Shown here: positions 1 to 64,000 of the stretch, in pieces
How positions within the stretch are numbered: the first letter of the stretch is position 1
Layout of the letters: the number at the start of each line of letters is the position of its first letter
DNA from: Sanguibacter keddieii DSM 10542
Lineage (GTDB): Bacteria; Actinomycetota; Actinomycetes; Actinomycetales; Cellulomonadaceae
Assembly: GCF_000024925.1 (NCBI RefSeq)
Contig: NC_013521.1
Span: forward strand, 3,782,001-3,846,000
Direction: 5' to 3'
Length of the DNA: 64,000 nt
The notes under the pieces: model-generated
Database searches by the model: none
Seen by the model: only the letters and a program-made list of their open reading frames with translations
Told to the model about the DNA's origin: nothing
Position numbers and translations under genes: made by a program

Positions 1-2
1 AG

Positions 3-98
3 ATCGACACGACCGACCCGATCCACAGCGGCGCCGACGTCGTGGCCGGTTGGGTCCGTCAGGCCGAGAAGGGCGGGACGGTCGAGATCCCGGTCTGA
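3..98 (+). CDS. C-terminal fragment of an unidentified protein
   Basis: An open frame enters from the left edge and ends at a TGA, giving 31 residues (beginning IDTTDPIHSGAD and ending VEIPV). The codon use is GC-rich and it is followed 67 bases later by a strong hairpin terminator, so it is probably the true end of a gene. The Asp-Thr-Thr...Pro...Ala pattern resembles the tail of small P-loop kinases or phosphotransferases, but this is too short for a family call. Function is left open. Confidence 0.55.
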   Translation: MDTTDPIHSGADVVAGWVRQAEKGGTVEIPV

Positions 99-164
99 CC
101 GGACCGCTCGACCCCGCGAGGCGACCCCCAGGACGGCGGCCGCCCTCCTCGCGTCCTGCCCTCC

Positions 165-203
165 GCGACCGTCGGCGGGCACTCTGCCCGCCGACGGCTC
201 GCG
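165..203. terminator. Bidirectional hairpin terminator
   Basis: A perfect 12-bp inverted repeat (CCGTCGGCGGGC at 169-180, complement at 186-197, 5-base loop) lies between two convergent genes. It can fold on either transcript and probably ends both the plus-strand gene finishing at 98 and the minus-strand gene finishing at 205. There is no long T tract, as is common in high-GC genomes. Confidence 0.8.
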
Positions 204-204
204 A

Positions 205-3200
205 CTACTGCCGGGACGTCCCGGCGTCGGTGAGCACCCGGACCCGCGACCGGCGCACGGCCACGGCCGTGCCACCCGCCAGGAGCAGCAGCACCGTGAG
301 GGCCACCATTTCGGCGACGTCACCACCGGTCGAGGCCAACCCGTCACCCGCACCGCCGGCAGCGGGCCCGGAGACCGCGCCTCCCCCGGCACCGGCACCG
401 TCGCCCCCGGGGCCACCTGCACCGGGCGCAGACGACTCACCGGGCACGCCCGACTCAGCAGGCGTCTCCGTCCCGGGCGGCGGCGTGACGGTCCCGTCGT
501 CCGGGGCGGCCGCGAGGACCGTGACGGGCAGCCGTGCCTCGCCGCTCGCGGCGGAGATCACGAGGGTGTGCTCGCCGGCCGGGACGTCGACCGGGACCAC
601 GGCGGTGGCGCTCAGCCGTCCGGCCGCGTCCGCCGAGGTGCTCAGCAGCGTCACGGGGGCCGACTGCAGCACCACGTCGACGGCCTCGCCTGCGGCGTAG
701 CCGGAGGCGAGCAGCTCGAAGGGCTCCCCCGCGCGCAGCGTCGTGCCGGCGGCCAGGGTCACCGACTTGGGGGTGAAGAGCGCCCCGAAGGAGAGGTCGA
801 CGTCGTGCCCGACGAACTTCTTGAGCTCGGTGCTGGGCAGGTCCTGCGCGACGGTCCCGGTGCCGTAGATGTCGACGGTCCCCGAGTCCTTGAGCAGGCG
901 GACCACGGTGCCGTCCACCAGGGACGGTGCGCTGACGATGGCCTCGTAGGACCCGTCCCACCCGGCCAGGACCGGGTCTGCGGCGGACCGCACCGGTGCG
1001 TCGGCGGGGTCGCCGCTCCACCCGAACACCGCGAAGCCGCCCTCCTCGTCCGAGCCTCCGGCGAGGATGAGGTACTGCCCGTCGTCGGTGCGCTCCATGT
1101 CGCGGTACGCGAGGCCGTCGAGGTCGAGCAGCACCGGGTCGCCGATCACGACGGGCGCGTCGCCCGTGACGACGTCCGCGATGTCGCGCACCCCGACGAT
1201 CGTGGCGCGGTCGGCCCCGTCGGCGCCGGTGATGATGGGCGAGCGGAAGGCGAGCCAGAGCGTCGTGCCGTCGGGCGCGATCGCCGCACCCTCCACGTTG
1301 AGCGAGTGCGGGCCGCGTGCGGACCACCCGGGCTGCGTGGCGACGTCGAAGCCGAAGGTGTCGGCTCCGAGGCCGTGCGCGTCGGAGACGTCCCAGTCGA
1401 CGAGCGCCTGGCGGATGCCGTGCGTCGAGCCGACGAGCTCGAGGGTCGTCCCGGCGCCCGAGCCCACAACGCGGGTCGCGACGACCACGTCGCGGGCCAG
1501 CCGGACGTTGCCGCTGTTCGTGTTGCCGAGGGACCCCACCCAGTAGATGACGTCGTCGATGCGGGCGGCCGCCTCGAGGTCCCACGCGTCGGCGGGACGG
1601 GACGGGTCGCCGGCCGGCACCTGGTCGTGGAAGTCGAACTCGGCGACGGGCTCTCCGCCCTCGGGGGCGTAGAGGCGGATCTGGTTGGAGTCGTCGTCGC
1701 CCGCCACGAAGTAGCCGTCGCCGACGTCGTACGCAGCCGACGCGTCAGACATGCCGACGTGCGTGGTGGCGGTCGGGTCGGACAGCGCGGTCGAGACCCA
1801 GTAGTCGAGGACCGAGGTGCTGGTGCGTCCGTCGGTGGTCGTCGCGGTCAGGGTGAGGGGCGCGCGGCCGGCGGCTGCAGGCACGGCCGCGACGGTGAAG
1901 GTCCCGTCCGGCGCGACCGTCACCGTGATGCCCTCGTCGGGCACCACTGCGGCGTCGCCCGAGGTCGCCGTGAGCGTGACGTCCTCGCCGAGCGGGTCGG
2001 TGACGGTCCCGGTCGCGACGGGGTTCGTCGGGTCGCCGACGACGGCCGAGAGCACGTTGCCGGAGCCGCTGGCCACACGCACGTCCCAGGCGATGCCCGG
2101 CTGCTCGGAGCCGGTGTCGACGGGGCCGTCGCCGGGCACGAAGCCCGGGGCGAAGGCGACACCGCGGAAGGCCTCGCCGAGGCCCGCGCGGGCGATGGTC
2201 TCGTCGTGGACCACGTCGACCGTCGTGTCGCCCTGGTCGACGAGGCGGACGGCCTCGTTGCCCTGCGAGGCGCCGCGCACGGCGTAGAGCACCACGTCGT
2301 CACCGGCGACGCGCCCCGTCACGCCCCAGAACGCCCCGGGGTACGTCCCGACGTGCTGCCAGCCGGCACCGTCCCGCACGTACTTGGCCAGGCCCTGCCC
2401 GGTCCCCTCGGTGAAGGCGACGTAGAGCAGGTCCTCGCCGACGAAGGTGAAGTCGTGGGCGATGTCCGCGCCGGCCGGCGCTGCGGCCACGAGCTCGAGG
2501 GTGGACGGCGTGGTGGGCGTCCCCGTCCCGACCTTGTTCACGCCGGAGAAGCCGCTGCGGTCGCTCGACACGTAGAGCTGGCCGTCGTGGAGGACCGGCA
2601 CCCTGCCGTTGTTGAGGTTCGACGACCCCGTCGTGACGGCCGTCGGGGCGTCGCCACCGAGCGGGAGGGTGAGGACACCGCCCTTGGTGGTCGGGGCGTC
2701 ACCGCCGTGGCCGCCGACCCAGACGGTCGAGCCGTCGTCGGTCACGGCACCGCGGACGTGCCGCGCGGAGAAGCCGTCGGCGAGCGTCGTCGAGGTGTCG
2801 ACCGTGCCGTCCTCGGCGACGCGCGCCACGACGCGGAGGACACCGGGCGCGGTGGTCGCGTTGACGTCTGCGGTCCCCGGTGCCGCGTCGTACCCGGCGA
2901 GGGTGACGAAGCGGTGGTCGGCGGACTGCTGCAGCGCGCCCTGCTGGTCGCGGTCCGCGCCGAGGGTGAGGGCGTGCTGGTCGCCGTCGGCGGTCGTCGG
3001 CAGCGGGACCGTCCCGGAGACGAGGCCGTCTCCGTCGAGGAGACGCAGCGCGACGGGCACGGCGACGTTCCCGGTGGTGGCGCCGTCGCCGACCACGGAG
3101 AGCGCGAGCCTGTCGGGCGCGGGGTCCGCCGCGCCGGCGGGCAGCGCGAGGGCACCTCCTGCGACGACGGAGGCAGCGAGGACGGCTGCGAGACGGGAGA

Positions 3201-3210
3201 CGAGGCGCAT
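205..3210 (-). CDS. LAxTG wall-anchored exported protein with beta-propeller-like repeats
   Basis: A 1001-residue secreted surface protein. The ATG at 3210 is chosen because a Sec signal peptide begins there (charged MRLVSR, hydrophobic core, Ala-Gly-Ala-Ala cleavage near residue 28) with AAGG upstream; the frame stays open further upstream but has no signal-like sequence. The body alternates short beta-rich segments typical of propeller proteins (for example VYVSS/LYVAF-like strands and a second half with DSNQIRLY and AAARIDDVIYWVG), separated near the middle by an Ig-like stretch and followed by a second Ig-like domain. A Pro/Gly/Glu-rich spacer leads to LASTG (about residues 958-962), a hydrophobic helix and an Arg-rich tail, which is a class E sortase sorting signal. 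Expected location is the cell wall. No catalytic residues were recognised and no sortase gene is in the window. Confidence 0.85.
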   Translation of the reverse strand: MRLVSRLAAVLAASVVAGGALALPAGAADPAPDRLALSVVGDGATTGNVAVPVALRLLDGDGLVSGTVPLPTTADGDQHALTLGADRDQQGALQQSADHRFVTLAGYDAAPGTADVNATTAPGVLRVVARVAEDGTVDTSTTLADGFSARHVRGAVTDDGSTVWVGGHGGDAPTTKGGVLTLPLGGDAPTAVTTGSSNLNNGRVPVLHDGQLYVSSDRSGFSGVNKVGTGTPTTPSTLELVAAAPAGADIAHDFTFVGEDLLYVAFTEGTGQGLAKYVRDGAGWQHVGTYPGAFWGVTGRVAGDDVVLYAVRGASQGNEAVRLVDQGDTTVDVVHDETIARAGLGEAFRGVAFAPGFVPGDGPVDTGSEQPGIAWDVRVASGSGNVLSAVVGDPTNPVATGTVTDPLGEDVTLTATSGDAAVVPDEGITVTVAPDGTFTVAAVPAAAGRAPLTLTATTTDGRTSTSVLDYWVSTALSDPTATTHVGMSDASAAYDVGDGYFVAGDDDSNQIRLYAPEGGEPVAEFDFHDQVPAGDPSRPADAWDLEAAARIDDVIYWVGSLGNTNSGNVRLARDVVVATRVVGSGAGTTLELVGSTHGIRQALVDWDVSDAHGLGADTFGFDVATQPGWSARGPHSLNVEGAAIAPDGTTLWLAFRSPIITGADGADRATIVGVRDIADVVTGDAPVVIGDPVLLDLDGLAYRDMERTDDGQYLILAGGSDEEGGFAVFGWSGDPADAPVRSAADPVLAGWDGSYEAIVSAPSLVDGTVVRLLKDSGTVDIYGTGTVAQDLPSTELKKFVGHDVDLSFGALFTPKSVTLAAGTTLRAGEPFELLASGYAAGEAVDVVLQSAPVTLLSTSADAAGRLSATAVVPVDVPAGEHTLVISAASGEARLPVTVLAAAPDDGTVTPPPGTETPAESGVPGESSAPGAGGPGGDGAGAGGGAVSGPAAGGAGDGLASTGGDVAEMVALTVLLLLAGGTAVAVRRSRVRVLTDAGTSRQ

Positions 3211-3346
3211 CAGGAACCTTCGGGTCGGGGGCGGACCGTTCGCCGCCAACCAACCCGCTCGAGGTGAACGGGCGCTGAACCCCGACCGTCCGGCAGGCCT
3301 CCCGGGCGAGAACCTCAGGCACCGAGGGCTCTCAGGTGCCAGGGGA

Positions 3347-4690
3347 TCAGGCGCCGGCTGCTGCTCCGGGCCGCGCCCACGGTCCGGCACGGCCGGGTGA
3401 GAGCCACCGGGTCAGCCCCACGGCCCCCGCGAGCGCGACCACCCCGAGCACGACGCCGGCCCCTGCGAGCGAGGCGACCGCGGTGAGCGCGCTGAGGGCG
3501 AGCGGTCCGGCGGCACCGCCGGTCTCCCCGAGGACGTTCCACACGCCGAGGAACGTGGCCCGGTCACGCACCGGTGCCGCGTCGGCCCCGAGGGTCTTGA
3601 CGACGCCGGACCCGATGCCCGAGCCGATACCGAGCAGCACGGCGCCGGCCACGATGCCGGCCAGCCCCTCGAGGGCTCCGAGCGCCCCCATGAGGATCAG
3701 GCCGACCCCCATGACGCCCGAGCACGAGACGGCGACGACACGTCGGCCGTACCGGTCCATCACGACGCCCGCCGGGTAGAACAGCATGAGCTCGGCGGCG
3801 GCGGCCGCGGCGACCACGAGCGAGGTGGTGTGGGCGTCGGCGCCCGCCTCGGAGAGCGCGAGCGGCACCAGGACGGGTCGCAGCGAGCGGGCGAGGTTGA
3901 TGACCACGACACCGATGCCGACGGTCGCGAGGACCGAGGCGTGGGCGCGCACCAGCTCGCGCAGGGTCGCCGGACGGGTCGTCCGGCGCGGGTCGGAGGC
4001 GACGGCGTCCTGTGCCGCGGCACGGTCCCGCGACGTGGCAGGCAGCGACGCGGTGGCAGCCGGGGACGACCCAGCCGCCCCGGCTACCCCGCGGTCGCCC
4101 GGCTCGCGTACGACGAGGAGCGTGAGCGCGGCGAGCGCGGCCGCAGCGCTCGCCACGACGAACCCTCCGGCGAGCCCGAACCAGACCTGGAGCCCCGCCC
4201 CGGCGAGCGGCCCGAGGACGAGCCCGACACGGCCGGACCCGCCGAGGAGCGACATCGCGCGCGCCCGGTAGGCGTGGGGCACGACGTCGATCGTGTAGGA
4301 CTGCCGGGCGACGGCGAAGGCTGCGGACGCGACTCCCCCGACGAACCCGACCGCGGCGAGCGCTGCTGGCGAGCTCACGAGGGCGGCACCGGCCCAGGTG
4401 ACCGTCGAGGCGAGGCTCGCGACGACGAGCACGCGTCGCTCGCCGTAGCGCGTGGTGAGCTGTCCCGCAGGGATGGAGCCGGCGAGCTGGCCGATGCCGA
4501 CGGTCGCGACCACCAGGGCCGCGAGCGCGAGCGATGCGCCGCCGGCGATCGCGGAGAGGCCGAGGACGACCATCGCGGCGCCCTCGGCGCCGAAGATCAG
4601 CGTGGTCGGCACGAGGACGGGCCACACGATCGGGCGCACCCAGCCCTGACCCTGGCTGCGCGCGCGCCGACCCCCGAAGTATCTTGACAT
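3347..4690 (-). CDS. Major facilitator superfamily transporter
   Basis: A 447-residue polytopic membrane protein with about 12 hydrophobic segments in two halves separated by a charged loop rich in Ala/Arg/Ser near residues 200-230. The MFS signature between helices 2 and 3 is visible as GQLTTRYGERRVLV, and the equivalent second-half motif is MDRYGRRVV. Family members export drugs or small metabolites by proton antiport; the substrate is unknown. The ATG at 4690 has AGG about 9 bases upstream and sits inside an 18-bp MarR-like operator, which suggests repression at the start site. An alternative start at 4738 would place the operator inside the coding region. The gene stands alone and faces a divergent SRPBCC gene. 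Confidence 0.88.
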   Translation of the reverse strand: MSRYFGGRRARSQGQGWVRPIVWPVLVPTTLIFGAEGAAMVVLGLSAIAGGASLALAALVVATVGIGQLAGSIPAGQLTTRYGERRVLVVASLASTVTWAGAALVSSPAALAAVGFVGGVASAAFAVARQSYTIDVVPHAYRARAMSLLGGSGRVGLVLGPLAGAGLQVWFGLAGGFVVASAAAALAALTLLVVREPGDRGVAGAAGSSPAATASLPATSRDRAAAQDAVASDPRRTTRPATLRELVRAHASVLATVGIGVVVINLARSLRPVLVPLALSEAGADAHTTSLVVAAAAAAELMLFYPAGVVMDRYGRRVVAVSCSGVMGVGLILMGALGALEGLAGIVAGAVLLGIGSGIGSGVVKTLGADAAPVRDRATFLGVWNVLGETGGAAGPLALSALTAVASLAGAGVVLGVVALAGAVGLTRWLSPGRAGPWARPGAAAGA

Positions 4691-4697
4691 CAAGATA
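4680..4697. promoter_or_regulatory. MarR-type palindromic operator over the MFS start codon
   Basis: A perfect 8-bp inverted repeat with 2-bp spacer (TATCTTGA-CA-TCAAGATA) covers the ATG of the minus-strand MFS gene. The half-site TATCTTGA...TCAAGATA is the classical form bound by MarR-family repressors. No MarR gene is present in the window, so the regulator must be encoded elsewhere. Confidence 0.75.
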
Positions 4698-4827
4698 AAC
4701 CTAGGCGGTCCCCCGTCTCCCGTCCACCGAGAGACCACCCGACACGCTCCCGGGGTACGGCGCGCGATACCCCGCGAACGTGTCGGGCGAGCGCTCGTGG
4801 GCAGGGCCCGTCGGTAGGGTGCGAGGC

Positions 4828-5640
4828 ATGGGGACCGGGATCTACGTCGAGACGCTCGTGGCGGCGCCGATGGACCGGCTGTGGCACGCCACCCAGGACC
4901 CGGGCGCGCACGCCTCGTGGGACCTGCGCTTCTCGTCCATCACCCACCTGCCCACGCCGCCCGGCGAGCCGCAGCGCTTCCGCTACGACAACCGGACCGT
5001 GCCCCTCGCGCCGATGACGGGTGTCGGGGTCTCCCGGGGCGAGCGCCACCGCCCGGACGGCTCGTGCACCTCGGCCCTGCGGTTCTCCGCGGACTCACGG
5101 CTCTCGCCGATCGCGTCGGGCGACGGGTACTGGCGCTACGTCCCCGACGGTGACCACATCAGGTTCTTCACCGGCTACGACTACGTGCCCGGGTGGCAGG
5201 GGCGCGCCCTCGACCGCGCGGTCGTGCGTCCGCTCATCGGGTGGATGACCGCGTGGAGCTTCGACCGGCTGCGCCTCTGGCTCGACCACGGCCTCGCACC
5301 GGCCGACGCGCTGCGCCGCACCGTCGTCGTCTGGGCCCTGCGGGTGGCGCTGGTGGTCGCTGCGGTCGTGCTGCTCTCCCCCGTCCCGCTCGCCGCGGTC
5401 GCCGCCGTCCTGCTCGCCATCGGTGTGCCGTCTCCGGTGCGCATCCCCCGCGCACGCCGGTGCCTGCGCCGCCCACGGCCGGGCCACCGGCCGTCGGTCC
5501 CTCGCATCGCCGCGGACGTCGACGAGGCCGCCCTGCAGCGGGTCCGTCGCGACGCCCCTGGCCCCTCCGCCTCCGCACCCGCACCCGCACCCGCACCCGC
5601 ACCTGCACCTGCAGACCCCACCGAGGAGCCCCGCTCATGA
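4828..5640 (+). CDS. SRPBCC/polyketide-cyclase-like protein with membrane segment and Pro-Ala tail
   Basis: A 270-residue protein. Residues 1-150 look like an SRPBCC lipid-binding fold (start IYVETLVAAPMDRLWHATQ, then RFSSITHLP and a GDGYWRYVP strand). One or two hydrophobic helices follow (around residues 170-200), then a basic Arg/Pro-rich segment and a tail of Ala-Pro repeats made by a hexanucleotide repeat. The ATG at 4828 is preferred because GAGG lies just upstream and the SRPBCC fold begins there. The stop overlaps the next start (ATGA), so it is translationally coupled to the DUF4166 gene. It may bind a hydrophobic ligand at the membrane; no enzyme activity can be assigned. Confidence 0.75.
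   Translation: MGTGIYVETLVAAPMDRLWHATQDPGAHASWDLRFSSITHLPTPPGEPQRFRYDNRTVPLAPMTGVGVSRGERHRPDGSCTSALRFSADSRLSPIASGDGYWRYVPDGDHIRFFTGYDYVPGWQGRALDRAVVRPLIGWMTAWSFDRLRLWLDHGLAPADALRRTVVVWALRVALVVAAVVLLSPVPLAAVAAVLLAIGVPSPVRIPRARRCLRRPRPGHRPSVPRIAADVDEAALQRVRRDAPGPSASAPAPAPAPAPAPADPTEEPRS
5575..5610 (+). repeat. GCACCC/GCACCT hexanucleotide repeat
   Basis: Six consecutive hexamers (four GCACCC, two GCACCT) encode an Ala-Pro tract at the C-terminus of the SRPBCC gene. The same hexamer, in the other reading sense, forms a Gly-Ala tract in the gene at 18757-19977. Confidence 0.9.
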
Positions 5641-6323
5641 CCACCTCCGTGTTCGCGCAGGCCCTCGGCAGCGACGTCGAGCGCCTGCACCCGCAGATGC
5701 GTCGGCGCTTCGGCCTCACCCCGGACGGCGAGAACGCCTGCGTCGGGCGCGGGGTGATGGACGAGGTGTGGCGCGGGCCGCTGGCCACGGTCCCGTTCCT
5801 GTGGTTCGGGGCCTGGCGGAACATCCTGGTCCCCCGGACCGGCAGGGGCGTCCCGTTCACCATCGAGAACTACTGCTACGTCGACGGGCTCGGTCGGGAC
5901 ACCACGACCTTCGTGCGGACCTTCGAGTTCCCGCGCGGCCGGCGCAGCCGCTTCGACGCGACCATGGTGTACGACGCGCAGGCCGGCAGGGTCCTCGACT
6001 ACCTCGGCACGCACCAGCACCTCGCGGTCGACCTCGACCTCACCGTCGACGAGCGCGGCGGGCTGCTGCTGCGCTCCGGCGCGCAGCGGTTCTACGAGGG
6101 CCCCGTCGGCTTCTCGTTCCCCATGGTCGCCTCGGGCACCGCCGAGCTCCACGAGCACTTCGACGACGCGACCGGCCGGTTCCACGTGGACCTCACCGTG
6201 TCCAACCCGCTGGTCGGGCCGATCTTCGGGTACCGGGGGTCTTTCACCTGCGACTTCACGACGTTGCCGGCGACGTCCGTCCCTGCGTCGGCCAAGCCGC
6301 TGCGCGAGGAGCGCCGAGGCTGA
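5637..6323 (+). CDS. DUF4166 domain protein
   Basis: A 228-residue protein that matches DUF4166 by its opening pattern (LHPQMRRRFGL), the central VPFLWFGAWRNILVPR segment and the C-terminal NPLVGPIFGYRGSF. The function of the family is not established. In other genomes it is often found with SDR or SRPBCC-like proteins, and here it overlaps the SRPBCC gene by four bases (ATGA), so the two probably act together. No signal peptide or membrane helix is evident. Confidence 0.8.
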   Translation: MTTSVFAQALGSDVERLHPQMRRRFGLTPDGENACVGRGVMDEVWRGPLATVPFLWFGAWRNILVPRTGRGVPFTIENYCYVDGLGRDTTTFVRTFEFPRGRRSRFDATMVYDAQAGRVLDYLGTHQHLAVDLDLTVDERGGLLLRSGAQRFYEGPVGFSFPMVASGTAELHEHFDDATGRFHVDLTVSNPLVGPIFGYRGSFTCDFTTLPATSVPASAKPLREERRG

Positions 6324-6399
6324 CCCCCGGCGCCCTGCGCGGACAGGGCCGGGCCGCTCGTGGGTCCGGGCCGGGCCGCGGCCCCGTCGCTCAGGATCG

Positions 6400-8610
6400 T
6401 CAGCTCGTCCGGGGCTCGCCGTCGTCGTCGACGCGGGGGATCCGGGTCGTCTCCTCGGTGGCACCCGGCGGGAGGTCCTCCGTGACACGCGGGAGCCGAG
6501 CCGTCTGCTCGGGCTCCGGCGCCTCGGTGTGGGCGCCGGCCCGCGGCGTCCGGCGCAGCACACCCGTCCGCGTCACGGACGGCGGCTCCTCGGGAGCCTG
6601 GGCCCCGGGCACCGGGGCAGCACTCTCGTCCTCGACGAGCGCGCGCCGCGGTGCGGCGCTCGGCACGTCCGCAGGCGGCGGCGGCACAGGCAGCGGGGGC
6701 TGGACGCGGGTCGCGCCAGAACGCTCGCTCGGCTCCGGCGCCCCGGGCCCCTCGGAGCCGACGACGGTGGTCTCCTCACCGCCGGCGTTCCGGTCGTCGC
6801 GGCCGACCTGGTCGTCGTGCGACGCCCCGTCGCCGCCAGAAGCCCTGACGTCGGTCGCCCCGAGAACGCGGTCGGACTCAACCGACGCATCCCCACCGGG
6901 CGCAGCGGGCTCAGCGGACACAGCCGCAGCGGGCTCAGCCGCCGCCTCGGCCTCGGCCGTCGCACCGTCCTCCTCCGGCACCGCCTGCTCGGCAGCCGCG
7001 CTGCCTGCCGAGGGGTGCCCGGCGAAGCGGCGCTCGCGCTCGGCGGGAGCCTCGTCGTCGTCGGAGTCGCCCTCGGTCGTGCCGTCCGTGCCCTCGTCGT
7101 CGACGGCGTCGAGCAGCGCGGTGCGCTCGCGCTCGTCGATGACCTCCTGGCCAGGTCCGGAGAAGGCCTTGGACCGCTCGACGGCGGCCTCGCTCCCGGT
7201 GAACAGCCCCTCGCTGGTCCCCCAGGCCATCGTCGCGTCCTCGGACGGCTCGACGACGACGTCGACCGGCGTCCCGTCGGCGCCGACCTTGCCCAGCAGG
7301 GTGGTCTCGTCCTCGGACGACGGCACGGCCGGGGCCGTGTGGAACCCGCGCGCGGGCTCGGACAGGTGCATGCGGACGCCCGGCCGCGTCGAGCGGGCGG
7401 CGATGCGGCGCGGCAGGTCGGGTTCGGCGGTGACGGAGGGCTTGTCACGCTCGTTGCCGTAGCGCTCCTCGTCGAAGAGCGAGTCGAGCACACCGGACCG
7501 CACCGGGGACTTGGCGAGGTCGTGGGCCGGGGCGTCGCCGGGTGCGGCCTCGAGGGCGGCGCGGACCTTCCCGTCGCTCGTGGACAGACGGGTGTGCGGC
7601 ATGCCCTGCGGCGCGGCGCGCTGCAGCCAGTCGACCAGGCCCTCGCGGACGTAGCAGCGCAGGTCGAACAGCGTCCCGGCGTCGGCGGCGCTCGCGAGGG
7701 CGCGCATCCGGACGTAGCCGTTGGTCGCGTCGGTGACCTGGAGGATCCCCACGCGCTTGTCCCACAGCGGCGACGCCTCGAGGAGCCGCTTGAGCTCGGC
7801 GCGCATCGCCGGGACGGGCACGTCCCAGTCGAGGTCGATCTCGACGGTGCCGAGCAGCTCGGCGGCACGCCTCGTCCAGTTCTGGAACGGCGTGTTCGTG
7901 AAGTACGTGCAGGGCATGATGAGCCGCCGGTCGTCCCACAGGTGCACCACGACGTAGGTCATGGTGATCTCCTCGATGCGACCCCACTCCCCCTCGAGGA
8001 CCACGACGTCGTCGACACGGATCGCGTCCGTGAAGGCGATCTGCATCCCCGCGAAGACGTTGGCGAGGGCGGTCTGCGCGGCGAGACCGGCGACGATCGA
8101 GATGAGACCGGCCGACGCGAGCAGGCTGGTCCCTGCGGTGCGTGCAGCCGGGAAGGTGAAGAGCATCGCGGCGATGGCGCAGATGACCACCAGGGCGACG
8201 GTCACCCGTCGCACCACGACGATCTGGGTGCGGACGCGGCGTGCGTGCCGGTTGTCGACGACGTCGGTGCGGAACTGCTTGAGGACGCTGTCCTCGACGA
8301 CGAACGCCAGGGCCCCGACGAACCACGCCCCGACCCCGATGCCGACGATCAGCAGCAGGTGCTCGGCACCGGCGGTCCACCCGTCGGCGTCGCTCGTGGT
8401 CACCCGCAGCGCCACGAGGAGCGCGAGGACGATGAGGACGGCGCGCAGCGGGCGGCGCATGCGGTGCGACACGTCGCGCACGAACTCGTTGCGACGCCCG
8501 GCCCGGCGCACGACGATCGACACGATCGTCCCCAGGACGTAGGCGACGACGACCGCTGCGGCGGCGACGGCGAGCGTCACCACGATGTTGGAGGCTTCTT
8601 CGGTAGGCAC
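6400..8610 (-). CDS. MscS-type mechanosensitive ion channel with long acidic tail
   Basis: A 736-residue protein. Residues about 5-30, 55-75, 85-110 and 135-160 are hydrophobic helices; the conserved MscS pore region follows (SLLASAGLISIVAGLAAQTALANVF split across helix 3, then the beta domain with VVVLEGEWGRIEEI). It should form a homoheptameric channel that opens under membrane tension. About 330 residues at the C-terminus are low-complexity, acidic and Pro/Ala-rich, far beyond the usual family length, and are probably disordered cytoplasm-facing sequence. The GTG at 8610 is chosen because GGGGG lies 4-8 bases upstream; a GTG at 8628 is also possible but has a poorer ribosome-binding site. 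Confidence 0.85.
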   Translation of the reverse strand: MPTEEASNIVVTLAVAAAAVVVAYVLGTIVSIVVRRAGRRNEFVRDVSHRMRRPLRAVLIVLALLVALRVTTSDADGWTAGAEHLLLIVGIGVGAWFVGALAFVVEDSVLKQFRTDVVDNRHARRVRTQIVVVRRVTVALVVICAIAAMLFTFPAARTAGTSLLASAGLISIVAGLAAQTALANVFAGMQIAFTDAIRVDDVVVLEGEWGRIEEITMTYVVVHLWDDRRLIMPCTYFTNTPFQNWTRRAAELLGTVEIDLDWDVPVPAMRAELKRLLEASPLWDKRVGILQVTDATNGYVRMRALASAADAGTLFDLRCYVREGLVDWLQRAAPQGMPHTRLSTSDGKVRAALEAAPGDAPAHDLAKSPVRSGVLDSLFDEERYGNERDKPSVTAEPDLPRRIAARSTRPGVRMHLSEPARGFHTAPAVPSSEDETTLLGKVGADGTPVDVVVEPSEDATMAWGTSEGLFTGSEAAVERSKAFSGPGQEVIDERERTALLDAVDDEGTDGTTEGDSDDDEAPAERERRFAGHPSAGSAAAEQAVPEEDGATAEAEAAAEPAAAVSAEPAAPGGDASVESDRVLGATDVRASGGDGASHDDQVGRDDRNAGGEETTVVGSEGPGAPEPSERSGATRVQPPLPVPPPPADVPSAAPRRALVEDESAAPVPGAQAPEEPPSVTRTGVLRRTPRAGAHTEAPEPEQTARLPRVTEDLPPGATEETTRIPRVDDDGEPRTS

Positions 8611-8717
8611 GTCCCCCAGGCTAGGCACCGCACCAGGGACTGTCCTGTGAAGAGAGGTGTCGAGGGCGTGACGACCTGCACGAACACTGACGAAGATCGG
8701 TCAGACTGTGCGTGGAC

Positions 8718-9719
8718 TCACAGGTGACGCGCTTCTGCTGCACCGCCAGGAGCGGCACCTGCGCCGTCGGGAGCCTCCACAGCCCCGTCGAGGACGGCGA
8801 GCGTCTCGTCGAGCAGCCACTGCGCGACCTCCTGACCGCCGGTCGCCCCGGCGGTCGCGGTGACGACCAGACCCTCCGTCTGCCACCCCACCTCGTGCAG
8901 CTCGCCGTGAGCCGGCCGCACGGCCCGGGTCGCGGACTCGAGCATCTCGGCGTCGAGCAGCGAGTCGCCCGCGGCGAGCACGGTCTCGGCGCCGACCCGG
9001 CGGGCGACCTCGGCGACGGCTGCTCCCTTGCGGAGACCGACGGGCACGACGTAGAGCTTGCGTCCCTGCAGGGACGCGCGCCACCCGTGCGCCTCGGCCC
9101 AGGCGGAGACCTCCGCGACGAAGCCCTCGGGCAGCGCGTCACGGTCGACGACCGCGTAGCAGAAGAGCTCTTCGGCGTTGCGCAGCTTCGAGGTGAACTC
9201 GGGCCGGAACGTGTCGGCCATGTACTGCTGCACCTCGGCGAAGGGGTGCGAGGAGGCGGCGAGCTCGCGCTCGACCTGCCGGGTCCAGTCGTCGTCGGTC
9301 TCGCCGTCGACGAGCAGGAACCCGCCGTTGGCGGTGATCGCGTACGGCACGGGCGGTCCGGGAAGGGAGATGCGCCGGTACTGGGCGCGCGTACGGGTGG
9401 TGGCCGGCACGAGCACGCCGAGCTCGGCCAGCCGGGTGATCGACGCGAGCGCGGTCCGGGTCACGTGCGACAGCGGCTTGTGGTCGTACATCTCGACGCA
9501 GACGAGGTCTTCGTAGAGCGCGCTGTCGCGGAGCCTGGTCCCCGGCGGGAGGCCGAGCTTGGCGGCCTTGCCGGAGTAGATGAGCGTCCGGTCGAGGTCG
9601 CTCGCCGCGAGCACCGGTCGTCGCAGCCCGGTCGAGACCACGGGTCGGTCGACGGCGACGGGCAGGTTCTCGGCGTCCCCCAGGTTCCTGGTAGCACCCT
9701 TGTCCTGGGGAGCCCTCAC
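8718..9719 (-). CDS. HAD-superfamily phosphatase of the Ter cluster
   Basis: A 333-residue hydrolase. Motif I is ASDLDRTLIYSG with the nucleophilic Asp near residue 41, and motif IV is AAGDSLLDAEML, giving the metal-binding Asp pair; the cap region resembles sucrose-phosphatase/Cof-type HADs. It overlaps the preceding PRTase gene by four bases (GTGA), so it is the last gene of a four-gene operon. In Ter-type clusters a HAD enzyme is proposed to dephosphorylate a nucleoside-like metabolite made by the PRTases. The start is the overlapping GTG; the conserved HAD fold begins about 37 residues later, so an internal GTG start is possible. Confidence 0.85.
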   Translation of the reverse strand: MRAPQDKGATRNLGDAENLPVAVDRPVVSTGLRRPVLAASDLDRTLIYSGKAAKLGLPPGTRLRDSALYEDLVCVEMYDHKPLSHVTRTALASITRLAELGVLVPATTRTRAQYRRISLPGPPVPYAITANGGFLLVDGETDDDWTRQVERELAASSHPFAEVQQYMADTFRPEFTSKLRNAEELFCYAVVDRDALPEGFVAEVSAWAEAHGWRASLQGRKLYVVPVGLRKGAAVAEVARRVGAETVLAAGDSLLDAEMLESATRAVRPAHGELHEVGWQTEGLVVTATAGATGGQEVAQWLLDETLAVLDGAVEAPDGAGAAPGGAAEARHL

Positions 9720-10888
9720 TGCGCGGCCGTCCCGTCGGCGCCGGTGGCACCCCGTGTGAACTTCGGGTGGATGAGCCCGACGCAGCTGTAGGGCAGGTCC
9801 TGCACCTCGACGACCTCGACGCCGCGCTGCTCGGCGAGGAGCAGCACGTGCCCGAGCTCGTGGCGGGCGTCGGCGCGGACGAGGATCTTCCACGGCACTC
9901 GGCGCAGCAGCACCCGGGTGGTCTCGCCGACCCCGGGCTTGACGAGGTTGACGTCGCCGAGGCCGTGCTCGGCGGAGATCGCCTCGACGGCCTTCCACCC
10001 CGCCCACGTGAGCTCCGGCGCGGGCTGGGCACGCCGTTCGGCGACCGTCGTGGCGACGTCGTCGGCCACCTCGGAGAACTGCATGCTCACGCGGTCGAGG
10101 AACTCCCCCGACACGTCGACGTCGGCGAGCTCGGAGTAGAACTTGGCGCCGTGGTACATCCCGGGCGTGATGAGCGCGTCGTTGAGCACGGTCCGCGACA
10201 CCAGCCCGGAGACCGTGGAGTTGAGGCAGGCGGACGGGATGAGGTAGTCGTCGCGGGTGCCGAACAGCTCGGCGCAGTGACCCGGGTCGGCGAGCACCGC
10301 GAGGTCGGCGCTGAAGCCCTCGACGAGACCGAGGGCCGTGTTGGCCTCCTCGACCGCGGCGGCGAGCTCGCGCGAGATCGCGCCCTTGCCGGTCCACCCG
10401 TCGACGAACATGACGTCCCCGGGGCGGTGGTGCTGGGCGAGGTAGGCGAGGGCGAGCTGGTCGATGCCGCGACCGCGGACGATGCTCACCGCGTAGTGCG
10501 GGAGCACGAGTCCGTGCGCGTAGCTGGCCCAGCGGCGCATGAGCACGCCGATCGGCGTGCCGGCGCGGGCCAGCGAGACGAGGACCGCCTTGTCGCCGCG
10601 CTCGGCGAGGACCAGCTCGGTCACGACGCCGACGGCGTGCGCGAGGCGTCGCGAGCTGGCGCGCAGGGCGTCGTGGAACAGCGCGGTGTACTCCGGTGTG
10701 GGCTGGTACTCCACGGGCAGCGACTCCGCGTAGTGCGCGCCGCCGGACTGGATGGCCTCCTCGCGCTCCTCGGTCGGGGCCTCGAGCTCGACGCCGGACA
10801 GGTCGCTCAGCAGCCACGCGACCTCGTGGGAGTCGTAGGACCCGAACGCGGGTCCGTGCAGGGGCGCCGGAGGGGTGGGGGCTGTCAC
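9716..10888 (-). CDS. StiP-type phosphoribosyltransferase with C-terminal PELOTA-like domain
   Basis: A 390-residue protein of the family annotated as cysteine protease StiP/PRTase. An AVLVSLARAGTPIGVLMRRW strand-loop and a VMFVDGWTGKGAI phosphate-binding loop indicate a phosphoribosyltransferase-like core. The last 75 residues (RADARHELGHVLLLAEQRG, QDLPYSCVGLIHPKF) look like the PELOTA RNA-binding domain that accompanies this family. It starts with a GTG overlapping the previous stop (GTGA) and overlaps the next gene the same way. The family occurs in Ter-associated operons and is proposed to help make a nucleotide-derived metabolite; whether it has peptidase activity is unclear. Confidence 0.82.
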   Translation of the reverse strand: MTAPTPPAPLHGPAFGSYDSHEVAWLLSDLSGVELEAPTEEREEAIQSGGAHYAESLPVEYQPTPEYTALFHDALRASSRRLAHAVGVVTELVLAERGDKAVLVSLARAGTPIGVLMRRWASYAHGLVLPHYAVSIVRGRGIDQLALAYLAQHHRPGDVMFVDGWTGKGAISRELAAAVEEANTALGLVEGFSADLAVLADPGHCAELFGTRDDYLIPSACLNSTVSGLVSRTVLNDALITPGMYHGAKFYSELADVDVSGEFLDRVSMQFSEVADDVATTVAERRAQPAPELTWAGWKAVEAISAEHGLGDVNLVKPGVGETTRVLLRRVPWKILVRADARHELGHVLLLAEQRGVEVVEVQDLPYSCVGLIHPKFTRGATGADGTAAQ

Positions 10889-12477
10889 GGGGTGGGCTCC
10901 TCGGTGCTGGTGGCGTGCAGGGTGCTGGTCTCGGGCTGGGTGGTAGCAGGCTCGCTGCCGGTCTGCTCGGTGCGGGCCTGCTCGGTGCGGGCCTGCTCGG
11001 TGCCGGGCTGCTGCGTGCCGCTCGGCACCACCACGAGGTGCACGTGGTCGCAGTGCTGCGCGAGCACGTCGAGCAGGCCGCCCGGCGCAGAGAGCGCCGG
11101 GGTGTCTGCCGGTCCGTCGACGACCACGACGATATCCGTGGAGCGCCGCCCGGCGTCGACGCCGGCCGCGACGTTGTGGGCGAACCGCGGCCCGGGTCCG
11201 TCCTCGGGGCCGTCGTGCGACGGGAAGGTCACGGTCGTGCGGATCGCGTAGCCGGGGTCGTCGAGGGACAGCACCGGAGAGCGCGTGGTCGTCGAGTACC
11301 GGACCCGGACGCCGTCGGGGACGACGGCGGTCAGCGCGACGCCCACGAGCAGCGGCGCGTACATGAGCTCTTCGACACCGAGGACGAGGACCTCTGCGCC
11401 GGTGAGGTCGCCTGCGAGCTCGTCGGCGAGCGTGGCGGCGTGCCGCCGCAGCACGGTCTCGTCGTCCGGGGAGAACCCGTGCCGTCCGCCCTCGCGGACG
11501 CCGGCCTCCCAGGCCGCGCGGCGGGTGACGGTCGCGCGTGCCGTGGCCGCCTCGTCCACGTCGGTGTCACGGGTGCCAGCGCTCACCTGCTGCGCGCTCT
11601 GCTCGGCCACCACCTGGGGCGCCCGGTCGAGGACGTCGTCGGGCAGGGAGATCGTGCCGCTCGTGAGGGCGACGACGTCGACGCGTGCCCCGAGCTCGCG
11701 TCCCAGCGCGGCGAAGCGCTCCTGGTCGTCCGCAGAGCGCAGGTCGACGAGCGCGGCGACGACGTACCGGTCGCGCGGCCTGTCGGCGTGCAGCGCGCGC
11801 ACGGTGTTGAGAGCGGTCTTGCCGGTCGAGATCTCGTCGTCGACGAGGACGACGGTCCCGGCGTCGGCGAGGAACCTCGGGTCGTGCGGGAGGAGCAGGT
11901 GCTCGGTCGCGTGCGAGTGCTCCTCGGCGAAACCGGCCGCCGGCACGACGCCGGCGACGGGGCGCCGCGTCGAGTGCAGCGACGGGACACCCAGGGCAGC
12001 ACCGACGCAGTGCCCGAGAGCGGTCGCGGTCTCCGCGTACCCGACGACGACCGTCGTGCCGGCGGAGCCCGGCGCCGCAGCACCTCGCTCCGACCCGACC
12101 TCGGCGATCTCGGTCACCGCGTCGTGCAGGCCGTCGACCACGAGCAGCAGGTGCTCTGCAGCGCCCGGGCCGCCGGCGAGCGCCGCGGTCAGCGCGTCGC
12201 CGACCTGGGCCGTCCGTGCGGCGTCGGCGACGGTCGTCGCCCCGCCGAGCGCGTCGGCCACGAGCAGGCCGAGCAGCGTGCCGGCGGCCTGCACCACGCG
12301 CGGGTCGGTCGGCACGTGCTTGCCGAGCACCGTGGACACCAGCAGGTGAGCGCGGCGCGGGTTGCGGCGCAGCGCGAGCCCGACGAGCGCGGGGAGCGGG
12401 AGGTCGACGACGGACCGGTCGGTGGTGAGCCCGACCCCGAGGCGCGCGGAGACCCAGTCTCCGGTCCAGCCGGTCAC
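10885..12477 (-). CDS. Phosphoribosyltransferase with TRSP domain
   Basis: A 530-residue protein. A type I PRTase PRPP-binding motif, VVLVDDEISTGKTALNT, lies near residues 203-220, preceded by GTTVVVGYAETATALG. The second half (about 330-480) fits the TRSP domain that is always attached to this PRTase class (segments EVLVLGVEELMYAPLLVG and VRYSTTTRSP). The C-terminus is a Thr/Glu repeat tail (TEQARTEQAR). It begins with GTG overlapping the lyase stop and ends overlapping the StiP gene start. In known Ter systems this enzyme partners the StiP-type protein. Confidence 0.85.
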   Translation of the reverse strand: MTGWTGDWVSARLGVGLTTDRSVVDLPLPALVGLALRRNPRRAHLLVSTVLGKHVPTDPRVVQAAGTLLGLLVADALGGATTVADAARTAQVGDALTAALAGGPGAAEHLLLVVDGLHDAVTEIAEVGSERGAAAPGSAGTTVVVGYAETATALGHCVGAALGVPSLHSTRRPVAGVVPAAGFAEEHSHATEHLLLPHDPRFLADAGTVVLVDDEISTGKTALNTVRALHADRPRDRYVVAALVDLRSADDQERFAALGRELGARVDVVALTSGTISLPDDVLDRAPQVVAEQSAQQVSAGTRDTDVDEAATARATVTRRAAWEAGVREGGRHGFSPDDETVLRRHAATLADELAGDLTGAEVLVLGVEELMYAPLLVGVALTAVVPDGVRVRYSTTTRSPVLSLDDPGYAIRTTVTFPSHDGPEDGPGPRFAHNVAAGVDAGRRSTDIVVVVDGPADTPALSAPGGLLDVLAQHCDHVHLVVVPSGTQQPGTEQARTEQARTEQTGSEPATTQPETSTLHATSTEEPTP

Positions 12478-13631
12478 AGCTGGTCGCTCGCGGAGATCAC
12501 GTCGATGTAGCTGACGTCCTCGTTGATGACGCCGAACATGGTGGCGCGGCGCAGCAGCTGCTCGGCCCAGGCACGGTGCGGCTTGGACTCGTTCATCTTG
12601 TTCTTGTACTGCGAGGCCTTGACCCCGCCGGTGGTCGCGGCGAGGATCTCGCAGGCGTCGGAGTACTCCTCGTGCGAGACCACGGAGAGCGCGTGCACGG
12701 CGGCGACGTGCGAGGGGTGGATGACGGTCTTGCCGGTGAGCCCGTTGGCCTGGTCGAGGACCACCTCGCGGATGAGGCCGTCGAGGTCAGCGTCGATCAT
12801 CTTGGCGCGCAGCGGCTTCTCGTCGTGCTCCTTGAAGGGGCTCTCGCGCAGCTGCGGCTTGAAGATGCGCTCCTGGTACGAGAAGTACTCCCACACCGGC
12901 CCGGTGATGACGAAGCCCTGGTCTCCGGCGCGGCCGAGCACGTTGACGATGTCGGAGATCACGTTGGCGACCACGTGCACGTGGTAGATCGTCAGCTCGC
13001 GGTTGCGGCGCAGCCCGTAGGCGGACGACAGGTCGGTGGCCCCGGTGCGGACCGCGAGGATGGTGCTGCGGTGCTTGACGAGGAGCTGGCGGACGCCCTC
13101 GAGCTCGTCGCGGCGGGTCTCGGTGTAGGCGAGCTCGGGCGACTCGAGCACGGGCATGGCGTAGAGGCGCCGGCCGGTGCGCTCGCTGGCCGCCTCGATC
13201 TCCTCGAGGAACTCGACGCCCGTGGACCCGAGGAACTTGGGGATGACGAACCCGGCGAGGACGGACAGGTGCTCGCCGAGCCCGTCGACCACGAGGCGGA
13301 TCTGGTAGGCGGACCGGACCCGCACGAAGATCAGCGGTCCGGAGGCGCCGGTCTCCGCGTAGGTGCGCAGCTGGGCGACGGTGTTCTGCTCGGCGAAGGG
13401 GACCTCTTCGTCGGCGATCGAGTCCTCGAGGCACACCACGAGGGACACGACGCCGTATGCCGCGCGCTTGGCGATGTCGGCGGCGAGGTTCGGGCGGGTA
13501 CCGGGGCTGTAGAGGGTCGCGCCGAGGCCCACGGCGAGCATGCCGGGATCGGTGTCGACCGTGAACGGCTGCGGCGCGCGGTGGAACAAGCGCTGGATCT
13601 CAGCCTCGCTCAGGTATTCGAAGTGGCGCAT
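12474..13631 (-). CDS. HpcH/HpaI/citrate-lyase-like C-C bond lyase of the Ter cluster
   Basis: A 385-residue TIM-barrel protein. LVVCLEDSIAD, LIFVRVRSAYQI, AGFVIPKF and MPVLESPELA are the barrel segments that carry metal and acyl substrate ligands in the HpcH/CitE group; the family is the C-C bond lyase found with Ter PRTases. The ATG at 13631 is chosen for its AGGA site and because the upstream open frame is basic non-coding-like sequence. It is first in the operon lyase-PRTase/TRSP-StiP-HAD, all joined by 4-bp overlaps. The promoter region is shared with the divergent TerD-fusion gene. Confidence 0.88.
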   Translation of the reverse strand: MRHFEYLSEAEIQRLFHRAPQPFTVDTDPGMLAVGLGATLYSPGTRPNLAADIAKRAAYGVVSLVVCLEDSIADEEVPFAEQNTVAQLRTYAETGASGPLIFVRVRSAYQIRLVVDGLGEHLSVLAGFVIPKFLGSTGVEFLEEIEAASERTGRRLYAMPVLESPELAYTETRRDELEGVRQLLVKHRSTILAVRTGATDLSSAYGLRRNRELTIYHVHVVANVISDIVNVLGRAGDQGFVITGPVWEYFSYQERIFKPQLRESPFKEHDEKPLRAKMIDADLDGLIREVVLDQANGLTGKTVIHPSHVAAVHALSVVSHEEYSDACEILAATTGGVKASQYKNKMNESKPHRAWAEQLLRRATMFGVINEDVSYIDVISASDQL

Positions 13632-13684
13632 GGTCCTGGCTCTCTGAACAGACCGGGACACCCGGGTGACCGGGGGTCCGACAC

Positions 13685-13702
13685 GCGCTCGAGGTCGAGC
13701 GC
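13685..13702. promoter_or_regulatory. 18-bp palindrome in the divergent Ter promoter region
   Basis: GCGCTCGA-GG-TCGAGCGC is a perfect inverted repeat lying 54 bases upstream of the lyase start and 112 bases upstream of the two-domain TerD gene. Its position between two divergent Ter transcripts suggests an operator, but no cognate regulator was recognised. Confidence 0.45.
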
Positions 13703-13813
13703 AGTTCAAGATAGCCGAGCCTCGTGACAACTGCGGGTCGGGAGCGAGAGGCCGCGCTGGGGAGAACTCCCCGGCGCCGCGCCGCACCCGGCCTGCTCTG
13801 CGACGATGTGCTC

Positions 13814-15400
13814 ATGACGCAGATGACCAAGGGCTCGAACATCCCGCTGTCCGCCGCGCGCCTGCGCGCAGAGCTCGTGTGGGACACCGCTCGGGGCGGA
13901 CCTGAGGTCGACGCCTCGGCGCTGCTCGTGACGGACTCCGGCAAGGTCCGCTCGGACGACGACTTCGTGTTCTTCAACCAGCCCCGCCACGCCTCGGGCG
14001 CCGTGCAGAAGCTCCCGCGGACGGTCGACGGCGGCCAGGTCCGCGACGGTCTCGAGCTGGACCTCGGGCGCGTGGAGAGCGCCGTCGACCGGATCGTCCT
14101 CGGGGCGTCCGCCGACGGCGGGACCTTCGGCCAGGTCCGCGGCCTGCACCTGCTGCTGACCGACGCGGCGACCGGTGCGCAGGTGGCGCGCTTCGACATG
14201 ACCGACGCGACGACGGAGACGGCCTACGTGTCGGGCGAGGTGTACCGCCGGGCCGGTGCGTGGAAGCTCCGCGCGGTCGGTCAGGGCTATGCCTCAGGGC
14301 TCGCCGGCCTCGCGACCGACTTCGGCATCTCGGTCGACGACGCGCCCGCGTCGCCCGCGGCAGCGCCTCAGGCCACGCCGTCGGCCGCGCCCGCCACCCT
14401 CGCTCCCCCGACGACGCCCGCAGCCCCGTACACCCCGCCGGCACCGCCGCTCCCGGCACCCGGCGTGCCGGCCGGCTCGGCACCCCAGACCTCGCCGAGC
14501 ATCAGCTACACGCGCCCGCCCCGCCCGACGACGGCACCCGCAGCGACGACCCCGCCGCCTCCGGCAGCCCCTCCGGCACCGCTCCTGACGCCGCCGACCG
14601 GCGCGCCCCTCGCGGGGTACGCCCCGCCCGCCGCGTACGGCAGCGCACCCCTCTCACCACCGGCACCGCTCAGCCCGTCGGCACCGCTCTCCCCACCGGC
14701 TCCCCCGTCGCCCGCGACCTCTCTCCAGGCCCCGTCTCCCTACGGCGCCCCTCCGGCACCTGCCGGTCCGGCTGCGGGTGGTCCGACTGCGGGTGGTCCG
14801 GCTGCGGGTGGTCCGACCATCAACCTCGACAAGGGGCGCGTGAGCCTCGCCAAGAACCAGCGGGTGTCCCTGGTCAAGACGGGCGCTCCGCGTCTCAGCC
14901 GCGTCCAGCTCGGGCTGGGGTGGGACCCGGCGGGCGGTGGCCGGTCGGTCGACCTCGACGCCTCGGCGATCGTCCTCGACGCCACCGGCAAGGACGTCGA
15001 CTCCGCCTGGTTCGCGTCGAAGAAGGCCTGCAAGGGTGCGATCAAGCACCAGGGCGACAACCTCACGGGCCAGGGCGACGGGGACGACGAGGTGATCCTC
15101 GTCGAGCTCGACGCGCTGCCCGCCGACGTCGCGGCGGTGGTCTTCACCATCAACTCGTTCTCGAAGCACCTGTTCACGGACGTCAAGAACGCCTACTGCC
15201 GTCTGGTCGACTCGTCGACGCAGGCGGAGCTGGTGCGCTTCGACCTCACCGACTCGAAGCCGAGCACCGGGGTGTTCATGTGCGTGCTGCGCCGCGCGGC
15301 GACGGGCTGGGAGATGGAGGCGCTCGGCGACTTCCACGACGGCCGCTCGGTCAAGGCCATGCGCAAGCCCGCAGCGCAGTACGTCCGCGCGGGCGGCTGA
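13814..15400 (+). CDS. Two-domain TerD-family protein with Pro/Ala linker
   Basis: A 528-residue protein with TerD-like domains at about residues 5-175 and 336-525, joined by a long Pro/Ala/Thr-rich linker that includes three copies of a 15-base unit (14771-14815). The second domain keeps the calcium-binding signature (VDLDASA and GDNLTGQGDGDDE). The first domain has DASALLV and the typical ending [20 protein letters not shown] but has lost the GDN-TG-GDGDD loop, so it probably does not bind calcium. TerD proteins are cytoplasmic calcium-binding proteins of tellurite/stress response systems. It is divergent from the Ter biosynthetic operon. The ATG at 13814 has a weak ribosome site; an ATG three codons later is also possible. 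Confidence 0.88.
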   Translation: MTQMTKGSNIPLSAARLRAELVWDTARGGPEVDASALLVTDSGKVRSDDDFVFFNQPRHASGAVQKLPRTVDGGQVRDGLELDLGRVESAVDRIVLGASADGGTFGQVRGLHLLLTDAATGAQVARFDMTDATTETAYVSGEVYRRAGAWKLRAVGQGYASGLAGLATDFGISVDDAPASPAAAPQATPSAAPATLAPPTTPAAPYTPPAPPLPAPGVPAGSAPQTSPSISYTRPPRPTTAPAATTPPPPAAPPAPLLTPPTGAPLAGYAPPAAYGSAPLSPPAPLSPSAPLSPPAPPSPATSLQAPSPYGAPPAPAGPAAGGPTAGGPAAGGPTINLDKGRVSLAKNQRVSLVKTGAPRLSRVQLGLGWDPAGGGRSVDLDASAIVLDATGKDVDSAWFASKKACKGAIKHQGDNLTGQGDGDDEVILVELDALPADVAAVVFTINSFSKHLFTDVKNAYCRLVDSSTQAELVRFDLTDSKPSTGVFMCVLRRAATGWEMEALGDFHDGRSVKAMRKPAAQYVRAGG

Positions 15401-15421
15401 CCGGTACCGCGCGGACGACGC

Positions 15422-15441
15422 GGCCCGGGACGTCCCGGGCC
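15422..15441. terminator. GC palindrome after the TerD fusion
   Basis: A perfect 20-base palindrome (GGCCCGGGAC and its complement) lies 22 bases after the stop. With no loop it would fold with a shortened stem; it probably adds to the larger hairpin at 15476-15527. Confidence 0.5.
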
Positions 15442-15475
15442 ACCGGGGCTCGGTACCCCCGTCCCCAGCAACGCC

Positions 15476-15527
15476 GCGAGCCCCGGCCCCCGATCGTGCG
15501 ATCGTGCGATCGGGGGACGGGGCTCGC
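15476..15527. terminator. Large bidirectional hairpin between convergent Ter genes
   Basis: Two nested stems, GCGAGCCCC with GGGGCTCGC and CCCCCGATCG with CGATCGGGGG, separated by a 2-base mismatch and closed by a 10-base loop, lie between the convergent TerD genes. The loop region contains a GATCGTGC tandem repeat. Confidence 0.85.
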
Positions 15528-15572
15528 GTGCTGAGCTGCTCTCGAGCTGTGGCGCCCTGGTGCTCGCAGACC

Positions 15573-16148
15573 TCAGAGGTGCGGGGAGACCGCGGGGAGG
15601 AGCTGGTCGAAGGTGCGCCCCGAGGTGGGGGCACCGATGGCGGTCATGGACCACCCGGCGCCGTCGCGGGACACCTTGGCCATGACCTGGGCGTTGTGCG
15701 TGCCGGAGCCGGTGAGCTCGTAGCGGGCGATCTCGGAGCCGTCGGCCTCGTCGACGAGGCGGCAGAACGCGCTCTCGATCTGGCTGAAGTCGTGGCCGGT
15801 GAACGAGTTCACGGTGAAGACGATGGTCGTCACGTGCGCGGGGACACGGGTGAGGTCCACGACGATCGACTCGTCGTCACCGTCACCGGCGCCCGTGCGG
15901 TTGTCGCCCGTGTGGACGACGGAGCCGTCCTTGCTGCCGAGCTGGTTGAACCAGACGACGTCGACGAGCTGGCCGGCGCCGTCGAACAGCAGGCCGGAGG
16001 CGTCGAGGTCGATCTCCTGCTCCTTCTTGCCGAAGAACCCACGCTTCTTCACGGCGTCCCAGCCGAGCCCCATGCGCACGCGCGTGAGGGTTCCTCCGGA
16101 GCTCTTGGTGAGCGAGACCTTCTGGCCCTTGGACAGGTTCACAGACAT
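15573..16148 (-). CDS. TerD-family calcium-binding stress protein
   Basis: A 191-residue single-domain TerD protein. The N-terminus MSVNLSKGQKVSLTK, the GLGWDA strand and the calcium loop (IDLDASG, then GDNRTGAGDGDDE) are all intact. A short insertion, KKRGFFGKKEQ, after the first strand is typical of one TerD subgroup. AAAGGAC lies 8-14 bases before the ATG. It is transcribed in the same direction as the DUF475 membrane protein upstream; TerD and TerC proteins interact in characterised systems, so the two may work together at the membrane. Confidence 0.92.
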   Translation of the reverse strand: MSVNLSKGQKVSLTKSSGGTLTRVRMGLGWDAVKKRGFFGKKEQEIDLDASGLLFDGAGQLVDVVWFNQLGSKDGSVVHTGDNRTGAGDGDDESIVVDLTRVPAHVTTIVFTVNSFTGHDFSQIESAFCRLVDEADGSEIARYELTGSGTHNAQVMAKVSRDGAGWSMTAIGAPTSGRTFDQLLPAVSPHL

Positions 16149-16242
16149 GCGGTGGTGTCCTTTCGTGGTGCGCCAGGCCGGGCCGGGTGGCCCTGGCTGC
16201 GTGGTGCGGTGAGGTGCTGTGGTGTGGTCTGGTGTGCAGCGA

Positions 16243-16280
16243 GGTCAGGTGAGGTGCGCGGTCAGGTGAGGTGCGCGGTC
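16243..16280. repeat. 17-bp tandem duplication upstream of TerD gene
   Basis: GGTCAGGTGAGGTGCGC occurs twice back to back (16243-16259 and 16260-16276) and begins a third time. It fills the end of a GT-rich intergenic stretch between the DUF475 stop and the TerD start. Confidence 0.8.
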
Positions 16281-16285
16281 CGCCG

Positions 16286-17545
16286 TCAGACCGACGTCGG
16301 GTGCGAGGTGCCCGTGCCGCCCGTGGGACCGGCGTGCTCGTCAGCGGCGCCGGCGCTGTCGGTGCTGCTGGTCTCCTCGGGCGCCGCGCCGTCCAGCCCC
16401 TCCCTGCGGCGGTGCCGCACGGAGGACCAGAACGCGGCCCCGATGAACACGACGCCGATGAGCCCGGTGACGACCTCGTTGATGTGCCAGTGGATCGACA
16501 GGAGCAGGATCGTGGCGAGCGCCCCGATGGCCCAGTGCGCGCCGTGCTCGAGGTACACGTACTCGGCGAGCGTGCCCTTGCGGACCAGGAAGATGGTGAT
16601 CGAGCGGACGAACATCGCGCCGATGAACCCGAGCCCGAGGGCGATGATGATCGGGTCTGCGGTGATCGCGAAGGCACCGATGACGCCGTCGAAGGAGAAC
16701 GACGCGTCGAGCACCTCGAGGTAGAGGAACAGGAAGAACCCGGCCTTGCCGGTCGCCTTGGCCAGACCTGTCGGGCCGGTCGGCCGCGCGGCCGAGGTGA
16801 TCGGCGCCCTGGGATCGGTCGACACGTCGGCACCGCCCGCTGCCGCAGCGCGCGCGACCGGTTCCTGCTCCTGCACACCGTCAGCAGTCGCGTCGTCGTC
16901 GAGCACGTGGCTGTCCTCGAAGAGGCTGCCCAGCCCGTTGACGGCCAGGTAGGTGATCATGCCGAGCACACCGGCGAGCAGCACGGTGTGCGAGTCCTCG
17001 GCGAGCAGCTCGGAGGCGAGGACGAGGGCGATCGCGGCGACCACCACGGAGAGGTTCGCGAGCTTCCCTGCGCGGGCGAGCGGGCGCTCGATCCAGGACA
17101 GCCAGGTGATCTCGCGCTCGGAGAAGACGAAGTCGAGGAACAGCATGAGCAGGAACAGCCCGCCGAAGGCCGCGATCTGCGGGTGGGCCTCGGCGAGGAT
17201 GTACCCGTAGCTGCCCGGCTCGTGGACGTCGCCCTTGGCCATCGCGAGCCGCACGGCCTCGACCGGTCCCAGCCCGGCGGTGACGCTCACGACGAGCAGC
17301 GGGAACACCAGCCGCATGCCGAACACGGCGATGAGCACGCCGACGGTGAGGAAGATCTTCTGCCAGGCCTCGCTCATGCGCTCGAGGACCTTGGCGTTGA
17401 CCACCGCGTTGTCGAAGCTCAGCGAGACCTCGAGGACCGCGAGGATCAGGCAGAGCACGAGGGCCTCTGGCCCTCCGTAGAGGAGTGCCGTCACGAGGGC
17501 GAGGGCGGTGATGACGAAGGACCACCCGAAGGTACGGAGGATCAT
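16286..17545 (-). CDS. TerC-like integral membrane protein (DUF475)
   Basis: A 419-residue protein with about eight to nine hydrophobic helices. Two inverted half-motifs mark the TerC/DUF475 fold: EVSLSFDNAVVNAKVL near residue 40 and DASFSFDGVIGAFAIT in the second half. A hydrophilic Ala/Asp/Glu-rich loop of about 50 residues separates the halves. Family members are implicated in metal ion (manganese or tellurite) handling and membrane complexes with TerD. AGGAC precedes the ATG. It lies between two TerD genes on the same strand, with a terminator between it and the upstream one. Confidence 0.88.
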   Translation of the reverse strand: MILRTFGWSFVITALALVTALLYGGPEALVLCLILAVLEVSLSFDNAVVNAKVLERMSEAWQKIFLTVGVLIAVFGMRLVFPLLVVSVTAGLGPVEAVRLAMAKGDVHEPGSYGYILAEAHPQIAAFGGLFLLMLFLDFVFSEREITWLSWIERPLARAGKLANLSVVVAAIALVLASELLAEDSHTVLLAGVLGMITYLAVNGLGSLFEDSHVLDDDATADGVQEQEPVARAAAAGGADVSTDPRAPITSAARPTGPTGLAKATGKAGFFLFLYLEVLDASFSFDGVIGAFAITADPIIIALGLGFIGAMFVRSITIFLVRKGTLAEYVYLEHGAHWAIGALATILLLSIHWHINEVVTGLIGVVFIGAAFWSSVRHRRREGLDGAAPEETSSTDSAGAADEHAGPTGGTGTSHPTSV

Positions 17546-17576
17546 GCTCTGTCCTGTCTAGGAACTGCTGAAGAAG

Positions 17577-17603
17577 GGCGACCCGGGAGAGTCCCGGGCC
17601 GCC
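17577..17603 (-). terminator. Hairpin terminator between TerD and DUF475 genes
   Basis: A 12-bp stem with one mismatch (GGCGACCCGGGA against TCCCGGGCCGCC, 3-base loop) lies just after the TerD stop and before the DUF475 start. It should end or attenuate the TerD transcript. Confidence 0.7.
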
Positions 17604-17621
17604 CTGTGGAGCTGTGGTGCG

Positions 17622-18197
17622 TCAGACGCCCACGCCGAAGTCGCGGGCGATGCCCACGAGGCCCTCGGCGTATCCCTGGCCGACCGCGCGGAACTTCCAC
17701 TCGGCGCCGTTGCGGTAGAGCTCGCCGAACACCATGGCGGTCTCGGTCGAGGCGTCCTCGCTGAGGTCGTAGCGCGCGATCTCGGCGCCGCCGGCCTGGT
17801 TGATGACGCGGATGAACGCGTTGCGGACCTGGCCGAAGCTCTGCGAGCGGGCTGCGGCGTCGTAGATCGAGACGGGGAACACGATCTTGTCGACCTCCGG
17901 CGGCACGGCCGCGAGGTTGACGTTGATCTCCTCGTCGTCGCCGTCGCCCTCACCGGTGAGGTTGTCACCGAGGTGCTGGACGGAGCCGTCGACGCTCGTG
18001 AGGTTGTTGAAGAAGACGAAGTGTCCGTCGGAGAGGACCTTGCCGCTGACGCCGGCCATGATGGCGCTCGCGTCGAGGTCGAAGTCGGTCCCGGTCGTGG
18101 ACCGTGCGTCCCAGCCGAGGCCGACGGTGACTGCGGTCAGACCAGGTGCCTCTTTGGTGAGCGAGACGTTCCCGCCCTTGGTAAGACTGACTCCCAC
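17622..18197 (-). CDS. TerD-family calcium-binding stress protein
   Basis: A 191-residue canonical TerD protein: [15 protein letters not shown] start, [16 protein letters not shown] and [15 protein letters not shown] calcium loop, and the C-terminal [20 protein letters not shown]. The GTG start at 18197 has GGAG seven bases upstream and matches the usual family N-terminus. Together with the TerD at 15573 and the two-domain TerD it gives four TerD domains in 5 kb. A TATAGT element lies about 90 bases upstream. Confidence 0.92.
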
Positions 18198-18285
18198 GAG
18201 TGCTCCAGACGCTCAGGGCGAGGGCGCCGGGCCCTCACCGTTCGGTGTGCTGCGTCACCATGAGGCGACGCGCCGACTATATCCC

Positions 18286-18291
18286 CGCCAC
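18286..18291 (-). promoter_or_regulatory. Candidate -10 element for the TerD gene
   Basis: TATAGT on the minus strand stands out in a GC-rich intergenic region 89 bases upstream of the TerD start. The corresponding -35 region (CCTGGT-like) is poor, so the promoter may need an activator or an alternative sigma factor. Confidence 0.4.
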
Positions 18292-18490
18292 CCTCGGGAT
18301 TCCTGGGGACCAGGGGTGATCTGGATGGGGACCGCTCCCCTGCCCATACGGGAGGTCCCTGCTGGTCCCGCACCGGCCGGCCCCCGGACGTGGCCCCTCC
18401 GGGAGGGCCCGGCCCACCTTGGTGCGCTCCCTCGCGGGCGAGCAGGGCTCCGCTTTGACCCGGAGGCCCTCGGCAGCGCACCCTGGAGGG

Positions 18491-18670
18491 GTGAACGAGG
18501 AAGAGATCCGCCACCGTCAGGCCAACTGGTTCTTGGGCGGCGTGCTGCTCGTGATCTGCACAGGTATCGGCATCGCGATCACGATGGCGCGGGCCGACAA
18601 CCTGTACGTCGGCATCGGCTTCGTGGTCGGCCTGGTGCTCTGCTGGGCCGTCAACAAGTTCGTGAAGTAG
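18491..18670 (+). CDS. Small two-helix membrane protein
   Basis: A 59-residue protein with a short polar start (NEEEIRHRQ) and two hydrophobic helices (FLGGVLLVICTGIGIAITMA and LYVGIGFVVGLVLCWAVN), ending in FVK. The GTG at 18491 sits directly after GGAGGG, which is closer than ideal, so a leaderless or upstream TTG start (18419) cannot be excluded. Composition and the helix pair support a real membrane protein. Function unknown. Confidence 0.65.
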   Translation: MNEEEIRHRQANWFLGGVLLVICTGIGIAITMARADNLYVGIGFVVGLVLCWAVNKFVK

Positions 18671-18675
18671 CCGAC

Positions 18676-18756
18676 ACCCTCGCGCCTCAGGCCCTCGCAC
18701 CTCAGGCCCTCAGGTCCTCGTGCCTCAGGCCCGTCGCACCTCACACCCTTCGCGCC
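18676..18756. repeat. Degenerate CTC-AGG-rich intergenic repeats
   Basis: Five to six imperfect copies of a roughly 15-base unit (about CTCGCACCTCAGGCC) fill the space between two convergent genes. Similar degenerate units occur at 35890-35962 and 47226-47370. Confidence 0.6.
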
Positions 18757-19977
18757 TCAGACCAGCGCCGTGAGCACCCCGTGCCACACGTCGCGCGGTG
18801 AGAGCCACGGCTCGAGTGCCACGGCCCGTCCGACCGGCCGCCCCCAGCCTTCTGGGCGGCTCGCGCCGAGGCTGAGCACCGCGCCCTCCGGGGCGCGGAA
18901 CGCGCGTCCCGGCCCGGTGCTGGTCCACGCCACGACGCGTGCGGGCGCGGCGGCGAGGTCGACCACCTCCACGTAGCGGTGGGCAGCCACCGGCTGCCCC
19001 GGTGCGAGGGCTCCCGGTGGCGGCGTGGAGCGGATCACCGCCCAGGTGCCGACGCGGTCGACGACCATCGACGCCATGCCGTCCGCGGAGCCGTCCTGCG
19101 CGTGCGCCGCGCGGACGTGGACGCGGACGTCCGGCCGGTGCACGGCCCGGCGCACGAGCTCGCCCGTGGTGGTCGCCGTCCCGCTCGGCGCCAGGAGCCC
19201 GGCGCGGACCGGCCCCGGGCGGTGCGCGGGCGCGAGCCGGTGCGACCCGCGGACGAAGATGTCGAGCTCCTCGGCCCCCAGCCACGCCTCCGGAGGGACG
19301 TACCAGCGGTCCTGGTCGAGGGTCGCGAGCCACCCGTGCTGCTGACCGTCGAGAACGCTGCCCGGGCTCGGCACCGCGCCGTCCGCGACGCGCACCGAGG
19401 CGAGCGTCTCCTCGAGCGCCTGCACGAGCGCCCGGTGGTGGGCGACCGGCACCGTCACGGACACCTCGTCGACCCACCCGGCACCACCGGCGACGACTCC
19501 AGCACCCGCACCCGCACCCGCACCCGCACCCGCACCCGCACCCGGGACGAGGATGGACGTGCGGACCACGGGCGTGGTCATGTCGTGCTCGACGACGTCG
19601 AGACGCACCGCGGTCACCTCGCGCCCACCGTCCGTGGGGAGCACGACGGTCCGGGCGTCGAGGAGCACGGCACGGGGGTCGTCGGCGAAGGCTGCCACCA
19701 CACGCGACCTGGCGGCCTGCTCGAGGAGCTCGCTCACGGACCCGGGACCGGGCGCGCTGCTGGCACCCCACCCGATCACCGCGCCCGGGCCCCCGGGCCG
19801 CAGCCGCCGGACGTCGACCTGCGCGGCGACGTGCCGCCCGCTGGCGTCCGCGAGGGACGCCGCGGAGGCACGCGCACCGGTCCCGGTGACGTCGTCGACC
19901 ACCACCCAGCCGAGAGGCGGCTGCAGGCTGGTGCCCGACGGCGCGACGAGGCGTCGGCCCGCCGTCATGGCGTCCAC
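18757..19977 (-). CDS. Hypothetical protein with Gly-Ala tract
   Basis: A 406-residue predicted cytoplasmic protein with no recognised domain. It has strands and Trp/Pro-rich segments (PPLGWVVVDD, WYVPPEAWLG, WLSPRDVWHG) and a central run of Gly-Ala repeats encoded by seven CACCCG hexamers on the other strand. The GTG at 19977 and an ATG three codons later are both possible starts; neither has a clear ribosome-binding site. It is followed closely by, and reads in the same direction as, galE. Function unknown. Confidence 0.7.
   Translation of the reverse strand: MDAMTAGRRLVAPSGTSLQPPLGWVVVDDVTGTGARASAASLADASGRHVAAQVDVRRLRPGGPGAVIGWGASSAPGPGSVSELLEQAARSRVVAAFADDPRAVLLDARTVVLPTDGGREVTAVRLDVVEHDMTTPVVRTSILVPGAGAGAGAGAGAGAGVVAGGAGWVDEVSVTVPVAHHRALVQALEETLASVRVADGAVPSPGSVLDGQQHGWLATLDQDRWYVPPEAWLGAEELDIFVRGSHRLAPAHRPGPVRAGLLAPSGTATTTGELVRRAVHRPDVRVHVRAAHAQDGSADGMASMVVDRVGTWAVIRSTPPPGALAPGQPVAAHRYVEVVDLAAAPARVVAWTSTGPGRAFRAPEGAVLSLGASRPEGWGRPVGRAVALEPWLSPRDVWHGVLTALV
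19503..19544 (-). repeat. CACCCG x7 hexanucleotide repeat
   Basis: Seven perfect copies of CACCCG, encoding Gly-Ala repeats on the minus strand inside the hypothetical gene. Perfect hexamers change length without a frameshift, so the tract may vary between strains. Confidence 0.95.
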
Positions 19978-20013
19978 GGCGTCGTCAGGCGGTCGTCGGG
20001 CATCGGCGCTGCG

Positions 20014-20997
20014 TCAGACGTCGATGCGGCGCGGGCCCGCCTGCCAGGCGCTCCACGCGGAGCCGAGGATCTCCTCGAGGTCCGCCTCGGCACGCCAGCC
20101 GAGCACCTCGTTGATGCGCTCGGGCGAGCCGACCAGCTGGGGCGGGTCGCCCGCGCGGCGGGGCTCGATGATCGGGTCGATGGTCAGGCCGGACGCGGCG
20201 GCGAGGCCGTCGAGCACCTCCCGGACCGAGGCTCCCGTGCCGGTGCCGACGTTGAACACGTCGAAGGGCTGGGTGTCGTGGGTGAGGTACTGGAGCGCGG
20301 CGATGTGCGCCTTGGCGAGGTCCAGGACGTGGATGTAGTCGCGGATGCAGGTGCCGTCGGGCGTCGGGTAGTCGTCGCCGAACAGGCGGGGCTGCTCGCC
20401 GCGCTCGAGGCGGTCGAGGACCATGGGCACGAGGTTGAGGACGGCGGGGTCGCCGAGGTCGTCCCAGCCGGCGCCGGCGACGTTGAAGTAGCGCAGGGCC
20501 ACGAACTTCAGGCCCCAGGCGCGCGAGGCCGCGCGGCCCAGCCACTCGCCGACGAGCTTCGTCTCGCCGTAGGGGTTGATGGGCTCGGCGTGCAGCTTCT
20601 CCTCGACCACGGAGACCGACGGCATGCCGTAGGTCGCGGCGGACGACGAGAAGACGAGCTTGTGCACGCCGACCTCTTCCATCGCGGCGAGGACGTTGGT
20701 GAGGCCGCCGACGTTCTGCTGGTAGTAGTACGTGGGCCGCTCGACGGACTCGCCGACCTGCTTGCGGGCCGCGAAGTGGATGACAGCGTCGACCTCGTGC
20801 TCACGCAGGGCTGCCGCGAGGACCTCCTGGGCGCCGGCCGAGGCGACGTCGAGCTCGATCACGGTCGCGTCGCCGACACGGCTGCGCGCACCCGTGCTGA
20901 GGTCGTCGACGACGACGACCTTGTCACCGCGCTCGTGAAGGAGGCGCACCACGTGTGCGCCGATGTACCCAGCCCCGCCAGTCACCAGAATCGTCAT
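20014..20997 (-). CDS. galE: UDP-glucose 4-epimerase
   Basis: A 327-residue extended SDR enzyme interconverting UDP-glucose and UDP-galactose with bound NAD. The Rossmann motif GGAGYIGAH lies at the N-terminus, the catalytic Ser is in SSSAATYG and the Tyr/Lys pair in NPYGETKL; the substrate region ALRYFNVAGA and RDYIHVLDLA are characteristic of GalE. Length matches the family. The ATG at 20997 has GCAGG upstream. No other Leloir genes are adjacent, so the likely role is supply of galactosyl units for wall or exopolysaccharide. Confidence 0.95.
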   Translation of the reverse strand: MTILVTGGAGYIGAHVVRLLHERGDKVVVVDDLSTGARSRVGDATVIELDVASAGAQEVLAAALREHEVDAVIHFAARKQVGESVERPTYYYQQNVGGLTNVLAAMEEVGVHKLVFSSSAATYGMPSVSVVEEKLHAEPINPYGETKLVGEWLGRAASRAWGLKFVALRYFNVAGAGWDDLGDPAVLNLVPMVLDRLERGEQPRLFGDDYPTPDGTCIRDYIHVLDLAKAHIAALQYLTHDTQPFDVFNVGTGTGASVREVLDGLAAASGLTIDPIIEPRRAGDPPQLVGSPERINEVLGWRAEADLEEILGSAWSAWQAGPRRIDV

Positions 20998-21154
20998 GCC
21001 TGCAGGTTACCGCTCTGCCGAGGACGACGGCAGGGACGTCCGGCACGGCTCTCGGGCGGTCTCGCAGAGCGTCTCGCAGCCCGCAGCCCTGGTGCCCCGC
21101 AGGAACCGGTCGCACCGACGCCAGAGGGCTCGGAAGCTCCGGTGGGGCCAGCCC

Positions 21155-21508
21155 TCAGGCCCAGCCGAGCTCGTGGAGCCGCGCGTCGTCGATGCCGAAG
21201 TGGTGGGCGATCTCGTGGACCACCGTGATGGTCACCTCGTCGACCACCTCCTCGACCGTCTCGCAGATGGCGAGGGTGGGGTTGCGGAAGATGGTGATGC
21301 GGTCCGGCAGCGCACCGGCAGCCCAGCCGAGGTCGCGCTCGGTGAGGGGGACGCCGTCGTAGACGCCGAGCAGGTCGGGCTGCTCGGGCGGGGCGTCGTC
21401 CTCGACGAAGATCACCACGTTGTCCATCTGGGCGGTGAGCTCGGGAGGCACCTGGTCGAGGGCGTCAGAGACGGCTTCCTCGAACTGCTCGCGCGTCATG
21501 TCGACCAT
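21155..21508 (-). CDS. Zincin-like metallopeptidase family protein
   Basis: A 117-residue small metallopeptidase-family protein. HEIAHHFGIDD is the HExxHxxGxxD zinc-binding motif near the C-terminus, followed by ARLHELGW as in the actinobacterial family. Of three clustered ATG codons the one at 21508 is chosen, because GGAG lies at the right distance (inside the first ATG codon's context); 21517 has GGAGG too close. Substrate unknown; no signal peptide. A GC-rich repetitive stretch (21540-21650) separates it from the tRNA promoter. Confidence 0.85.
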   Translation of the reverse strand: MVDMTREQFEEAVSDALDQVPPELTAQMDNVVIFVEDDAPPEQPDLLGVYDGVPLTERDLGWAAGALPDRITIFRNPTLAICETVEEVVDEVTITVVHEIAHHFGIDDARLHELGWA

Positions 21509-21702
21509 GCTCTCCATCCTCCCGCACTTCTGGTGGGGCTCGTCGCGCCGCCTCGGCCAGGGCCCGCGTGGCTGACCACGCCTCGGCCAGGCCCGCGCAG
21601 CTGCCGCGCCCCAGCCAGGGCCCGCGCACCTGTCCCACGTCTGCCAGCACGCTGTCCAGCACCTGACCAGACCCTCTTCAGGCCGTGTCCCAGCCTGGGG
21701 TT

Positions 21703-21732
21703 TTGCGTCCACCGGGCATGAGGCCATATGCT
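21703..21732 (+). promoter_or_regulatory. Candidate sigma-70-type promoter of the tRNA cluster
   Basis: TTGCGT and TATGCT are spaced by 18 bases and end about 57 bases before tRNA-Glu. The pair is a good match to actinobacterial housekeeping promoters and points in the right direction. Confidence 0.55.
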
Positions 21733-21788
21733 TCGTACCGTCCTCGACGGTTCGGTCATGGTTCACGCCACGGCTCGTCTTCGACTAG

Positions 21789-21861
21789 GCCCCCATCGTC
21801 TAGCGGCCTAGGACGCCGCCCTTTCACGGCGGTAGCACGGGTTCGAATCCCGTTGGGGGTA
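21789..21861 (+). tRNA. tRNA-Glu (anticodon UUC)
   Basis: A 73-base cloverleaf: acceptor GCCCCCA pairs with TGGGGGT, the anticodon loop reads CTTTCAC and the T-arm holds GGTTCGAATCC. The CCA end is not encoded. Confidence 0.95.
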
Positions 21862-21983
21862 CGAGCAGGACGAGGATCACCGCGAGGTGGTCACGGAGGG
21901 CTCAGAAGTACGGTAAGGTTCTCAACGGTTCGGACAACGAACCGAGAGAAGCAGCAAGGACCTTGTGTCACAGCGTGATCCAA

Positions 21984-22057
21984 GGCCCCGTAGCGCAGTT
22001 GGTTAGCGCGCCGCCCTGTCACGGCGGAGGTCGCGGGTTCAAGTCCCGTCGGGGTCG
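21984..22057 (+). tRNA. tRNA-Asp (anticodon GUC)
   Basis: A 74-base cloverleaf: acceptor GGCCCCG pairs with CGGGGTC, anticodon loop CTGTCAC, T-loop GGTTCAAGTCC. CCA is not encoded. The leader holds a 7-bp hairpin (21926-21944). Confidence 0.95.
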
Positions 22058-22107
22058 CTTGACGATGGTCGCCCGGTCATAGAGATATGGCCGGGCTTCC
22101 GTGTCAA

Positions 22108-22180
22108 GGCTCTGTAGCTCAGTTGGTAGAGCGTTCGACTGAAAATCGAAAGGTCACCGGATCGACGCCGGTCGGAGCCA
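22108..22180 (+). tRNA. tRNA-Phe (anticodon GAA)
   Basis: A 73-base cloverleaf: acceptor GGCTCTG pairs with CGGAGCC, anticodon loop CTGAAAA. The T-loop reads ATCGACG, with A instead of T at position 54. CCA is not encoded. Confidence 0.94.
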
Positions 22181-22189
22181 CACACATCG

Positions 22190-22219
22190 AGAACGCCGCA
22201 GACATGTCTGCGGCGTTCT
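22190..22219 (+). terminator. Terminator of the tRNA cluster
   Basis: A perfect 14-bp inverted repeat (AGAACGCCGCAGAC and its complement around AT) starts 10 bases after tRNA-Phe and is followed by a short T-rich run. Confidence 0.88.
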
Positions 22220-22477
22220 TGCGTTGTCGCAGGTTCTCGCGTTCCCGGACGTTCTCGCGTCTCCTGAGGCTCTCGCACTCCCGGGCATCGCGGGATCGCC
22301 CTGCCGTCAGGTCCGGGGTCGAGCGCAGTCGAGCACCAGACCCGCCGCACTGCGTCCCCTGTGCGCACGCCGTACGATCGTCCTCAGATCAGATCCGCAG
22401 CATCCCTGGTCACAGGGGCGACGGAGACGACGGCGCGCGGCAGGCGACGCGCGGACCAACAGGAAGGTGTGACGGCC

Positions 22478-22900
22478 ATGAGCCAGAAGGACACCGGGCT
22501 GCCAGGCGGCCCGACCGAGCAGGCGACGATCGGCACCCTCGTCGGTCGCCTGAGCGAGCAGATCAGCCGGCTGGTCCGTGCGGAGATCGCCTCGGCCAAG
22601 ACCGAGCTGACCACGAAGGCCAAGGGCATCGGCATCGGTGCCGGGCTGATCGCCGCAGGGCTGGTCTTCGCCCTCTACGCCCTCGGCGTCCTGCTGTACG
22701 CAGCCGTCGCGGGGATCGCCAACGCCCTGCCGCTGTGGCTGTCCGCGCTGATCGTCGGCGTCGCGCTGCTCCTCGTGACCGGGATCCTCGTCGGGGTAGG
22801 GGTCAAGCTGCTGAAGAAGGGCACGCCCCCCAAGCCCGAGATCACGGTGAACAGCATCAAGGACGACGTCACCGCCATCAAGGAAGGTCTGAAGTCATGA
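22478..22900 (+). CDS. DUF1469/phage-holin-like family membrane protein
   Basis: A 140-residue protein with an amphipathic N-terminal helix (SEQISRLVRAEIASAKTEL) and two long hydrophobic helices, ending in a basic tail. This is the actinobacterial putative holin superfamily (DUF1469), which is a chromosomal family and not evidence of a prophage. The ATG at 22478 has AGGAAGG about 10 bases upstream; an in-frame GTG three codons earlier is too close to that site. Its end overlaps the start of the DUF3618 gene (ATGA), the usual pairing of these two families. Confidence 0.85.
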   Translation: MSQKDTGLPGGPTEQATIGTLVGRLSEQISRLVRAEIASAKTELTTKAKGIGIGAGLIAAGLVFALYALGVLLYAAVAGIANALPLWLSALIVGVALLLVTGILVGVGVKLLKKGTPPKPEITVNSIKDDVTAIKEGLKS

Positions 22901-23214
22901 CCGATCAGCCTCTGCACGTCCCCGACCCCTCGAGCATGTCTGCCGCCGAGCTGAGCGCCGAGGTGCTCAAGGCGCGTGCGGAGCTCGCCGCGACCGTCGA
23001 CGAGCTGTCGACCCGCCTGAGCCCCAAGACGCTCGCCTCCGAGGCGGCCACCACCGCGCGCCTCGCTGCGACCGACGCCGGGGCCTTCGTCACGGGTGCC
23101 GGCCTGCCCAAGGCCTCTCGCTCGCGCGCGCGCAACGCGAAGATCGTCCTGGGCGTCGCCGCCGGTGTCGTGGCGGTCGTCGCGCTGACAGTGATCCGTC
23201 GCGCCCGCCGCTGA
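22897..23214 (+). CDS. DUF3618 domain membrane protein
   Basis: A 105-residue protein: a helical N-terminal part with the family pattern ELSAEVLKARAELAATVDEL, then a basic loop and one C-terminal transmembrane helix (IVLGVAAGVVAVVALTVI) with an Arg-rich end. It is translationally coupled to the DUF1469 gene and has its own AGGAAGG site. The family's role is unknown; the pairing suggests a membrane-associated complex. Confidence 0.85.
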   Translation: MTDQPLHVPDPSSMSAAELSAEVLKARAELAATVDELSTRLSPKTLASEAATTARLAATDAGAFVTGAGLPKASRSRARNAKIVLGVAAGVVAVVALTVIRRARR

Positions 23215-23272
23215 CCCCAGCAGCGCGCGCTCAGCACCGCACGCTCAGCACCGCGGCGTCTGCCAGAAGACG

Positions 23273-23313
23273 CGAGAGGCCCCGTCCGGAGCATGTCCGG
23301 ACGGGGCCTCTCG
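23273..23313 (+). terminator. Strong hairpin terminator
   Basis: A perfect 18-bp stem (starting CGAGAGGCCCC) with a 5-base loop lies 58 bases after the DUF3618 stop and before the convergent bldC gene. It can work in both directions. Confidence 0.9.
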
Positions 23314-23386
23314 GTGTCTCTGGGTGCCTCTGCGATCGAGGGGGCCTGGGGGTCAGCCCGCCTCTGGGATCGCTGGGGCCTGAGGG

Positions 23387-23617
23387 TCAGGCGCCTCGGT
23401 GCTGGCTGAGGTCTTCCTCGTTGATGCTCACGCCCGAGTCCGCGAGGAGGCCCTTGACCTCGGCCTCGCGGTAGCGGCGGTGGCCGCCCAGCGTGCGGAT
23501 CGAGGACAGCTTGCCGGCCTTGGCCCAGCGCGTGACCGTCTTGGGGTCCACGCGGAACAGGCTCGCGACCTCGGCGGGGGTCAGCAGGACTTCCTGCTCT
23601 CCACGGTTGCTCAACAT
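23387..23617 (-). CDS. bldC: BldC-type MerR-like DNA-binding regulator
   Basis: A 76-residue regulator consisting almost only of a winged helix-turn-helix: LLTPAEVASLFRVDPKTVTR, then WAKAGKLSSIRTLGGHRRYR. This is nearly identical to the Streptomyces BldC core, which binds direct repeats cooperatively and controls development. The ATG at 23617 gives the usual family length and has GAGG upstream. A minus-strand GATAAT element 77-82 bases upstream of this ATG is a possible -10. Its neighbours (DUF3073, purM, purF) match conserved actinobacterial gene order. Confidence 0.95.
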   Translation of the reverse strand: MLSNRGEQEVLLTPAEVASLFRVDPKTVTRWAKAGKLSSIRTLGGHRRYREAEVKGLLADSGVSINEEDLSQHRGA

Positions 23618-23940
23618 GATGCACCTCTCTGTGGCGCAGACTGGTCCCGGGGGGAGGGAACTCATCGATCAGCCCTAGCCGTTTCGTCCATTATCACCCT
23701 ACGGGCGATTCGTGCCCGGTGCCACCGGGGGTGAAAAGTGAGCAGATGACGGACATGGACCGAGTGTGCACGCAGTGACGGTTGCCACACCGCCCGTGCG
23801 CGGGGGTCACGCACCGTGGTCCGAGTGGTCCAACCGCCCCGCGACCATGTACCGTTAACCCACGAACAGACGAAATACACCCCGGGGCCGCACGTCTAGT
23901 ACGCCAGCCGCCCCGCTTCTACGTTGAGGGGGTCGGAGCC

Positions 23941-24147
23941 ATGGGCCGCGGCCGTCAGAAGGCAAAGCAGACCAAGGTCGCTCGGGAGCTGAAGTACTAC
24001 TCTCCGGGAACGGACTACAGGGCTCTCGAACAAGAGCTCACCGGTCACAGCCGAACCGACATCGCCACAGACTCTCGCCACGGTGCGAGCAGGTCGGACG
24101 AGGTCGAGGACCGTGACCCGTACGCGGACTGGTCCGACGACAGGTGA
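23941..24147 (+). CDS. DUF3073 domain protein
   Basis: A 68-residue polar protein beginning MGRGRQKAKQTKVARELKYY, the signature of DUF3073, and ending in an acidic stretch (EVEDRDPYADWSDDR). Such proteins are near universal in Actinomycetota next to purM and bldC. Function unknown; small size and basic N-terminus would fit a nucleic-acid or ribosome partner, but that is speculation. GGGGG and GGAG precede the ATG. Confidence 0.9.
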   Translation: MGRGRQKAKQTKVARELKYYSPGTDYRALEQELTGHSRTDIATDSRHGASRSDEVEDRDPYADWSDDR

Positions 24148-24269
24148 CCTGAGCGTCACTGCTGTCGCAGACTCCCCTCGTCTGACAGACACCCTGCACG
24201 GCCCCGAGCGACACTCTGCGCGCCCGCTCCCGACCGCACGGTGCCCGACACAGCCCGACTCATCGTCAT

Positions 24270-24313
24270 GACGAGCGGTGCATACTGACCTCGCGTCAGG
24301 TGCACCGCTCGTC
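24270..24313 (+). terminator. Nested hairpin after DUF3073
   Basis: A 13-bp stem (GACGAGCGGTGCA and complement) encloses a second 5-bp stem (CTGAC/GTCAG). It is 122 bases beyond the DUF3073 stop. The rest of 24148-24574 contains no gene I can support. Confidence 0.75.
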
Positions 24314-24574
24314 GTCGTTGCCGGACGTACGTGCACGGGCGCACGCACAGGCCCCCGGGGCCCGGTTGCGCGCGGTCCCCGAGCGTCGTCGGGTCACGGT
24401 CTGCCACCAGGCCGCGCCGACGACGGACGGCCGGCCCCGTGCTCCAGGACCGGCCGCGCGTCGGTGTCTCGTGCTCGTTGTCAGACGCCGGATCCCGTCA
24501 GGGTCTGGCCGTCGGCGTCCGGGTCGAGCGCAGTGCGTGACTCAGTCGCGGTGAGAGCTCACGCCGTCCGGACC

Positions 24575-25678
24575 TCAGGCCCGGTACTCGCCGTGCAGAC
24601 GGACCGCTCCCCCGTCGACGCCCTTGGCGCCGCGGACGATGCCGGCGTCGGTGGCGCCGTCGTCGACGCTGACCGTGCCGAGTGTCCACGCCGGGACACC
24701 GAGCTGGGCGAGGCGGGCCAGTGCCGCGTCTGCGCCGTCGGCACCGACGACCGCGACCATGCCGACACCGAGGTTGAGGGTGTTCTCGAGGTCGCTCCAC
24801 GGCACCTGGCCGAGGCCGCGGACGACGTCGAAGACCGCCGGGACGGTCCAGCTGCCACGGTCGACGGTCGCGGAGAGCCCCTGCGGGAGGACGCGTGCGA
24901 GGTTCGCCGCGAGGCCGCCGCCGGTGACGTGGGAGTAGGCGTGGACCTGGGCGCCGGCGTCGCGGGCGAGGGCGAGGCAGTCGGCGGCGTAGACGCGGGT
25001 CGGCTCGAGGAGCTCCTCGCCAAGGGTGCGGCCGAACTCCTCGACGTGGCGGTCGAGGGTCCACCCGGCGTGGCTGATGACGGCGCGGACCAGGGAGTAG
25101 CCGTTGGAGTGCAGGCCCGAGGACGCGAGGGCGATGACGACGTCGCCGTCCTGGACCTTCTCGGGGCCGAGCAGGTCGGCTGCCTCGACGACGCCGACGG
25201 CCGCACCGGCGACGTCGTACTCGTCGGGCGCGAGGAGGCCGGGGTGCTCGGCGGTCTCGCCGCCGACGAGCGCAGTGCCGGCGACCTCGCAGGCTGCGGC
25301 GATGCCGCGCACGATGTCGGCGATGCGCTCGGGCACGACCTTGCCGGTGGCGATGTAGTCGGTCATGACGAGCGGCTCGGCGCCGCAGACCACGATGTCG
25401 TCGACGACCATGCCGACGAGGTCGAAGCCGATGGTGTCGTGGATGTCGAGCGCCTGGGCGATCGCGACCTTGGTGCCGACGCCGTCGGTCGAGGACGCGA
25501 GGAGCGGGCGGTCGTAGGCCTTGAGCATCGAGACGTCGAAGAGTCCGGCGAAGCCGCCCACCCCACCGAGGACCTGCGGTCCGTGGGTGCGCGCGACGGC
25601 GGACTTCATGAGCTCGACGGCCCGGTCACCGGCCGCCGTGTCGACGCCGGCGGCTGCGTAGGTGATGCCTTCAGACAC
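24575..25678 (-). CDS. purM: Phosphoribosylformylglycinamidine cyclo-ligase
   Basis: A 367-residue AIR synthetase, which closes the imidazole ring in purine synthesis using ATP. Signature segments are ITYAAAGVDTAAGDRAVELM, LLASSTDGVGTKVAIA, GMVVDDIVVCGAEPL and SSGLHSNGYSLVR. The GTG at 25678 has AGGAG eight bases upstream; the upstream extension is low-complexity and is not coding. It follows purF by 100 bases on the same strand and is probably co-transcribed. Confidence 0.96.
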   Translation of the reverse strand: MSEGITYAAAGVDTAAGDRAVELMKSAVARTHGPQVLGGVGGFAGLFDVSMLKAYDRPLLASSTDGVGTKVAIAQALDIHDTIGFDLVGMVVDDIVVCGAEPLVMTDYIATGKVVPERIADIVRGIAAACEVAGTALVGGETAEHPGLLAPDEYDVAGAAVGVVEAADLLGPEKVQDGDVVIALASSGLHSNGYSLVRAVISHAGWTLDRHVEEFGRTLGEELLEPTRVYAADCLALARDAGAQVHAYSHVTGGGLAANLARVLPQGLSATVDRGSWTVPAVFDVVRGLGQVPWSDLENTLNLGVGMVAVVGADGADAALARLAQLGVPAWTLGTVSVDDGATDAGIVRGAKGVDGGAVRLHGEYRA

Positions 25679-25778
25679 TTCGATGACTCCTGTGGTTGGC
25701 GCGGGTCGCGCGGTGGGCGCGGGCCGCTGCTGACGGTCCGTGCGGTCGGACCAGGGCTGGGTCAGGGGTGCTGCTGGG

Positions 25779-27326
25779 TCAGGGGTGCTGCAGGGCGCTG
25801 GCGCCGCCGGCCGAGACCGTGAGCGTCGAGAGGCCGTCCTCGGGCGCGCCGAGCGGGAGCTCGGCCTGCTCAAGGAGGTTCTTGCCGAGGCGAGCGGCGT
25901 CGGGCAGCTCGATCGGGTACGTGCCGCTGAAGCAGGCGCTGCAGAGCTGAGACTTCGGCTGCTCGGTCGCGGCGATCATGCCTTCCTCGGTGATGTACCC
26001 GAGGGTGTCGGCGCCGAGCGACTGGCCGACCTCGGCGGGGCTGAGGCCGTTGGCGATGAGCTCGGCGCGCGACGCGAAGTCGATGCCGTAGAAGCACGGC
26101 CACTTGACGGGCGGCGAGCTGATGCGCACGTGGATCTCGGCGGCGCCGGCCTCGCGGAGCATGCGGATGAGGGCGCGCTGCGTGTTCCCGCGGACGATCG
26201 AGTCGTCGACGACCACGAGGCGCTTGCCCTTGATGACGTCGCGCAGCGGGTTGAGCTTGAGGCGGATGCCCAGCTGGCGGAGGGTGTCCGACGGCTGGAT
26301 GAAGGTGCGGCCGACGTAGGCGTTCTTCATGAGGCCCTGGCCGAAGGGGATGCCGGACTCCTGCGCGTACCCGACGGCTGCCGGCGTGCCGGACTCCGGG
26401 ACGGGGATGACGAGGTCCGCCTCGACGGGGTGCTCGCGGGCGAGCGTACGGCCCATCTCGACGCGGGCGGCGTGGACGGAGCGGCCCTTGATGCTGGTGT
26501 CCGGGCGGGCCAGGTACACGTACTCGAAGACGCAGCCGGCGCGCTCGGGCGTCGCGAACTTCTGCGACCGCAGGCCGTCGGCATCGATGGCGATGAGCTC
26601 ACCGGGCTCGACCTCGCGGACAAAGCTGGCGCCGACGATGTCGAGGGCAGGGGTCTCGCTGGCGACGACCCAGCCGCGGTCGAGACGACCGAGGACGAGC
26701 GGGCGGACGCCCTGAGGGTCGCGCGCCGCGTAGAGGGTCTTCTCGTCCATGAAGACGAGGCTGAAGGCGCCGCGGAGGCGCGGGAGGACCTCCATGGCCG
26801 TCTGCTCGAGGGTGTGGTCGTCGTCGCCCGCGAGCAGCGCGGTGACCAGGGCCGTGTCGGTCGTGTTGCCACGGGCGAGCTCTCCGCGGCGCTGGGCGCC
26901 GTAACGCTCGGCTACGAGGTCGACGAGCTCGGCGCTGTTGACGAGGTTGCCGTTGTGCCCGAGGGCCACTGTGCCGGCTGCCGTCGCACCGAGGGTCGGC
27001 TGGGCGTTCTCCCAGGTGACACCACCGGTGGTCGAGTACCGGCAGTGCCCGACCGCGATGTGCCCGGTCAGGGCGTTGAGGGCGGTCTCGTCGAACACCT
27101 GGGACACGAGTCCCATGTCCTTGTAGACGAGGATCTGCTGACCGTTGCTGGTCGCGATCCCGGCCGATTCTTGCCCTCGGTGCTGCAACGCGTACAGCCC
27201 GAAGTAGGCAAGCTTGGCGACCTCTTCGCCGGGAGCCCAGACACCGAAGACGCCGCAAGCGTCCTGGGGGCCTTTCTCGCCAGGCATGAGGTCGTGGTTC
27301 AGAAGTCCATCTCCGCGGGGGGCCAC
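25779..27326 (-). CDS. purF: Amidophosphoribosyltransferase
   Basis: A 515-residue enzyme that makes phosphoribosylamine from PRPP and glutamine, the first step of purine synthesis. The Ntn-type glutaminase begins at the Cys of QDACGVFGVW after a short propeptide; the PRPP site is VVVDDSIVRGNTQR; the C-terminal CSACFSGTYP and CFYGIDF cysteines suit an iron-sulfur cluster. The GTG at 27326 is chosen because the typical actinobacterial N-terminus (GDGLLNHDLMPGEKG) follows; the upstream extension does not look conserved. Confidence 0.96.
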   Translation of the reverse strand: MAPRGDGLLNHDLMPGEKGPQDACGVFGVWAPGEEVAKLAYFGLYALQHRGQESAGIATSNGQQILVYKDMGLVSQVFDETALNALTGHIAVGHCRYSTTGGVTWENAQPTLGATAAGTVALGHNGNLVNSAELVDLVAERYGAQRRGELARGNTTDTALVTALLAGDDDHTLEQTAMEVLPRLRGAFSLVFMDEKTLYAARDPQGVRPLVLGRLDRGWVVASETPALDIVGASFVREVEPGELIAIDADGLRSQKFATPERAGCVFEYVYLARPDTSIKGRSVHAARVEMGRTLAREHPVEADLVIPVPESGTPAAVGYAQESGIPFGQGLMKNAYVGRTFIQPSDTLRQLGIRLKLNPLRDVIKGKRLVVVDDSIVRGNTQRALIRMLREAGAAEIHVRISSPPVKWPCFYGIDFASRAELIANGLSPAEVGQSLGADTLGYITEEGMIAATEQPKSQLCSACFSGTYPIELPDAARLGKNLLEQAELPLGAPEDGLSTLTVSAGGASALQHP

Positions 27327-27485
27327 GACCCCAGTGTCCCACAGAGCAGGCGGTGGGCACAGATCGCCCGGTACCTCGTGAGACGGCGACGGGGCCTCGA
27401 GTCGCACTCGGCCGTCGGCGGGCCTCCGGCGAGCGTCTGGTCTCGGAGGACGACCTCCCCTGACGGGGCGACCTGCGTCAGCAGG

Positions 27486-28079
27486 TCAGCGCTCCGTGGC
27501 CGCCTTGCGCTGCTGTGCGGCGCGCTTCGCGCCACGGCGGTCCACCAGGGCAGCGAGGGCACCGGCGAGGAGCACGGTGACGAGGGTGGTCCCGAGAACC
27601 GTGACGACGACGTAGATCCACCGGTTGACCATGCCGTCGTAGGACAGACCCAGACCGAAGATCACACCGAGGACGATGCCGACGAGCGCGCCCGTCCAGA
27701 AGAAGCCCTTGTACCGCGGTGCGCGGCGGACCGTCGCGGGCTGCGCTGTCGCCGCGATCGCGGCGAGCTGCTCGTCCGAGAGCGGACCGTCGGCCGGGAT
27801 CGCGACGACAGGTCGGGCAGAGGGCTGCCCCGTCGCGACCGGCTGGGCTGCGACATCCGGCTGGACGTCGGCATCCGACTGAGCAACGACGTCCTGCTGA
27901 TCAACGACGTCCTGCTGAGCTGGGACGACCGGCTGATCAACGACGTCCGGCTGAGCATCGCGGACGGTCCGAGCCACGGCGTCGTCTGTCCCAGCGGTGT
28001 CGTCGGAGGACGCTGGCGCGGCGGTGTCGACCGGCTGGTCCGGCACGGCCGGCTCGGGCTGAGAGGGAGTGGAGCTCAC
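27486..28079 (-). CDS. Membrane protein with disordered DVVDQ-repeat N-terminus
   Basis: A 197-residue protein: a long acidic, Gln/Pro-rich N-terminus with repeated DVVDQ/DVVAQ units, then a conserved-looking block (RYKGFFWTGALVGIVLGVIF) and two transmembrane helices with a basic Arg/Lys tail. This layout is common in small actinobacterial membrane proteins beside purF. The GTG at 28079 has only a weak ribosome-binding site, and a later start is possible. Function unknown. Confidence 0.75.
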   Translation of the reverse strand: MSSTPSQPEPAVPDQPVDTAAPASSDDTAGTDDAVARTVRDAQPDVVDQPVVPAQQDVVDQQDVVAQSDADVQPDVAAQPVATGQPSARPVVAIPADGPLSDEQLAAIAATAQPATVRRAPRYKGFFWTGALVGIVLGVIFGLGLSYDGMVNRWIYVVVTVLGTTLVTVLLAGALAALVDRRGAKRAAQQRKAATER

Positions 28080-28175
28080 ACGTCCAGCCTACGTGCTCGC
28101 ACCAGCTCGACCGGCCCGAGCATCTCGGCACCGCCAGGCTCGGTGCTCACGGCGCCGGAGCTCCCGCCTGACACC

Positions 28176-28754
28176 TCAGGGCCCGGTAGGGGTCTCGGGG
28201 TCCGAGGGCAGCGCATGGCGTGCGACACCGTCCGTGGCGTCGTCCTTCTCGCGGGGACCGGCATCTTGGCTCTTCCGGCGGGGAACGGGGATGAAGAGGA
28301 AGATCAGCGCGCCGGCGACGATGATCGCGCGTCCGGTGATGGACTGGGCGAAGGTGAAGGCCTCGGCAGCAGCACCGGTGAGGGCGAGCCTAGGGGTGCC
28401 CTCGACCTGGTCCTGGCTCACGGGCTGGGGGTCGCGGTCGCTGTTGTTGTCACCGCGCAGCCACGCGGTCCCGTCCTCGAGGACCTCGTCGACGCGGTGG
28501 ACGTAGCGGGCGTTGCCGCCGCCGGCGGTGCCGAAGGCGACGACGACGAGAGTGCCGACCTCGGTGAGCTCGTCCCCCTCGGCGGGACGGACCGAGAGCA
28601 CGTCACCGACCTCGTAGACGGGCCGCATGGAGTCGGAGGTGACGTTCATGAACGTGTCCCCGGTGACGGCCCGCCAGGCGAAGGGGGCCACGAGCACGAG
28701 CAGCAGCACGACCGAGACGGTGCGCAGGACGACAAGGGTGAGGGTGCGGACCAC
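28176..28754 (-). CDS. SipW-type signal peptidase I
   Basis: A 192-residue membrane protease. One N-terminal helix anchors it, followed by TSDSMRPVYEVGD with the catalytic Ser and VHRVDEV with His in place of the usual Lys, which marks the archaeal/SipW (S26B) class. GDNNSDRDP is the conserved third box. A second hydrophobic helix lies near residue 145. AGGTGG precedes the GTG start. It sits directly downstream of a TasA-like exported protein on the same strand, the expected substrate of this class. Confidence 0.9.
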   Translation of the reverse strand: MVRTLTLVVLRTVSVVLLLVLVAPFAWRAVTGDTFMNVTSDSMRPVYEVGDVLSVRPAEGDELTEVGTLVVVAFGTAGGGNARYVHRVDEVLEDGTAWLRGDNNSDRDPQPVSQDQVEGTPRLALTGAAAEAFTFAQSITGRAIIVAGALIFLFIPVPRRKSQDAGPREKDDATDGVARHALPSDPETPTGP

Positions 28755-28820
28755 GGGTCCACCTTTCAGGGGTTCGGGGGGTGGGTCGAGCGAGGCTCGG
28801 GGAGGGGGGTGGGTCGGCCG

Positions 28821-28856
28821 ACGGGGCCGCAGGACGAGTAGTCCCTGCGGCCCCGT
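28821..28856 (-). terminator. Hairpin between the TasA-like and signal peptidase genes
   Basis: A stem of about 15 bp with one bulge (ACGGGGCCGCAGG against CCTGCGGCCCCGT) lies 64 bases after the TasA-like stop. It probably reduces read-through into the signal peptidase gene, so that much more substrate than protease is made. Confidence 0.7.
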
Positions 28857-28919
28857 GGCTCAAGACCCGATGCGGGCTCCGTACCGACGGCACCCACTCA
28901 GTCAGACGAGACGTGAGAC

Positions 28920-29537
28920 TCAGGCGTCCGTCTCGTCCTCGTCCTCGTCCTCGTCCTCGTCAGCGACGATCGTCAGGTACCTGACGTCCCAGTCGGCCGC
29001 GACGTTGAGCACCTGGTCGATCTCGGTGTCGGTGACCAGCAGCTCGGCCGGGTTGGGCAGGACGATGCGGACCTGGACATCGACGTCCTCGCCGACCTTG
29101 AGGACGTCCGACAGGCCGGTCACGGCGGTCAGCTCGGTCGAGTCGGCCAGCGTGCCGGCGCGACGCTCGGGGCCGTCACCGACGGTGTAGAAGACCTCGA
29201 GGTTCTCGGCGAGGACCTGGTCGATCGTGGCCGCGGTGAGGAAGTCCGCTGCGAACTGCGCGTCGAACCGACCGATGTTCGCGATGTTCCAGTCGGCCAC
29301 GACCTCGTCGTGGTTGGCCGCGACGTTGAAGGTCTTGTCGATCTTGTCGCCGGTGACCCGGAGAAGAGCCTCCTCGCGCGGGTCCACAGGGTTAGGCACG
29401 GTCGCCTGGAACTGGTTGCCCGTGATCGACGTCAGGAGGTTGAAGTTTGCGCCGACACCGACCATGCCGGCGCCCAGAGCAACGGCCAGACCCGCCGCAA
29501 GAAGCTTCTTCTTGGGGCTACGGGTGTTCTCTCGCAT
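28920..29537 (-). CDS. SipW-dependent-type exported protein (TasA-like)
   Basis: A 205-residue exported protein. The N-terminus (SPKKKLLAAGLAVALGAG, then ANFNLLTSITGN) is the alternate signal peptide recognised by SipW-type peptidases. The mature part is beta-rich with internally similar segments (KIDKTFNVAANHDEVV and EIDQVLNVAADWDVRY). It ends in an acidic Asp-Glu run from a hexanucleotide repeat. By analogy with TasA/camelysin it may form surface fibres or matrix, which is inference. The ATG at 29537 has AAAGG 12 bases upstream. The 315-base upstream region holds an AT-rich patch (around 29570-29590) suited to a promoter. Confidence 0.85.
   Translation of the reverse strand: MRENTRSPKKKLLAAGLAVALGAGMVGVGANFNLLTSITGNQFQATVPNPVDPREEALLRVTGDKIDKTFNVAANHDEVVADWNIANIGRFDAQFAADFLTAATIDQVLAENLEVFYTVGDGPERRAGTLADSTELTAVTGLSDVLKVGEDVDVQVRIVLPNPAELLVTDTEIDQVLNVAADWDVRYLTIVADEDEDEDEDETDA
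28935..28958 (-). repeat. GTCCTC x4 hexanucleotide repeat
   Basis: Four perfect hexamers encode the Glu-Asp tail of the TasA-like protein. Confidence 0.9.
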
Positions 29538-29852
29538 GAATGTAGTGCCTTTCACGTGGGGCACCCCGAACCGGCCGTAATAAAATATCCGCGGGGTGGC
29601 GCGAGCTCGCACTTTCTGTGCGGCTTGATGTGAAAAGCCTATGAGCGCCCACGACGCCCCCGCCGGGGCTTTCCCGGATCTACGGGCCTCCGTCCGGCAC
29701 ATCCCCGAGAGGAACTGTCTCGACCTCCCACGAACCTCACGTGCTGCGTGCTCGCTCCGTCCCACGCAGCCCCCTGCGAGGCACCACGTAGGCGTTGTCC
29801 GTGCCTCCGAGAGGAGCCCTCGCGTCGCTCCCGGAACCCCGGTCTCGACCGC

Positions 29853-32543
29853 TCAGGCGAAGCCGGCGATCTCCTTGCGCCCCACGGCACCGGACTTGCG
29901 GCGGATGTTGCGCATGTGGCTCTCGACCGTCCGGACACCGACGAACAGCTCCGCGGCGATCTCGTTGTTGGACCGGCCTGCCGCCACGAGCCGGATGACC
30001 TCGCGCTCGCGCGCGGTGAAGTCCGGCTCCTCGAGAGCGGCCATCGAGCGGGCCGAGATCCCGAGCCGGTCGCCGACCGTGCGCGCCGACGCCCTCGCGC
30101 GGGCCGAGCCGTCCAGGTCCCCGGCCTCCCGGAAGAGACGGCTGGCCAGCATGAAGAAGGTCAGGGCCTCGTTCCCCGAGTCGTGCTCGTGCAGCAGCCG
30201 TGCCGCGGCCTCGACCCGCACCGGGTCGCGGTCGTGAGCGGCCGCCCGGGCGTCGAGGTACGCGGTGAACAGCGAGCCACCCAGCTCTTCGGCACGGTCC
30301 CGGAACAGCTCCGCCCCGGTCGGGTCGAAGTGGATCATCAACGACGCCATCTGCGCGACGTCGGCCGACAGCACGTACCCACGGGCGCGGGCGTCGTCGA
30401 TGAGCTCGGCGAAGATGCCTGCGGCGACCTCGGTCTCACCGCTCCCTGCGACGGAGATGGCCTCAGCCCACGCGGCCGAGGCGAAGGGCAGCGCGTCGCT
30501 CGTGCCGAGCACCTGGCTCGCGTGGTCCGCGAACCCCGACGCCGCGGCCTCGTGACCGGTGCGGGTGGAGATGACCGCCATCGCGACGGGGATCGCCTTG
30601 TTCGGCGTGAAGGCCATCGGCTCGGTGACGATGCCAGACCCGAGCACGACCGCGAGCGTGTCCTGCGCCTCGTCGAGGTGACCCAGTGCGATCTGCGCCA
30701 GGGCACCGAGGTAGGAGTACCCGGCGAAGGCGACCCGGTCGAGCGTCGAGATCGCCTGCTGCATCTGCGCGGTCGCGAGCTCGAAGGCCTCGGCGAACCG
30801 ACCGGTCGCGTAGAGCGCGAGACCGCGCAGGACGCCTGCTCCGATCTCCTCGCCCCGTCGCAGACCGGGCTCGGTCGCGTCGAGCACCCGCACGGCGTCG
30901 TGGGACCGTCCAGCCATCGTGAAGCAGGCGGCGAGGACGACGCTCGCGACCTGCCCGTCGAACCCGGTCCGCGCCGCACGGGGCTCGAGGAGCTCGGCGA
31001 AGGACGCGTCGAGGCCCTCGTTCTCCCACCGGAGCAGGTGCGTCAGGGTGTCGAGAGCCTCGGCGTGCTCGAAGCCGTCGGGGACGTCGTCGACGAGCGG
31101 TCGCACCGCCTCGGCGACCGTCGCGCCGAGCGTGAGGAGCCACCGCGAGTGGACGTGCCGCAGGCGGACCTCGTCGACGGGATCCGTGGTGTCGTCCCGC
31201 ACCACGCCGACGAAGACGCGCTCGAACTCTTCCGGGTCGTTCTGCCCGGACAGCTGGAGGTGGAGGTACCGCACGGCGCTCGCGTAGTCGCGAGAGGCCT
31301 CCCACCGGGCACGGGCGCTCGCCAGCTCGTGCGTGTAGGACTCGGTGAACATCCGGACGACGACCGGCACGTCGACGCTGCGGACCGCACCGCGTCGACG
31401 CTCCTCCTCGGCCACGTGCACGATGGGCCGCGGTGACCCGAGGCGGGCGAGCAGCCGGTCTCGCTCGACGTGGTCGAGCTGCTGGCTCGCACCCTCGAGC
31501 GCGGCGACCGCGGTCGCGAGGATCCGGTGCCGGCGGGCGGTCACCGGCTGGTGGAGGTAGTAGTCGCCGATGCCCGGCGGGTGCACCCCGACCACGGGGC
31601 GGCGGTCGGTGCCGACCGAGGTGAGCCGGACGAGCCGGTGCCCCTCGAGCTCCTCGACCAGGTCGTCTCCCAGCAGCACCCAGGCCGCCTGGAGGTCCAT
31701 CGTCCCCGCGACCGCGAGCATCTCGACGGCGTCGCGGACCTGGGGGGTGTACGAGTGCAGCAACGACTCGTAGGCATCGCCCGCGTCGTCCGACCACACC
31801 GTCGGACCGAGAGTCCACTGGTCCCCCTTGCGCCGCACCTGCCCCTGGGCGAGCGCCCCGTCGAGCAGCACGACGGCGAGCCCCGGGATGCCCGCAGACT
31901 CGGCGTGGATCCGCGCTGTGACGGCCGGGGAGAGCGTGCCGTCGACACGCTCCTCGAGAACGGCGTGGAGGGCCTCGAGACGCAGCTCTTTGAGAGACAC
32001 CTGGATCACCGAGCGGGCGACCGTCGCCAGGACCTTGTCCGAGGCCCCGGCCCGTCGCAGACGCGACGAGACCACCGGGCTGCCGACGAGGTTGGAGGCC
32101 GAGACGAGGACGCCCCACGACGTCTCGTCGAGGAGGTCGCTGTCGTCGACGACCACCACGCTCCGGCTCTCCGCGAGGAACTCGACCAGGGCGTCGCGGA
32201 TCGCGACCGTGGAGCGGTCGTCGCCCGAGGTCATGTCCCGGTAGACCGGCGGCAGGACCGACGCGACCGCCTCGAGCGGGAGCAGAGCCCCCATGCCGCT
32301 CACCGCGAGCACGTCGAAGCCGAGGTCGGCCAGGGCCGCGCGGACGTAGCCGAGCACCTGGGTCCGCCCTGACCACCGCCCACCGAGGACCTCGACGCTC
32401 GAGCCGTCCGTCACCAGCTGGACGATCCGCTGGACCTCGTGCGCATGGGCCGAGACCGCGGACAGCTCGGGCCCCCGGTCGGGCTCGCTCCGGCGGGGCT
32501 CGTCTCGGCTCGGAGAAGGATCGTTCCGACGGTATGGGTTCAT
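29853..32543 (-). CDS. Large LuxR-family transcriptional regulator
   Basis: An 896-residue regulator. The last 60 residues are a GerE/LuxR helix-turn-helix (FTAREREVIRLVAAGRSNNE, then RTVESHMRNI). The N-terminal part resembles the AAA/STAND module of large LuxR proteins, with GGRWSGRT at residues 54-61 and SVVVVDDSDLLDE at 128-140; the Walker A lysine is replaced by Arg, so ATP binding may be weakened. The middle is helical, TPR-like. The ATG at 32543 is chosen because the upstream open frame has much lower GC and reads as untranslated leader. It lies next to the SipW/TasA-like pair and probably controls it. Confidence 0.88.
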   Translation of the reverse strand: MNPYRRNDPSPSRDEPRRSEPDRGPELSAVSAHAHEVQRIVQLVTDGSSVEVLGGRWSGRTQVLGYVRAALADLGFDVLAVSGMGALLPLEAVASVLPPVYRDMTSGDDRSTVAIRDALVEFLAESRSVVVVDDSDLLDETSWGVLVSASNLVGSPVVSSRLRRAGASDKVLATVARSVIQVSLKELRLEALHAVLEERVDGTLSPAVTARIHAESAGIPGLAVVLLDGALAQGQVRRKGDQWTLGPTVWSDDAGDAYESLLHSYTPQVRDAVEMLAVAGTMDLQAAWVLLGDDLVEELEGHRLVRLTSVGTDRRPVVGVHPPGIGDYYLHQPVTARRHRILATAVAALEGASQQLDHVERDRLLARLGSPRPIVHVAEEERRRGAVRSVDVPVVVRMFTESYTHELASARARWEASRDYASAVRYLHLQLSGQNDPEEFERVFVGVVRDDTTDPVDEVRLRHVHSRWLLTLGATVAEAVRPLVDDVPDGFEHAEALDTLTHLLRWENEGLDASFAELLEPRAARTGFDGQVASVVLAACFTMAGRSHDAVRVLDATEPGLRRGEEIGAGVLRGLALYATGRFAEAFELATAQMQQAISTLDRVAFAGYSYLGALAQIALGHLDEAQDTLAVVLGSGIVTEPMAFTPNKAIPVAMAVISTRTGHEAAASGFADHASQVLGTSDALPFASAAWAEAISVAGSGETEVAAGIFAELIDDARARGYVLSADVAQMASLMIHFDPTGAELFRDRAEELGGSLFTAYLDARAAAHDRDPVRVEAAARLLHEHDSGNEALTFFMLASRLFREAGDLDGSARARASARTVGDRLGISARSMAALEEPDFTAREREVIRLVAAGRSNNEIAAELFVGVRTVESHMRNIRRKSGAVGRKEIAGFA

Positions 32544-32770
32544 CGTCTCTACCAACCTCAGCGGGACCTCGTCGCCGGCCTTCACGACGTCAGGGAATTC
32601 TTCACCAAAGGTCAGCATAGCGAACGCCGAGGGCGGCATTCGCGAACCGCGGAGCCCTCCTCGGGAAAATGGCGCCACCAGCCCGTCCGTCGGGCGAGAA
32701 ACCGGACCGCCCGAGAATGCGGGAGCGCTCGACCTCACATTGTTCGTCAACGCGGGCTGCCGTCCCCCGC

Positions 32771-32854
32771 CTAGATGATCAACCACGCCCACAGGACGAG
32801 CACCACCCCGCTCCCGCTGAGGATCACCAGAGCCAACCGCTGCTCGCCGTCCAC
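32771..32854 (-). CDS. 27-residue single-helix membrane microprotein
   Basis: A short ORF reading VDGEQRLALVILSGSG, then a strongly hydrophobic segment ending WAWLII. The GTG start has a near-consensus GAGGAGG site four to five bases upstream, much better than most genes in this window. It should be one transmembrane helix with a polar N-terminus. It lies 227 bases upstream of the LuxR gene on the same strand. No other coding sequence can be supported in 32544-33084. Confidence 0.6.
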   Translation of the reverse strand: MDGEQRLALVILSGSGVVLVLWAWLII

Positions 32855-33084
32855 AGGACCTCCTCGCGCCGAACCGTCGGCACCGGGGCGGTCGCCCGGG
32901 CCGTGTCGCGCGGCGACCCGCTGCCTCACGGCGTCGCGCGACCGGCCGGATCTCGGGCACCCCCGGGAGGACCGGCCTCACGCAGACCGTATCGGCATAC
33001 ATGGTAGTTTCTGGCCATATGTGGTGCCGCGGACGTGAACGAGCTGAAGACGGCCTCGCCCGTGCCCGTCCCCGAGGCGGGACG

Positions 33085-34383
33085 GTGAGCCAGGACCCGG
33101 CGCAGGCGCGCCGGAGCACCACGCGAGCCACCGGCACCACGGGAGCCGCTGCGCCCGGCGCAGCCACGAGCCCCACGCGCCCGTCCGACGTGGCCCCGCC
33201 CCCGAGCGTGTCGGAGACCTTCGCCGCGGCGAGCCACCACGTGCTGCTCACCGCGACCCTCGCGCTGCTCGCGATCGGCCAGACGATGATCCTCTCGGCG
33301 TCGTCGGTCGACTCGCTGGCACGCGGCAGGTCTCCGTTCGCGCTCGCCCTCGAGCAGAGCCGCTACGCGCTCGTCGGGCTCGTGGTCCTGGCTGTCGCCT
33401 CTCGGGTCCCCACCCGGGTGTACCGCCGGGTCGCAGCGCCTGCGCTGGTCGTGGCCCTCGGGCTCCAGGTGCTCGTGCACACGTCGCTCGCAGTCGGCGA
33501 GGGGGTGCGCCGCAGCTGGATCACGATCGGCCCGGTGACGGGCCAGCCCGCCGAGGCGCTGAAGATCGGGCTGGTGCTGTGGCTCGGCACCGTCCTCGCA
33601 CGCCGCCAGCACCGGATCGGCGACTGGCGCACCGCAGCGTTCCCGGCGCTGCCCGGAGCAGGCCTGGCCATCGCCCTCACGCTCCTCGGGCACGACGTCG
33701 GCACCTCCCTGGTCATGGCGGCGCTCGTCGCAGGGGCGCTGTTCGTGGCCGGCGCGCCGCTGCGTCTCTTCGCGGCCGCCGGCGCCGGGGCTGCGGTCGT
33801 GTTCGGCGGGCTCGCCCTCGCGGCACCCCGCCGCGTGCAGCGCATCAGCGACTGGCTGGGGAGCGACTGCGACCCGCTCGGCAGCTGCTACCAGGCGACG
33901 CAGGGGCTGCGGGCCCTCGGGTCCGGTGGGTGGACCGGCGTCGGGCTCGGCCAGTCGCGGCAGAAGTGGTCCTACCTGCCCGAGCCGCACAACGACTTCA
34001 TCTTCGCGATCGTCGGCGAAGAGCTCGGCGTGCTGGGCATGCTGCTGGTGCTCGCCCTGGTCGGTGCCCTCGCATTCGCGATGATCCGCGTGATCGCCCG
34101 GCACACCGACCCCTTCGCGCGGATCGTCACCGGCGGTGTGCTCGGGTGGGTCCTCGCCCAGGCCTTCGTCAACATCGGGACCGTCGTCGGCCTCGCCCCG
34201 GTGATCGGGGTACCGCTCCCGCTCGTCTCGGCCGGCGGCTCGTCCCTGGTCACGACGCTCCTGGCGATCGGCATCGTGCTGTCCTTCGCCCGGACTGAGC
34301 CCGGCGCCCCCGAGGCGCTCGCCTCCCGCCCCGGTGTGCTGCGCCGCTCCCGCGTGGTGCTCGGCCGACGACGCCGGGGCTGA
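33085..34383 (+). CDS. FtsW/RodA/SpoVE-family (SEDS) protein
   Basis: A 432-residue polytopic membrane protein with about ten helices after a 60-residue Ala/Thr-rich cytoplasmic start. ILSASSVDS, RRSWITIGP, the LPEPHNDFIFAIVGEELG loop and LPLVSAGGSSLV are diagnostic of SEDS peptidoglycan glycosyltransferases. The GTG at 33085 is preferred, with GAGGCGGG upstream; an ATG at 33001 would add a Cys/Arg-rich extension. No class B penicillin-binding protein or division gene lies nearby, so this appears to be an extra, solo SEDS protein. Confidence 0.9.
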   Translation: MSQDPAQARRSTTRATGTTGAAAPGAATSPTRPSDVAPPPSVSETFAAASHHVLLTATLALLAIGQTMILSASSVDSLARGRSPFALALEQSRYALVGLVVLAVASRVPTRVYRRVAAPALVVALGLQVLVHTSLAVGEGVRRSWITIGPVTGQPAEALKIGLVLWLGTVLARRQHRIGDWRTAAFPALPGAGLAIALTLLGHDVGTSLVMAALVAGALFVAGAPLRLFAAAGAGAAVVFGGLALAAPRRVQRISDWLGSDCDPLGSCYQATQGLRALGSGGWTGVGLGQSRQKWSYLPEPHNDFIFAIVGEELGVLGMLLVLALVGALAFAMIRVIARHTDPFARIVTGGVLGWVLAQAFVNIGTVVGLAPVIGVPLPLVSAGGSSLVTTLLAIGIVLSFARTEPGAPEALASRPGVLRRSRVVLGRRRRG

Positions 34384-34397
34384 TCGCCCGACGCCAC

Positions 34398-34428
34398 TTG
34401 ACCCTCACGCAGCGTGAGGCTGCACGCT
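34398..34428 (+). promoter_or_regulatory. MerR/TipA-type promoter-operator with 19-bp spacer
   Basis: TTGACC and CACGCT are separated by 19 bases, the stretched spacing typical of MerR-activated promoters. Inside the spacer is a perfect inverted repeat, CCTCACG-CAG-CGTGAGG (34403-34419), close to the known TipA operator pattern. The expected transcription start coincides with the ATG at 34435, so the VOC transcript may be leaderless. The TipA-like gene at 34967 is the likely regulator. Confidence 0.8.
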
Positions 34429-34434
34429 CGTGCC

Positions 34435-34956
34435 ATGACCACGCACTCCACGACCGCGAACTTCGACGCCTTCGACATCAGCCCCGTCCCCGCCCCCGGC
34501 CCTCACGCCGTCTCCCCCGGCACCTATCGCGGCATCTACGGCATGCCCATGTTCGTCACCGTCCCCACGAGCGACCTGGCCGCCTCGGTCGACTTCTGGG
34601 TCTCGGGGCTCGGCTTCGTCGACCTCTTCACCGTCCCCGGACAGCTGACGCACGTGCGCCGCTGGGCGTTCCAGGACGCCCTCCTCGTGCCGACCGGCAG
34701 CGCGACCGAGGCCCCCGCGGTGACGGTGAGCTTCGCCTGCGTCCTCAGCGAGATCGAGGGCATCGCACAGGCGTGCGCCACGCTGCTCCCCGGGTGCACC
34801 ACCGGCCCGCGGAGCACCCCGTGGAACACGGTCGACCTCGAGATCACCACCCCGGAGAACGCCCGCGTCATCATGACCGCCGCCCGCGAGCTCGACGTCA
34901 CCGGCCCCGAGGCCCGGTACCTCGAGGACGCGGGTTTCGAGATCCCCCGCCCGTGA
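34435..34956 (+). CDS. VOC-family (glyoxalase/bleomycin-resistance-like) protein
   Basis: A 173-residue protein with paired beta-alpha-beta-beta-beta units (MFVTVPTSDLAASVDFWV at the start of the fold and VDLEITTPENARVIMTAA in the second half). VOC proteins bind or modify small molecules, often antibiotics or electrophiles, using a metal; too few ligands are clear here to predict catalysis. The start is fixed by the MerR-type promoter, whose -10 ends seven bases before the ATG. It forms an operon with the TipA-like regulator, which suggests drug-inducible resistance. Confidence 0.85.
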   Translation: MTTHSTTANFDAFDISPVPAPGPHAVSPGTYRGIYGMPMFVTVPTSDLAASVDFWVSGLGFVDLFTVPGQLTHVRRWAFQDALLVPTGSATEAPAVTVSFACVLSEIEGIAQACATLLPGCTTGPRSTPWNTVDLEITTPENARVIMTAARELDVTGPEARYLEDAGFEIPRP

Positions 34957-34966
34957 GGAGGCTGCC

Positions 34967-35875
34967 GTGAGGAGGCGAACCGACGCGGGTACCGCGCCAC
35001 CGGCGCCGGCGACCCGGCCCGCTGCCAGACTGGGAGCCATGACCGAGCACCCTGGCACCCGCCCGTCAGCCGGCAGCGCGACCGACCACGTCACCGACCG
35101 CACCGTCGGTGACGTGGCGCGCCTCGCCGGGGTCACCGTCCGGACGCTCCACCACTGGGACACGATCGGGCTCGTCGCACCGTCCGGCCGGTCCTCGGGC
35201 GGGTACCGGCTCTACCGGGCGGCAGACGTCGCCCGCGTCCACCGGGTGCTCCTCTACCGCGAGCTCGGGCTCCCGCTCGAGCGCATCAGCGAGCTGCTCG
35301 ACGCTCCCGGCGCCACCTCGGCGGCGACGCTGCGTGAGCAGCGGGCCGAGCTTGCCGCGCACATCTCCCGGCTGCAGTCGATGGTCGTCGCGGTCGACCG
35401 CCTCGTCGAGGCCGCCGACCGCGGGATACTGCTGTCCGACGAGGAGCAGGTCGCGATCTTCGGCGACGGGTGGCAGCCGTCGTGGGTGGCCGAGGCGCAC
35501 GACCGCTGGGGCGACTCGACGCAGTGGGCCGAGTACGCCGAGCGCTCCGCGAGCATGGACGCCGACGACTGGCAACAGGTGGCCGACCGCGCGGCCGCAC
35601 TGTCGCAGCGGCTCGTCGACGCGATGGCAGCCGGGGTGCAGCCCGGCTCCCCGGAGGCCGACGCCGTCGCGGAGCTGCACCGCGCGTCGATCGACGAGCA
35701 CTTCACGTGCTCGCGGTCCATGCAGGTGTGCCTGGCCCGGACCTACACCGACGACCCGCGCTTCCGCGCGCACTACGAGGGCCTGTCCCCCGGGCTGGCA
35801 GCCTGGCTGCGCGCCGTCATCGAGGAGTCGGCGAGAGCCCACGACGTCGACCCGGAGACGGCAACCTGGGAGTGA
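34967..35875 (+). CDS. TipA-type MerR regulator with TipAS ligand-binding domain
   Basis: A 302-residue regulator. The MerR helix-turn-helix is TVGDVARLAGVTVRTLHHWD with wing GYRLYRAADVARV; a coiled-coil dimer helix follows (around residues 120-155) and then the all-alpha TipAS domain (residues 165-300, with MQVCLARTYTDDPRFRAHYE), which captures thiopeptide-like or other drugs. The GTG at 34967 has a strong GAGGAGG site five bases upstream and lies 10 bases after the VOC stop; an ATG at 35039 is closer to the usual family start but its GGGAG is too near. It probably activates the promoter at 34398. Confidence 0.88.
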   Translation: MRRRTDAGTAPPAPATRPAARLGAMTEHPGTRPSAGSATDHVTDRTVGDVARLAGVTVRTLHHWDTIGLVAPSGRSSGGYRLYRAADVARVHRVLLYRELGLPLERISELLDAPGATSAATLREQRAELAAHISRLQSMVVAVDRLVEAADRGILLSDEEQVAIFGDGWQPSWVAEAHDRWGDSTQWAEYAERSASMDADDWQQVADRAAALSQRLVDAMAAGVQPGSPEADAVAELHRASIDEHFTCSRSMQVCLARTYTDDPRFRAHYEGLSPGLAAWLRAVIEESARAHDVDPETATWE

Positions 35876-35889
35876 AGTCCGGGAGCGAG

Positions 35890-35962
35890 GGCTGAGCTCG
35901 TCAACCTGCGCCTCTCGGTCCCTCAGGCCTCTCAGCCCCCGCGCCTCTCAGCCACGGACATC
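35890..35962. repeat. Degenerate GCCTCTCAGCC-type intergenic repeats
   Basis: Four imperfect copies of about GCGCCTCTCAGCC lie between two convergent genes. They resemble the units at 18676-18756. Confidence 0.55.
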
Positions 35963-36352
35963 TCAGCCCCGCGCCTCTCGACCTCGCAGCCGCACCGCCT
36001 GCAGCGGGAGCAGGTGCGAGATGTCGGCCCGGTCGCCCGAGGCGCTCACCCGGCCGTCACGGACGGCGTCCTGCCAGGTCACCAGCCCGCACACCAGCCC
36101 CAGCCAGGTCTCGGGGTCGGTCTCGACCACGTTGGGCGGGGTGCCGCGGGTGTGCCGAGGACCCTCGACGCACTGGACGGCGCCCCACGGCGGGACGCGC
36201 ACCTCGACGGCGTGACCCGGTGCGACGTCGGCGATCTCCTCGAGGGTGAACCGGACCGCTGTGGTGACGGTGCGACGCTCGGCGTCACCGGACCGCCAGG
36301 CGGTCACGGCGGTGCGTCCCACCGCGGGGTCGGTGCGGCGTCGGACTGCCAT
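35963..36352 (-). CDS. Sterol-carrier-family protein (actinobacterial)
   Basis: A 129-residue protein that begins [16 protein letters not shown] and ends [13 protein letters not shown], the pattern of the actinobacterial sterol carrier family. The hydrophobic centre ([17 protein letters not shown]) would form the ligand pocket. It follows the RNB ribonuclease gene by only three bases; GGAGG at the end of that gene provides its ribosome-binding site, so the two are co-expressed. The ligand is unknown. Confidence 0.8.
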
Positions 36353-36355
36353 GGG

Positions 36356-37825
36356 TCACCCTCCGTAGGAGAACCGGATCTTCCTGCTCTCGATCGACAC
36401 CTCGGTCAGCTCGACCGCGACGGGCTCCCCGAGCGGGAGGTCGTGGGAGCCGCTGGTGAGAGTACCCCGGACGGCCGGGTCGTCGACCACGACGACGCCC
36501 TTGCGCGGGTCCTTGCCGTCGACGTCGACGACGACGCCGCGGAACGTCTCGCCGACACGGCCGGTGAGCAGCGCGGCCTCGACGATGTCGACGCCGGCCC
36601 GCTCGAAGGACGAGGCCCGCTGGCCCGAGCGCGCCATGGTCTTGGGGAGGTCCGCGAAGGCGTCGGTGACCCAGCTCGGCACACCGGCCGCGCCCTCCCC
36701 CGCGGACAGCGCGAGGCAGATCTCGGTGGTGTACCGGTCGACGAGGCGCCGCAGCGGGGCGGTCACGTGGCTGTACTCCGCGGCGATCGCCGCGTGCTCG
36801 GAGCCCTCGGGCACAGGACCGGTGAAGGCGAGGTAGCCGGCGCCGCGGAACAGCGACGTGGCCTCGTTGAGGAAGGCCGCGTCCTGCGGGACCTTCGAGT
36901 CGAGGGTGCTCAGCAGCTCCGCGTACGGCACCTCGACGGGCCAGTCGATCCCGACGGCCAGCGCGGTCCTGCGCAGGCGCTCGACGTCGCGCGGGTCGCT
37001 GGCCGGCAGGGTCCGCAGGATCCCGATCTCGCCGGCCCGCATGAGCGACGCAGCGGCGATCCCGGTGAGCAGCGAGACCTGCGCGTTCCACCCCTCGGCG
37101 GGCAGGACCGAGCGGAGCTCGATGCTGTAGGTCCCGTCCTCGTGGAGGGTGACGTTCTGCTCGGGCACGTCGATGGACACGCCGCCGCGGTCGCGCTCTC
37201 GCGCCTCGCGCAGCGCGCCGACCTCGCGCAGCAGGACGAGGTTCTCGTCGGCTGTCCCGGCGTCGAGGGCGTCCTGCACCTCGGTGTACGTCAGCTGCGC
37301 CCGGGAGCGGACGAGGGCGCGACGCACGGCGACGTCGACGATCTCGCCGCGGTCGTCGAGGACCACGCGCCATGCTGCTGCGGCCCGGTCGACGCCGGGC
37401 AGCAGACTCGCGCCGTCCTCGGAGAGGACGGGCGGGTGCAGGGGTGTGCGGCCGTCGGGTGCGTAGAAGGTCACGCCGCGCAGGTGCGCCTCGGTGTCGA
37501 CCGCGCCGCCGGGGACCACCACGCGCCCGACGTCGGCGATGGCGTAGTCGACCACGTACCCGCCGTCGTCGCTGCGGCTCAGGTGGACGGCTTGGTCGAG
37601 GTCTTTGGAGCCCGGTGGGTCGATGGTGACGAAGGGCAGGTCGCGCAGGTCGAGGCGCGTGCCGGCGTGCTCGTCGCGGTGGACGCTGCTCGCCGCCTCG
37701 TCGAGCACCTCGGGCGGGAAGTCGTCCGGGATCGACAGCTCGGAGCGCAGCCGTGCGAAGGCGACCCGTACCCGCTCAGGGACGGTCGACGCCGGGAGGT
37801 CCAGCCGGATGTGACGTGACGGCAC
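36356..37825 (-). CDS. RNB-domain 3'-5' exoribonuclease (RNase II/R family)
   Basis: A 489-residue enzyme. The catalytic RNB motif FVTIDPPGSKDLDQAV supplies the acidic residues that bind two magnesium ions; HVTAPLRRLVDRY and a C-terminal beta-rich S1-like region follow. It lacks the N-terminal cold-shock domains of full-size RNase R, as is usual for the shorter actinobacterial members. The GTG at 37825 fits the family length but has no clear ribosome-binding site. It is the first gene of a pair with the sterol-carrier-like gene. Confidence 0.92.
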   Translation of the reverse strand: MPSRHIRLDLPASTVPERVRVAFARLRSELSIPDDFPPEVLDEAASSVHRDEHAGTRLDLRDLPFVTIDPPGSKDLDQAVHLSRSDDGGYVVDYAIADVGRVVVPGGAVDTEAHLRGVTFYAPDGRTPLHPPVLSEDGASLLPGVDRAAAAWRVVLDDRGEIVDVAVRRALVRSRAQLTYTEVQDALDAGTADENLVLLREVGALREARERDRGGVSIDVPEQNVTLHEDGTYSIELRSVLPAEGWNAQVSLLTGIAAASLMRAGEIGILRTLPASDPRDVERLRRTALAVGIDWPVEVPYAELLSTLDSKVPQDAAFLNEATSLFRGAGYLAFTGPVPEGSEHAAIAAEYSHVTAPLRRLVDRYTTEICLALSAGEGAAGVPSWVTDAFADLPKTMARSGQRASSFERAGVDIVEAALLTGRVGETFRGVVVDVDGKDPRKGVVVVDDPAVRGTLTSGSHDLPLGEPVAVELTEVSIESRKIRFSYGG

Positions 37826-37905
37826 TCACAGACTGTACGACGCGGAGGACGCGAGCGCTGGGCGGACGTCCTGACGCCCCGCCTACGGTGCGCCTCGACG
37901 CAGCA

Positions 37906-37943
37906 GGCCCCGGGTGCAGACCACGACGGCCTGAACCCGGGCC
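37906..37943 (-). terminator. Candidate hairpin after the DoxX gene
   Basis: GGCCCCGGGT and ACCCGGGCC can pair with one bulge around a 19-base loop, 12 bases beyond the DoxX stop. The long loop makes this only a moderate candidate. Confidence 0.45.
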
Positions 37944-37955
37944 CCGCGCTGAGTG

Positions 37956-38459
37956 CTACCTGCGGGACGAGCGGCGGGCGACGAGCGCGTCGACCGACCA
38001 GGCGCCGGGGCCTGTGAGGACGAGCGCGGCCGACGCGGCAGCCAGGACGAGGACGAGCTCGTACCCGCCGTCGGCGGCGAAGAACCCGGCCTCGAGGTGG
38101 ACGATCACCAGCGCACCGACCATGGCTGCGGCGTTGAGCGCGGCGACGAGGCGGGTCCCGAGCCCGAGGAGCAGCACGACCCCGCCCACGAGCTCGAAGA
38201 CGGCGAGGGCGGGCCCGGCGACGCCCGCCGCAGGGACTCCCATGTCGGCGAAGGACGACGCCGTGCCGTCGAGGGTGAAGGTGAAGACCTTCTGCGCTCC
38301 GTGCGCGATCATCACGACCGCCAGCACGACGCGGAGCAGCGCAAGCCCGGCCGACGTCGCCGCGGGCGACGAGGAGACGAGGGCAGACCGAGGGCCGGCA
38401 GCGGTCGGGTCCGTGCGGGGTGGTGTGCTGCTGTGCTGGGCGGGGTGGCTCGAAGACAT
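37956..38459 (-). CDS. DoxX-family membrane protein
   Basis: A 167-residue protein with four helices. LALLRVVLAVVMIAHGAQKVF at the start of the membrane domain and FELVGGVVLLLGLGTRLVA are typical DoxX segments. The N-terminal 35 residues are Ser/Thr/Pro-rich. DoxX proteins are associated with redox, thiol and sulfide stress complexes in actinobacteria, though a catalytic role is not established. GGAAGG precedes the ATG. A large dyad (38486-38519) lies just upstream, so it is probably controlled by a dedicated repressor. Confidence 0.88.
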   Translation of the reverse strand: MSSSHPAQHSSTPPRTDPTAAGPRSALVSSSPAATSAGLALLRVVLAVVMIAHGAQKVFTFTLDGTASSFADMGVPAAGVAGPALAVFELVGGVVLLLGLGTRLVAALNAAAMVGALVIVHLEAGFFAADGGYELVLVLAAASAALVLTGPGAWSVDALVARRSSRR

Positions 38460-38485
38460 CGGAGTCCTTCCGTCGGGGGGGGCGC

Positions 38486-38519
38486 GTGCATCAAAGGTTG
38501 CTTAGGCAACCTTTTGCAC
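38486..38519. promoter_or_regulatory. Large operator dyad upstream of the DoxX gene
   Basis: A perfect 9-bp inverted repeat, AAAGGTTGC-TTAG-GCAACCTTT (38493-38514), sits inside outer arms GTGCA/TGCAC. It is unusually AT-rich for the region and lies 27 bases before the gene. GGTTGC...GCAACC is a common MarR/TetR-type half-site pattern. Confidence 0.7.
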
Positions 38520-38589
38520 GGTACCAAGCGGCCCTTGCCGCAACCTGGGAGGTCGACGGGATGCGGTTCGACCGACGTCCAGCCCGACC

Positions 38590-40678
<2,089 letters not shown>

Positions 40679-40681
40679 GGA

Positions 40682-40704
40682 CCAGCGGCTGAGGCAGCCA
40701 CTGG
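40682..40704. terminator. Short hairpin between convergent genes
   Basis: CCAG-C-GGCTG pairs with CAGCC-A-CTGG (9 pairs, one mismatch, 3-base loop) directly after the acetyltransferase stop. Confidence 0.5.
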
Positions 40705-40746
40705 CTCCGGTGGCACAGGCCCTGCCCCGCCCTGGAACCCCAGCCC

Positions 40747-41925
40747 TCAGCCCTCGGTCAGCGCCCTGACCGCCATCTCGACGCCGCGCAGCTGCGCGAG
40801 GCCCTTGAGCCGCCCGACCAGCGAGTAGCCGGGGTTGGTGCGCCGGGTGGCGTCGTCGAGCAGCTCGTGGCCGTGGTCGGGCCGCATGGGCATGCGCGGC
40901 CCGCCCTCGCGCGCTCGTCGCCGTTCCTCGGCGACCAGCAGGCTGATCACCGCGACCATGTCGGCGTCGCCGTCGATGTGCGCGGCCTCGACGAAGCTCG
41001 CGCCGTCGTCGTCGAGCTCGACCGAGCGCAGGTGCACGAAGTACACGTGCTCGGCGAGCTCGCGGGTCAGCTCGACGACGTCGTTGTCCGCGCTCGACCC
41101 GTACGAGCCGATGCACAGGGTGAGGCCGTTCGACGGCGACGGGCACGCGCCGACCACGGCCCGGGCGTCGCTCGCCGACGACACCACGCGTGGCAGGCCG
41201 AACAGCGACCGCGGCGGGTCGTCCGGGTGGATGGCCAGGCGCACGCCGACCTCCTCGGCGACCGGCACCACGTCACGCAGGAACGAGGCGAGGTTGGCGC
41301 GCAGCGTCGCCGGGTCCACGTGCGCGTACCCGGCGAGCGCGTCACGGAAGGTGTCGAGGGTGTGGTGCTCCTCAGACCCGGGGAGCCCGGCGATGATCGT
41401 GGCGGTCAGGCTGGCCCGGGCCTCGTCGTCGAGCGAGTCCGCGAACCGCCGGGCACGCGCCAGCTCGTCAGCCGTGTAGTCGGCCGCGGCCCCGGGCCGC
41501 TCGAGGACGTGCACGTCGAAGGCCGTCGCGGCGTCCACGTCGAAGCGCAGCGCGTACCCGCCGTTGGGCAGCCGGAACCGCAGGTCGGTGCGCGTCCAGT
41601 CCAGGACCGGCATGAAGTTGTAGCAGACGACGTCGAGGCCGCACTCGGCGAGGTTGCGCAGCGTCTGCTGGTACGCGGCGACGGCCTCGTCGCGCAGCGG
41701 CCCGCCGCGCTTGATGTCGTCGTGGACCGGGACGCTCTCGACCACCGACCACACCAGACCGGCGCGCTCGATGGTCTCGCGCCGCTCACGGATCGCCTCG
41801 ACCGGCCAGACCTGACCGTTGGGGATGTCGTGCAAGGCCGTGACGATCCCGGTCGCGTCGGTCTGCCGGATCTCGTCGAGGGTGATGGGGTCGGAGGGGC
41901 CGAACCAGCGCCAGGTGTGCTCCAC
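40747..41925 (-). CDS. uxuA: Mannonate dehydratase
   Basis: A 392-residue TIM-barrel enzyme that converts D-mannonate to 2-keto-3-deoxygluconate in glucuronate breakdown. WRWFGPSDPITLDEIRQ, GIVTALHDIPNGQVW, YNFMPVLDWTRTDL and AIHPDDPPRSLFGLPR with the metal-binding His are family hallmarks. No other uronate genes are in the window. The GTG at 41925 is three bases after a 17-codon ORF, so translation may be coupled. Confidence 0.95.
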   Translation of the reverse strand: MEHTWRWFGPSDPITLDEIRQTDATGIVTALHDIPNGQVWPVEAIRERRETIERAGLVWSVVESVPVHDDIKRGGPLRDEAVAAYQQTLRNLAECGLDVVCYNFMPVLDWTRTDLRFRLPNGGYALRFDVDAATAFDVHVLERPGAAADYTADELARARRFADSLDDEARASLTATIIAGLPGSEEHHTLDTFRDALAGYAHVDPATLRANLASFLRDVVPVAEEVGVRLAIHPDDPPRSLFGLPRVVSSASDARAVVGACPSPSNGLTLCIGSYGSSADNDVVELTRELAEHVYFVHLRSVELDDDGASFVEAAHIDGDADMVAVISLLVAEERRRAREGGPRMPMRPDHGHELLDDATRRTNPGYSLVGRLKGLAQLRGVEMAVRALTEG

Positions 41926-41928
41926 GGG

Positions 41929-41982
41929 TCAGACCGTCCTGATCGCGCGGCGGGCGGCGGGCTGTGGGGTTCGAGACGTCAT
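41929..41982 (-). CDS. Putative 17-residue upstream ORF before uxuA
   Basis: The ORF reads MTSRTPQPAARRAIRTV and stops three bases before the uxuA start. GAAGGAC lies at a good distance before its ATG, which is stronger than the uxuA site itself. It may be a coupling or leader ORF. The rest of 41983-42190 holds no gene I can support; TAGGAT at 42117-42122 is a possible -10. Confidence 0.4.
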   Translation of the reverse strand: MTSRTPQPAARRAIRTV

Positions 41983-42190
41983 CGTCGGGTCCTTCGGTCG
42001 GTGCCCGCGGGGCGTCGGCGTCGTCGCTGGGCAGTGGTCGCGGTCCCTGCACGGCGTCGCTGACCTGGTGACCAGGCGGCCGCAGGTCGTCGTCGGCGGC
42101 GAGGTGCAGAGCACGATCCTACGGGCGCTGGCATCGGGCCCAGCGTCGACGTCCACCGGAGGTACCCGAGGCCCGCCCGCGCCGGGCACC

Positions 42191-42859
42191 TCAGACCGGC
42201 GGCAGCATCCACTTCTCGAAGGCGAGCGGCCCGTCGGCGTCGGTCCATGCGGCGTCGGTGTCGTAGAGCGCCGTGTACCCGGTGCGCAGGTACAGCGCGG
42301 CGGCCTCGGGCTGGCGCGACCCGGTCGTGAGGTAGATGCGGCCGTAACCGGCAGCGGCTGCGCGGTCCTCGAGCTCGGCGAGCACGATGCGGGCGAGGCC
42401 GCGGCGACGGTGGTCGGCGTGCGTCCAGATGCGCTTGAGCTCGGCCGTCGCGGCGACCGTGCGGCCGTCGGTGCCGCGCTGCGCGTCGGGGTACCGCGAG
42501 AGCGACGGGTCGCCGAGCTCGGGCTCGACTGACAGGCGGAACGCGCCGCCCGCGACGGGGACGCCGTCGTCGAGGACGAGGACGAAGTCGCCGTCGGGAG
42601 CCACGAACTCCTCAGGGGCGTAGTGCGCCATCTCCTCGCGCAGCACCTCCTCGCCGAGGAGCGACGCGTAGAGCCGCAGGTAGGTGCGCTCGAGGTCGTC
42701 GAGCAGCGGGCGGACCAGCGGGTCGGTCATGTGGACAGAACGGACCTCGAAGCCGTGCGGTCCTGCAGAGCCGTGCTGTCCTGCAGGGCCGTGCTGGGCG
42801 GCAGTGCTGGTCTGCTGCCCGTCGAGGTGGCCGGGGACGACGGCGCTGTCGGTGCTCAT
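42191..42859 (-). CDS. GNAT-family N-acetyltransferase
   Basis: A 222-residue protein: a Gln/His/Gly-rich N-terminal stretch of about 40 residues, then a GNAT fold with AELKRIWTHADHRRRGLARIVL as the acetyl-CoA loop and AAALYLRTGYTAL near the end. The ATG at 42859 overlaps the stop of the DUF1684 gene (ATGA), so both are made from one transcript. Substrate unknown. Confidence 0.87.
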   Translation of the reverse strand: MSTDSAVVPGHLDGQQTSTAAQHGPAGQHGSAGPHGFEVRSVHMTDPLVRPLLDDLERTYLRLYASLLGEEVLREEMAHYAPEEFVAPDGDFVLVLDDGVPVAGGAFRLSVEPELGDPSLSRYPDAQRGTDGRTVAATAELKRIWTHADHRRRGLARIVLAELEDRAAAAGYGRIYLTTGSRQPEAAALYLRTGYTALYDTDAAWTDADGPLAFEKWMLPPV

Positions 42860-43725
42860 CGGACGCGACACTCCCCTGCGGTGACGGCGAAGGGCACGTC
42901 GTTGCCGTCGACGGGCTGCGGGCAGGTGCCGAAGTCGCTGAAGGCGCACGGCATGTCGTAGGCGCGGTTGAGGTCGAGCACGACCGTGCCCTCAGCCCGG
43001 CCTGCGGTGTCGACGGTCAGCGACCGCCACCCTGGCGTGTCCGGCGAGGTGTCGGTGAAGGAGAGGGTGCCGCTGCCGGGCGCGCTGCCGACGAGGCGCA
43101 GCGTGACGCTCTGGCCGTCGCGGACCAGGTCGACCTCGCCGTTGACCGTGACGTCGTGCGTGAAGCCGGGCTGGGCGGCACCGACGACCGCCGGGACCGG
43201 CTTGTCGTACCAGCGGACCGGGGCCTCGACGGACCACGAGGGGTCGAAGTCGAAGGTCGGGACACCCGTGAAGCCGGTGGCCATGGGCGCGCGGGGGTCA
43301 CGGACCCGCAGGATCGGTCGACCGGAGCGGACGCCGGCCTCGACGGCCACGTCCCCCGGGACGATCGCGGCGATGGTCGACCCGACGGTCGCGACGTCGA
43401 CGCTGTGCTCGCCGTCGAGCGGCTCGTCCGCTGCGGGGCGGTCGGCGCTCGTGTCGGCCGGGCGCAGGCCGTCGGCCGCGACGACGCGGACGTGGATGCG
43501 CGAGCCTTCGGCCCACCACAGGCCCGGGAGCTGGTCGTAGGCGGTCGGGACGTCGGTCAGCAGGTGCAGCGCGGTCAGGGTCAGCCAGCCGTGGTGCTCG
43601 GCCAGGCCTGCGTCGCGCTCGGCGCGCCATGCGACCCACTGGTCACGGGCGGTCGCGGTGGTTGCAGCGCTCGTGGCGCCGGTGGCGCTCACGGGCTCTG
43701 CTGCGGGGGTGCTGCTCGTCGTCAT
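42856..43725 (-). CDS. DUF1684 domain protein
   Basis: A 289-residue protein recognised by WRAERDAGLAEHHGWLTLTA near the start of the domain, PTFDFDPSWSVEAP, and the C-terminal DLNRAYDMPCAFSDFGTCPQP. The family has no firm function. The ATG at 43725 has a GGTGGG/GAGGAG-rich leader. A Thr/Ala-rich N-terminal extension of about 28 residues precedes the domain. It is the first gene of an operon with the overlapping acetyltransferase. Confidence 0.85.
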   Translation of the reverse strand: MTTSSTPAAEPVSATGATSAATTATARDQWVAWRAERDAGLAEHHGWLTLTALHLLTDVPTAYDQLPGLWWAEGSRIHVRVVAADGLRPADTSADRPAADEPLDGEHSVDVATVGSTIAAIVPGDVAVEAGVRSGRPILRVRDPRAPMATGFTGVPTFDFDPSWSVEAPVRWYDKPVPAVVGAAQPGFTHDVTVNGEVDLVRDGQSVTLRLVGSAPGSGTLSFTDTSPDTPGWRSLTVDTAGRAEGTVVLDLNRAYDMPCAFSDFGTCPQPVDGNDVPFAVTAGECRVR

Positions 43726-43982
43726 CCCACCATTCTCCTCGCCCGTGCTGCGCCGGGAGCCCGTCCAGAGTGTGGGACTGAGCACAGCGAGGCGCGTCGT
43801 GCCGCCGTCGCACGTCACCGCGGCGACCGGGTCCCACCAGGCGCGGACTTCACCCGCTGAGGCTGCGCCCGCAGACGTCATGGGACGCGGCGGAGCCGGT
43901 CATGACTCCTGCAGGGACCTGTGCCCGCCCGTGAGGGCTGTGATAGGGAGGGACAGGCGTCGAGACGACGAGAAGAGACGAC

Positions 43983-46535
43983 GTGGACCAGGGACGTGGA
44001 CAGACCGACCGGCAGCCCCCAGGCGGGGTGGCGGGTGGGTCCGGCGCGCCCGGGCGCAGCGCGAGAGGCCGGCTCCGGGGTGGTCTGGGACTGCCGGCGG
44101 GCCGCACCCTCGACCGTCTGAGCGACGAGGAGCTCGTCGCCCGTGCCCGTGCGCACGCCGCCTCAGACACCTCCGCCCTCGACCCCTTCGACGTGCTGTG
44201 GCGTCGGCACGCCGACGCCGGCCGCAGGGCGGCCGTGGGCATCACCCGTGCGAGCGACCCTGACGACCTGGTTCAGGAGGCCTACCTGCGGATCTACTCC
44301 GCGGTGAGCCGCGGCAAGGGGCCCGACGGGCCGTTCCGGCCGTACCTGTACCAGTCGATCCGGAACATCGCAGCCACCTGGGCGGCGCGACCCCGCGACG
44401 ACAGCGTCGACCTGATGCCTGACCTCAGCGACGGCACCGACATCTCCGAGACGGTCCTCGAGGGCACCGTCACCGCGACGGCGTTCCGGTCGCTGCCCGC
44501 ACGCTGGCAGGAGGTCCTCTGGTACTCCGAGGTCGAAGGCCTGGAGCCTGCCGATATCGCGCCGATGCTCGCCCTCAGCCCGAGCGCCGTGTCCGCCCTC
44601 GCGTACCGGGCGCGCGAAGGTCTGCGACGCGCCTGGCTGCAGGCCCACGTGAGCTCGACGTCCCTGCCCGCAGGGTGCCGGTGGTCCGCCGAGCGGATGG
44701 GCGACGCCCACCGCGGCGCGCTCAGCGGGACCGCCCGGGCACGCTTCGACGAGCACGTCGACGGGTGCGCCCGGTGCACGATCGTCCTCGGTGAGGTCGA
44801 CGAGGTGTCCAAGCGCCTCGGGCTCGTGCTCGTGCCGCTGCTCGTCGGGATGCCGTGGGCTGCGTTCCAGACGATGACTGCCGCGGGTGCTGGTCCTGCC
44901 GTCGGGTCCGGCACTGCCGTGGGCGCGGGTGCTGCTGTGGGCTCTGACGCCGCTATGGACTCAGGCGCTGCTGCGGGCTCAGGCGCGGCCTCGTCGTCCG
45001 TCGGCTCGTCCCCCACGGCCGCCAGCCCCGTCCGTGCGCACGGCCGGAGCGCCGGCGCGACCTCTCGACGTGTCGGCTCCGGTGCCCTGGCCGTGATGGT
45101 GGTCGCCGGGCTGGCGACGGTCTCCGGTGCCGTGGTGCTCGCGTCGAACCTGGCCGGCGGGTCCGAGGTCGCTGCGGGGGCACCGCCGGCGCCCCCGAGC
45201 ACGACGTCGTCTCCGGCGTCCCCACCGGTCGGCGCGGTGCCGTCCGAGGAGGGGACCGTCGAGGAACCGGTCGGCGACCCGGAGGACTCCCCGACGGTCG
45301 AGGTGCCACCGGTCGCCCCCACGAGACCCTGGCGCGAGATCCCTGATCCCCCGTCGACTCCCGAGCCGCAGGAGCCGGCGGCCGTCCCCGCGCTCCCGAC
45401 CCTGCCGCCGCTCGCGCCCTACGAGCCCTACGAACCGGCCGCTCCGACGGATCCGACTGCTCCCTCCGAGCCGACGGACCCGACGGGCCCGTCGGAGCCG
45501 ACCGACCCCACGACCGAGGTGCCCGACGTGACAGGGCCCGCTGTGCCGACGCTCACCGGCCCGCCCGCTGGTGTGCCGCTGACGACCTTCCCGACGGTCT
45601 CCGGGGTCGCGGACCCCGGGGTCACCGTCGTGCTCACCACGGGCGACGGTGCGTCGTTGACGACCGCGGTCGCCGACGACGCGGGGGCGTGGTCGACACC
45701 GGTGTGCCCGGACGTCACGGCAGCACCCGGCGCCTGCCTGGCAGACGTCGCGACGCTCGTGGTCCAGGCGCACGCCCTCGACGAGAGCACCGGCCTGTCC
45801 TCCGAGGTGTCGGACGCGCTGGAGTGGGACTTCGAGAGGCCGACGCTCTCCGTGCCCGCCGAGGCCGGGCCGGTGGTGGCCGGGGACGTCTCGGTCCTGC
45901 TGGAGGGAGCCGCCGGGCAGTACGTCCAGGTGAGCATCGACGGTGTTCCGACGGGCCGCTACCACCTCATGCCCCAGTCCACCCCGCTCGTGTGGAGCGG
46001 CGCCACCCCCGGCGCGCACGCGCTGAGCGTCAGGTACGTGACGGTGACCGGGACGGGCGACGCTGTGCGCGTCACGGGCTTCGGTCCGAACCGCACGTCG
46101 ACCGTGGAGGTCGAGCCGCAGCCCGCCCCGCCGGGTGCGGTGCCACCCGAGGAGGAGCCGGCGGGAGACGCGGCGGCGCCGCGGCAGCCTGGGGACGGGA
46201 ACGCAGGAGACGTCTCCGCGGACGACACCGCCCTGGTCGGCGAGGCGACAGTCGGCGAGACAGGGGTCGGGGAAGCAGAGGGCGGCGAGAAAGCAGCAGG
46301 CGAGGCGACTGGTGGTGCACCAGGAGCGGCTGGTCTCGCGCCGCCCGACGAGGCGACAGCTGACGGAGCGACGGCAGGAGCCGTAGCCCGGGAGGGCTTG
46401 GACGACATCCCGACGGGATCGTCGGCCGACCCGCAGAAGTCCGCGCCCGCACCTGAGGTCAGTCCTGGGTCCGAGGCAGCGCCTGCACCAACGCCATCGG
46501 AACCACATGGTGAGACGTTCGGGGAAACCCGCTGA
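43983..46535 (+). CDS. ECF sigma factor fused to zinc-finger, transmembrane and extracellular Ig-like module
   Basis: An 850-residue fusion. Residues about 65-110 form sigma region 2 (SDPDDLVQEAYLRIYSAV) and about 165-220 region 4 (RSLPARWQEVLWYSEVEGLE). Next is HVDGCARC (His258-Cys262-Cys265), the HxxxCxxC zinc motif of anti-sigma factors. A hydrophobic stretch at about 280-295 and a clear transmembrane helix at about 367-388 follow, then Pro/Thr-rich repeats and beta-rich Ig-like segments (PTLTGPPAGVPL, TFPTVSGVADPGVTVVL). The tail is Glu/Gly/Ala-rich. The sigma factor, its inhibitor-like finger and an external domain are thus one chain. GTG start with weak GA-rich site. The stop overlaps the promoter of the next gene. 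Confidence 0.85.
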   Translation: MDQGRGQTDRQPPGGVAGGSGAPGRSARGRLRGGLGLPAGRTLDRLSDEELVARARAHAASDTSALDPFDVLWRRHADAGRRAAVGITRASDPDDLVQEAYLRIYSAVSRGKGPDGPFRPYLYQSIRNIAATWAARPRDDSVDLMPDLSDGTDISETVLEGTVTATAFRSLPARWQEVLWYSEVEGLEPADIAPMLALSPSAVSALAYRAREGLRRAWLQAHVSSTSLPAGCRWSAERMGDAHRGALSGTARARFDEHVDGCARCTIVLGEVDEVSKRLGLVLVPLLVGMPWAAFQTMTAAGAGPAVGSGTAVGAGAAVGSDAAMDSGAAAGSGAASSSVGSSPTAASPVRAHGRSAGATSRRVGSGALAVMVVAGLATVSGAVVLASNLAGGSEVAAGAPPAPPSTTSSPASPPVGAVPSEEGTVEEPVGDPEDSPTVEVPPVAPTRPWREIPDPPSTPEPQEPAAVPALPTLPPLAPYEPYEPAAPTDPTAPSEPTDPTGPSEPTDPTTEVPDVTGPAVPTLTGPPAGVPLTTFPTVSGVADPGVTVVLTTGDGASLTTAVADDAGAWSTPVCPDVTAAPGACLADVATLVVQAHALDESTGLSSEVSDALEWDFERPTLSVPAEAGPVVAGDVSVLLEGAAGQYVQVSIDGVPTGRYHLMPQSTPLVWSGATPGAHALSVRYVTVTGTGDAVRVTGFGPNRTSTVEVEPQPAPPGAVPPEEEPAGDAAAPRQPGDGNAGDVSADDTALVGEATVGETGVGEAEGGEKAAGEATGGAPGAAGLAPPDEATADGATAGAVAREGLDDIPTGSSADPQKSAPAPEVSPGSEAAPAPTPSEPHGETFGETR

Positions 46536-46559
46536 CAGGTCGGGCGCCCTTGCTATACC
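46532..46559 (+). promoter_or_regulatory. Extended -10 promoter for the SAM-IV-controlled transcript
   Basis: CTGACA (overlapping the sigma gene stop codon) and TATACC are separated by 16 bases, with TGC directly before the -10. The predicted start falls a few bases before the riboswitch. Confidence 0.7.
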
Positions 46560-46569
46560 GGTCACTCAA

Positions 46570-46670
46570 GGTCACGAGAACCGACGCGAAGCCCCGGCTG
46601 GTCGGACAGCAACCCCCATGTCACGGCGGGGTGCTCCGGGAGATGACCTGGCCGGCCCCTCCGGGTCGGC
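46570..46670 (+). ncRNA. SAM-IV-type riboswitch upstream of flavin reductase
   Basis: GGTCACGAG opens the P1 helix and TGACC closes it (46644-46648). Between them are a P2 stem CCGAC/GTCGG, the conserved GCAACC and GGGGTGCTCCGGG segments, then a separate 8-bp 3' hairpin GCCGGCCC/GGGTCGGC. This arrangement fits SAM-IV in actinobacteria. It should lower expression of the downstream gene when S-adenosylmethionine is abundant. Confidence 0.85.
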
Positions 46671-46700
46671 AAGCCACGACGGACCACCGAAGGACAGCAC

Positions 46701-47225
46701 ATGACCATCCAGGACGAGCGCATCGCCGACCTCGACACGCACCTCTCCCCTGACGAGTTCAAGACCGTCTTCCGCCAGCACCCGGCCGGGGTCGCCGTCG
46801 TGACCCTGCGCGGGCCCCAGGGCCACGTGGGGTTCACCGCGACGTCGGTCATCTCCGTGTCTGCGGCGCCGCCGCTGCTCGCGTTCTCGATCGCCGGGAC
46901 GTCGTCGTCGTGGGCGGCGCTCGCTGCCGCCGAGACCGTCGCGGTGAGCTTCTTGGCGCAGGACCAGGACGACGTCTCGGCGCGCTTCGCGACGAGCGGC
47001 ATCGACCGCTTCGCCGGGGGCGGCTGGACCGAGCTGCCGAGCGGCGAGGCCGTGATCGACGGTGCGGTCACCTGGCTGCGCGGTCGTGTGCTGGAGCGCA
47101 CCCCCGTCGGCGAGAGCTTCCTCGTGTCGATCCGCGCCATCGAGTCCAGCACCCGCCCGGACGCCACGCCGCTCGTGTTCCACGACCGCACGTACCACCG
47201 TATCGGCGACCACACGGCGATCTGA
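46701..47225 (+). CDS. Flavin reductase family protein
   Basis: A 174-residue FMN-binding split-barrel protein. FRQHPAGVAVVTL, GFTATSVISVSAAPPLLAFSI and the C-terminal FHDRTYHRIG are typical of NAD(P)H:FMN reductases that feed two-component monooxygenases. GAAGGAC precedes the ATG. The SAM-IV riboswitch in its leader ties it to sulfur supply, for example FMNH2 for desulfonation or sulfone cleavage; the partner monooxygenase is not in the window. The gene is alone on its transcript. Confidence 0.9.
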   Translation: MTIQDERIADLDTHLSPDEFKTVFRQHPAGVAVVTLRGPQGHVGFTATSVISVSAAPPLLAFSIAGTSSSWAALAAAETVAVSFLAQDQDDVSARFATSGIDRFAGGGWTELPSGEAVIDGAVTWLRGRVLERTPVGESFLVSIRAIESSTRPDATPLVFHDRTYHRIGDHTAI

Positions 47226-47370
47226 GAGCGTGGGAGAGTCGCTCGGGTCTCCCTGTGAAACCTCCTGCTCACGGCTCGCCCTCGGGTCTCATGGTCAGAA
47301 GCCGAGTCTCACGCTCAGGGCTCTCTTGGGTCCCACGCTCACGGCTCGCTCGGATCTCCTGCTCAGGCCC
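47226..47370. repeat. Degenerate GCTCACGGCTCG-type intergenic repeats
   Basis: Several imperfect copies of a unit of about 22-25 bases (GCTCACGGCTCG...GGTCTC) follow the flavin reductase stop. No ORF in this stretch looks coding. Confidence 0.55.
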
Positions 47371-47400
47371 GAATGAGGTCTCCGGCTCGAGGCACCGGCC

Positions 47401-47440
47401 GGGCCGATCGAGCATCGGACGGACCGATCGAGCATCGGAC
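47401..47440. repeat. 20-bp tandem repeat, each copy a small hairpin
   Basis: Two copies differing at one base; each contains CCGAT-CGAGC-ATCGG. They lie between the convergent flavin reductase and HNH genes and may act as a terminator. Confidence 0.7.
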
Positions 47441-47468
47441 GCGACGGCGGACCAGCCGACAGATCGTG

Positions 47469-49389
47469 TCAGAACGGTGGTTCGTCGGGGAACTGAGACT
47501 GGTCTCCGTCCTCAGACGCCGCGGCGCACGCCGACAGCTCGACCTCATGTCGACGAGCCATCGCTCGTGCGGCGTGGTCGATGTAGGTGCGACCCGAGGG
47601 CGCGGTCCAGTGCACGACGTCGCCGGTGAAGGCAGCCTCGTCGTGCGCTGGAGCGCGATGTCGTGAGCCTGGGCGTGATGTGGGCCCGTCGGGTGCGTTG
47701 GTCGACTGCCTCGAGGGCGGATCTGTCGACGACCTCCCGGGTGGTCCGTGGTCGTCGACCGGCGGTCCGGTGCTGACGGTCCAGGCAGTGGTGTGCTTGA
47801 GGCGGTGGTGGTTGCGGCACAGGTGGATGAGGTTGTGGTGGTCGGTGGTTCCGCCGTGGGCCCAGTCCTTGACGTGGTCGATGTCGCAGCGTTGGGCTCT
47901 GCGTGAGCATCCGGGGAACCGGCAGGTCTCGTCGCGGATGCGCAGCCAGGACTTGAGGTCTGCGGGGACTGCGTAGCGGTCTCGTCCGACGGAGAGGACT
48001 GTCCCGGTCTCGGGGTGGGTCAAGATCCGCAGGAAGCTCGGTGCCTGGGCTGCGAGGCGTCGGGCGGTGTGTGCGTCGATGGGTCCGTGGCCTGCGAGAT
48101 CGCCGGGCTCCTCGGAGTGGCCGAGGAGCGTCATGACGGGGATGGTGACGGCGACCTGGGGCTTGATGCCACCGAGGGAGATGCGGTCGGCGACACCCGC
48201 GATCGACCGGCTGGGCTCGCCCGTGGTCTCGTTCGTGTCGGCGCCAGCCTGCGGTGCGTGTCGGTCGAGGCTGCTGTGCGCGGCCGCACCGGTGGTTCCG
48301 CTCGTGCCCGAGACCGTGGCCGCGCCGGTGGTTCCGTTCGTACGCGTGCCGGCGCCCGTGCTCGTGACAGCGGCGGTGGCGGTCGCCAGGGCCTGGCGGG
48401 CGTCGTCGTCGAGGAGCAGGTCGACGCTGGCGTCGGCGCGCAGCTGGGCCAGGGTGCGGGGCTCGTCGGGGCCTGGCGACCGCCGTCGCGATGTCGGTGA
48501 GGCGGTTGAAGATGGCTGTGGCCTGGACTGCGGGCAGGTACTGGTGCAGCCATGCCATGCCGTCCTGGCAGGGTTGGAGCTCTACGTGGCGCTCGACGGC
48601 TGCGACCTGGTGACGCTCGACCAACGGGCGGGAGTCACGGCGCTCCCGCTCGCGGCGCGCGACCCGTTTGAGGACTGCGACGGTGGTGGTGCGCGCCCTG
48701 TCGGACAGCAGCAGGTCCAGCTCTCGGCGGGAGGTCTCGTCCAGGCCCACCGTGGCACCCAGGACGGCCTCGGCATGCCGGTACGACACCTGCCCCTGGC
48801 TCAGTGCGGCCATGGTGGCGGGGTGCTCGTGGACCAAGGCCTGGGACTCCGCGACCAGCGCCGACGCCGACCCCTCGGGCAGTTGCAGCGCGCAGGCGAC
48901 CTCGGAGACCAACCACCGCTCAGCCAGCCGGTGGTCGGTCAGGGACGCCGCCTCCTCACCCCGGCCACGTGCCACGGCGTCGGTGGCAGCCACCGACCAG
49001 CGGCGCAGGTCGTCCACGCGCCGGGCGCACCGCGCCTGGGCAGCAGCAACCTCGGCGAACCCTGCCACGACCGCGTCGACCAGCTCGCCCTGACGGTGGT
49101 TCATCTGCGCGACCGTCATCGGCTCCAGCACCTCAGGCCACCCACCCTCAGGTGACGGTGACGGCGACGGTGGCTCCACGACGGATGCCGGCGACGGCGG
49201 TGGCAGGACGCCCGACGGCACGACATCCGACGGCACGACGCCCGACGGCACAGCATCCGACGGCACGACGCCCGACGGCACTGCGGGGGAGAGCGCAGAA
49301 GGGGAAGAAGGGGAGGCGGCACCGGCGGACGACCGCACAGCAGGGCCAACGCCGTGCGCTTCGTCAGGTTTCCGCCGTTCGGTCGACAT
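47469..49389 (-). pseudogene. DUF222/HNH endonuclease (13E12-type) with a frameshift
   Basis: The N-terminal DUF222 half (start at 49389; QMNHRQGELVDAVVAGFAEV, ASLTDHRLAERWLVSEVACA) and the C-terminal HNH half (CRFPGCSRRAQRCDIDHVKD, HNLIHLCRNHH) are in different frames. The shift falls at a CCCC run (plus-strand 48468-48471): deleting one C restores ARPDEPRTLAQLRADAS and a continuous protein of about 640 residues. The HNH catalytic and zinc residues are intact. This is a broken gene, a programmed shift or a sequencing error. Such proteins are common multicopy actinobacterial genes with unproven nuclease roles. A TAGAAT element (49396-49401) places the transcript start at the ATG, so it may be leaderless. 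Confidence 0.85.
49202..49276 (-). repeat. Five 15-bp coding repeats (Val-Pro-Ser-Gly/Asp)
   Basis: Five tandem 15-base units (about GGCACGACGCCCGAC) encode VPSGV/VPSDA repeats in the Pro-rich N-terminus of the HNH gene. They are contiguous and coding, not a CRISPR array. Confidence 0.88.
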
Positions 49390-49582
49390 GTGGCAATTCT
49401 ACGGATCACCACTGACACTCACGCTGAGCTACGCGCGGCCTGCCCGTCCCACCATCGGACGGCCGAGCCGACCAGGCCGACGAGGCCGAGGAGGCCGGCT
49501 CTGCCGCATCGGCTCACTCCGATTCACCAGGCACCAGGCACCAGGCACCAGGCCACTGCATCCTCGTCCGGGCCGACCGCGC

Positions 49583-49780
49583 TCATCGCTGCAGGAGCCG
49601 CCTGCGGACCCAGACGTCGAGAAGGATCAGCACCCCGGCGAGGTTCGCGACCGACCCGATGATCGCCAGGTAGGGCCGCCCGACCATGAACAGCGCGACA
49701 CCCACGACGAGCAGGGCCACCGCGACCCCCGTGAGCAGGCGAGTCCGGTCGGCAGCGACAGTCTCAGGCTGGTTCGTCAT
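49583..49780 (-). CDS. Small two-helix membrane protein
   Basis: A 65-residue protein with two hydrophobic helices (LLTGVAVALLVVGVALFMVG and YLAIIGSVANLAGVLILLDV) between a polar start and an Arg-rich end. GAGG directly precedes the ATG, closer than usual. Function unknown. The regions on either side (49390-49582 and 49781-49960) hold no other supportable gene; a CAGGCAC heptamer repeats three times near 49530-49555. Confidence 0.7.
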   Translation of the reverse strand: MTNQPETVAADRTRLLTGVAVALLVVGVALFMVGRPYLAIIGSVANLAGVLILLDVWVRRRLLQR

Positions 49781-49960
49781 CCTCAGAGGCTAGCAACGGG
49801 ACATCTCGCCCCGACAGGATGAGATCCGGCGCTACGCCTCTCCCGGTGCCTGCGGAAGGGCGTGCGGAGGGCTGTGCAGAGCGGCGGGCCCCTGACCGCC
49901 TCCGACGCTGCACGCCCCTCCGCGTCCGGAACCTCGCCCTATCCGCTGCACCCGCCCCCC

Positions 49961-50497
49961 TCACCGCGTCAGCGGCAGCCCTGCCGCAGCCCAGCCGGGC
50001 GCGCCGCCGTCGACCTGGCGGACATCGGTGTAGCCGCGGGCGATGAGCTCGGCCGCCACCGGGCCGGAACCGCGCTCGGAGCCGCACACCACGACGATCG
50101 GGGTGTCGAGCGAGACCGGGAGGCGCGGGCCGTCACCTGCCGCGGCACCGGCTGCGGCGAGCACGCTCGGGCTGGCGGTCGGGTCGAGCTCCGGCCCCAG
50201 GTCGGCACGGTCGGTGATCCGGGCGCCGTCGATCGAGCCGGTGGTCGCGCGCCCGGCTGCGCTGCGGACGTCGAGCAGCAGCCCACCTGAGGCCAGGTGG
50301 CCGGCGGCGTCCTGGGGGCTCACGAGCGGTGCCAGGGAGCGCGCCGCGGCGAGCGCCTCCTCGTCGGAGGGCGCAGGTGCCGCGGGGACAGGCGTCTGGG
50401 CGAGAGACGGCTGAGCAGGCTCAGCCTGGTCAGCCGCGGTCTGCGCAGCGTCTGCCGGGTCGGTGGTCGTGCTGGACGAGCTCGTCGTGCTGGTCAT
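49961..50497 (-). CDS. Rhodanese-like sulfurtransferase
   Basis: A 178-residue protein: a 45-residue Ser/Thr/Ala-rich start, then a rhodanese domain with LLLDVRSAAG and the active-site loop VVVCGSERGSGPVA (persulfide-forming Cys). GYTDVRQVDGGAPGWAAAGLP closes the domain. Its ATG overlaps the stop of the ABC ATPase gene (ATGA), so it is the last gene of the SAM-IV-controlled transporter operon. The context suggests that it handles sulfur released from the imported compound. Confidence 0.9.
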   Translation of the reverse strand: MTSTTSSSSTTTDPADAAQTAADQAEPAQPSLAQTPVPAAPAPSDEEALAAARSLAPLVSPQDAAGHLASGGLLLDVRSAAGRATTGSIDGARITDRADLGPELDPTASPSVLAAAGAAAGDGPRLPVSLDTPIVVVCGSERGSGPVAAELIARGYTDVRQVDGGAPGWAAAGLPLTR

Positions 50498-52479
50498 GAT
50501 GAGTCCTCTCGGTGGTGATGACTGGCTGAGATGGGTCGCGGAGAGTCAGGCTCCCTGCACAGACGCGCGGTCGCGCCGCTCCCCGTCGCGAGCGGGGACA
50601 CCCCGTCGCGACCGGCGACAGCCTCGACGCGACCAGGGATCGCCTCGAGCAGCGCCTGCGTGTACTCGTGCTGGGGGTCAGCGAAGATCTGCTCGGTCGT
50701 GCCGCTCTCGACGAGCCTGCCCCGCGACATCACGCCGACGCGGTCGGAGATCTGCCGCACGACCGCGAGGTCGTGCGAGATGAACAGGTAGCTGAGCCCG
50801 AGGTCGTGCTGCAGGTCGACGAGCAGCTGGAGGATCTGTGCCTGGACGGAGACGTCGAGGGCCGACACCGGCTCGTCGAGGACGACCACCTGCGGGTGCA
50901 GGGCGAGCGCCCGGGCGATCGCGACGCGCTGGCGCTGTCCGCCCGAGAGCTCGGCGGGGTGCCGGTGGAGCGCCGACGTCGGCAGCGCCACCTGGTCGAG
51001 CAGCTCCGCGGCGCGCCGCGCGCGCGACGCCCGGTCGCCGACGCGAAACGCCTCGAGCGGCTCGGTGAGCACCTGCGCGATGGTGAACCGCGGGTCGAGC
51101 GACGCGTAGGGGTTCTGGTAGACGAGCTGCAGGTGCTCGCGGAGACGACGCAGGCGTCGGCCGCGCACCCGGGTGATGTCCTGGCCGTCGACGTGCACGG
51201 AGCCGGAGGTCGGGTCGGCGAGGCGCAGCACGAGACGCGCGGTGGTGGACTTCCCCGACCCGGACTCGCCGACGATCGCGAAGGTCTCGCCGCGCGGGAC
51301 CGAGAAGGACACGCCGTCGACCGCCCGCAGGGTCTTCTTGCCGCCACCGTGCTGCGGCACGGAGAACTCCTTGACGAGGTCGCGCACCTCGACGACCGGC
51401 TCGAGCGAGACGGCGGAGGCACCCGGGCCGCTCGCCCCGTCGGTCGGCGAGGCAGCCGAGACCGGCCCAGCCAGCGGGGTCGACGCCGCTGCAGGAGCCG
51501 ACGCTGCCGACCCCACCAGCGCCCGCGGCCGCAGCCTGCTCGGCGAGAGCGACGGCGCCGCGGCGACGAGCGCCTTCGTGTACGGGTCCTGCGGGTCTTC
51601 GAGGATCTGCCGGGCGCTGCCCTCCTCGACCACCCTCCCCTTGTTCATGACGACGACGCGCTGGGCCCGCTCGGCGGCGACGCCGAGGTCGTGGGTGACG
51701 AGCAGCACGGCGGTGCCGAGCTCGGCGGTCAGGGACCCGAGGTGGTCGAGGACCGCGCGCTGCACGGTGACGTCGAGGGCAGAGGTGGGCTCGTCGGCGA
51801 TGACCAGCTCGGGCCGGCAGGCGAGCGCGATGCCGATGAGCACCCGTTGGCGCATGCCGCCGGACAGCTGGTGCGGGTACTGGCGGGCGACCGCCTCGGG
51901 GTCGCGCAGCCCGGCCTGCTCGAGGATCTCGACGACCCGCTCCCCCGTGGCCCGGCGGGCGAGCCCGGAGTGGACGACGAGCACGTCCGCCACCTGGTCG
52001 CCGATGCGCCGGACCGGGTTGAGGGAGACGGTCGGGTCCTGCGGCACGAGGCCGAGGCGGGCACCGCGGACCTGCTCGAGCTCCTTGTCGCCCCACGCGC
52101 TGATGTCGGTCCCGCCGAGCACGATGCGCCCGGCGGTCCGCACGCCGCCGCGCGGCAGCAGCCCGATGATCGCCTGCGCGGTGGTGGTCTTGCCCGAGCC
52201 GGACTCGCCGACGACGGCCACGACCTCGCCGGCGTCGACGTGCAGGTCGACGCCGCGGACCGCCGGGACGGTGCCGCGACGCGTGCGGTACGCGACCTCG
52301 AGGCCCTCGACGACGAGGAGCGGCCCGGAGCGCGCCGGCTGGTCACGGGTCTTGCCGGTCTGGGTCGCAGCCGACCGGGTGGTCACGGGTGACCTGGTCG
52401 CGCCGGACCGCCCGTCGGTCACCGGCGACCCGGTCGCGGTGTCCTGGGTCGAGCCGCTGGGGCTCTTCGTGCTGCTCAT
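50494..52479 (-). CDS. Double ATP-binding protein of an oligopeptide-type ABC transporter
   Basis: A 661-residue fusion of DppD-like and DppF-like ATPases. Each half has Walker A ([10 protein letters not shown] and [10 protein letters not shown]), a signature (LSGGMRQR and LSGGQRQR) and Walker B ([12 protein letters not shown] and [12 protein letters not shown]), so both sites should be active. The halves are joined by an Ala/Ser-rich linker at about residue 320-350. The ATG at 52479 overlaps the permease stop. It powers import through the two permeases encoded upstream. Confidence 0.95.
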
Positions 52480-53450
52480 CGCAGGTCGCTCCATTCTCCG
52501 TCGAGGGCCCGGCTGACCCGGTTGGCCGAGAGCACCACGGCCACGACGACGAGCCCGGGCAGCGTGGTGAGCCACCACGAGGTGGCGAGGTAGTTGCGCC
52601 CCTCGGACACGAGGGACCCCCACTCGGGGGCGGGCGGGGCCGCACCGAAGCCGAGGAAGCTCAGTGCGGACACCGCGAGGATCGCGGAGCCGAACTCCAG
52701 GGCCGACAGCACGAGCACGGGGCCCGAGGAGTTGGGCAGCACGTGGCGGCGCAGGATCGTCAGGCGTCCGACGCCCGAGGCCGCTGCGGCCTCGACGAAC
52801 ACGGACTCGCGGACCCGCAGCACCTCGGCGCGCATGACGCGCGCGAACGAGGCGATGGCCGCAACCCCGACGGCGATGGCGACGTTGGTGGTGCCGAAGC
52901 CGAGCACGGTGACCACGGCGAGCGAGAGCAGCAGGCCGGGGACGGCGAGCAGCACGTCGACCACGCGCATGAGCACGTCGTCGACGACCCCGCCGACGAA
53001 CCCGGCCACCAGACCGATGCCCGACCCGGCCACGAGCGCGATGGCCACGGCGATCGAGGTGGCCTTCAGGGACAGCGCAGAGCCGTGCACGACGCGGGAG
53101 AACAGGTCGCGCCCGAGGTAGTCGGTCCCGAACCAGTACTGGGCGCTCGGCCCCTGCAGCTTGTCGGCCGGGACGCCCTCCGTCGGGCTGTAGGGCGCGA
53201 AGGCCGCGGGCCAGAAGGCCCAGGCGAGCGCGAGCGCGATGGCGAGGACTGCGAGCACGAGGCCCGGGCGGCGCACGAGCCACAGGGCGCGACGGCGCAG
53301 GCGCTCGGTGCGCGAGGGCACGGCCCACGCGTCGGTGTCGTGGAGCTCTCCGGCGGCCTCGGCGAGCGCGTGGTCGAGCCCGTCGGAGGACGAGACCCCG
53401 TCGGCTGGGCCGGTCGAAGCACCGCGGACGGTGATCGTCAGGTCTGACAT
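52476..53450 (-). CDS. ABC transporter permease (DppC/OppC type)
   Basis: A 324-residue membrane protein with about six helices. The N-terminal part has [19 protein letters not shown], the OppC-like hallmark, and the coupling loop reads [20 protein letters not shown] (EAA motif). GAGAGGAC precedes the ATG at 53450. Second gene of the operon, 11 bases after the first permease and overlapping the ATPase gene. Confidence 0.94.
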
Positions 53451-53461
53451 GGTGCGTCCTC

Positions 53462-54412
53462 TCAGGCAGCCGCGCGGGTGCGCTGGCTGATGCGGGGGTC
53501 GAGGGCGGGGTAGACGAGGTCGACCGCGAGGTTGACCACGACGAAGATGACGGCCGAGAGGACCACGAGGCCCTGCACGACGGGGATGTCCTGGAAGGTC
53601 ACGGCCTGCTGCGTGAGGCGGCCGATCCCGTTGCGCGAGAACACGGTCTCGACCACGACCGACCCCGCGAGCAGGTTGCCGACGGTGATGCCGACGAGGG
53701 TGAGCGTCGGGATCGCCGCGTTGCGCAGCACGTCGCGCAGGTGGATGTGCAGCCGCGGTGTCCCCTTGGCGCGGGCGGTCTCGACGAAGGGCTGGTCCCA
53801 GGTGGCCGAGAGGCTCTTGGCGAGGACCTGTGCGATCACCGCCGAGGTCGGGATCGCGAGGGTGAGGCTGGGGAGCACGAGGGTCTGCCAGCCGACGTTG
53901 CCCATGGCCGGCAGCAGCGCCCACTGGAACGAGACGACCTGGAGCAGCACGAGCCCGACCCAGAACGTGGGGACGGAGACACCGAGCGGCGGCAGCGCGA
54001 GGAGCGCCTGGCGGAGCCAGCGGGCCTGCGTCCAGGTCGCGAGCAGCGCGAGCGACCCCCCGATCACCACGGCGAGGACGAGACCGATCGAGGCGAGCTT
54101 GAGCGTCTCGGGCAGGGCGTCGAGGATCGAGCCGGTGACCGGCTGGCCGGTCTGGATCGACGACCCGAAGTCACCGCGCACTGCCGCCCACAGCCGCGTG
54201 AGGTACTGCTCCCACACGGGCTTGTCGAAGCCGTAGCGGGCGGTGAGCTCGGCGACCTTCTCGGGGTCGACCTGCGTCCCCTCGCCGCCGGCGTCGAGCA
54301 TGATCGCGACGGGGTTGCTCGGCAGCATGTACAGGATCGCGAAGGTCGCGGTGAACGCGGCCCAGAGCACGAAGACGGCCTGGAGCGCACGGCGCAGCAG
54401 ATAGGCACGCAC
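53462..54412 (-). CDS. ABC transporter permease (DppB/OppB type)
   Basis: A 316-residue membrane protein with six helices. RRALQAVFVLWAAFTATFAI at the start, the EAA loop FVETARAKGTPRLHIHLRDV and the C-terminal NLAVDLVYPALDPRI identify the OppB class. The GTG at 54412 has AGGAG eight bases upstream. It is the first gene after the SAM-IV riboswitch (154 bases). Confidence 0.94.
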   Translation of the reverse strand: MRAYLLRRALQAVFVLWAAFTATFAILYMLPSNPVAIMLDAGGEGTQVDPEKVAELTARYGFDKPVWEQYLTRLWAAVRGDFGSSIQTGQPVTGSILDALPETLKLASIGLVLAVVIGGSLALLATWTQARWLRQALLALPPLGVSVPTFWVGLVLLQVVSFQWALLPAMGNVGWQTLVLPSLTLAIPTSAVIAQVLAKSLSATWDQPFVETARAKGTPRLHIHLRDVLRNAAIPTLTLVGITVGNLLAGSVVVETVFSRNGIGRLTQQAVTFQDIPVVQGLVVLSAVIFVVVNLAVDLVYPALDPRISQRTRAAA

Positions 54413-54565
54413 GAGGGGGACTCCTCTCGGACGCACCGCGCACCGCTCCACGTCCGGACGGCACCCGCCAGGCCGGCGACGAGGCCGGGCGGGGTGCGTG
54501 AGGGACGCCGAGGTACGGGGTGCGTGCACGACCGGCGCTGCGCGCGGTCGGGTGGTCGGGGCACT
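54413..54565 (-). other. Leader between riboswitch and permease
   Basis: About 150 bases of GC-rich sequence without a supportable ORF. It presumably holds the expression platform (terminator or ribosome-site sequestering fold) of the SAM-IV riboswitch; no single obvious terminator hairpin with a T run was found. Confidence 0.4.
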
Positions 54566-54668
54566 TGCCGTCGGGGGTCCTGACGGCCTGGTCGATACCC
54601 GGGAGCACCCCGCTGCCATCTGGGGGTTGCTGCCTCGCCTGCCGGGCCATGGGCGAGGTCTCGTGACC
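54566..54668 (-). ncRNA. SAM-IV-type riboswitch upstream of the ABC transporter operon
   Basis: On the minus strand GGTCACGAG (54668-54660) opens P1 and GACC (54593-54590) closes it. Between them are P2 CCTCGC/GCGAGG, GCAACCCCC and GGGGTGCTCCCGGG, followed by the 3' hairpin GCCGTC/GACGGC. The layout is the same as the element at 46570, including the extra 3' hairpin that marks SAM-IV. It indicates that the transporter and rhodanese are made when S-adenosylmethionine is low. Confidence 0.85.
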
Positions 54669-54676
54669 TGGGCGAC

Positions 54677-54706
54677 ACCCTAGGCACGCCCCACCGGGCC
54701 GGTCAA
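54677..54706 (-). promoter_or_regulatory. Promoter of the SAM-IV-controlled ABC operon
   Basis: TTGACC and TAGGGT on the minus strand are spaced by 18 bases, and the predicted start lies directly at the beginning of the riboswitch. Confidence 0.7.
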
Positions 54707-54803
54707 GGCGGTGTCCACGCTGCGAGGAGACGGGGCCGGCGACGCTGTGTGAACCCCTGTGAACAGATCCCCGTCCCGTAGGCCTGTGCCCTGGCGCAGC
54801 CCG

Positions 54804-55730
54804 TCAGCCCGCGGCGCCGGCGAACAGCGGCCGGGTCCGGAGCCTGCGGCCGACCTCGACGGCGACGTCGAGCAGGGCGTGCGTGACCGGGTGCCCCTGG
54901 GCGCCGTCGCGGTACGCGAGGGCCACCTGGCGGCGCGGCACATCGCACGGGACGGCGACCACGCCGTCGGGAAGCACCTGGGCGGAGAGCTCGGGGACGA
55001 CGGCCACGCCGAGGCCCGCCCCGACGAGCTGGATGGCCGCGAGGTACCCGATGCCCTCGTGCTGGACGTCCGGGGTGAAGCCAGCCGTCCGGCATGCGGA
55101 CAGGATCGAGCGGGTGCACGGCAGGGTCGGCGCACCGATGATCCACCGGTCGCGACCCAGCACGCCGAGCCCGCCGTGCAGCACGACGCCCCCGAGGGCC
55201 TCGGGCACGATCGCCACGAACTGCTCGTCGAAGAGGCGGCGCGTCCGGACTCCCGGGACGACCGCGTCGCCGTCGTCCGGGTACCGCAGGACGAGGGCGG
55301 CGTCGATCTCGCGACGGATCACGGCGGGCATCGCGCGGCTCGCGTCGGTCTCCGCGAGCCGGACGGTGACACCGGGGTGGCGCTCGCGGACCGCGACGGC
55401 CAGCCGGCTGCCCACGGGCGCGAGGATGCTGGGGTACGCGGCCACCGTGACCTCGCCGGCGACCTCGTCCTGGAGCGCCGCGACGGCCCCGCGGGCCCGT
55501 TCGAGGGCGGCCAGCACCTCGGCGGCGTGCTCGACGAGGAGGTCGCCCGCGGAGGTGAGGCGGACGCGTCGGCCGTCGCGGACGAGCAGGTCGACGCCAG
55601 CCTCGTCCTCGAGCGTCTTGAGCTGCTGGGAGACGGCGGAGGCGGTCACGCCGTTGACCTCGGCCACGGCGGAGAGGGTGCCGAGCATCGAGAGGTCCTG
55701 GAGCAGCGACAGGCGCTTCACGTCATACAT
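54804..55730 (-). CDS. LysR-family transcriptional regulator
   Basis: A 308-residue regulator. The winged helix is LSMLGTLSAVAEVNGVTASA through SQQLKTLEDEAGVDLLVRDG, and the effector domain starts at GEVTVAAYPSILAPVGSRL. It is divergent from the solute-binding-protein operon and reads toward the SAM-IV transporter operon, so it probably controls one or both. Sulfur metabolism is often controlled by LysR proteins (CysB-like), but the effector here is unknown. A TAAGAT element at 55742-55737 would place the transcript start at the ATG, making the mRNA leaderless. Confidence 0.9.
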   Translation of the reverse strand: MYDVKRLSLLQDLSMLGTLSAVAEVNGVTASAVSQQLKTLEDEAGVDLLVRDGRRVRLTSAGDLLVEHAAEVLAALERARGAVAALQDEVAGEVTVAAYPSILAPVGSRLAVAVRERHPGVTVRLAETDASRAMPAVIRREIDAALVLRYPDDGDAVVPGVRTRRLFDEQFVAIVPEALGGVVLHGGLGVLGRDRWIIGAPTLPCTRSILSACRTAGFTPDVQHEGIGYLAAIQLVGAGLGVAVVPELSAQVLPDGVVAVPCDVPRRQVALAYRDGAQGHPVTHALLDVAVEVGRRLRTRPLFAGAAG

Positions 55731-55751
55731 AAGAAGATCTTACGCTGACGT

Positions 55752-55773
55752 GAAGTCTGGATAGATGGACTTC
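55752..55773. promoter_or_regulatory. Dyad in the LysR divergent region
   Basis: GAAGTC-N10-GACTTC, 21 bases upstream of the LysR start, in an otherwise GC-rich region. A likely LysR-binding site for autoregulation and control of the divergent operon; a second palindrome, AAGATCTT, lies at 55734-55741. Confidence 0.6.
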
Positions 55774-55857
55774 TTCTCAGGATCCGGGCTACGGTCCCAC
55801 CAGGTGACCCGGACGCGGTCGCCGTCAGACCACCGACGCCACCCGAGGAGGTGCACC

Positions 55858-56004
55858 GTGCGACGCAGAGCCATCCTGACCGAGAACGGACCGCGCTCCC
55901 TCGAGCCGTCCCGGCGGAGCGCCCTGCGCCCCGCCGCGCACCGCCCCACCCAGCCCGCGGGCTGTCCGGCCGTGCGCCCCGGCAGCTGTTGCTGTCGACC
56001 CTGA
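55858..56004 (+). CDS. Leader ORF ending in a poly-cysteine run
   Basis: A 48-codon ORF with GAGGAGG five bases before its GTG start. It is Arg/Pro-rich and ends GSCCCRP-stop, with TGT-TGC-TGT just before the stop. Poly-Cys leader ORFs in actinobacteria, including mycobacteria, act as cysteine-sensing attenuators upstream of sulfur genes. It lies 295 bases upstream of the solute-binding protein gene. 56005-56299 has no other supportable gene and is expected to hold the attenuator fold. Confidence 0.7.
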   Translation: MRRRAILTENGPRSLEPSRRSALRPAAHRPTQPAGCPAVRPGSCCCRP

Positions 56005-56299
56005 CCGCACGCCGCCGAGCGTCGGCAGGCGTCTGACGAGCCCTGAGCACCGTGCGAGCACCTCGTGACCGAGACCAGCGCCCGCACACCGCCAGGCCCC
56101 GTCGACGACGAGCGCACGCAGTGCTTCGCAGCGTCTCGCAGCGCCACCCCGCCGAGCGCCGGACCCTGACCCGGCCCGTCTGCGCCCCGCGGGCTGCCGC
56201 ACCCCACACCCTCCCGGCCTCGACCGGCACCTCGAGCGCGCCCTGACGGCGTGCCGAGCAGGTGCCGGGGCCGCCGCACACCCTCGAACCGGAGCCACC

Positions 56300-57988
56300 G
56301 TGCCATCGACCACCTCGCCCCAGCAGGCAGCGTCACCTCGTCCTGCAGCACCCGCTCGTCGGACCACCTCACCCCACCGGGCAGCCTTCGCCGCCGCCAC
56401 GGTCTCCGCGCTGCTGCTCGCCGGCTGCGCCTCCTCCGGCAACGCCGCCCCAGGTACCGACGGTGCTGCCGCGACCGGCGAGCCGCAGTCCGGCGGCACG
56501 CTGCGCTTCGGGCTCGGGTACGACCCCACCTGCCTCGACCCGCAGCAGGCGGGCGGCAACGACTCCCTCAACGTCGGCCGCCAGCTCGTCGACTCCCTCA
56601 CCGACCAGGACCCCGAGACCGGCGAGATCGTGCCGTGGATCGCGACGTCGTGGGAGGTGTCCCCGGACGCCACCACCTTCACCTTCACGCTGCGCGACGA
56701 CGCGACCTTCGCCGACGGCACCCCCGTCGACGCGGCCGCCGTCCAGGCCAACCTCGACGGCATCGCCGAGCTCGGCGCGCAGTCGACGCTGGGGTCCAGC
56801 TACCTCGACGGCTACGTGCAGACCGTGGTCGTCGACCCGCAGACGGCGCGCGTCGAGTTCTCCCAGCCGAGCGCGCAGTTCCTCCAGGCGACGTCGACCA
56901 TGACGCTCGGCCTGTTCTCGGTCGCGAGCACCACGCTGTCCGTCGAAGACCGCTGCGCCGGGGAGTTCGTCGGCTCCGGGCCGTTCACGCTCACCGACTG
57001 GCAGCCTGCCCGCTCCGCGTCGCTCGAGCGCCGCGAGGGCTACGCCTGGCCGTCGAGCATCGCCGGGCACGAGGGCGAGGCCTACCTCGACGGCATCGAG
57101 TACTCCGTGGTCTCCGAGCCGAGCGTGCGCACCGGCTCGCTCCAGTCGGGCCAGCTCGACGCGTTCATGAACGTGCTGCCCACGGACGAGGAGCCGCTGA
57201 AGGCCAGCGGTCAGACCGTGTCCGCCCGGACCAACCCCGGCATCTCGTTCTCCCTGGTGCCCAACACCGACCGACCCGTCGGCGGCGACGAGGAGGTCCG
57301 GCTCGCGATCAGCGCGGCCATCAACCGGCAGGAGGTCGTCGACACCGTCCTCACCCCGAGCTACAAGCCCGCGACCAGCCCGCTGAGCAGCTCGAACCCC
57401 GGCTACACCGACCTCGGCGACCTGCTCGCCTTCGACCTCGACGCCGCCACGGAGCGCCTCGACGCCGAGGGCTGGGAGCCCGGCGACGACGGGATCCGCA
57501 CCAAGGACGGCCAGCGTCTCCAGGCCGACGTCGTCTACCTCACCAACTTCGCCGCGAGCGAGCAGATCCTCCAGCTCGTCCAGCAGCAGCTGGTCAAGGC
57601 CGGCATCGACCTCCAGCTGCGCCAGGTGACCATGGCCGAGTACCCCGAGGTGCAGAAGGTCGGCGACTACGACTTCAGCTGGAACTCCCTCACCCGCGCC
57701 GACGGCGACGTGCTCCGCACCATCTACGGCTCGAGCGGCCGCAACGTGGCCCGCCTCGCCGAGGACGACCCCGTCAACACCCCGCTCGACGCCCAGGCCG
57801 CCGAGGGAGACGACGCCGCACGCCTCGCCCTCCTCGCCGACGCCCAGACGCAGCTGCTCGAGCGCGGGCTGTCCATCCCGGTCATGGAGTTCACCACCGT
57901 CATCGCGACGGCCCCGACGGTCCACGACCTGAAGTTCGAGGCGTCGTCGCGGCTGTCCTTCTACGACACCTGGATCGAGGCACCGTGA
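56300..57988 (+). CDS. Solute-binding lipoprotein of an oligopeptide-type ABC transporter
   Basis: A 562-residue family 5 binding protein. The lipobox ALLLAGC follows a Thr/Pro-rich start; the mature protein has GGTLRFGLGYDPTCLDPQQ, LVDSLTDQDPETGEIVPWIA and NPGYTDLGDLLAFDLDAA, typical of this family. GGAG lies just before the GTG at 56300. First structural gene of a five-gene or longer operon, divergent from the permease/ATPase operon that it must serve. Its ligand is unknown; context suggests an organosulfur compound. Confidence 0.93.
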   Translation: MPSTTSPQQAASPRPAAPARRTTSPHRAAFAAATVSALLLAGCASSGNAAPGTDGAAATGEPQSGGTLRFGLGYDPTCLDPQQAGGNDSLNVGRQLVDSLTDQDPETGEIVPWIATSWEVSPDATTFTFTLRDDATFADGTPVDAAAVQANLDGIAELGAQSTLGSSYLDGYVQTVVVDPQTARVEFSQPSAQFLQATSTMTLGLFSVASTTLSVEDRCAGEFVGSGPFTLTDWQPARSASLERREGYAWPSSIAGHEGEAYLDGIEYSVVSEPSVRTGSLQSGQLDAFMNVLPTDEEPLKASGQTVSARTNPGISFSLVPNTDRPVGGDEEVRLAISAAINRQEVVDTVLTPSYKPATSPLSSSNPGYTDLGDLLAFDLDAATERLDAEGWEPGDDGIRTKDGQRLQADVVYLTNFAASEQILQLVQQQLVKAGIDLQLRQVTMAEYPEVQKVGDYDFSWNSLTRADGDVLRTIYGSSGRNVARLAEDDPVNTPLDAQAAEGDDAARLALLADAQTQLLERGLSIPVMEFTTVIATAPTVHDLKFEASSRLSFYDTWIEAP

Positions 57989-59418
57989 GCAGCAGCAGCA
58001 CCAGCACCGTCAGCACGAGGACACCTATCCGCACCACGACGACGACCACCACGTCGACGTCCGCGAGCCCGCGCACCGCGCAGGTCGTCTCGCTCCTCGG
58101 GGACCTCATCCGCAACGCCTGCGTCAACGACGGGACCCCGGACTCCGGTCAGGAGGTCCGCAACGCCCGCACGCTGGTGCAGTTCCTCGCGGGCAGCGGG
58201 GCCGAGGTCGAGCTGGTCGAGCCGCACCCGGGGCGGGTCAGCGCGATCTTCACGGTCCGTGGCACCGACCCGGACGCACCGCCGCTCAGCCTGATCGGCC
58301 ACACCGACGTCGTCCCCGTGGACGAGGAGAACTGGAGCTTCGCGCCCTTCGCCGGAGAGGTCGTCGACGGGGTGGTCCGCGGGCGCGGGGCCCTCGACAT
58401 GCTCAACCTCACCGCAGCCATGGCCGTGGTGACCCGCGAGGTCGCGACCTCCGGCACGCCGCTGGCTGGCGACCTCGTGTTCGCGGCGGTCGCCGACGAG
58501 GAGGCCGGCAGCCGGTTCGGCATGGACTGGATCACCACCCACCGCCCGGGCCTCGTGCCGACCGAGAACGCGCTCACCGAGAGCGGCGGGCTGCACGTCG
58601 GCTCGCACGTCACGGTCACCGTCGGCGAGAAGGGCGGGGCACCGCGACGGCTCGTGGCGCACGGGCGGGGCGGCCACGGCTCGCTGCCGTGGGGCGCCGC
58701 GAACGCCGCGCTCCTCGCCGCCGACGCCGCGCTGCGCGTCGCAGGCCACCGCACGCGCCCCGTGCTCGACGCCCGGTGGCGGGCCTTCGTCGCCGCGTCG
58801 CCCCTGAGCGAGGCAGCCCGGGCGGCGCTGCTCGACCCGGAACGCCTCGACGACGCGCTGCCCGAGCTCGGCACGAGCGCGCGGTTCGGCCACGCGGTCA
58901 GCCACCTCACGCTGTCCCCCAACGTCCTGCGGTCGGGGAGCAAGGGGAACGTCATCCCCGGGCGCGGCCAGGTCGACGTCGACATCCGGCTGCTCCCCGG
59001 GCAGACCGGGGACGACGCCGACGCGGCCGTCGCCGCGGCCCTCGGCGACCTCGCCGCACCCGCCGGCCCCGTCGAGGTGCTCGCCGGCCCGGCCCGCGAC
59101 GCCTCGGTGTCCCCCGACCACGGGCGCCTCTACGACGCGCTCGTCGGCGCCGTCACCGCACGCTTCCCCTCGTCCGAGGTGCTGCCGCTGCTCACCTCCG
59201 GCGGCACCGACGCACGCTTCGTCCGCGAGCGCGGCGGGGTCGCGTACGGCTTCGCGCTGTTCAGCGACGCCTGGGACGTGGGCAGGTTCCGGTCGTTGTT
59301 CCACGGCGACGACGAGCAGGTGGACGTGGAGAGCCTGCGGTTGACGGTCGACGCGCTGTCGGAGGTCGTCACGGGGTTCTTGGCTCCCGTCGGTGCCACG
59401 ACCGAGGCCGGACGATGA
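57985..59418 (+). CDS. M20-family amidohydrolase/peptidase
   Basis: A 477-residue dinuclear-zinc hydrolase. SLIGHTDVVPVDEENW supplies the first metal His/Asp, GRGALDMLN the bridging Asp, and AVADEEAGS the catalytic Glu pair; a dimerisation lid begins at GRGGHGSLPWG. The first 35 residues are a Ser/Thr run (encoded by ACC/ACG repeats) of doubtful structure. The GTG overlaps the binding-protein stop (GTGA). Substrates in the family are N-acyl amino acids or dipeptides, so it may release an amino acid from the imported compound. Confidence 0.92.
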   Translation: MSSSSTSTVSTRTPIRTTTTTTTSTSASPRTAQVVSLLGDLIRNACVNDGTPDSGQEVRNARTLVQFLAGSGAEVELVEPHPGRVSAIFTVRGTDPDAPPLSLIGHTDVVPVDEENWSFAPFAGEVVDGVVRGRGALDMLNLTAAMAVVTREVATSGTPLAGDLVFAAVADEEAGSRFGMDWITTHRPGLVPTENALTESGGLHVGSHVTVTVGEKGGAPRRLVAHGRGGHGSLPWGAANAALLAADAALRVAGHRTRPVLDARWRAFVAASPLSEAARAALLDPERLDDALPELGTSARFGHAVSHLTLSPNVLRSGSKGNVIPGRGQVDVDIRLLPGQTGDDADAAVAAALGDLAAPAGPVEVLAGPARDASVSPDHGRLYDALVGAVTARFPSSEVLPLLTSGGTDARFVRERGGVAYGFALFSDAWDVGRFRSLFHGDDEQVDVESLRLTVDALSEVVTGFLAPVGATTEAGR

Positions 59419-60317
59419 GCGCGCCGATGCCCGGCGACCAGCAGCCCTGGCAGTGGGAGGAGCCCGTGTGGCGCGGGCTCGTCGAGCAGGTGCGGGCCGG
59501 TCGGCGTCTGGTCCCCGGGACGTGGCCGGGCGGGGCGAAGGTCGCCGTCGCCATCTCCTTCGACGCCGACCACGAGACGCCGGTGCTGCGCGAGGGCCAG
59601 ACGACGCCGGGCGGTCTCGCCGCGGGCGAGTACGGTGCCCGTGTCGCGGTGCCGCGCATCCTGCGGCTGCTGGAGCGGCACGGCGTCCCGGCGTCGTTCT
59701 TCGTGCCGGCGGTCTCCGGGCTGCTGCACCCGGGCGAGGTCCGCGACTACGCGGCGGCCGGGCACGAGGTGGGTGTCCACGGGTGGATCCACGAGCGCAA
59801 CACCCTGCTGGGCGAGGCCGACGAGCGTGACCTCACGCTGCGCAGCCTCGACGTCCTCGAACGGTTGTCGGGCACCCGCCCGGTGGGCATCCGGACGCCG
59901 TCGTGGGACTTCTCGGAGAGCACGCTGCGGATCGTCCAGGAGGCGGGCTTCCGGTACGACAGCTCCCTCATGGCCGACGACGACCCCTACGAGCTGCTGG
60001 CCGACGGCGTGCCGACGGGGGTGGTCGAGGTGCCGGTCGAGTGGATCCGGGACGACGCGCCGTACTTCGTCATGGCGCGCTACGCGGGTCTGCGCCCGCA
60101 CACGGCGCCGTCAGCGGTGCTGGGCATCTGGCGGGACGAGTTCCGCGGGGCCCTCGCCGAGGGCGGGGTGTTCCAGCTGACCATGCACCCCGGGATCATC
60201 GGGCACCGCTCGCGCCTGTGGGTGCTCGACGAGCTGCTCGCCGAGATCACCGCGTCCGGGCCCGTGTGGTTCGCGACGCACGCACAGGTCGCCGACCACG
60301 TGAGGGAGACATCATGA
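59415..60317 (+). CDS. Polysaccharide-deacetylase-family hydrolase (cyclic-imide/PuuE-like)
   Basis: A 300-residue NodB-fold protein. VAVAISFDADHETPVLREG replaces the usual TFDDG with an Asp-rich metal site, and GHEVGVHGWIHERN supplies the HxxxH metal ligands; GIRTPSWDFSESTLRIVQE continues the barrel. This version resembles members that act on small cyclic or amide substrates, rather than chitin. No signal peptide, so it is cytoplasmic. ATGA overlap with the M20 gene. Confidence 0.88.
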   Translation: MSAPMPGDQQPWQWEEPVWRGLVEQVRAGRRLVPGTWPGGAKVAVAISFDADHETPVLREGQTTPGGLAAGEYGARVAVPRILRLLERHGVPASFFVPAVSGLLHPGEVRDYAAAGHEVGVHGWIHERNTLLGEADERDLTLRSLDVLERLSGTRPVGIRTPSWDFSESTLRIVQEAGFRYDSSLMADDDPYELLADGVPTGVVEVPVEWIRDDAPYFVMARYAGLRPHTAPSAVLGIWRDEFRGALAEGGVFQLTMHPGIIGHRSRLWVLDELLAEITASGPVWFATHAQVADHVRETS

Positions 60318-61249
60318 GCACGAGCAGAGGGAACATCGCGAGCAGCGACATCAGCACGAGCACGACCGGCACTGCGGGGCACGCCCTCGTGACCGGGGCG
60401 GGCTCCGGCATCGGCGCGGCGATCGTCGCGGACCTCGCGGCGCACGGGTGGGAGGTCACCGGGGTCGACGTCCGGCAGGACGCGCTCGACGCGGTCCTCG
60501 CCGAGGTCCGCGAGCGCACCGGTGCCACCACGCACGCCCTGGTGGGCGACCTCGGTGACGAGTCCTTCGCGCGGGACGCGGTCGCGGTGGCCTGGGAGCG
60601 TCGTCCGCTCGACGCGCTGGTCAACGCGGCGGGGGTGTACCCGGCGATCCCGTTCCTGGAGATCACGCCGGCGCAGTGGGACCGGGTGCAGCACGTCAAC
60701 GTGCGTGCGGTGCTGCTCGCCACGCAGGAGCTGGGCCGGCGGGCCGTGGCCGCCGGTCGCACCCCGGCGGTCGTCAACATCACCTCGGGCGCGGCGCGCG
60801 CCGCTCGGCCGGGGACGGCGCACTACTCGACGTCCAAGGCGGCGCTCACGCTCCTCACCCAGGCGAGCGCCGTGGAGCTGGGCCCCGCGGGCATCCGCGT
60901 CAACGCGGTGGCGCCCGGGTTCGTCGACGTCGACTCCCCGGTGAACCCGGTGACGCCGGAGTACGCGACCGCGGTGCGCCGCAACGTGCTCCCCGGCCGC
61001 GCCGAGCCGGGCGACATCGCCTCGGCGGTGCGGTTCCTGCTCGGCCCGGACGCCCGGTGGGTGTCCGGCACGACGCTGTCGGTCGACGGTGGCGCGTCGG
61101 GCGGCACCACAGCCCTCCCCCAGCACTGGCCGACGACGACGAGCACCCAGCAGCCCGCGACGTCTGCAGCAGCAGCGGCGTCGGGCGCACCGGCAGCAGC
61201 GCCGGCCCCAGCACCGACCGTTCCCCACCTCTCGGAGGTCTCCGCATGA
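60314..61249 (+). CDS. Short-chain dehydrogenase/reductase
   Basis: A 311-residue SDR: TGAGSGIGAAIVADLA cofactor site, LVNAAGVYPAIPF, catalytic Ser in NITSGAARAA and YSTSKAALTLL, then GIRVNAVAPGFVD. Length to about residue 265 is standard; the last 45 residues are a Thr/Ala/Pro tail. It overlaps both neighbours by 4 bases. It probably oxidises or reduces an alcohol or keto group of the imported compound. Confidence 0.92.
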   Translation: MSTSRGNIASSDISTSTTGTAGHALVTGAGSGIGAAIVADLAAHGWEVTGVDVRQDALDAVLAEVRERTGATTHALVGDLGDESFARDAVAVAWERRPLDALVNAAGVYPAIPFLEITPAQWDRVQHVNVRAVLLATQELGRRAVAAGRTPAVVNITSGAARAARPGTAHYSTSKAALTLLTQASAVELGPAGIRVNAVAPGFVDVDSPVNPVTPEYATAVRRNVLPGRAEPGDIASAVRFLLGPDARWVSGTTLSVDGGASGGTTALPQHWPTTTSTQQPATSAAAAASGAPAAAPAPAPTVPHLSEVSA

Positions 61250-62352
61250 GCACCACGACAGCCCCGACCACACCCGTCGTGGCAGGGTCTCCCGTACCCG
61301 CCCTGGACCCGGGCCGGCCCGAGCGGGCCGCGTACACGGTGGTCGGCGCGGGGGCGATCGGCGGCACGCTCGCCCACGCCCTCGCCGGTGCCGGCCACGA
61401 GGTCACCGTGATCGACACGGACGCGGCGCACGTCGCGGCGATCCGCGAGCACGGGCTGACGATCCGTCGGCCGGACGGCCGCGACGACGTCGTGCGGGTC
61501 GCGGGTGCATACCTGCCGGACGAGGCTCCCGAGAGGACCGTCGACCGCGCGGTCCTGGCGACCAAGTCGCAGCACACGGCGACGGCAGCCGCGTGGCTCG
61601 CACCGCGGCTCGCGGCCGACGGGCTCGTGCTCTCGGCCCAGAACGGGCACAACGAGCAGACCATCGCCGAGGAGGTCGGGGCGCACCGCGTCCTCGGGGC
61701 CTTCGTCAACATCTTCACCGACTACCTCGGCCCCGGGGTCGTCAGCGACGGCGGCGTGGGCGCCGTGGCCGTCGGCCTGCCCGACGGTGGTGCGCCCGAC
61801 GCGCGCGTCCTCGCGGTCGCCGAGGACCTCCGCGCCTACGGCGACGTGGTCGCGACGGCGAACCTCGCGGGGTACCGCTGGGGCAAGCAGGGCTTCGGCT
61901 CGATCCTCGGCCTCACCACCCTCGTCGACGCGCCCATCGCGGACGTCGTCGACCGGTACCGCGACCTCGCGGCGGCGGTCGCCCGGGAGAGCACCGAGGT
62001 GGCGATCCGGTCGGGCGTCGTGCTCGAGCGCTTCGACGCGTACGAGCCCTACGCCTTCTCCGACGCGGCGCCCGACCTCGCCCGCGAGCGCGCGCTGACC
62101 CGCCTCGTGCGCTGGCTGCGGACGCAGCCGAAGGACCGCAGCGGGGTGTTCCGCGACATCGCGGTGCGTCGTCGCCCGCGGGAGACCGGCGGCGACCGCA
62201 GCGCCTACCCCGAGCAGGCTGCGGCCGTCGGCGTCGACCTGGTGGTGGGTCCGCTCGTCGCGCGGGCCCTCGACGAGGTCGCCGCCGGCACCCGCGAGTT
62301 CGGGTGGCACACCGTCGACGAGATCCGCGCGGAGCTCGCCGCACGCTCCTGA
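61246..62352 (+). CDS. Ketopantoate-reductase-like (ApbA/PanE) oxidoreductase
   Basis: A 368-residue enzyme. YTVVGAGAIGGTLAHAL is the dinucleotide site, LATKSQHTATAAAWL and LSAQNGHNEQ are the ApbA/PanE substrate region, and the helical C-terminal half has a GVFRDIAVRRRPRETGGDRS segment. No other pantothenate genes are nearby, so it more likely reduces a 2-keto acid in this pathway than ketopantoate. ATGA overlap with the SDR gene. Confidence 0.88.
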   Translation: MSTTTAPTTPVVAGSPVPALDPGRPERAAYTVVGAGAIGGTLAHALAGAGHEVTVIDTDAAHVAAIREHGLTIRRPDGRDDVVRVAGAYLPDEAPERTVDRAVLATKSQHTATAAAWLAPRLAADGLVLSAQNGHNEQTIAEEVGAHRVLGAFVNIFTDYLGPGVVSDGGVGAVAVGLPDGGAPDARVLAVAEDLRAYGDVVATANLAGYRWGKQGFGSILGLTTLVDAPIADVVDRYRDLAAAVARESTEVAIRSGVVLERFDAYEPYAFSDAAPDLARERALTRLVRWLRTQPKDRSGVFRDIAVRRRPRETGGDRSAYPEQAAAVGVDLVVGPLVARALDEVAAGTREFGWHTVDEIRAELAARS

Positions 62353-62471
62353 GCTGCACGACCTGAGACCTGCCCCGGGACGCCCGACCTGGCACGCCCT
62401 GCCTGACGCACCTGACCACCACCCTCCGTCCCGCTCCCCCTCCTCCCAGCACCAGAATGCGAGCCCTACCC

Positions 62472-64000
62472 ATGAGACCGACCCAGTCCGTCCTGCCTGC
62501 CGCCGTCGTGGCGACCGCCCTGCTGCTCTCCGCGTGCGGCGGCGGCTCGACCGCCTCGACCGGCGGTGGCAGCGACGACGCCGACCTCACGCCCGTCGCC
62601 GGCGGGACCCTGCGCTACGGCCTGCAGGCCGACCCGCAGTGCCTCGACCCGCGCCAGGGCGGCCTCACCGTGAGCCTCACGGTCACCCGCTCGGTGGTCG
62701 ACAGCCTGCTCGACCAGGACCCGGAGACCGGCGACATCGAGCCGTGGCTCGCCGAGTCGTGGGAGGTCAACGAGGACGCATCGGAGTTCACCTACCACCT
62801 GCGCGACGACGTGACCTTCTCCGACGGGGAGCCCCTCACGGCAGAGCTCGTCAAGAAGAACTTCGACTCGATCGCCGACCTCGGCCCGCTCGCGGGCCTG
62901 CCGCTCCAGTACCTCACCGGGTACGAGGGCACGGAGGTCGTGGACGAGCACACCGCGAAGATCAGCTTCTCGGCGCCGAACGCCCAGTTCCTCCAGGCCA
63001 GCTCGAGCATGTCCCTCGGGCTGCTGTCCTCCGCGAGCCTCGACAAGACGCCCGAGGAGCTGTGCACCGGTGCCTACGCGGCCTCCGGGCCGTTCGTCAT
63101 CGACAGCTACGAGCCGAGCACCAGCGTGGTCATCACGCGACGCGACGGCTACGACTGGGCTCCCGGACGTGCCGCGCACACCGGTGACGCGTACCTCGAC
63201 CGGGTCGAGTTCTCGGTGATCCCCGAGGGCTCGGTGCGCACCGGGTCGCTCGTCTCCGGCCAGCTCGAGGTGATCGGCGACGTCCCCACCCAGGACCTTC
63301 CCCAGCTGCAGTCGGGCGACCAGTACCAGGTGGTCTCGCGGCCCAACCCCGGCAACGCCGGCGGGTTCCTCGTCAACACCACCCGCCCGGTCCTCGACGA
63401 CCCCACGGTCCGTGAGGCGCTGCTGCTCGGCGTGGACCGGTCGCTCGTATCCTCGACGCTGTTCTTCGACGAGGCGCCGCCCGCCACGGCCGTGCTGTCG
63501 AGCTCGACGCCCGGGTGGAGCGACCTGAGCGACTCCCTCGCCTACGACGCCGACGCCGCCGCGGCAGCGCTCGAGGACGCCGGCTGGGTCGCCGGGTCCG
63601 ACGGGGTCCGCGAGAAGGACGGCCAGCGGCTCACGATCGAGGCCACGTGGAACCCCGCGATCGGGTGGGGCAAGCAGGTCCTCGAGTTCGCCCAGCAGGA
63701 CTACGCCAAGATCGGCGTCGAGCTGACCATCCGCACCATCACCCTGCCCGAGCTCAACCAGGTGCTCGGCGACCGCGACTACGACCTCTTCTACAACTCG
63801 CAGACCCGCCCCGACCCCGACGTGCTGTGGGGCAACTTCTCGCCCGCGAACCCGGCCAACCGCCACGGCGGCACGGACGACGAGCTCGCCGCGGTCCTCG
63901 ACGAGCAGCGCACCACCACCGACCCGGCGGTCCGCTTCCCGCTCGTCGAGACGGCCCAGGAGCTCATCCTGGCCGACGGGTTCACGGTGCCGATCGTCGA
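62472..64000 (+). CDS. Second solute-binding lipoprotein, cut by the window edge
   Basis: At least 509 residues of a family 5 binding protein with lipobox ALLLSAC and mature start GGTLRYGLQADPQCLDPRQ. It is clearly paralogous to the one at 56300 (shared VVDSLLDQDPETGDIEPWLA layout). The ATG at 62472 is chosen for the signal peptide; the ribosome site is weak. It lies 119 bases after the oxidoreductase and probably belongs to the same operon. It may bind a related ligand or hand over to the same permease. The end is outside the window. Confidence 0.93.
   Translation, partial: MRPTQSVLPAAVVATALLLSACGGGSTASTGGGSDDADLTPVAGGTLRYGLQADPQCLDPRQGGLTVSLTVTRSVVDSLLDQDPETGDIEPWLAESWEVNEDASEFTYHLRDDVTFSDGEPLTAELVKKNFDSIADLGPLAGLPLQYLTGYEGTEVVDEHTAKISFSAPNAQFLQASSSMSLGLLSSASLDKTPEELCTGAYAASGPFVIDSYEPSTSVVITRRDGYDWAPGRAAHTGDAYLDRVEFSVIPEGSVRTGSLVSGQLEVIGDVPTQDLPQLQSGDQYQVVSRPNPGNAGGFLVNTTRPVLDDPTVREALLLGVDRSLVSSTLFFDEAPPATAVLSSSTPGWSDLSDSLAYDADAAAAALEDAGWVAGSDGVREKDGQRLTIEATWNPAIGWGKQVLEFAQQDYAKIGVELTIRTITLPELNQVLGDRDYDLFYNSQTRPDPDVLWGNFSPANPANRHGGTDDELAAVLDEQRTTTDPAVRFPLVETAQELILADGFTVPIV

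Follow-up and report, generated by a model that had tools for sequence, protein, structure and literature searches.

A predicted membrane-tethered ECF sigma factor with its own zinc anti-sigma domain and an Ig-like outer part in Sanguibacter keddieii

For an outside signal to reach RNA polymerase, most ECF sigma factors depend on a separate partner protein. A design in which sigma factor, zinc domain, membrane helix, and outer arm are fused is already known from related bacteria, and the protein described here is mainly a further example of it. In the ECF52 group of the Actinobacteria, exemplified by SCO4117 of Streptomyces coelicolor, a sigma factor, zinc finger, membrane helix, proline-rich stretch, and outer domain likewise lie in one chain, and proteolysis has been proposed, with truncation data for SCO4117, in the account given in PMC5826349. 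The outer domain of SCO4117 is a carbohydrate-binding NPCBM domain, whereas the outer part of our protein consists of a pair of Ig-like domains, and Pfam reports no carbohydrate module above cut-off in it. Fused proteins are widespread in the Actinomycetes, yet SCO4117 was called the first ECF52 member to be characterized (PMC5826349). ECF53 and ECF48 are alike by description, their sigma part being fused C-terminally to a zinc domain followed by one or two membrane helices (PMC8999054, PMC10766802), and proteolytic release is expected for ECF48, ECF52, and ECF53 alike (PMC8999054).

IutY of Pseudomonas putida (ECF243) also joins a sigma factor and a membrane anti-sigma part in one polypeptide. 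Among fused proteins, it is the single one for which proteolytic release has been shown: after Prc has trimmed its outer part, a cut by RseP within the membrane releases the sigma domain (PMC5411451, PMC8999054). IutY differs in that it belongs to proteobacterial cell-surface signaling with an outer-membrane receptor, and the likeness is one of description (PMC5411451). The class I (ASDI) anti-sigma factors ChrR, RsiW, and RskA have an Hx3Cx2C motif, helices, and then helix 4, and our protein has these in the expected order, but the class I factors are separate proteins that act in trans, whereas here the elements are in the same chain (PMC7406223).

The window, by which we mean the whole stretch of 64,000 nucleotides that was analyzed, comes from the genome of S. 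keddieii DSM 10542 (4,253,413 bases in one contig). Its plus strand, to which all positions below refer, holds a single 850-residue frame with a GTG start at 43983 and a stop codon included in the end coordinate, 46535; coordinates and length are exactly those of a first-pass annotation of the same DNA. The GTG start is backed by the closest orthologue (L065), which also begins with GTG and has a similar V-E-Q start. Along the chain follow an ECF sigma factor, a zinc anti-sigma domain, a membrane helix, a proline-rich stalk, and an Ig-like ectodomain, an order that would put the entire route from the outside to RNA polymerase in one protein. By Pfam, the gene lies between a pair encoding DUF1684 and GNAT proteins and a gene for a flavin reductase; a separate adjacent anti-sigma gene is thus absent, as had been noted at first pass. 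When nine neighboring proteins from the window were compared with 18 neighborhood loci (tblastn, 1e-8), the sole matches were to an ABC-transporter protein, at four loci. Because the neighbors are not conserved across loci, the surrounding genes hint at neither the signal nor the targets. A cruder comparison of gene calls yielded a single match but failed to recover even the target gene.

Sigma region 2 (residues 73 to 131, positions 44199 to 44375; Pfam PF04542, Sigma70_r2) scored 28.7 bits against a cut-off of 24, and region 4 (residues 167 to 212, positions 44481 to 44618; PF08281, Sigma70_r4_2) scored 26.5 bits against 25.7. The NCBIfam sigma70-ECF model was also above its cut-off (50.4 versus 42.9 bits), and the top PDB sequence match was an ECF SigE chain (E, 5.8e-07). 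As in ECF sigma factors, regions 2 and 4 are the only sigma regions and are joined by a linker. They are followed by a zinc finger (residues 232 to 265, positions 44676 to 44777; PF13490, zf-HC2) with 28.5 bits against a cut-off of 22.2. Its HxxxCxxC motif consists of H258, C262, and C265, and C232, which the first-pass annotation had not mentioned, is the likely fourth ligand; Hx3Cx2C with a further ligand upstream is what defines a zinc-binding class I anti-sigma domain (ZAS). All four residues are invariant in the 31 rows of one alignment (A1), and in a larger one (A3) all 79 rows share the H and both cysteines of the motif, with the upstream cysteine kept in at least 90%. The two ECF sigma regions and the zinc motif that had been read from the letters of the DNA are therefore all borne out by domain models above their cut-offs.

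An AlphaFold model of residues 39 to 312 had a mean pLDDT of 83.7 and a pTM of 0.53, at which the relative placement of the domains is weak. In a structure comparison (VIA), sigma region 2 matched region 2 of Escherichia coli sigmaE (4lup_C; Z, 11.7; rmsd, 3.1 over 91) and sigma region 4 matched that of SigL (3hug_G; Z, 10.0; rmsd, 2.5 over 74), and by VIA's own note Z values of 10 to 12 for helical domains are not decisive. The modeled sigma2-sigma4 pair lay 10.8 to 14.0 Å from factors bound to anti-sigma factors (1or7, 6in7, 8z6g, 6dxo, and 4nqw) and 18.8 to 24 Å from ECF sigma factors bound to RNA polymerase; this placement points to a closed form in the model, where pTM is 0.53 and an rmsd of 11 to 14 Å is no match to a real complex. 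Because the VIA list mainly covers model residues 5 to 188, it barely tests the zinc part. Structure prediction, the check suggested at first pass, thus matched sigma2 and sigma4 singly to known counterparts. The hydrophobic segment behind the zinc finger was modeled as two short helices with a pLDDT of about 57 to 69, and the model does not decide whether it packs on sigma2.

That segment (residues 279 to 297, positions 44817 to 44873) has a mean Kyte-Doolittle value of 1.62. An Ala/Gly/Ser-rich linker (residues 298 to 367, positions 44874 to 45083), with Arg and Lys right before its end, leads to a second segment (residues 368 to 386, positions 45084 to 45140) with a value of 2.38. The first-pass annotation had named one transmembrane helix. 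With two strong hydrophobic segments, the topology is not self-evident, and a single span had to be argued.

We compared the segments among relatives. The counts that follow give direction and are not probabilities, since the proteins share descent and some are redundant (L072 and L114, for example, are identical). Of 123 proteins, 100 had a higher net charge before than after the second segment, 7 had the reverse, and 16 were tied; Lys and Arg alone gave a weaker signal, with more before than after in 47 of the 123, fewer in 24, and equal numbers in 52. On an insertion-energy scale, used as a simple sum in which position weights are absent, the first segment scored worse as a span than the second in 119 of 122 proteins (mean, 3.53 versus 0.14). 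Pro occurs within the first segment in 102 of 122. The linkers between the segments hold 204 Lys/Arg against 118 Asp/Glu, with 33 of the 204 coming from a single very basic linker (L213). Past the membrane helix, 79 of 138 proteins have cysteines, and in 71 of these 79 their number is even, which fits disulfides outside the cell; in the window protein these are C575 and C585, and L065 has a matching pair at 541 and 551. Class I anti-sigma factors have a three-helix bundle and a helix 4 that grips sigma2 at its RNA polymerase site (PMC7406223). The position of residues 279 to 297, at the place of helix 4, together with the charge, insertion, and cysteine counts, argues for one span running from inside to outside. 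Residues 368 to 386 look like this single N-in/C-out span, and for residues 279 to 297 a role as anti-sigma helix 4 fits better than one as a membrane span. A single span with the outer part outside is thus supported by comparison among the relatives.

The outer part begins with a proline-rich stalk (about residues 395 to 515, positions 45165 to 45527; 30% Pro over residues 395 to 520), continues with a Val/Thr-rich region, and ends in an Ala/Gly/Pro/Glu-rich tail (residues 717 to 850, positions 46131 to 46532). The tail is missing from L065, which stops about where it starts. No Pfam family matched the C-terminal part at an E value of 0.001; hints below cut-off were Big_6 (19.4 of 27.6 bits) and CE2_N, the carbohydrate esterase 2 N-terminal domain (13.8 of 27.9 bits). 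A model of residues 512 to 716 (positions 45516 to 46130; m87cfbf284894), built on only seven sequences, is all beta, with a pLDDT of 88.4 and a pTM of 0.79, and forms two Ig-like beta-sandwiches. Its top PDB matches are Ig-like adhesin repeats, namely those of SiiE (2yn3_D; E, 2.2e-07) and of Bap (7dm0_A; E, 1.8e-06; Z, 9.8; rmsd, 10.5 over 153). Taken singly, one of the sandwiches resembles CD22 (9ro7_D; Z, 8.1; rmsd, 2.0 over 79); Z values of at most 9.8 are middling. The Ig-like outer domain that the first-pass annotation had described is therefore present, as two sandwiches behind a proline-rich stalk, and a carbohydrate-binding role for them could still be accommodated.

In 75 C-terminal parts, Pfam found Big_6 in 9, DUF11 in 5, NPCBM_assoc in 4, Big_13 in 3, CARDB in 3, cadherin-like domains, and others, and in 18 other full proteins it found NPCBM in 9 and a ricin-type lectin in 5. 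Outer domains that differ among homologues while the sigma-zinc core stays constant are as expected for a sensor. The small, confidently modeled outer part and the free-standing gene make this locus a handy test of whether the outer domain controls the release of the sigma part.

When 59 genomes, among them the window's own, were searched with the sigma-zinc part, 46 matched at an E value of ≤0.001 and 38 at ≤1e-30; the remaining eight matches were weak (4.3e-4 to 2.3e-8) and seem to be to ordinary sigma factors. Matches at ≤1e-30 in 38 of the 59 genomes, with a recurring architecture, mean that the fusion is not a chance one. Three genomes of the same genus have orthologues that keep the whole arrangement, with core identities of 71% (G001), 64% (G003), and 64% (G005), and two others (G002 and G004) have only a longer paralogue, in frames of 1501 and 1200 residues. 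In a sample of Actinomycetes, the sigma-zinc part matched at an E value of ≤1e-20 in 147 of 394 genomes and 39 of 138 genera, a few of them only barely. From a scan of named genomes, we used the best 80 of at least 209 relatives, which come from the Microbacteriaceae, Promicromonosporaceae, Demequina, Nocardiopsis, Pseudonocardiaceae, Kribbella, Nocardioides, and others. Among these best 80, HxxxCxxC is present in all, and a later hydrophobic helix with a tail of at least 60 residues is present in 72; of the other 8, the end of a contig truncates six, whereas L126 and L141 are short and have no later helix.

In a quick first tree of 95 rows, two of the six sigma factors chosen as the outgroup fell among the family members, on very long branches, and because of such placements we relied on a more careful tree of 48 rows. 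It omits 47 of the 95, among them the outgroup, the soluble paralogues described below, and long-branched fused rows such as L077 and L118. The soluble paralogues were also long-branched in the first tree. In the 48-row tree, the window protein and its three genus orthologues group with support of 99/96, and the next clade, which adds four rows of Cellulomonadaceae/Promicromonosporaceae type, has support of 100/99. The half of the tree that contains them (100/99) also holds Microbacteriaceae rows; the other half holds SCO4117-like rows, giant paralogues, and rows from the Pseudonocardiaceae, Nocardioides, and Nocardiopsis. The rows taken as SCO4117-like, on the basis of architecture and of NPCBM in 9 of 18 members, are Streptomyces-like; the NPCBM proteins come from large genomes of one genus, have the layout described for SCO4117, and by their tails are taken to be L195 to L203. 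A single clade of the window protein with seven such Streptomyces-like rows, one of which (L208) has a different-looking tail, was rejected (p-AU, 0.0004).

The first-pass annotation had called the protein ECF52-like. This stands for the architecture, since the zinc finger, membrane helix, and proline-rich C-terminal extension are all present, but not for the grouping: the window protein lies in a different well-supported clade from the rows judged to be of ECF52 type by architecture and NPCBM, and no family for a C-terminal carbohydrate-binding domain was found in its tail at an E value of 0.001. The protein would work like an ECF52 or ECF53 protein, and we do not file it as ECF52.

From this arrangement we infer self-inhibition, cutting, an outside signal, and target genes. 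The protein is probably a self-inhibited, membrane-tethered, one-chain sigma factor that is freed by regulated proteolysis. In the resting cell, the zinc part (residue 232 to about 300, with residues 279 to 297 as helix 4) would fold back onto both sigma regions of its own chain and so block their access to RNA polymerase. Helix 368 to 386 would tether this part at the inner face of the membrane, and the stalk with its pair of Ig-like domains would extend into the cell wall. Cutting would be set off by a change outside, such as a ligand, strain on the wall, or a partner; it would begin at the outer part and proceed within the membrane by an M50-type protease, after which the anti-sigma part would be removed. 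The freed sigma domain would drive its own target promoters, perhaps including that of its own gene. The first-pass annotation had proposed activation by proteolysis or by signaling through the membrane, an interpretation supported by the domain evidence and by what has been published as a proposal for ECF48, ECF52, and ECF53 (PMC8999054, PMC5826349). The genome has two M50 loci, and since M50 proteases also occur in 14 of 14 control genomes, their presence here says little.

Release by cutting is the most likely course, and its main rival is a conformational release in which the tethered chain stays whole, movement through the membrane helix opens the grip of the anti-sigma domain, and the sigma factor works at the membrane. 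A reversible opening is possible where sigma factor and inhibitor share a chain, nothing in our analysis shows a cleavage site, and conformational change is named beside proteolysis in PMC5826349; we nevertheless regard it as unlikely, because the characterized fused protein IutY is cut (PMC5411451) and a tethered sigma factor must meet its promoters at the membrane. Topology bears on another alternative, a two-span hairpin that would leave the stalk and the Ig-like domains inside and only the Ala/Gly/Ser linker outside. Despite a Kyte-Doolittle value above 1.6 for the first segment, here and in many homologues, and the one to two transmembrane helices ascribed to ECF48, ECF52, and ECF53 (PMC8999054), this is improbable, given the far poorer insertion value and frequent Pro of the first segment, the charge across the second helix, the even outer cysteine counts, and a proline-rich stalk with Ig or lectin domains that suits the outside.

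We consider it slightly less probable still that the zinc site is the sensor, of cytoplasmic redox state or zinc, with the outer part a mere anchor. Every zinc ligand is conserved and soluble zinc anti-sigma factors are often redox sensors, but the motif is found in about half of the membrane-bound class I anti-sigma factors and is structural in RsiW (PMC7406223), and the outer domains are diverse and well folded. That the protein is a decayed sigma factor which has lost its role in transcription is very improbable: decay has indeed befallen three soluble paralogues encoded in this genome, and the region scores of the window protein are modest, but both its sigma regions are above the Pfam cut-offs, it keeps the residues that are invariant among relatives, and three same-genus orthologues at 64 to 71% identity retain the entire arrangement.

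Upstream of the gene, 102 bases before the GTG, lies the element TTCACCCG-N19-CGTCA (positions 43849 to 43880, plus strand), which may be the gene's own promoter or an operator. The strict pattern TTCACCCG-N18..21-CGTCA matched once in the window's own genome, once in G005, before the orthologue, and twice in G003, once before the orthologue, and had no match in G001; the pattern written backwards had none in the four genomes. The second G003 match lies upstream of a gene that we take, by eye, to be sepF. Among 121 upstream stretches, the strict pattern occurs in 3, all of the window's genus. A relaxed pattern was found in 11 of the 121, versus 18 in a reverse-complement control, and is thus not enriched, by which autoregulation as a rule of the family was rejected. 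For the upstream stretch of L065, 94 of 100 shuffles matched as well. ECF promoters typically have AAC at −35 and CGT at −10 (PMC8103513); the element has the CGT and no AAC at the usual distance.

The three soluble relatives of the window protein in its own genome (L004, L083, and L084) have no hydrophobic segments. Aligned with the window protein, they and a copy in G001 keep the C, H, C, and C of the zinc site and are missing the stretch from the end of region 2 toward region 4, and none of the four has a sigma region above the Pfam cut-off. At an E value of ≤1e-60 in the 59 genomes, such paralogues number three in the window's own genome, three in G001, one in G003, and one in G005, which are the genus genomes with the fused gene; they are absent from the two genus genomes without it, G002 and G004, and from the other 53. 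Because the fused genes of these four genomes fall into a single clade, this co-occurrence may reflect one event. Tentatively, the tethered sigma factor might head a small network in which these paralogues act in trans on the released sigma domain, with no working sigma2 of their own and zinc ligands intact, either as inhibitors that recapture it or as decoys that relieve inhibition, an idea about which we are rather doubtful. In the literature searched, we found no description of such a layer of trans-acting, sigma-degenerate soluble paralogues, and if real it would add a level of regulation to a tethered sigma factor. Soluble paralogues in the genomes that carry the fused gene are the less expected part of our results and the one most worth a test. 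In G001, the fused gene is immediately followed by one of them on the same strand, and in three further genomes (L076, L078, and L079) a short sigma4-zinc frame without sigma2 adjoins a fused gene, also on the same strand. The three copies in the window's own genome lie far from the fused gene, and the weaker matches include other short-frame relatives outside the genus.

Elsewhere in the S. keddieii genome the fused sigma factor has three paralogues that are soluble, encoded on contig C1 at 944263-944958 (+; locus L004), 3712553-3713335 (-; L083), and 680157-680789 (+; L084). All three retain the zinc ligands, have a deletion that covers the end of region 2 and the linker, and lack any hydrophobic segment; in a Pfam scan none of them had a sigma region that passed the cut-off. 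The longer paralogue, with frames of about 1200-1800 residues, is present in most genomes of the family and had no match in this genome. Also on C1, three sigma-70-type matches lie on one strand within ~4.5 kb (3650273-3654702).

Short frames adjoin the fused gene on the same strand at several loci. At that of the closest orthologue, in the same genus, the frame encodes a sigma-degenerate zinc protein (L065:8684-9574, +); at three other loci it has region 4 and the zinc motif, without region 2 (L076:7172-7690, L078:8865-9413, and L079:9044-9532, all +).

Upstream of the fused gene, the element TTCACCCG-N19-CGTCA occupies window positions 43849-43880, the sole match in a pattern search of the organism's own genome. 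Two of the three same-genus orthologues share it at a similar distance. Directly downstream of the fused gene, two same-genus genomes carry an ordinary ECF sigma frame without the zinc motif (L066:9229-10116, +; L067:5877-6482, -), where the window has a flavin reductase instead. Elsewhere in the window, at 47469-49389 (-), DUF222 and HNH parts sit in a pair of frames, of 614 and 221 aa, that overlap and look like a single, frameshifted gene.
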